A program made the translations under genes and the position numbers. Shown in pieces: positions 1 through 19,389 of a stretch of DNA of 19,389 bases; within the stretch, counting starts at the first letter, position 1; each line of letters begins with the position of its first letter. Origin of the DNA: Lachnospiraceae bacterium UBA4380 (GTDB taxonomy: Bacteria; Bacillota; Clostridia; Lachnospirales; Lachnospiraceae); NCBI GenBank assembly GCA_002390025.1, contig DGRU01000218.1:1-19389 (forward strand). Direction: 5' to 3'. The notes under the pieces were generated by a model, which saw only the letters and a program-made list of their open reading frames with translations, did no database searches and was not told where the DNA came from.

Positions 1-21
1 GTTCAAGTCCCCCCCTCGCTA
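1..21 (+). tRNA. 3' end of a tRNA gene (truncated by window start)
   Basis: The first bases fit the end of a tRNA: a T-loop of the TTCAAGT type (2-8) preceded by G, a C-rich 3' T-stem (9-13), a seven-base 3' acceptor strand (14-20) and A as discriminator at 21. The strand predicts a 5' acceptor close to AGCGAGG. CCA is not encoded, as is common in Clostridia. The anticodon lies outside the window, so the amino acid cannot be stated. A terminator follows directly. Confidence 0.7.
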
Positions 22-31
22 CGATCATCAC

Positions 32-68
32 ACTCCGGAGAGTCTGTAACGGCTGTCCGGAGTTTTTT
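32..68 (+). terminator. Intrinsic terminator after the tRNA
   Basis: ACTCCGGA (32-39) pairs with TCCGGAGT (56-63) in an 8-bp stem, followed by a run of six T (63-68). It ends the tRNA transcript and isolates it from the downstream envelope operon. Confidence 0.85.
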
Positions 69-130
69 GTCCTCTCCGGGCATTTTTGCGTATTTCCTGT
101 AATCATTTTGTGGAAAACCTGTGTTTTTGC

Positions 131-159
131 TTCTGACCGGCTCCCTCATGGAGTATAAT
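131..159 (+). promoter_or_regulatory. Candidate promoter of the glycosyltransferase operon
   Basis: A perfect TATAAT -10 box lies at 154-159, with a weak -35 (TTCTGA, 131-136) at 17-bp spacing. The predicted transcript starts near 166 and has a leader of about 170 nt. Confidence 0.55.
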
Positions 160-291
160 TCGTAAGTGAAGCTGCAGCTGTTTTCAGCCCGGAAAAAGTC
201 CGGTGTTCTGCGCAGTCATGCGCGCAGCTGCTGAGTTCGGACAGAAAAATATGCAGGTAAAGAACGATCTGCGGGATTTTTTATAAAAGTC

Positions 292-333
292 AATGCAGGC
301 CCCGGACATGGGCCGGCATTCGACAGCGGAGGA
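292..333 (+). promoter_or_regulatory. Hairpin beside the ribosome-binding site of the glycosyltransferase
   Basis: AATGC (292-296) pairs with GCATT (316-320), and GGCCC (298-302) with GGGCC (310-314), across one A·G mismatch. The hairpin ends 8 nt before the GGAGGA ribosome site (328-333). It may modulate translation. The upstream leader also has a CTGCGC/GCGCAG hairpin (208-213 with 222-227). Confidence 0.45.
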
Positions 334-338
334 CAGAA

Positions 339-1559
339 ATGGCAAAAATCGTTGTTCTCATTCCGGCATACAAACCGGAAGAGAAAATGCTCAAGCTCTT
401 GGAATCCCTCAGCGGGTTTTCGGGCAGATCTGCCGCCGGGCCCGGCCGGGAGAAAGAAGATAAAACAAAGAAAAATACAGAAAAACCGGTTTCTGAAGAG
501 ACGGCAGAGATCGACGGTATTATTATCGTGGATGACGGAGGGCAGGAAGAGTACAGACCACTCTTCGATGCCGCCGAGGCAATGGGCTGCCGTGTCGTCC
601 ATCATGAAGTCAACCGGGGCAAGGGAGCCGCCATCAGGACGGGCATTCAGGAGGCCATGGAGCGTTTTGGCTCGGATGTCCATGTCGTGACCGCGGACGC
701 TGACGGACAGCATCTCCCCAAGGACATCCTGAGAGTGGCCCGGGCTGTTCTGGACCATAATGCCCGGGGCGGTGCCGTGAGGCCTGTCCTGGTGCTAGGC
801 GTGCGTGACTTTTCCGGAAAGGATGTTCCTGCACGCAGCATGCTGGGCAACAGGATCACAGCTGCCTTTTTCCGCCTTTCGACGGGAACCTCCTGCGGGG
901 ATACACAGACCGGCCTCAGGGGCATTCCTGCGGCGCTTCTGCCCCTTTCCCTCGAGACAGAGGGAGACAGATACGAGTATGAAATGAACTTCCTCACAGA
1001 GGCTGTCAGGAATGCAGATCTGATCCAGATCCCCATAGAGACCGTGTATGAAGAGGGGAACAGGACCTCTCATTTCCGCCCGGTCCGCGATTCCATGCTG
1101 ATTTATAAAAAGCCTCTTCGGTACGCGGTCTCTGCAGCCGGCAGCGCTGCTGTTGACTGGGCCCTGTTTCTCATTCTCCTCAAGCTGTTCGGAGTATCTG
1201 CTTTCACATCAGGAAAATCAGGAACAGCCGGTGCAGCCGGTGCTGCAGCCAAGGCGGCGGGGACTGCGGCCAGGGCGGCAGGTGCCGCTGCGGCAGCTGC
1301 CAGGATCGGCTCGGGACTGTTCAATTTCGAGCTCAACCGCCGCTGGAGCTTTCAGAGCAGGGGACATGCGGGCAGGGAGGCTGTGCGATACCTGCTCCTG
1401 TTCGGAGGAAATATGCTCTGCAACGCAGGGCTCGTATCAGCTTTCTCCTATGCGGGGATGCCGGCGGCTCTTGGAAAGGCCGTCGCGGACGTGACGCTTT
1501 TCGTAGTCAATTATCATGTTCAGAAACGATGGGTATTCGGTTCGCCCCGGAAACGGTAG
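339..1559 (+). CDS. GT2 family glycosyltransferase fused to GtrA-like membrane domain
   Basis: This is a 406-residue two-domain protein. The N-terminal half is a GT-A fold family 2 glycosyltransferase: a first strand (residues 3-10), a VDDG motif at 64-67, a metal-binding D-A-D at 120-122 followed by GQ, and the TQTGLRG acceptor-region motif at 189-195, as in dolichyl-phosphate mannose/glucose synthases. From about residue 260 it continues into a GtrA-like domain (RYAVSAAGSAAVDW..., FNFELNRRW at 328-336, and a final NYHVQKRWVF). Such fusions are thought to make and flip polyprenyl-phosphate sugars for cell-wall decoration; the sugar is unknown. Two unusual insertions are a charged loop at residues 28-56 and an Ala/Gly-rich stretch at about 291-321. 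The start follows GGAGGA at good spacing. The next gene starts 7 bp after the stop, so the two are probably coupled. Confidence 0.9.
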   Translation: MAKIVVLIPAYKPEEKMLKLLESLSGFSGRSAAGPGREKEDKTKKNTEKPVSEETAEIDGIIIVDDGGQEEYRPLFDAAEAMGCRVVHHEVNRGKGAAIRTGIQEAMERFGSDVHVVTADADGQHLPKDILRVARAVLDHNARGGAVRPVLVLGVRDFSGKDVPARSMLGNRITAAFFRLSTGTSCGDTQTGLRGIPAALLPLSLETEGDRYEYEMNFLTEAVRNADLIQIPIETVYEEGNRTSHFRPVRDSMLIYKKPLRYAVSAAGSAAVDWALFLILLKLFGVSAFTSGKSGTAGAAGAAAKAAGTAARAAGAAAAAARIGSGLFNFELNRRWSFQSRGHAGREAVRYLLLFGGNMLCNAGLVSAFSYAGMPAALGKAVADVTLFVVNYHVQKRWVFGSPRKR

Positions 1560-1566
1560 TCATATT

Positions 1567-2481
1567 ATGAGAGACACAAAACACAGAAAAACCCGGAGAG
1601 GAACCGGGAGGATCCGGATCATCTATGCGGTATTTCTCGTCCTTTACTCCCTGTTCGTGCTGCTGGACACATTTGTGATCCCGAGAAATATAGTCCGGAT
1701 CTTTCGGGAAAAAGGGATCCTGGGGGCAAAATATGATCCTGTCATCACGGAAAACAGCTATGATGACGGGACGATCAGCATACAGATCCGGACGGAGCGC
1801 GTCGGTGTGACCACCGTCTATATTGCAGATGTACAGCTGCAGGATCCTTCCCTTTTGAAAACCGGTCTGGCGGGAGATTCCTTCGGGCGGAATCTGGCGG
1901 AAGTCCCTTCAGGGATCGCGGAGCGCAACGGGGCGGTTTTTGCGATCAACGGTGATTACTATGGCTTTCGGGAAAAGGGATATGTCATGCGGGGCGGATA
2001 TCTCTACAGGGACTCTTCCAACACCCGCTATCCCTATGGTGAGGACCTGGTGATCAGGGAGGACGGATCCTTTGAGATCGTCAATGAGGCCGATGCGACG
2101 GCACAGGAACTGGCAGACAGCGGCGCAAGGGAAATCTTTTCTTTCGGGCCTGCCCTGGTCAATCACGGGGAAGTCCAGGTCTTTGCGGGAGAAGAGGTGG
2201 AGCGCGCACAGATCACCAATCCGCGCACTGCCATAGGGATTCTGGAACCTCTCCATTATCTGATGGTGGTCTCGGACGGCAGAACACAGGAGAGCAGGGG
2301 TCTGTCCCTGTTTGAACTCGCGGAATTTATGCAGCAGCAGGGCTGCGAGATTGCATATAACCTCGACGGGGGAGGATCCTCCACGATCTGGTTTAACGGA
2401 AAGGTCCTCAATAAACCTACTACCTATGGAGACGTGATCGCAGAGCGCACGATCAGCGATATCGTCTACATCGGCTATTGA
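1567..2481 (+). CDS. Membrane-anchored phosphodiester glycosidase (NAGPA-domain) protein
   Basis: This 304-residue protein has a basic N-terminus (MRDTKHRKTRRG), one membrane helix at about residues 17-37 and an extracellular NAGPA-type domain. Family motifs are AINGDYYGF (126-134), FGPALV (193-198), NPRTAIGI (218-225), DGR (237-239) and NLDGGGSST (265-273). The family removes sugars from phosphodiester linkages and recurs in exopolysaccharide or wall-teichoic-acid loci. The true substrate here is not shown by the sequence. I chose the ATG at 1567 because it puts a positive cluster before the membrane helix; an in-frame ATG at 1516 overlaps the previous gene and has no ribosome site. The ribosome site of 1567 is also weak, which suggests translational coupling to the glycosyltransferase. 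Confidence 0.85.
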   Translation: MRDTKHRKTRRGTGRIRIIYAVFLVLYSLFVLLDTFVIPRNIVRIFREKGILGAKYDPVITENSYDDGTISIQIRTERVGVTTVYIADVQLQDPSLLKTGLAGDSFGRNLAEVPSGIAERNGAVFAINGDYYGFREKGYVMRGGYLYRDSSNTRYPYGEDLVIREDGSFEIVNEADATAQELADSGAREIFSFGPALVNHGEVQVFAGEEVERAQITNPRTAIGILEPLHYLMVVSDGRTQESRGLSLFELAEFMQQQGCEIAYNLDGGGSSTIWFNGKVLNKPTTYGDVIAERTISDIVYIGY

Positions 2482-2508
2482 CCGCAGTATTAAAGGGGAT
2501 CGGAAAAG

Positions 2509-2949
2509 ATGCAGGAAGAGAAGAGTACAGGCAGGAAGATTCTGGTTCGCTATCTGGCGATTACCGCCTTCTGCCTGCTGGTGTCCGTGATTTACGGACA
2601 TTTTTCACACGGAATACGCTCATTCTGGATGAGCTGGCTGGCCCTATGGCCCCTGGTCCTGGGGGCGGTCCCCGCTGCTTTGACCGTAGCGGAGATTTTT
2701 CCCTTCCGGGATACCGCCACTGACCAAAACGGAGCAGGAGAGGTCATGAAGGACATCTACCGCTTCGGGATCGCGGCAGTGACAGTCTCCAGCTTCCTGA
2801 AGGGAGCACTGGAAATCGCAGGTACAGATTCCTTATATCCGGATGTGCTGCGTTATGCCGGCGCAGTGATGCTGATGTGCGGGGCCGCAGGCTTTTTCTA
2901 TGTCAGACACAAAGACAGAAACAGGCAGCGCACCGGCACTGATACCTGA
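2509..2949 (+). CDS. Small four-helix membrane protein, unknown function
   Basis: This 146-residue hydrophobic protein has four likely membrane helices (about residues 11-30, 40-63, 84-103 and 112-131) and charged termini (MQEEKSTGRK..., ...RHKDRNRQRTGTDT). I do not recognise a family. It starts after AAAGGGGA 28 bp beyond the phosphodiester glycosidase gene, so it is most likely the last gene of the envelope operon. A role in the same surface-glycan process is inferred from position only. Confidence 0.75.
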   Translation: MQEEKSTGRKILVRYLAITAFCLLVSVIYGHFSHGIRSFWMSWLALWPLVLGAVPAALTVAEIFPFRDTATDQNGAGEVMKDIYRFGIAAVTVSSFLKGALEIAGTDSLYPDVLRYAGAVMLMCGAAGFFYVRHKDRNRQRTGTDT

Positions 2950-3036
2950 AGATCCTGGATCCGGGAGACAGCGGCAGCAGGAAGCAGCAGGGGCAGGATC
3001 TGCCCGCGGGTCCTGCGAGCCGGACAAAAAACCGCG

Positions 3037-3092
3037 CAAAAAATACGGAACGGATGAGAGGGCGCAAAGCCTTCTCCTCCGTTCCGTTTTTT
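3037..3092. terminator. Bidirectional terminator between convergent operons
   Basis: ACGGAACGGA (3045-3054) pairs with TCCGTTCCGT (3078-3087), and the inner GAGAGGGC (3056-3063) continues the stem with 3069-3076 (one G·U pair). T follows on the plus side (3087-3092) and six A precede on the other (3038-3043), so it can stop both the envelope operon and the penicillin-binding protein gene. The rest of 2950-3141 shows no gene. Confidence 0.9.
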
Positions 3093-3141
3093 GTTTTATT
3101 GAGGATCTGTAAGTGCTTTTTGAATATCTCAGAGTCCTGAA

Positions 3142-5655
3142 TCAGCGGTTAACACCATCCAGCTTTTTGCCGGGAGAGACGTTGGTCTCTTTTTCCTGTT
3201 CTTTCTTCTTCTGTTCCGCTTCCTTCTTCTTCTTATCCTCGGCCTTCTGTTTTTTCTTCAGACCGGTCGGGCAGTAGGAGCTGGGGACGGTACCCTTTAC
3301 AAAATACTCTGTGTAGGCGTGGTCGCAGTAGCCGTCGACTGCGAGAAGTCCGGTGTCTCTGCATACAACAGCAGTGGTGAGCCCGTCAGGCTTTTTGAAA
3401 TCGGAAGACTTCTGGTTGGCGTCGATGCGGGACATGACCTGCTTCCAGATGATCATTGCGAGGGATTCTTCTTCTTTGCTGAGCTTGGTGTTGTTGTCAT
3501 AACCTGCCCAGACGGTGGCTGTGTAGTTGGGCGTATAGCCGGAGAACCAGACATCATTGCTGTCCTCTGTCGTACCGGTCTTGCCGGCGACAGCAGTGGT
3601 GTCAAAGTAGGCTGCTGAACCTGTGCCTCTGGTCAGGACGTCTTTCATGGCGTCTGTGAGGAGGAAACAGGTGGTCTTTTTCAGAACACGTTCCTGGGCG
3701 GGCTTTGTGTTGTCCAGGACGACGCGGCCCTCCTGATCGGTGACTTTGGTGTAGAGACGGGGGACAATGTAATGTCCGCCGTTGGCGATCGTGGAGAAAG
3801 CGGCATTGAGCTCGATATTGCGCACGCCGTAGGTGATACCGCCGAGGGCAAGTGTCTGTACGGCATCCGAGAAGATCTGGCCGTTGATCTCTTCGCCGTC
3901 GACAAGTGTGTTGATGCCCAGTTTTTCTGCATACTCATAACCGAGCTGCGGGGTGATATCTGTCAGTGTCTTGACAGCGATGACATTGAGGGAATCCTGG
4001 ATGGCAGAGCGTATGGTCTGCAGTCCGCGGTAGCCGCTGTACCAGTTATGTACCTCGACGCCGTTGTTGTACTTGAATTTCTCATCCAGCTGCGTGGAGG
4101 CCAGCGTGAAGCGGTTGCCGTACTTGTCCTTTGCCTCGTCGCTGTCAAGAGCCGCCGCAAAGGTTGAGATGATCTTGAAGGTGGAGCCGGGCTGTCTGGT
4201 GGTGTCAGTGGCGCGGTTCAGAGTGCGGCTGGCTTCTTTTTCGCCGCGTCCGCCCAGCATGGCGACCACATAACCTGTATTCTGGTCCGCTACCGTCACG
4301 GAGATTTCCGGCTGGGGAGCGAGCTCATAGTTTTCGTCATAGGTGTCGTCGGGACCCATCACAGACTCGCGGAAGGCCTTGATATCTTCTCTTGCGCGGG
4401 AACGGGAGGTGTACAGAATACTGTAATTCTCGTCGCGCTCCCTGAAATAGGCTTCCAGACTGTTGCTGTCGTAGTTGGTCTGTGTCCCGTCGGGTGAGAT
4501 GACGGTCAGTGCGTAGTTGAGATAATAGGTGGTCCCGGAAGGGAAGTTGCCGGAATCTTCGCTGCACTGTTTGTCTACGATCTTCTGAATGTCCGGATCC
4601 TGGGTCGACTGGATGCGGAGACCGCCGCTGTAGAGCATGGCGTAGGCCTGATCCTCGTCCCATGCCACGCCGTCATCGACCAGATTGAGCTCCTCATCCT
4701 GCATATCGCGCAGAACCTGGCGGATCAGTGCGTCGACGAAATAGGAGTTGACGCGGTTGTCAACTTTTTCCTTGTCGACGTTGACGGAGGCGATGGTTGC
4801 ATAGACATCTTCGGCGAGGGCTTCCTCATACTGGGCCTGTGTGATATAGCCCTGTGTGAGCATGTGCTCCAGGACCACTTCCTGGCGGTCTCTGTTGTCT
4901 TCGGGATAGACGATCGGATCGTAGGCGGTCGGGTTCTGTGTGATCGCAGCCAGTACCGCGCATTCTGCCAGAGACAGATCCACCGCATGTTTGTTAAAAT
5001 AGCGCTGTGAGGCCGCCTCGACACCCAGCGTATTGTGGCCCAGGTTGATGGTGTTGAGGTAGTTGAGCAGGATCTCGGACTTGGGCATGCTCTTCTCGAG
5101 CTCATAGGCCAGATACTGCTCCTGGATCTTTCTCTTGACACGGTCCTGGGTCGTCTCGTTGGTCCAGTCAGTAAAGACATTGTTCTTGATCAGCTGCTGA
5201 GTGATCGTACTGGCGCCCTCGGAGAAGTCCAGGCCTCCGCGGAGGCCGACATAGACGGCGCGGAAAATGCCGGGGATGTCAATGCCGCGGTGCTGATAGA
5301 AGCGTTCGTCCTCGATCGCGACGAAGGCGTGGGCCAGTGTTTCGGAGATCCCGTCCTGCTTGACAGGTATTCGGTTGGAATCTGTCGAGACCAGCTTGGC
5401 GATCTCATTATTCTTGGTGTCATAGACAAAGGTGGAGAATCCTTTGGGACTGACATCGATCGTGCCTATATCGGGCGAGACCTCAAGGATTCCCTTGTAG
5501 GTCCCGTAAACGGCACTTGTGCCGATCAGGGCGGATCCTGCGATCACAGTGATCAGAACGGTTGTCACTATGACGCGGAAGCGGGAAAAGCGCTTGCGGG
5601 CCTTTGCATCGACGGCCTTTCGCTTTTCGGAGATTGATTTTTTATCAAATACCAT
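3142..5655 (-). CDS. Class A (bifunctional) penicillin-binding protein, PBP1a family
   Basis: This 837-residue peptidoglycan synthase polymerises lipid II and cross-links stem peptides at the outer membrane face. It has a short basic cytoplasmic N-terminus, one signal-anchor helix (about 28-50) and a GT51 transglycosylase domain with the catalytic EDERFYQHRG motif (115-124) and GASTITQQL (147-155). The transpeptidase domain has active-site STFK (491-494), SLN (555-557) and KTGT (692-695). After the domain comes a tail that is almost only Lys, Glu and Gln (about 799-822). The length is normal for Clostridia. On the minus strand the start follows GGAAGAAGG 8 nt upstream. The gene is convergent with the envelope operon and divergent from yigZ. 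It is probably ponA/mrcA-like, but the paralogue cannot be decided. Confidence 0.97.
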   Translation of the reverse strand: MVFDKKSISEKRKAVDAKARKRFSRFRVIVTTVLITVIAGSALIGTSAVYGTYKGILEVSPDIGTIDVSPKGFSTFVYDTKNNEIAKLVSTDSNRIPVKQDGISETLAHAFVAIEDERFYQHRGIDIPGIFRAVYVGLRGGLDFSEGASTITQQLIKNNVFTDWTNETTQDRVKRKIQEQYLAYELEKSMPKSEILLNYLNTINLGHNTLGVEAASQRYFNKHAVDLSLAECAVLAAITQNPTAYDPIVYPEDNRDRQEVVLEHMLTQGYITQAQYEEALAEDVYATIASVNVDKEKVDNRVNSYFVDALIRQVLRDMQDEELNLVDDGVAWDEDQAYAMLYSGGLRIQSTQDPDIQKIVDKQCSEDSGNFPSGTTYYLNYALTVISPDGTQTNYDSNSLEAYFRERDENYSILYTSRSRAREDIKAFRESVMGPDDTYDENYELAPQPEISVTVADQNTGYVVAMLGGRGEKEASRTLNRATDTTRQPGSTFKIISTFAAALDSDEAKDKYGNRFTLASTQLDEKFKYNNGVEVHNWYSGYRGLQTIRSAIQDSLNVIAVKTLTDITPQLGYEYAEKLGINTLVDGEEINGQIFSDAVQTLALGGITYGVRNIELNAAFSTIANGGHYIVPRLYTKVTDQEGRVVLDNTKPAQERVLKKTTCFLLTDAMKDVLTRGTGSAAYFDTTAVAGKTGTTEDSNDVWFSGYTPNYTATVWAGYDNNTKLSKEEESLAMIIWKQVMSRIDANQKSSDFKKPDGLTTAVVCRDTGLLAVDGYCDHAYTEYFVKGTVPSSYCPTGLKKKQKAEDKKKKEAEQKKKEQEKETNVSPGKKLDGVNR

Positions 5656-5752
5656 AGATGATACCTTCTTCCATTATTATAATCATTTCGGCGGGCATTC
5701 CCGCCCGGTGCCGGAGCCCGCATTCGGGATCCTTATCTGAAACCATTTTTAC

Positions 5753-5781
5753 ATTATATCAAAAACAGAGATGCTTATAAA
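5753..5781 (-). promoter_or_regulatory. Candidate promoter of the penicillin-binding protein gene
   Basis: On the minus strand a TATAAT -10 (5753-5758) follows TTTATA (5776-5781) with 17-bp spacing. It lies about 100 bp upstream of the start codon. Confidence 0.55.
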
Positions 5782-5812
5782 CACGAAAAACGGAAAACAT
5801 ACGTTACAGATT

Positions 5813-5842
5813 TTTCCAAAATAAGGAATTTGATGGTATACT
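5813..5842 (+). promoter_or_regulatory. Candidate promoter of yigZ
   Basis: TTTCCA (5813-5818) and TATACT (5837-5842) are spaced by 18 bp, about 40 bp before the AGGAGAGGAG ribosome site of yigZ. It lies back-to-back with the candidate promoter on the other strand. Confidence 0.5.
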
Positions 5843-5884
5843 ATATAAGGCGTTATCTGTTTTACATAGGAGAGGAGACGGGAA

Positions 5885-6529
5885 ATGGCTGCCGAGTACC
5901 TGACGATCAGCGAGACCGGAAAAGGTGAATACGAAGAGAAAAAATCCCGCTTTCTCGGGGAGGCGGTGCACGTTGAGACGGAAGAAGAGGCGGCTGCTTA
6001 CGTTGCCGGGATCCGCAAACAGTATTATGACGCGCGCCACCACTGTTATGCCTGGGTGATGGGAGAGGGCTCGGAGCGCAAAAAATCCGCGGATGACGGA
6101 GAGCCCTCCGGTACAGCCGGACAGCCTATTCTCAAAGTCATCGAGGGGAGCGGCTGCACCAATGTGCTTGTCATTGTCACCCGCTATTTCGGAGGAACTC
6201 TCCTGGGAACAGGAGGTCTGGTCCGCGCCTATACCCAGGCGGCACGCGCCGCGCTGGAAAATGCCCGGACAGTGCGCATGTGCCTGTGCCGTAAACTTGC
6301 CGTCACCGTGGAATACGGGGCGCTCGACAAGCTCCTCTATGAACTGCGCCGCGGCGGGATCGAGATAGGCGAGACAGAATACGGAGCACAGGTAACACTT
6401 CATCTTACAGTGGAGGAAGCGCACGCGGACGCACTGCAGACAAAAATCTCGGCCCTCACCAGCGGGGGCGCCGGGATTGAGATAGAGGCGGAGGGGTTTT
6501 TCCCCATCAGCAGGACCGGCGGAGCATGA
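5885..6529 (+). CDS. yigZ: YigZ/IMPACT (UPF0029) family protein
   Basis: This 214-residue cytoplasmic protein carries the clear family signatures: KKSRFLG near the N-terminus (19-25), ARHHCYAW (50-57), DDGEPSGTAGQPIL (70-83) and VTRYFGGTLLGTGGLVRAY (98-116). A C-terminal ferredoxin-like segment follows (about 140-205). The family is related to eukaryotic IMPACT. Its bacterial role is not settled; nucleic-acid or ribosome-linked and peptidase-like roles have been suggested. Its length and start (AGGAGAGGAG at 7-nt spacing) are normal. mgtE begins 57 bp downstream, with no clear terminator between them, so read-through is likely. Confidence 0.93.
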   Translation: MAAEYLTISETGKGEYEEKKSRFLGEAVHVETEEEAAAYVAGIRKQYYDARHHCYAWVMGEGSERKKSADDGEPSGTAGQPILKVIEGSGCTNVLVIVTRYFGGTLLGTGGLVRAYTQAARAALENARTVRMCLCRKLAVTVEYGALDKLLYELRRGGIEIGETEYGAQVTLHLTVEEAHADALQTKISALTSGGAGIEIEAEGFFPISRTGGA

Positions 6530-6586
6530 CGCCGTGCCTCACAAAAAAAGATTGCTTCAGAGTACTAAGTCAGGAAAGGGGGCAGC

Positions 6587-7942
6587 ATGGAAGATAAGAA
6601 CAGAGAGTATGAACACCTTCTCAGGGAACTGCTTGAATCAAGACAATATACCCGGCTCCGGCAGACTTGTGCGGATATGCAGACGGCCGATATAGCAGCG
6701 GTCATGGACGACATGGAAGACGAGGAATCCCTCAAGATCTTCCGCATTCTCCCCAAGAGCATGGCGGCAGATGTCTTCGCCGATCTGGAATTTGAGGATC
6801 AGCAGTACATTATCCAGTCGCTTTCCGATAAAGAAGCATCCAGTGTCATTGACAACCTGATGGCAGATGATGCGGCGGACTTCCTCGAGGAGATGCCCGC
6901 CAATGTCGTCAAGAAGATTCTGAGCAATGCACGTCCCGACACCCGGGCGGATATCAACCACCTGCTGCGTTATCCTGAGGATTCGGCCGGCAGCATCATG
7001 ACGGTCGAGTATGTCGACCTCAAGGAGAGCATGACTGTCCGGGACGCGATCGAGCGCATCCGCAGGATCGGTCTGGACAAAGAGACCGTCAATGTGTGTT
7101 ACGTACTCGATCCCCAGCGTGTGCTTCTGGGCACGGTCGCCCTCCGCTACCTGGTCATGGCGGACCCCGATACCATCATCGGGGAGATGATGAATGAAAA
7201 TATCATCAGCATCAACACCACGACCGACCAGGAAGAAGCCGCCATGGCTTTCCAGAAATATGACTTCACGGCGATGCCGGTTGTGGACAATGAGGACCGC
7301 ATGGTCGGTATCATCACCATCGACGATATCGTCGATATCATCCAGGAAGAGGCCACCGAGGATATCGAGAAAATGGCAGCTATCCTGCCGACGGACCGCC
7401 CCTACTTCAAAACAACGATTCTGGAGACTTATAAGGCAAGAATGCCCTGGCTTTTATTCCTGATGATCTCGGCCACTTTCACAGGCGCGATCATCACCCG
7501 CGCCGAAGGAGCCCTGGCCAAATATGTGATCCTGACAGCCTATATCCCCATGCTGATGGACACCGGCGGTAATGCCGGTTCCCAGGCCAGCGTCTCGGTC
7601 ATCCGAGGCATTTCGCTGGGAGAGATCGAATTCAAGGAGACCCTGCGGGCGGTGTGGAAGGAAATCCGGGTGGCCGCCATGTGCGGCGTGACGCTGTCTT
7701 TGTGTAATTTTGTAAAGCTCCTGGTCATCGACCGCATTCCGATCCAGGTGGCAGCCATTGTCTGTCTGACTCTTGTTGTTGTCGTTCTGATCGCAAAGGT
7801 GATCGGATGTGTCCTGCCTCTGACTGCCGAACACATCGGCTTTGACCCGGCTGTCATGGCAAGTCCCTTTATCACGACTATCGTGGACGCGATCTCCCTG
7901 ACTGTCTATTTTACGATCGCAAAAGTGGTCCTTCATATTTAG
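6587..7942 (+). CDS. mgtE: Magnesium transporter MgtE
   Basis: This 451-residue Mg2+ channel has the standard order: an acidic helical MgtE N domain (about 15-130), two CBS domains (about 135-255), a plug helix and five membrane helices (about 285-450). Family landmarks are PMLMDTGGNAGSQ (321-333) and the acidic pore region DPAVMASPFITTIVD (420-434), whose last Asp matches the ion-binding Asp of the Thermus protein. Mg2+ binding between the N and CBS domains closes the pore in characterised members, so it is probably self-regulating. The start follows AGGAAAGGGGG. The 57-bp gap before it is too short for an M-box riboswitch. The pyruvate-kinase-like gene follows closely and appears to be co-transcribed. 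Confidence 0.97.
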   Translation: MEDKNREYEHLLRELLESRQYTRLRQTCADMQTADIAAVMDDMEDEESLKIFRILPKSMAADVFADLEFEDQQYIIQSLSDKEASSVIDNLMADDAADFLEEMPANVVKKILSNARPDTRADINHLLRYPEDSAGSIMTVEYVDLKESMTVRDAIERIRRIGLDKETVNVCYVLDPQRVLLGTVALRYLVMADPDTIIGEMMNENIISINTTTDQEEAAMAFQKYDFTAMPVVDNEDRMVGIITIDDIVDIIQEEATEDIEKMAAILPTDRPYFKTTILETYKARMPWLLFLMISATFTGAIITRAEGALAKYVILTAYIPMLMDTGGNAGSQASVSVIRGISLGEIEFKETLRAVWKEIRVAAMCGVTLSLCNFVKLLVIDRIPIQVAAIVCLTLVVVVLIAKVIGCVLPLTAEHIGFDPAVMASPFITTIVDAISLTVYFTIAKVVLHI

Positions 7943-7957
7943 CGGGAGGGGATGCAG

Positions 7958-9016
7958 ATGATAGATATTTATGGAACGCTTGGCCCGTCCTGTAATTCTC
8001 AGGATGTGCTCAGGGAGATGTTCTGCAGCGGAATGACGGGAATCCGTCTCAATCTGTCCCACATAAGCCTGCGGGAGAGCGAACGTCAGCTGGATATTTT
8101 TTACACAGCGGCCCTGCACGCCGGTGTGGAGCCCCTTCTTCTGATCGACATGCAGGGGCCGGAACTGAGGATCGGCCGCCTGCAGGCACCGCTGATGCTC
8201 TGCGAAGGACAGACTGCAGTCCTCTTTGACGAGGAGATGGGGGAGGACGAGATACTGTCCCTTCGGCGGCAGGGCGGTGCAGCCATTCCCATTCCTAAAG
8301 TTGTCTATGAGGCGCTGGACGTTGGAGAGGATATCCTCCTGGACGACGGACGTCTTCTGTTAAGGGTTTCGGAGAAATCCTCCGGCCGCGTCGGGGCACG
8401 GATCGAGCGGGGCGGCATGCTCTCGGGAAGAAAGAGCATCAAGGTGATCGGGGTTGATATACATCCGCCTACAATGACGGCGGCGGACAGGATGAACATT
8501 CGCGATGCGGTCCGGTTCGGTGTCACCGGAATCATGCAGCCCTTTGTCCGCAGCCGTGAGGATCTCATCGCTGTCAAGAAGGAACTGGAGGACAAGGGTG
8601 CCGGTGATCTTCAGCTGGTTGCCAAGATCGAGAACCGGGAGGGGATGGCACAGCTTGACAGCCTTCTGCCTGTCTGCGATGCTGTCTGCATCGCGCGCGG
8701 GGATCTGGGCAACGATATGCAGCTGTGGGAACTGCCCGCTGCGCAGAAAAAAATAGCTGCGGCCTGCAGGGCTTCCGGCAGATATTTCATGGTCGCGACC
8801 CAGATGCTTGCGAGCATGGAAAACCGCGCAGTTCCGACCAGGGCCGAAGTAAATGACATATTCAACACGGTTGCAGACGGCGCCTCGGGTGTAATGGTCA
8901 CCGGCGAGACAGCTGTCGGCAAATATCCTGTCGATGTGATCCGCTTCCTTGCCGCCACGGCACGGGAAGGAGAAAAATACCGAACAATCTGCCATCAGAA
9001 TGGGGGTAGCATATGA
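7958..9016 (+). CDS. Short pyruvate kinase-like protein lacking the C-terminal domain
   Basis: This 352-residue protein covers the pyruvate kinase barrel (A) and B domains but stops where the C-terminal regulatory domain (about 120 residues) would begin. Conserved features are GTLGPS (6-11), IRLNLSH (29-35), D-M-Q-G-P-E-L-R (64-71), KIENREG (223-229, catalytic Lys223), ARGDLG (246-251), ATQMLASM (280-287), PTRAEVND (293-300) and TGETAVGKYP (315-324). Differences are Met-Gln in place of the usual Thr-Lys after Asp64, and GIMQPFVRS in place of the usual IALSFVR-type motif. It may be a true unregulated pyruvate kinase or a paralogue with another job. An ATG at 7952 lies only 1 nt after GGAGGG, so the ATG at 7958 (7-nt spacing) is the better start. 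The stop overlaps the nrdR start by 4 bp. Confidence 0.85.
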   Translation: MIDIYGTLGPSCNSQDVLREMFCSGMTGIRLNLSHISLRESERQLDIFYTAALHAGVEPLLLIDMQGPELRIGRLQAPLMLCEGQTAVLFDEEMGEDEILSLRRQGGAAIPIPKVVYEALDVGEDILLDDGRLLLRVSEKSSGRVGARIERGGMLSGRKSIKVIGVDIHPPTMTAADRMNIRDAVRFGVTGIMQPFVRSREDLIAVKKELEDKGAGDLQLVAKIENREGMAQLDSLLPVCDAVCIARGDLGNDMQLWELPAAQKKIAAACRASGRYFMVATQMLASMENRAVPTRAEVNDIFNTVADGASGVMVTGETAVGKYPVDVIRFLAATAREGEKYRTICHQNGGSI

Positions 9017-9492
9017 GATGTCCGTATTGCGGTAGCGAAGATACCAGAGTTTCCGATTCCAGGCCTGTCGAGGAGAACAACTCCATCCGCAGACGCAGAG
9101 TCTGTGATGCCTGCAAACGAAGATTTACGACCTATGAAAAAATAGAGACCATCCCCATGGTCGTTGTCAAAAAAGACAACAACCGCGAACCCTATGACCG
9201 CCAGAAGATTGAGGGCGGAATCCTGCGCGCCTGCCACAAGCGCCCGGTCAGCGTCAACCAGATCAAACGCGTTGTGGACGAGATCGAGAAGGAGATTTTT
9301 GACCGCGAGGAGAAGGAGATCTCCAGTTCCGAAATCGGAGAGCTGGTCATCAAGCGCGTCCACAGCCTGGATCCCGTCGCCTATGTCCGCTTCGCATCTG
9401 TCTACCGCGAGTTCAAGGATGTCAGTACCTTCATGGATGAACTCGGAAAACTCCTGGAACAGGAGAATACACGGGGAAAGAAGAAAAACTGA
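9013..9492 (+). CDS. nrdR: Transcriptional repressor NrdR
   Basis: This 159-residue regulator of ribonucleotide reductase genes has a zinc ribbon with Cys3, Cys6, Cys31 and Cys34 (MRCPYCG and CDACKRRF), followed by an ATP-cone domain (about 47-138). The ATP-cone starts with MVVVKKDNNREPYDRQKI and includes YVRFASVYREF. The family senses ATP/dATP and represses nrd promoters. Length and motifs are fully normal. The ATG overlaps the stop of the preceding gene (ATGA), a sign of translational coupling. No ribonucleotide reductase gene is in the window. Confidence 0.97.
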   Translation: MRCPYCGSEDTRVSDSRPVEENNSIRRRRVCDACKRRFTTYEKIETIPMVVVKKDNNREPYDRQKIEGGILRACHKRPVSVNQIKRVVDEIEKEIFDREEKEISSSEIGELVIKRVHSLDPVAYVRFASVYREFKDVSTFMDELGKLLEQENTRGKKKN

Positions 9493-9501
9493 CCCCGGGA
9501 G

Positions 9502-9525
9502 CAGTCTGACCGGTTTTACAGACTG
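9502..9525 (+). terminator. Hairpin just after nrdR
   Basis: CAGTCTG (9502-9508) pairs perfectly with CAGACTG (9519-9525) across a 10-nt loop, 9 bp after the nrdR stop. The T tract behind it is weak (TCTGTTTTGC), so it is more likely an mRNA 3'-end hairpin or a leaky terminator than a strong one. Confidence 0.4.
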
Positions 9526-9574
9526 TCTGTTTTGCAAAAAATCATAAGACATGGATCATAAAATCATAAAACAT

Positions 9575-9608
9575 AAAAAAGACATGGGCGGGACCCATGT
9601 CTTTTTTT
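9575..9608. terminator. Bidirectional intrinsic terminator
   Basis: GACATGGG (9581-9588) pairs with CCCATGTC (9594-9601). Six A precede it and seven T follow (9602-9608), so it works in both directions. It ends the yigZ-mgtE-nrdR transcript and could stop LysR transcripts from the other side. Confidence 0.9.
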
Positions 9609-9694
9609 GATGCTGTCCCTGCAGGTGTGCGCAGCCTCTGCAGAACAGACCTTTGTTCATATTGTTTCCATGATGCTGTAATGATTTCCATAAT

Positions 9695-9737
9695 GCTGTA
9701 AAGTCCGATGGGAAAGGGACCCATCGGACTTTACAGC
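9695..9737. repeat. 18-bp perfect inverted repeat in intergenic DNA
   Basis: The arm 9695-9712 (GCTGTAAAGTCCGATGGG) is the exact reverse complement of 9720-9737, across a 7-nt loop. No T tract follows on either strand, so it is not a typical terminator. Just upstream, a degenerate direct repeat (TTCCATGATGCTGTAATG, 9667-9684; TTCCATAATGCTGTAAAG, 9687-9704) overlaps its left arm. Confidence 0.75.
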
Positions 9738-9954
9738 AGGCATGTATGAAATGGATACCGGCATCCGCCGTAACTGTAATCAGTAAAGTCGGAATGCCAG
9801 GGGGTTAACAAAACAAGTCATAGTATTTAACGTTAAACACATTATAAAACAGAAAACACATGCAGTCTAATGCAATTTACCCCCGTAAATCATTCGTATT
9901 TTGCATATTTCAGGACTCGTCCTCATATTTTGCACAGTGATGAATTTAAGTCTG
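9738..9954. other. AT-rich gene-free stretch with a small palindrome
   Basis: No gene is visible. The stretch holds a 12-bp palindrome TTTAACGTTAAA (9826-9837), a small ATTTAC/GTAAAT hairpin (9875-9890) and two copies of TATTTTGCA (near 9897 and 9926). It is much richer in A+T than its neighbours and lies downstream of the LysR gene. Confidence 0.5.
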
Positions 9955-10848
9955 CTATAGAACCATCTCCGAATAATTGTCCTGGATAAATGTGATAAAG
10001 CGGGAGACGGCGGGAATCTGGTATTTGCCTGCCAGATAGCCCATGTAGACAGTGTGATAAAACTCGTACTCCGGTGCCAGAGGCCGGATACAGATCTTGT
10101 CTATGCAGCTGTAGTTGATGTCCGCAACAAGAGCGATCCCGAAGCCTTCACGGACAAGGGAGGCAATACCGTTTTCATCGGGAGACTCGCAGATGATATT
10201 CGGATGCAGATTGTAGCGGCGGAAAAAGGTATGTGTCTGTTTGCCCAGACCGGACGTGCGGTCATAGGTCAGAACAGGATAGTGATTGAAAGCGTCGGCA
10301 TCTATATAGGGGCGCTCTGCGAGTTCATGTCCTGCCGGCATGATGACCACGAGTTTCTGACGCATAACGGGAACAAAGCGGATCGACATCTCGGAAGGGT
10401 CTCTTGTGCCGAAGATGATATCGTATTTTCCGTTTTTAAGCCCGTCAATGTTTTCGGCGCTCAGTCCCTGTGCAAAGTTGAAGGTGATTCCCTTGTTTTC
10501 CTTCAGTTCCATGAATGCGTGGGCTGCTCCCGGGATAAAGTGCATGGAGAGCGGGAATACATATGCGATGGAGATCTCACCGCCGCTGGCTGCGAGCTGA
10601 TGCATTTTCCGCTCTGCGACAGCGATATCATCGAGGATCTTCTCGGTCTGTTCCAGAAAAACCTGCCCTGCCTTTGTAAGAGAGACGTTTCTTCCCATTC
10701 GCTCGAAAAGGATTACGCCGAGTTCGTTTTCCAGAGATGCGATCGCTCTGGAGAGCGAAGGCTGGGAAATACTCAGATTGTCTGCGGCATGGTTAAAATG
10801 CTGTGTCTTGGCAGCCTGATAAAAATACTGCAGCTGATTTAATGTCAT
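9955..10848 (-). CDS. LysR family transcriptional regulator
   Basis: This 297-residue protein has a canonical LysR winged helix at residues 1-60 (MTLNQLQYFYQAAKTQHFNH, then SISQPSLSRAIASLENELG) and a periplasmic-binding-like effector domain from about residue 90 to the end. Family length is normal. It begins after AAAGGA on the minus strand and is divergent from the dehydrogenase/dehydratase/TRAP operon with a 435-bp gap. LysR proteins usually control the divergent gene set and bind one of its substrates or intermediates. Here that suggests quinate, shikimate, 3-dehydroquinate or 3-dehydroshikimate, which is inference. A T-N11-A box and a longer dyad lie in the gap. Confidence 0.95.
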   Translation of the reverse strand: MTLNQLQYFYQAAKTQHFNHAADNLSISQPSLSRAIASLENELGVILFERMGRNVSLTKAGQVFLEQTEKILDDIAVAERKMHQLAASGGEISIAYVFPLSMHFIPGAAHAFMELKENKGITFNFAQGLSAENIDGLKNGKYDIIFGTRDPSEMSIRFVPVMRQKLVVIMPAGHELAERPYIDADAFNHYPVLTYDRTSGLGKQTHTFFRRYNLHPNIICESPDENGIASLVREGFGIALVADINYSCIDKICIRPLAPEYEFYHTVYMGYLAGKYQIPAVSRFITFIQDNYSEMVL

Positions 10849-10870
10849 AGGGGAATCCTTTCGGAATCAA

Positions 10871-10895
10871 TAATTCGTTTTTCGAATTAATTATA
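10871..10895 (-). promoter_or_regulatory. Candidate lysR promoter -10 with adjoining inverted repeat
   Basis: A minus-strand TATAAT (10890-10895) sits next to the inverted repeat TAATTCG/CGAATTA (10871-10877 and 10883-10889, T5 between). A repeat at the start point is compatible with autorepression. No good -35 is visible. Confidence 0.4.
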
Positions 10896-10953
10896 CATGA
10901 ACATCTGCTGGAAGATTCATTCTTAAATTGAACTGATTTGATAGACTTAGTGC

Positions 10954-10968
10954 ATCAATATGATTGAT
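10954..10968. promoter_or_regulatory. LysR-type T-N11-A operator candidate
   Basis: ATCAAT-ATG-ATTGAT is a perfect 15-bp dyad containing T-N11-A (T10955, A10967), the core of LysR binding sites. It is centred about 52 bp or 69 bp upstream of the two possible operon start points. An outer TTGAT (10938-10942) also pairs with ATCAA (10954-10958). Confidence 0.55.
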
Positions 10969-10976
10969 TATAAGTA

Positions 10977-11023
10977 TTGGAAGTATTAATTGTTAGAAAT
11001 TATAATTGTAAAGAGAATATAAT
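10977..11023 (+). promoter_or_regulatory. Promoter(s) of the dehydrogenase-TRAP operon
   Basis: TTGGAA (10977-10982) and TATAAT (11001-11006) are spaced 18 bp. A second perfect TATAAT (11018-11023) has no good -35, as is usual for LysR-activated promoters, and its 3' part lies inside the dyad at 11019-11044. Which one is used cannot be decided from sequence. Confidence 0.55.
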
Positions 11024-11044
11024 TGTCCAACTATAGACAATTAT
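11019..11044. promoter_or_regulatory. 26-bp dyad at the operon promoter
   Basis: ATAATTGTC (11019-11027) and GACAATTAT (11036-11044) are perfect 9-bp arms around an 8-bp spacer. The left arm overlaps the second -10 box. It is a likely binding site for the divergent LysR regulator or another repressor. Confidence 0.55.
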
Positions 11045-11073
11045 CACATTGGGAAAATGGCTTTTTAAGGGCT

Positions 11074-11159
11074 CGGAACCGGATGTTTTGAGAACCGGAT
11101 GTCAGGAATGAACTGTAATTTCGGCCCGCTGGATCCGGGAGGCTTTTTTTCGTGTTCCG
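11074..11159 (+). promoter_or_regulatory. Attenuator-like leader before the shikimate dehydrogenase gene
   Basis: A short GC-rich hairpin (CCCG 11125-11128 with CGGG 11136-11139) is followed by GGC and seven T (11144-11150), like a weak intrinsic terminator. Upstream, GAACCGGATGT occurs twice (11076-11086 and 11092-11102). Its CCGGAT can pair with ATCCGG (11133-11138) in the hairpin, and CGGAAC (11074-11079) can pair with GTTCCG (11154-11159). Mutually exclusive folds are therefore possible. A further strong hairpin, GGAAACC/GGTTTCC, follows at 11201-11224. Confidence 0.4.
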
Positions 11160-11283
11160 GCATTGAACAGATTACAGAAAAGGCGGCCCTGAAAGTCCCT
11201 GGAAACCTTTTGAAAAGGGTTTCCCATGAGCGCTGCACGCTGCGTATGTATTCGCAGTACACATTTATAAAGGAGGACTTATT

Positions 11284-12162
11284 ATGGCAGAGAGACTCAC
11301 AGGACACACAGAACTCGTCGGTCTGATTGCTTATCCGATCAGACACTCCAGCTCTCCCGCAATGCACAATGAGGCATTTGCATATCTGGGACTGGACTAT
11401 GCATATCTTGCATTCGAAGTTGACAACAGCACACTGGAAGATGCCGTCAAGGGTATCCGCGCTCTGAAGCTGGTCGGCTCCAACGTTTCCATGCCCAACA
11501 AGACTGTTGTAGGACAGTATCTCGACAAGCTGTCTCCCGCAGCAGAACTTGTCGGCGCGGTCAACACCATTGTCAACAAGAACGGTGTCCTGGAAGGCCA
11601 CTGCACCGACGGTATCGGCTACATGCAGTCCCTGAAGGATTACGACATCGACGTGATCGGCAAGAAGATCACAGTAGTCGGCGCAGGCGGTGCCGGCACT
11701 GCCATCGAGATCCAGGCTGCTCTGGACGGCGTAGCAGAAATTTCCATCTTCAACATCAAAGACAAATTCTGGGCAAATGCCGAGAATACTGTCAAGAAGA
11801 TCAATGAGAAGACAAACTGCAAGGCACAGCTGTTTGACCTGGCAGACCACGAAGCCCTCAAGAGAGAGATCGACAGCAGTGTCCTTCTTGCAAACGCTAC
11901 CGGCTGCGGCATGAAGCCTCTCGAGGGTATGACATGGCTTCCCGACAAGTCCTATCTGCGTCCCGACCTGATCGTGACCGATACAGTTTATGCACCTGCA
12001 GAGACCGAGTTCCTGCGCATTGCAAAGGAAGTCGGCTGCAAGCATATGAACGGCTTCGGAATGATGCTCTTCCAGGGCGCCGCTGCCTTCAAGCTCTGGA
12101 CCAACGTGGATATGCCCATTGAACACATGAAGGAAGTCCTGGGAATCCATTACGGAGACTGA
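11284..12162 (+). CDS. Shikimate/quinate dehydrogenase, YdiB type
   Basis: This 292-residue member of the shikimate dehydrogenase family looks much closer to E. coli YdiB than to AroE: GLIAYPIRHSSSP at 13-25, AFEVDN at 43-48, VSMPNK at 68-73 and CTDG at 107-110. The catalytic pair should be Lys73 and Asp109. A Rossmann loop GAGGAGTA lies at 133-140. The cofactor loop reads FNIKDKF (156-162) instead of the NRT-R of NADP-specific AroE, so NAD(H) use is likely (inference from YdiB). The reaction is reversible oxidation of quinate to 3-dehydroquinate and/or shikimate to 3-dehydroshikimate in the cytoplasm. AAAGGAGG precedes the start. The gene leads the operon with aroD and the TRAP genes, as ydiB precedes aroD in E. 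coli. Confidence 0.9.
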   Translation: MAERLTGHTELVGLIAYPIRHSSSPAMHNEAFAYLGLDYAYLAFEVDNSTLEDAVKGIRALKLVGSNVSMPNKTVVGQYLDKLSPAAELVGAVNTIVNKNGVLEGHCTDGIGYMQSLKDYDIDVIGKKITVVGAGGAGTAIEIQAALDGVAEISIFNIKDKFWANAENTVKKINEKTNCKAQLFDLADHEALKREIDSSVLLANATGCGMKPLEGMTWLPDKSYLRPDLIVTDTVYAPAETEFLRIAKEVGCKHMNGFGMMLFQGAAAFKLWTNVDMPIEHMKEVLGIHYGD

Positions 12163-12195
12163 TGAACTGTAAATAATAGTTCTGTACTATTTAAA
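12163..12195 (+). repeat. Small hairpin and repeat-related motif between the two aro genes
   Basis: AATAGT pairs with ACTATT around TCTGT (12175-12191). The 18 bases at 12168-12185 differ at one position from the core of the 44-bp tandem repeats at 17117-17204. GAACT/AGTTC is an alternative pairing. Confidence 0.4.
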
Positions 12196-12220
12196 CACTC
12201 TATTTCAGGAGGAGAATATT

Positions 12221-12985
12221 ATGGCAAACGTGATCGAAGTCCGCGGCGTGAAGATCGGTGAAGGCACACCCAAGATCATCGTTCCGATCGTCGGAGTGAC
12301 CAAGGAAGAGATTCTGGCGGCTGCAGCTTCCTTTAAAGATGTCCGTCTGGATCTGGTCGAGTGGCGTGTCGACTGGTTTGAAGACGTCTTTGATTTTGCA
12401 AAGGTCGAGGATGTCCTGAAGGACCTGCGTCCCGCACTTGGAGATGCCCCGATCCTGTTCACATTCCGCACTTCCAAAGAAGGCGGAGAGAAAGCCATTG
12501 AGCCCGAGGCTTATGCAAAGCTCAACATCCAGGCTGCACAGACAGGTCTTGTAGACCTGATCGACGTCGAAGCATTCACCGGCGACGAGATCGTCAAAGA
12601 GATCATCGCAGGCGCACATGCGGCAGGTGTCAAGGTTGTCGCATCCAACCATGATTTCGGAAAGACTCCGGACAAGGACGACATCGTCGGCAGGCTCCGC
12701 AAGATGCAGGAGCTTGGAGCAGATATCCCCAAGATCGCTGTTATGCCCAAAAATAAAAAGGACGTCCTGGTCCTCCTCTCCGCAACCGAGGAGATGGCAA
12801 CAGACTACGCAGATCGTCCGATCATCACCATGTCCATGGCAGGAACAGGCCTCATCAGCCGTCTCTGCGGCGAAGTGTTCGGCAGCTCCTGCACATTCGG
12901 TGCCGTCGGCAAGGCATCTGCCCCCGGACAGATGAATGCGGCTGATCTGGATACAGTTCTGAATCTGATTCACAACAGTCTCTAA
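12221..12985 (+). CDS. aroD: 3-dehydroquinate dehydratase, type I
   Basis: This 254-residue class I (Schiff-base) 3-dehydroquinase converts 3-dehydroquinate to 3-dehydroshikimate in the cytoplasm. Active-site residues are all present: Glu47 and Arg49 (VEWRVD), His144 (SNHDF), the Schiff-base Lys171 (KIAVMPKN), Arg214 (LISRLCGEVFGS) and Gln237 (SAPGQ). These correspond one for one to the Salmonella enzyme. The length is normal. AGGAGG lies 8 nt before the start. It sits 58 bp after the YdiB-type dehydrogenase gene and 242 bp before the TRAP genes. Paired with that enzyme it links quinate and shikimate; no 3-dehydroshikimate dehydratase is nearby, so an onward route to protocatechuate is not visible. 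Confidence 0.97.
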   Translation: MANVIEVRGVKIGEGTPKIIVPIVGVTKEEILAAAASFKDVRLDLVEWRVDWFEDVFDFAKVEDVLKDLRPALGDAPILFTFRTSKEGGEKAIEPEAYAKLNIQAAQTGLVDLIDVEAFTGDEIVKEIIAGAHAAGVKVVASNHDFGKTPDKDDIVGRLRKMQELGADIPKIAVMPKNKKDVLVLLSATEEMATDYADRPIITMSMAGTGLISRLCGEVFGSSCTFGAVGKASAPGQMNAADLDTVLNLIHNSL

Positions 12986-13003
12986 TCTGATAAGTTCAAT
13001 TGC

Positions 13004-13102
13004 GGCGGAAATCCTGTGCGTCTCCGGTCAGGAAATCTACTCCTGTAAGCAGTGAGACAAAAGATCTTTCGAGCTTGTCTTGAAAGAGGCAGGGTTTCCG
13101 CC
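13004..13102 (+). ncRNA. Structured intercistronic RNA, possible riboswitch of unknown class
   Basis: In the 242-bp gap between aroD and dctQ, 13004-13016 pairs with 13090-13102 over 13 bp (one G·U). Inside, GTCTC (13020-13024) pairs with GAGAC (13054-13058), enclosing CAGGA/TCCTG (13029-13033 with 13041-13045) and a 7-nt loop. A third arm, AAG-A-TC/GA-G-CTT, folds at 13061-13076. The result is a three-way junction closed by a long P1 helix. I do not recognise it as a known riboswitch class. A terminator-like hairpin follows at 13131. Confidence 0.5.
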
Positions 13103-13130
13103 TGCATTCATTCATTTATGAAACTGCTCA

Positions 13131-13197
13131 GCATGCGTGTGCGGCCTTTCTGCAATAAAAGGGGGCAGACAGGCCGGTTTATGCATGCCTTGTTTTT
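13131..13197 (+). terminator. Terminator-like hairpin before the TRAP genes
   Basis: GCATGC (13131-13136) pairs with GCATGC (13183-13188), CGGCCT (13142-13147) with AGGCCG (13171-13176), and TCTGC (13149-13153) with GCAGA (13165-13169). CTTGTTTTT follows directly. The internal loop makes it imperfect, which fits a conditional or leaky terminator that sets transporter expression. It ends 15 nt before the dctQ ribosome site. Confidence 0.45.
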
Positions 13198-13227
13198 GCA
13201 GCCAATAAATCGGAGGTCCGGTAAAAA

Positions 13228-13770
13228 GTGAAAAAAGTTCTCTTATATGTGGATGAATATCTGGAAGAGTTTGTTATGACCATTCTGCTGATCCTGATGG
13301 CAGTGATCATGGGCATTCAGGTTCTCTCCCGATATGCATTCGGTATGTCGTTATCCTGGTCGGAAGAGGTTACACGTTATCTGTTCATCTGGTCTGCTTT
13401 TATCAGCGTCAGCCTCTGCACCAAGAAGTTCCTGGCGATCAAGATCGACCAGTTTGTCAGAATCTTTTCCAAGAGGGGAAGAGCCATCCTCGGTCTGATC
13501 AACTACACCATTCAGTTTGCTTTCTTTGTTTATCTGGTTCCTTACGCATGGCGCTATCTGATGACCACCATCAAGAGCGGACAGGTCAGTCCCGCGTGCG
13601 GAATTCCCATGTACTACATCCAGTCGGCTCCGCTGATCTGCTTTTCACTGTGTGTGATCCGTATCGCGGAACGTTGGCTTCTCGAACTGCATAATCTCAA
13701 AAACAACGACGATCTTGTGAGATGGCCTTCGCGCATTCACAAAGAGTCCAAGGGCAGTGACGGAAAGTAA
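13228..13770 (+). CDS. TRAP transporter small membrane subunit (DctQ family)
   Basis: This 180-residue protein has four membrane helices (about 14-33, 50-66, 86-108 and 128-150) and the family pattern: QVLSRYAFGMSLSWSEEVTRYLFIW at about residues 31-55, followed by KIDQF. DctQ subunits pair with DctM to form the secondary, Na+-driven membrane part of TRAP importers. The start is GTG (GTGAAAAAAG), with GGAGGT 10 nt upstream; no ATG is better placed. The final 25 residues are hydrophilic. dctM starts 19 bp after the stop. Confidence 0.93.
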   Translation: MKKVLLYVDEYLEEFVMTILLILMAVIMGIQVLSRYAFGMSLSWSEEVTRYLFIWSAFISVSLCTKKFLAIKIDQFVRIFSKRGRAILGLINYTIQFAFFVYLVPYAWRYLMTTIKSGQVSPACGIPMYYIQSAPLICFSLCVIRIAERWLLELHNLKNNDDLVRWPSRIHKESKGSDGK

Positions 13771-13789
13771 TTGAGAAAGGGGAACCGGT

Positions 13790-15079
13790 ATGTCACCTAT
13801 TGTTGTATTTATTCTGTTTGCGCTCTTTCTTCTGATTGCGATCCCTGTCTCGGTCACACTGGGCCTTGTCGCAGTGCTTCCGGGTGCATTTGATCCCTCC
13901 TTTACGGCGAGTGCAAGTTATGTCATCCGTTCCATGGTGGGCGGTATCGACAGTTTCCCGCTTCTGGCGGTTCCGATGTTCGTTCTTGCGGGCATCCTCA
14001 TGGCACGCGGACAGATTTCCAAGAGACTGTTCGATGTCTTTTCCTATTTCCTCGGAAAACGTACTGCAGGTATTCCCTGCGCGGTCATCATTACCTGCCT
14101 GTTCTACGGCGCGATCTCGGGCTCCGCTCCCGCGACCGTCGCGGCAGTCGGCTCTATGACGATCCCGCTTCTGATCGATATGGGATATGACAAGGTCTTC
14201 TCCACGGCTATCGTCGCCGTTGCGGGCGGCCTGGGCGTCATCATCCCTCCCAGCATTCCCTTCATCATGTTCGCCATGGCATCCGGCGCCTCTGTCAGTG
14301 ATCTCTTCCTGGCAGGTATCGTGCCCGGCGTCCTGATCGGTGTTCTGCTCATGGCCTACGCCTTTGTCTACTGCAAGAAAAACGGCGAAGACCGGGAGAA
14401 GATCGACAGCCAGATCAATGTCCTCCATGAAAAAGGATTTTTCAAGGTCTTCAGGGAGAGCTTTTTTGCCATCCTGAGTCCCGTGATCGTTCTGGGGTGC
14501 ATCTATTCCGGCGTTGCCTCCCCTACCGAGGCCGCGGTCATTTCCGTTTTCTATTCGCTGCTCATCAGTATGTTCATCTACAAGACCCTCAAGTTCCGTG
14601 ACCTGTGGGGCATCCTGGTGGAAGCGATGAAAACCTATTCCCCGATCATGTTCATCCTTGCGGCATCCACTGCTTTCTCCCGTGTCCTGACACTGATGCA
14701 GGTGCCCCAGATGGTCAGTGCCTTCATCCTGGAGAGCTTCACCAACAAGATCATCCTTCTGATCGTCATCAACATCTTCCTGCTCCTTGTCGGTATGGTC
14801 ATGGATACGACGCCTGCGATCCTCATCCTCTCGCCCATCCTTCTTCCCATCGTCACTGCAGTAGGCATGAATCCGATTCACTTCGGTGTTGTCATGGTCG
14901 TCAACCTGGCGATCGGTTTCGTCACACCTCCCATCGGCGTCAACCTCTTTGTCGCAAGTTCTCTGACAGATGTGCCTGTCATGGATATTGCCAAGAAGGC
15001 CATGCCCATGATCATCATGTTCCTGATTGCACTGCTGCTGATCACCTATATTCCGGCAATCAGCCTGTGCCTGCTGTGA
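13790..15079 (+). CDS. TRAP transporter large membrane subunit (DctM family)
   Basis: This 429-residue, very hydrophobic protein has about 11-12 membrane segments and the DctM landmarks: FPLLAVPMFVLAG, GAISGSAPATVAAVGS, GGLGVIIPPSIPFIMF, ASPTEAAVISVFYS and, near the end, AIGFVTPPIGVNLFVAS. It is the Na+-coupled transport channel of the TRAP complex in the cytoplasmic membrane. GAAAGGGG precedes the ATG, and the next gene starts 14 bp after the stop. The length is normal. Both membrane subunits are separate here rather than fused. Confidence 0.96.
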   Translation: MSPIVVFILFALFLLIAIPVSVTLGLVAVLPGAFDPSFTASASYVIRSMVGGIDSFPLLAVPMFVLAGILMARGQISKRLFDVFSYFLGKRTAGIPCAVIITCLFYGAISGSAPATVAAVGSMTIPLLIDMGYDKVFSTAIVAVAGGLGVIIPPSIPFIMFAMASGASVSDLFLAGIVPGVLIGVLLMAYAFVYCKKNGEDREKIDSQINVLHEKGFFKVFRESFFAILSPVIVLGCIYSGVASPTEAAVISVFYSLLISMFIYKTLKFRDLWGILVEAMKTYSPIMFILAASTAFSRVLTLMQVPQMVSAFILESFTNKIILLIVINIFLLLVGMVMDTTPAILILSPILLPIVTAVGMNPIHFGVVMVVNLAIGFVTPPIGVNLFVASSLTDVPVMDIAKKAMPMIIMFLIALLLITYIPAISLCLL

Positions 15080-15093
15080 GAAAGGAGGAAAGC

Positions 15094-16137
15094 ATGAAAA
15101 AATTCAGTCTCAAGCACAGTTTCATGGCGGTCTGCCTGCTTACAGCCCTCCTCGTCCTCACGCTGACCGGCTGCGGCGCAGCATCCGACGGCACACAGAC
15201 CTATGCATGGCCTCTGGGAACCTCCAGTCCCGAGGACACGGTCACCCAGATCTACGCAGAGCGTTTCGCAGAAGAGGTATCCCGCCTCTCCGACGGAAAG
15301 ATGCGCATTCAGGTCTACCCCAACAGTATCGTAGGCGGTGACCGCGAACTGCTCGAGTCCTGCAAGGATGGCGATATTCCCTTCGTCGTGCAGAATACAG
15401 CACCTCAGGTTACTTTCCTTCCTGATATCGCCGTATTCGATATGCCCTGCCTGTTTGACAGCATTCAGGACGTTCGCGACCACATCGACAATCCGGAATT
15501 CATGAAACAGGTCAACCAGGTCTACAAGGACGGCGGCTATGAGCTGCTGGGCTACGCGGACCAGGGTTTCCGTGTCATGACCTCCAACAAGGACGTCTAC
15601 ACTGCCAATGACCTCAAGGGCCAGAAGATCCGCACCATGGAGAACCCCTACCATCTGCTCTTCTGGAAATCCCTGGGCGCCAACCCCACACCCATGACTT
15701 TCTCCGAGGTTTACATCGGCCTCCAGCAGGGTACCATTGACGCGCAGGAGAACCCCTACGAAGTTATCGTATCCAACAGACTTTACGAGCAGCAGGACTA
15801 CGTCATCGAGACCAATCACCTGCCTCACCTGATCTCCCTGATCGTCAGCAGCGAGTTCATGGACAGCCTGCCGGAGGACCAGCAGGCCATCATCCGTGAA
15901 GCCGCCGAGACGGCAAAGGTGGAAGCACGCCAGGCTTCTGACGAGCGTATCGCTTCCAGGATCGCTACCATCGAAGAGAGCGGCAGCCAGATCAACCGCC
16001 TGTCAGATGAGAACATGCTGGTCATCCGCCAGAAGTGTATCCCGGTCTATGACAAGATCGAAGAGAATGTCTCCCCTTCCCTGGTCGAGGCATACTGCGG
16101 AGAGAAACTCAAAGAGATCCGCGCGATGGTTCCGTAA
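15094..16137 (+). CDS. TRAP transporter substrate-binding lipoprotein (DctP family)
   Basis: This 347-residue extracytoplasmic solute receptor has a basic N-terminus, a hydrophobic core and the lipobox L-T-G-C with Cys27 as lipidation site, so it is tethered to the outer membrane face. The DctP domain includes GFRVMTS (158-164), LKGQKIRTMENP (174-185) and NPTPMTFSEVYIGLQQG (197-213), then D216 and QENP (218-221). Arg180 is the family Arg that grips a substrate carboxylate, as expected for an organic acid such as quinate or shikimate; the ligand is inferred from the neighbours. I chose the ATG at 15094 behind AAAGGAGG. The frame is open upstream to 14605, but that part overlaps dctM out of frame. 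Confidence 0.94.
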   Translation: MKKFSLKHSFMAVCLLTALLVLTLTGCGAASDGTQTYAWPLGTSSPEDTVTQIYAERFAEEVSRLSDGKMRIQVYPNSIVGGDRELLESCKDGDIPFVVQNTAPQVTFLPDIAVFDMPCLFDSIQDVRDHIDNPEFMKQVNQVYKDGGYELLGYADQGFRVMTSNKDVYTANDLKGQKIRTMENPYHLLFWKSLGANPTPMTFSEVYIGLQQGTIDAQENPYEVIVSNRLYEQQDYVIETNHLPHLISLIVSSEFMDSLPEDQQAIIREAAETAKVEARQASDERIASRIATIEESGSQINRLSDENMLVIRQKCIPVYDKIEENVSPSLVEAYCGEKLKEIRAMVP

Positions 16138-16168
16138 TAGGATCGGACATCTGGATGTCTGAAAAGAG

Positions 16169-16202
16169 CAGGCCGCTCCCCGGCAGGGGGCGGCCTGTTT
16201 TT
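16169..16202 (+). terminator. Strong intrinsic terminator of the TRAP operon
   Basis: The 12-bp stem 16169-16180 / 16186-16197 (CAGGCCGC... with ...CGGCCTG, one G·U) has a 5-nt loop and is followed by five T. A small GACAT/ATGTC hairpin (16146-16159) lies between it and the dctP stop. Confidence 0.92.
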
Positions 16203-16274
16203 GCATGATCGGGCAGGGAAAGACGGAAGTAGTGTCTGCCGCTGACATGCGGGCATGCCATGACAAGAAATAGG

Positions 16275-16303
16275 TTGAAAAACTCGGCCCCGTGTTATAG
16301 AAT
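16275..16303 (+). promoter_or_regulatory. Candidate efp promoter
   Basis: TTGAAA (16275-16280) and TAGAAT (16298-16303) are spaced 17 bp, giving a short leader of about 30 nt before the AGGAGG site of efp. Confidence 0.65.
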
Positions 16304-16342
16304 ACTTTTGTATTGACGCGATTTTTTCAGGAGGTACTTTAT

Positions 16343-16900
16343 ATGATTTCTGCAAGTGATTTCAGGAATGGCATTACGATTGAGAAAGATGGCAGCGTCC
16401 TCGAGATCGTTGAATTCCAGCATGTTAAACCCGGTAAAGGTGCGGCGTTCGTCAGAACCAAGCTGAAAGATATTATTAACGGCGGCGTTACAGAGACCAC
16501 TTTCCGTCCTACGGAGAAATTCCCCCAGGCCAGGATCGACCGCAAGGAGTATCAGTATCTGTATCAGGATGGCGAGCTCTATGCGTTCATGGACACAGAG
16601 ACGTTCGACCAGATTTCGCTTGGTAAGGATATTGTCGGCGACAACATGAAGTTCGTTAAAGAGAACGACATGGTCAAGGTCAATTCCTACAACAACAATC
16701 CTTTCGCGATTGAGCCCCCCATGTTTGTCGAGCTGGAGATCACCGATACAGAGCCCGGATTCAAGGGCAACACTGCTACCGGCGCAACCAAGCCCGCGAT
16801 CGTTGAGACCGGCGCACAGGTCAGCGTTCCGCTGTTCTGCAATATCGGCGACAAGATCAAGATTGACACCAGGTCCGGCGAGTATCTTTCCAGAGCATAA
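16343..16900 (+). CDS. efp: Translation elongation factor P
   Basis: This 185-residue EF-P enters the ribosomal E site and relieves stalling at polyproline stretches. The three beta-barrel domains are complete: an N-terminal KOW-like domain with the loop [10 protein letters not shown], where Lys32 is the residue that bacteria modify, a central OB domain, and a C-terminal domain with the signature [19 protein letters not shown]. The start at 16343 lies behind AGGAGG; a start 30 bp upstream would add a ten-residue extension absent from the family. Its own promoter and terminator make it a single-gene unit. Confidence 0.97.
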
Positions 16901-16901
16901 T

Positions 16902-16919
16902 CCTCTTTCCCGGAAGAGG
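16902..16919 (+). other. Short hairpin directly after efp
   Basis: CCTCTT (16902-16907) pairs with AAGAGG (16914-16919), starting 2 bp after the efp stop. There is no T tract, so it may protect the mRNA end rather than terminate. Confidence 0.4.
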
Positions 16920-16984
16920 GTGAGTTCTTCGCATTTTTATACTGCGAATATCCGATGGATTCCTGTTTATAATTTGTAAAGATC

Positions 16985-17023
16985 AAAAAGGCAATGAGTA
17001 CATATGACTCGTTGCCTTTTTTT
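16985..17023 (+). terminator. Intrinsic terminator of efp
   Basis: GGCAATGAGT (16990-16999) pairs with ACTCGTTGCC (17007-17016, one T·G pair), flanked by five A and seven T (17017-17023). The A/T flanks make it able to work in both directions. Confidence 0.92.
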
Positions 17024-17070
17024 ATTCTTCATCGCGTAATACCTGTGTCTTCAGACATGGGATACGCGCG

Positions 17071-17260
17071 CAGGACTGGCGAACGAGTCTTGACTGTTCC
17101 TGCCGCACAGACCATGCAGGGGACGGGATTGTAAATAATTGTTCTGTTACACAGATGCGGCAGGGGACGGGATTGTAAATAATTGTTCTGTTACACAGAT
17201 GCGGCAGGAGACGGGATTGTATATCATTGTCCTGTTGTACAGGCGTGGCAGGGGGAAGGA
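17071..17260. repeat. 44-bp tandem repeats
   Basis: Two identical 44-bp units (17117-17160 and 17161-17204) begin with CAGGGGACGGGATTGTAAAT. A third, diverged unit follows (17205-17248), then the start of a fourth (17249-). A very degenerate copy may precede them (17071-17116). Each unit holds a CTGT/ACAG mini-hairpin (CTGTTACACAG), kept as CTGTTGTACAG in the third. There is no gene in 16901-17354. Confidence 0.85.
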
Positions 17261-17354
17261 TCAGATATTACTCCTCTTGTATGCTGAAGGGGGCAGGATG
17301 GATTGAAACAGGAAAAGACGGCATTTACTGACATTAATTCGGAGGACATGACAC

Positions 17355-18248
17355 ATGAACAGAGCAGAGAAAGGCAAAAACATTCGGGAAAAGGAGTACT
17401 ATGAACTGCTGCGCAGGGAGCTGGAAAAACGGGCAGGAGAGAATGTTGACATCAGCATACGGGATGTGCGCAAGAACAACGGTGTTTACAAGAAGGCCTG
17501 TACAGTCCGCTTCAATGACGCGCAGATTGCGCCGACTGTCTACCTGGAGCCTTATTATGAACAGTTCCTGCGAGGGGAGGCAGTAGCGGAGTCCGCAGAC
17601 AGTATCCTGCGCTATTGCAGGTGCAGGACACCCGGAGTCACTTTTCCCGAGAATTTTTTCAGGGACTATGGGACCATAAAGAACAGGCTGGGGATCAAAC
17701 TGATCGGAAGAAGACAAAATGAGACTTATCTGCGGGATGTTCCGCATATAGATCTGGAGGATCTTGCAGCAGTTTTTTATTATCTTCTGGATAATCCCGC
17801 CTTTGGAAACGGAATCATCGTGATTCGGAATATAGATCTGAAGAGATGGGGTATGACAGTGGAAGAACTGTATGCGGATGCCCTTGAAAACTGCCCGCGG
17901 ATGCTTCCCCCGGTTTTCCGCGCGCTCTCGGATGTGATTGAGGTCCTGCAGCCTGCGGGCGAAGGAGAACTCTACCTGCTCACTAACGAGTCCGCCCTGT
18001 ACGGAGCTGCAGTCATTTTGTATCCGGGCATTCTGCAGGAAGCAGTTGATTACCTGGGAAGGGACTTTTTTGTCCTTCCAAGCTCTGTCCACGAGGTGAT
18101 TCTGCTGCCCGACAACGGAGAAGATCCGGAGGGACTTCTTCAGATCGTGGCGGAGATCAATCATACCCAGGTGGCCGAAGAAGAGGTTCTGCTGGATGCT
18201 GTCTTTAAATACAGCGCAGGTGATGATTTTATCCATCGGGAGGTATAA
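17355..18248 (+). CDS. DUF5688-type protein, unknown function
   Basis: This 297-residue soluble protein is of a type I associate with Lachnospiraceae (DUF5688). Recognisable blocks are ISIRDVRKNNGV (residues about 33-44), the N-terminal APTVYLEPYYEQF, and the C-terminal YLLTNESALYGAAVILYPG, LPSSVHEVILLP and EINHTQVAEEEVL. It has no signal peptide or membrane helix. No biochemical role is established to my knowledge, and no catalytic motif stands out. The start follows GGAGG at 9-nt spacing. It stands alone between the tandem repeats and the thrS leader, and no clear terminator follows it. The copy is intact. Confidence 0.8.
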   Translation: MNRAEKGKNIREKEYYELLRRELEKRAGENVDISIRDVRKNNGVYKKACTVRFNDAQIAPTVYLEPYYEQFLRGEAVAESADSILRYCRCRTPGVTFPENFFRDYGTIKNRLGIKLIGRRQNETYLRDVPHIDLEDLAAVFYYLLDNPAFGNGIIVIRNIDLKRWGMTVEELYADALENCPRMLPPVFRALSDVIEVLQPAGEGELYLLTNESALYGAAVILYPGILQEAVDYLGRDFFVLPSSVHEVILLPDNGEDPEGLLQIVAEINHTQVAEEEVLLDAVFKYSAGDDFIHREV

Positions 18249-18317
18249 GACCGTATTTTATCTCTATTAAGCCATATTTCTGGTGAAAGAGGCGGGTTTT
18301 TCTGGTAAATATGTTTA

Positions 18318-18346
18318 TTTACAATTTCCTCATCCTGTACTAAAAT
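18318..18346 (+). promoter_or_regulatory. Promoter of the thrS T-box transcript
   Basis: TTTACA (18318-18323) and TAAAAT (18341-18346) are spaced 17 bp. Transcription should start near 18353, before the hairpin TATAAGCAGGC/GCCTG-CA-CTTATA (18367-18396) and the T-box proper. Confidence 0.7.
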
Positions 18347-18403
18347 ATTTATGTTTATTTCCAAGCTATAAGCAGGCTTTATTGCCTGCACTTATAAATC
18401 TGT

Positions 18404-18706
18404 GATGAGGAAAGTAGGACAGCGGATGTCCCAGAGAGGGGTGCCCGTTGTGTGTTGTGCCGTCTGCGGAAGCTGTCAGCTGCAGTGGACAGACGTCGGG
18501 CAGTAACACACAGCGGTTCTGGAAGTGCCCCGTCGGAAACTGCCTGAAGACCACCTCGGAGAGGCTCTAATCAAGCCCGGTGACTCCGTTACAGTCCTTA
18601 AAAAAGTGGCGGCAGGGGATTTTTTGTGATCTGCCGCAAGCAGGGTGGAACCGCGTTGAACAAACGTCCCTCGCAAGCAACTGTATATGCTGTGCGGGGG
18701 ATTTTT
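18404..18706 (+). promoter_or_regulatory. T-box riboswitch (threonine) controlling thrS
   Basis: The leader begins with the stem I signature GATGAGGAAAGTAG (18404-18417) and AGAGAG (18433-18438). The specifier loop reads CTGAAG-ACC-ACCTC, giving codon ACC (18550-18552), a Thr codon that matches the downstream gene. The T-box sequence AGGGTGGAACCGCG is at 18642-18655. Its TGGA bulge predicts a tRNA with discriminator U. The terminator is TCCCTCGCA (18667-18675) paired with TGCGGGGGA (18693-18701), then five T. Uncharged tRNA-Thr would favour the antiterminator and allow thrS expression. The stem I arm is long, with GTGTGTT/AACACAC (18450-18456, 18505-18511) and CGTCTG/CAGACG (18461-18466, 18490-18495). 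Confidence 0.93.
18667..18706 (+). terminator. T-box-controlled terminator
   Basis: TCCCTCGCA (18667-18675) pairs with TGCGGGGGA (18693-18701, one T·G), with AGCA/TGCT extending the stem, followed by TTTTT. Its 5' arm is also the partner of the AGGG of the T-box in the antiterminator. Confidence 0.88.
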
Positions 18707-18788
18707 CTATGCACAGTTAAAAAATTGTCACAATCGGAATTGCAGCCTGCAGGCAGTTAGTACGACAGCAGAGAGATTTCTTTACGCA

Positions 18789-18824
18789 TGTCTGCAGACA
18801 CGAGAGTAAGTCAAGAGTAAGTCA
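18789..18824. repeat. Palindrome and 11-bp tandem duplication before thrS
   Basis: TGTCTGCAGACA (18789-18800) is a 12-bp palindrome. AGAGTAAGTCA is present twice in exact tandem (18803-18813 and 18814-18824). Both lie between the T-box terminator and the ribosome site. GCCTGCAGGC (18745-18754) is another short palindrome. Confidence 0.6.
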
Positions 18825-18853
18825 GCAGGTGTGATTCCGAAAAAGGAGGAAGT

Positions 18854-19389
18854 ATGGCAAGCGAACAGTATCTGGAAGTTTATCGTCACTCTCTGTCCCA
18901 TATCCTGGCAAAGGCCGTTTTTGAGATTTTCGGCAAAGAGAATGTGCAGTATGCCATCGGCCCGCAGATCGCGGACGGTTTCTACTACGATTTTATTCTG
19001 CCCAGGCAGGTCAACAAAGACGATTTCAAGATGATCGAGAACAAGATGCGTGAGATTCTCAAGCGCCGTGAGGACTGGACGGAGAAGGAACTGTCCCGCG
19101 CCGAGGCACTGGAACTCTTCCAGGGTCAGAAGTTCAAGACCGAGCTGATCGAAGATCTGCCCGAGGACGAGCGTATCACGGTCTATTACACCGGCGAAGA
19201 TTTCGTGGATCTCTGCCGCGGCCCTCACGTGGCCAATTCTCAGGAACTGATGGGCGCTGCCTTTGAGATCAGGAGCGTCTCCGGCGCTTACTGGCGCGGC
19301 GACGAGCACAGGGATTCCCTGCAGAGAATCTATGCCTATGCATTTCCGGACAAGCAGGCCCTCAAGGCCCACAAGGCCCTGATCAAGGA
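18854..19389 (+). CDS. thrS: Threonine-tRNA ligase, 5' part, no TGS domain (runs off the window)
   Basis: The first 178 codons are present. The protein begins directly with the editing (N2) domain: RHSLSH with zinc-type His12 and His16, then YAIGPQIADGFYYDF (33-47), and YTGEDFVDLCRGPHV (112-126) with Cys121 and His125. The usual N-terminal TGS domain of about 60 residues is missing. The start at 18854 is fixed by AAAAGGAGG 4 nt upstream and by the T-box leader before it, so this is not a mis-called start. The enzyme charges tRNA-Thr in the cytoplasm and hydrolyses Ser-tRNA-Thr. The catalytic domain lies beyond the window. Confidence 0.94.
   Translation, partial: MASEQYLEVYRHSLSHILAKAVFEIFGKENVQYAIGPQIADGFYYDFILPRQVNKDDFKMIENKMREILKRREDWTEKELSRAEALELFQGQKFKTELIEDLPEDERITVYYTGEDFVDLCRGPHVANSQELMGAAFEIRSVSGAYWRGDEHRDSLQRIYAYAFPDKQALKAHKALIK

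Follow-up and report, generated by a model that had tools for sequence, protein, structure and literature searches.

Coffee, fruit, and forage supply quinate, and both this acid and shikimate arrive in the gut in bulk. In E. coli, the ydiB-aroD layout places a quinate/shikimate dehydrogenase, YdiB (structures 1npd and 1vi2), next to a type I dehydroquinase, and to our knowledge no TRAP genes accompany the pair. The Listeria qui genes encode the regulator QuiR, an Lmo2234-type protein, and a shikimate dehydrogenase (3tnl), and we know of no TRAP transporter in this system. The authors of one report saw no compelling evidence that E. coli K-12 transports quinate (PMC3781023). TRAP import of quinate is described in S. 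meliloti, an aerobic rhizobium in which the genes SMb20034-SMb20036 adjoin the aroE gene SMb20037 in the order QMP-aroE. The receptor SMb20036 binds quinate with a Kd of 5.9 nM and shikimate with a Kd of 1e-4 M, and quinate induces expression of the receptor gene (PMC3454389). Since this receptor is already published, the principle of TRAP quinate import is not new. Nor is quinate-to-chorismate use, since the rumen OTU Bt-01708_Bf has already been predicted to carry out this conversion; its proposed destination and its habitat are the same as those of the locus described here, its dehydratase is of type II, and the available sections of the paper link no TRAP importer to quinate (PMC10054779). 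A further article, in the part that is accessible, concerns biosynthesis only (PMC5069950). The initial annotation had stated that no characterised TRAP importer for these compounds was known in gut Clostridia. For gut Clostridia this agrees with the open PMC literature, where we found no paper on a TRAP system of theirs that takes up either acid, but the S. meliloti quinate receptor qualifies the statement. What looks new is the spread of the importer in gut bacteria, together with its partner genes.

The locus lies in a window of 19,389 nucleotides (the whole stretch of DNA that was analysed) from Lachnospiraceae bacterium UBA4380, an anaerobe of gut or rumen. As in S. meliloti, TRAP genes adjoin an aroE, and as in E. 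coli, the dehydrogenase gene adjoins that of a type I dehydroquinase. We give a probability of about 0.7 to the reading that this is a regulated operon for the uptake of plant hydroaromatic acids, most likely quinate and/or shikimate, feeding chorismate. Gene content, order, conservation, and family membership are observed; ligand, transport, enzyme direction, regulation, and destination are inferred. Six genes lie at the coordinates first proposed for them, with gene calls and Pfam in agreement. A LysR-type regulator (9955..10848, minus strand; HTH_1 and LysR_substrate) is divergent from the operon, which on the plus strand comprises aroE (11284..12162; shikimate or quinate/shikimate dehydrogenase, 292 aa; Shikimate_dh_N and SDH_C), aroD (12221..12985; type I 3-dehydroquinate dehydratase, 254 aa; DHquinase_I), dctQ (13228..13770; TRAP small membrane subunit, 180 aa, GTG start; DctQ), dctM (13790..15079; TRAP large membrane subunit, 429 aa; DctM), and dctP (15094..16137; TRAP solute receptor, 347 aa, likely a lipoprotein; DctP). 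All of these Pfam domains score above their respective cut-offs, and the five operon genes are also identified by curated models, joined by a solved-structure match for aroE and an alignment for dctP. Purine-rich ribosome-binding sites lie 5' of aroE, aroD, dctQ, dctM, and dctP. The gap between aroD and dctQ (12986..13227, plus strand) is structured, folding at -91.4 kcal/mol with 0/200 equally stable shuffles. The intrinsic terminator that closes the operon (16164..16202, plus strand), already remarked on in the initial annotation, is supported by its folding energy (-32.6 kcal/mol, again with no equally stable shuffle among 200), and it is absent from the list of a consensus terminator scan.

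Upstream of aroE, TCAATATGATTGA (10955..10967), a T-N11-A palindrome of the LysR-box type, is a candidate regulator site and sits within a longer footprint kept in four close relatives. Shortly 3' of it lies a promoter-like TTGGAA - 18 - TATAAT (10977..11006, plus strand), with 10/12 matches in a consensus scan that gave 16 promoter-like sites across the region, where shuffled sequences gave 7.0 +/- 3.2. The best solved match of the LysR effector domain is QuiR (5ted, 83.0 bits), with a small lead of about 5 bits over BenM (3k1m, 78.1 bits). The 5TED structure is QuiR with shikimate (PMC11602165). The divergent LysR protein, distantly similar to the shikimate sensor QuiR, probably switches the operon on.

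The dehydrogenase had been called YdiB-type. Its family is as claimed, but unlike E. coli YdiB it falls short of the curated YdiB model NF009390 (323.8 bits, cut-off 349), so the label is loose. It passes NF001313, “shikimate dehydrogenase” (513.8 bits, cut-off 431), and TIGR00507 (205.7 bits, cut-off 200.2). Among solved proteins, Listeria 3tnl comes nearest (421.3 bits), with the YdiB-type structures 3t4e, 1vi2, and 1npd behind it at 296-305 bits. The Listeria qui genes resemble the window's in AroE type and, by the narrow lead given above, in LysR effector domain. K73 and D109, which we take to be the catalytic lysine and aspartate, are invariant in an alignment of nine sequences. AroD passes TIGR01093 (246.1 bits, cut-off 139.3), and its H144 and K171, located by motif position, are presumably the catalytic histidine and the Schiff-base lysine.

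The TRAP subunits score above their curated cut-offs, with 251 bits for DctP (PF03480), 108.8 for DctQ (PF04290), and 361.1 for DctM (PF06808). Arg180 of DctP, singled out earlier as the conserved arginine, is at the place claimed (KIR, 178-180) and is invariant in a 30-sequence alignment, as are R160, F203, and N220; C27 is nearly invariant, which fits a likely lipoprotein. Conservation of Arg, Phe, and Asn at these places is common to TRAP receptors in general, and the structure matches of DctP point to the TRAP receptor family as a whole. The S. meliloti receptor keeps R160, R180, and N220; it is 30% identical to the window DctP, which is no nearer than many TRAP receptors away from aro genes (26-41%), and the two AroE proteins are 29% identical. 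The S. meliloti genes stand in a record without annotation and were assigned by order and place; with the window AroD as query, no AroD was found beside this TRAP-aroE set. From the locus as a whole we infer, with good support, that the TRAP system imports a hydroaromatic acid, be it quinate, shikimate, or one of their dehydro forms.

The link between TRAP and aro genes is real. Whether dctP relatives co-occur with aro genes was a question raised by the initial annotation, and their association is both conserved within this dctP group and specific to it. Among the best 80 of 261 DctP relatives (60-99% identity), 73 loci show aroD or a gene of the aroE type within the DNA retrieved for them. 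Where the upstream DNA extends for 6 kb or more, one of the two lies beside dctP in 67 of 70 loci, and where it extends for 9 kb or more, in 57/58; an aroE-type gene is present in the window locus and in 66/70 relatives with long flanks. The long-flank loci without aro genes are L014, L033, and L055; in ten Bacteroidales loci, TRAP genes and aroE occur without aroD. A within-family control sample of 40 loci (6 close, 34 distant), drawn from 106 places in 120 genomes, was taken mostly by score order with a few skipped. Here aroE or aroD is near all six DctP at 54-68% identity, whereas an aro gene is near only one (L116) of the 34 at 26-41% (Fisher p 1.8e-6), 25 of these distant loci having at least 4 kb on each side.

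This co-occurrence, which spans several families and Bacteroidales, argues against aroE and aroD being ordinary biosynthetic genes that share a promoter, and no substrate, with a TRAP system for another acid. The S. meliloti TRAP-aroE precedent, another AroE/TRAP pair that the source genome carries independently of this one, and a biosynthetic-type aroE elsewhere also speak against such an arrangement, which we find improbable. The fear that the aro pair might be the only one in the genome was half borne out: aroE is not alone, since a separate aroC-aroE/K-aroA operon carries an aroE fused to aroK, while AroD is the sole dehydroquinase detected in the source genome, no AroQ having been found there. 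AroD may therefore also be a biosynthetic enzyme besides its operon role. It occurs without a close DctP in five same-genus genomes, and for both reasons it is possibly mainly biosynthetic. The mutual exclusion of the two dehydroquinases in 16 same-genus genomes (AroD in 9, AroQ in 6, neither in 1, never both) also favours ordinary biosynthesis.

Many related loci also carry an MFS transporter and an old-yellow-enzyme (OYE) reductase. Outside Bacteroidales, 61 loci have 6 kb or more of upstream DNA, and in 52 of these a gene of the OYE/dienoyl-CoA-reductase type accompanies the cluster, its best models being bilirubin reductase and BaiCD, whose substrate we take to be an enone; two or more AroE-type genes are present in 11/80 loci. 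Lactobacilli reduce quinate to dihydroshikimate, as old biochemistry established. Together these points suggest that the importer could feed a reductive electron sink, not biosynthesis, in which the OYE would reduce the ring double bond of 3-dehydroshikimate, itself an enone, and a second AroE would yield dihydroshikimate, disposing of NADH. This is possible but somewhat unlikely, as the OYE scores fall far below the model cut-offs (487 vs 825), no OYE gene is found in the window or beside the cluster in L005, L006, L007, and L010, and the chorismate mutase-shikimate kinase fusions that adjoin the cluster in 30/80 loci indicate biosynthesis.

A further AroE/TRAP set in the source genome, whose receptor DctP2 is on contig C75, is accompanied by a regulator resembling QuiR and by what may be a dehydroshikimate dehydratase. 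Contig C224 encodes a QuiR-like LysR (5ted, 155.7 bits; next CatM, 100.6), a TIM-barrel protein whose match is Lmo2234 of Listeria (2g0w, 328 bits), and an OYE, and comparison with G127 indicates that these genes adjoin the second set. The Listeria qui genes are nearer to this C224/C75 set than to the window operon, which, unlike them, is without a dehydratase gene. The system might thus serve a Listeria-like protocatechuate route, with a 3-dehydroshikimate dehydratase acting on the imported acids. We find this improbable: the dehydratase label of the C224 protein is weak (29.7 bits against NCBIfam QuiC; in Pfam, a xylose-isomerase-like TIM barrel only), and the gene lies beside none of the 80 related loci in a tblastn search whose single query, of one dehydratase class, was the C224 candidate. 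The earlier statement that no such dehydratase is present holds for the operon and, within that search, these loci, but not clearly for the genome.

If the operon does serve uptake for chorismate, the membrane-anchored DctP receptor would capture the acid via its conserved arginines, and DctQM would then bring it into the cell. Quinate would be oxidised by AroE to 3-dehydroquinate, dehydrated by AroD to 3-dehydroshikimate, and reduced by AroE to shikimate, and with AroE oxidation followed by AroE reduction the route would be redox-neutral. Shikimate would proceed to chorismate via AroE/AroK-AroA-AroC, encoded outside the operon, whose induction would fall to the divergent LysR protein. Co-occurrence, the separate biosynthetic-type aroE, the kinase fusions, the S. 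meliloti precedent, and the QuiR match support such uptake; the 30% receptor identity, the family-general residues, the narrow QuiR lead, the sole dehydroquinase, the three loci without aro genes, and the Bacteroidales without aroD weigh against it.

Neither DAHP synthase nor dehydroquinate synthase was detected in the source genome, and since this is a draft, 75% complete, its gene absences are provisional. In a survey that took in 50/80 loci (L020 left out), and that extended neither to DAHP synthase of class II nor to an archaeal-type dehydroquinate route, DHQ synthase (PF01761) is absent in 9/70 genome rows (G000, G126, G127, G144, G145, G150, G158, G171, and G176) and DAHP synthase (PF00793) in 9/63 (G000, G010, G126, G127, G144, G145, G150, G168, and G177), counts in which rows overlap, as each of the pairs G127/G145, G132/G147, and G129/G149 seems to be a single genome. 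The two genes share one contig in G128, G129, and G132, so that a single assembly gap could remove both. This species group possibly depends on plant quinate/shikimate uptake for chorismate. It seems rather unlikely, however, that the group has lost both enzymes and takes all its chorismate from imported plant quinate/shikimate, with the TRAP system needed when aromatic amino acids are missing, and that, more broadly, LysR-aroE-MFS-aroD-TRAP-OYE is a system for hydroaromatic acids that has so far escaped recognition in gut Lachnospiraceae and Erysipelotrichaceae and in Bacteroidales of the rumen. The conserved transporter gives a handle on quinate/shikimate consumers and on where the host metabolites derived from quinate come from, as well as on whether some rumen bacteria need plant hydroaromatics for aromatic amino acids. 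Direct testing is possible because there are cultured carriers, Pseudobutyrivibrio ruminis DSM 9787 (L012) and Coprococcus comes (L047).

The six genes named in the initial annotation, a LysR gene (9955-10848, - strand) followed on the + strand by aroE, aroD, dctQ, dctM and dctP (11284-16137), are all present on one contig, as gene coordinates and family models set against their cut-offs confirm. Their source is a draft genome of 2.9 Mb (229 contigs, 75% complete). The named genomes closest to it come from uncultured Lachnospiraceae, with 94-99% DctP identity in loci L005-L008. Elsewhere in the window, 7952-9016 encodes a 354-aa pyruvate kinase consisting of the barrel domain alone, the usual C-terminal domain being missing. 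We consider uptake and use of a hydroaromatic acid to be the probable function of the gene set (about 0.7).

Among 261 DctP relatives, the best 80 (60-99% identity) were retained, and their neighbouring genes were scored by tblastn using the window's genes and related ones as queries. In these 80 loci, an aroE-type gene occurs in 71, aroD in 62 and at least one of the two in 73, along with genes for an MFS transporter (57), an old-yellow-enzyme reductase (OYE, 52) and LysR (55). When at least 6 kb of upstream sequence is available (70 loci), the counts are 66 for aroE, 58 for aroD, 67 for either, 54 for MFS, 52 for OYE and 55 for LysR; with at least 9 kb, aroE or aroD is found in 57/58. Three loci (L014, L033 and L055) have neither by tblastn despite long flanks. 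As a control, 120 same-family genomes were searched, and 40 of the 106 places listed were inspected: aroE or aroD lies close by in 6/6 loci with 54-68% DctP identity, versus an aroE relative in 1/34 at 26-41% (L116, DctP 41%), a difference (Fisher p 1.8e-6) to be taken only as a guide because the genomes share ancestry. Ten MAG contigs labelled Bacteroidaceae or Bacteroidales (L023, L024, L026, L027, L031, L036, L048, L061, L067 and L072) carry aroE-dctQMP, with DctP 67-74% identical to that of the window, and aroD, MFS and OYE were not found there by tblastn. This suggests either inter-phylum transfer or mis-binned contigs.

The kind of system is already known, since a quinate receptor and a quinate-to-chorismate prediction have been reported. 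The Sinorhizobium meliloti TRAP receptor SMb20036, which adjoins an annotated aroE, is described as binding D-quinate with a Kd of 5.9 nM and shikimate with a Kd of 1e-4 M, its gene being induced 8.7-fold by quinate (PMC3454389); conversion of quinate to chorismate is predicted for a rumen OTU (PMC10054779). The pSymB locus is ordered DctQ, DctM, DctP, AroE, and its receptor is 30% identical to the window DctP. What sets the gut system apart is its lineage, the order of its genes and its partners (aroD, OYE, MFS and kinase). By analogy with S. meliloti, the main ligand may be quinate rather than shikimate.

Clustering the open frames of the 80 loci into recurring families yielded DctP, DctM, AroE, DctQ, MFS, LysR, AroD, OYE and a chorismate mutase-shikimate kinase fusion (CM_2 + SKI). 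The fusion adjoins the cluster at L012 (888-1670) and 29 further loci; matches of at least 600 nt occur in 30/80 loci, and any match in 34/80. The L012 OYE protein has Oxidored_FMN and pyridine-nucleotide domains; its top NCBIfam model is BaiCD, at 487 bits (under the cut-off of 825), and among solved structures NCR (6qkg) ranks first and 2,4-dienoyl-CoA reductase (1ps9) second. Neither MFS nor OYE was found at the cluster position in the window or in its closest relatives, L005, L006, L007 and L010. As an alternative to feeding chorismate, the imported acid could serve as an electron sink, and both uses could operate side by side.

Feeding into chorismate is favoured, because of these kinase fusions and of the lower-half operon in the source genome, where aroC, an aroE-aroK fusion and aroA are consecutive on contig C143 (L086, 2760-7472). 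The initial annotation suggested looking for a second biosynthetic aroE and an aroQ. The AroE family occurs at three places (window, C75 and C143), the C143 copy being of biosynthetic type. DHquinase_II (AroQ) was not found in this 75% complete draft, nor were DHQ synthase and class I DAHP synthase, and the only DHquinase_I found is the window copy. In the close relative G132, the corresponding operon reads DAHP synthase, pheA, aroB, aroC, aroE fragment, aroA; on C143, a 2-phosphosulfolactate-phosphatase-family gene directly precedes aroC, at the aroB position. Both upper-pathway enzymes are also missing from G127 (same genus, 92% complete, DctP 98%), G144 (the L005 genome), G126 and G150, but most other genomes searched retain them. 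A handful of closely related genomes thus seem to have truly lost them, which is no rule among cluster carriers.

AroD and the type II enzyme AroQ are mutually exclusive in 16 same-genus genomes (AroD in 9, AroQ in 6, neither in 1, both in 0). Since five AroD genomes (G120, G121, G122, G128 and G131) also lack a DctP at E 1e-50 and >35% identity, AroD may be a housekeeping enzyme in part of the genus, serving both routes, which counts against a purely catabolic reading.

The source genome has a second AroE/TRAP set on contigs C75 and C224 (L085, 1376-4328 and 282-1160; L098, 428-3926). On C75, AroE2 (65-66% identical to the window AroE) is convergent with DctQ2-M2-P2 (DctP2 46-49%); on C224, a clearly QuiR-like LysR gene accompanies genes for a TIM-barrel protein of 281 aa and for an OYE. 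In G127, the counterparts of these C75 and C224 genes sit together on a single contig, which also carries a further AroE and an MFS gene, at a distance of some 18 kb from the window-type cluster, and by this comparison the set would be divided between C75 and C224. The TIM-barrel protein strongly matches Listeria Lmo2234 and weakly the QuiC model, and is a candidate 3-dehydroshikimate dehydratase; a protocatechuate route, the other alternative to feeding chorismate, could likewise run alongside it. Between the two G127 clusters, L167 (11858-15013) encodes a 1051-aa elongation-factor-G-like protein to which a YacP-like NYN domain is added at the C-terminus.

Upstream of aroE, a T-N11-A palindrome (10955-10967) is part of a segment that L005, L006, L007 and, in part, L010 share with the window; a promoter-like pair (10977-11006) follows closely downstream. 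Against 48 solved LysR-type sequences, the window LysR ranks the shikimate-bound domain of QuiR first, with a lead over BenM of only 5 bits; 5TED is QuiR with shikimate (PMC11602165). The aroD-dctQ gap (12986-13227) is strongly structured, with a long GGCGGAAATCC...GGTTTCCGCC-type hairpin common to L005 and L006, and an Rfam search of it gave no match; L007 has a similar inverted repeat in a different sequence. The gap is possibly an attenuator or a small repeat element.
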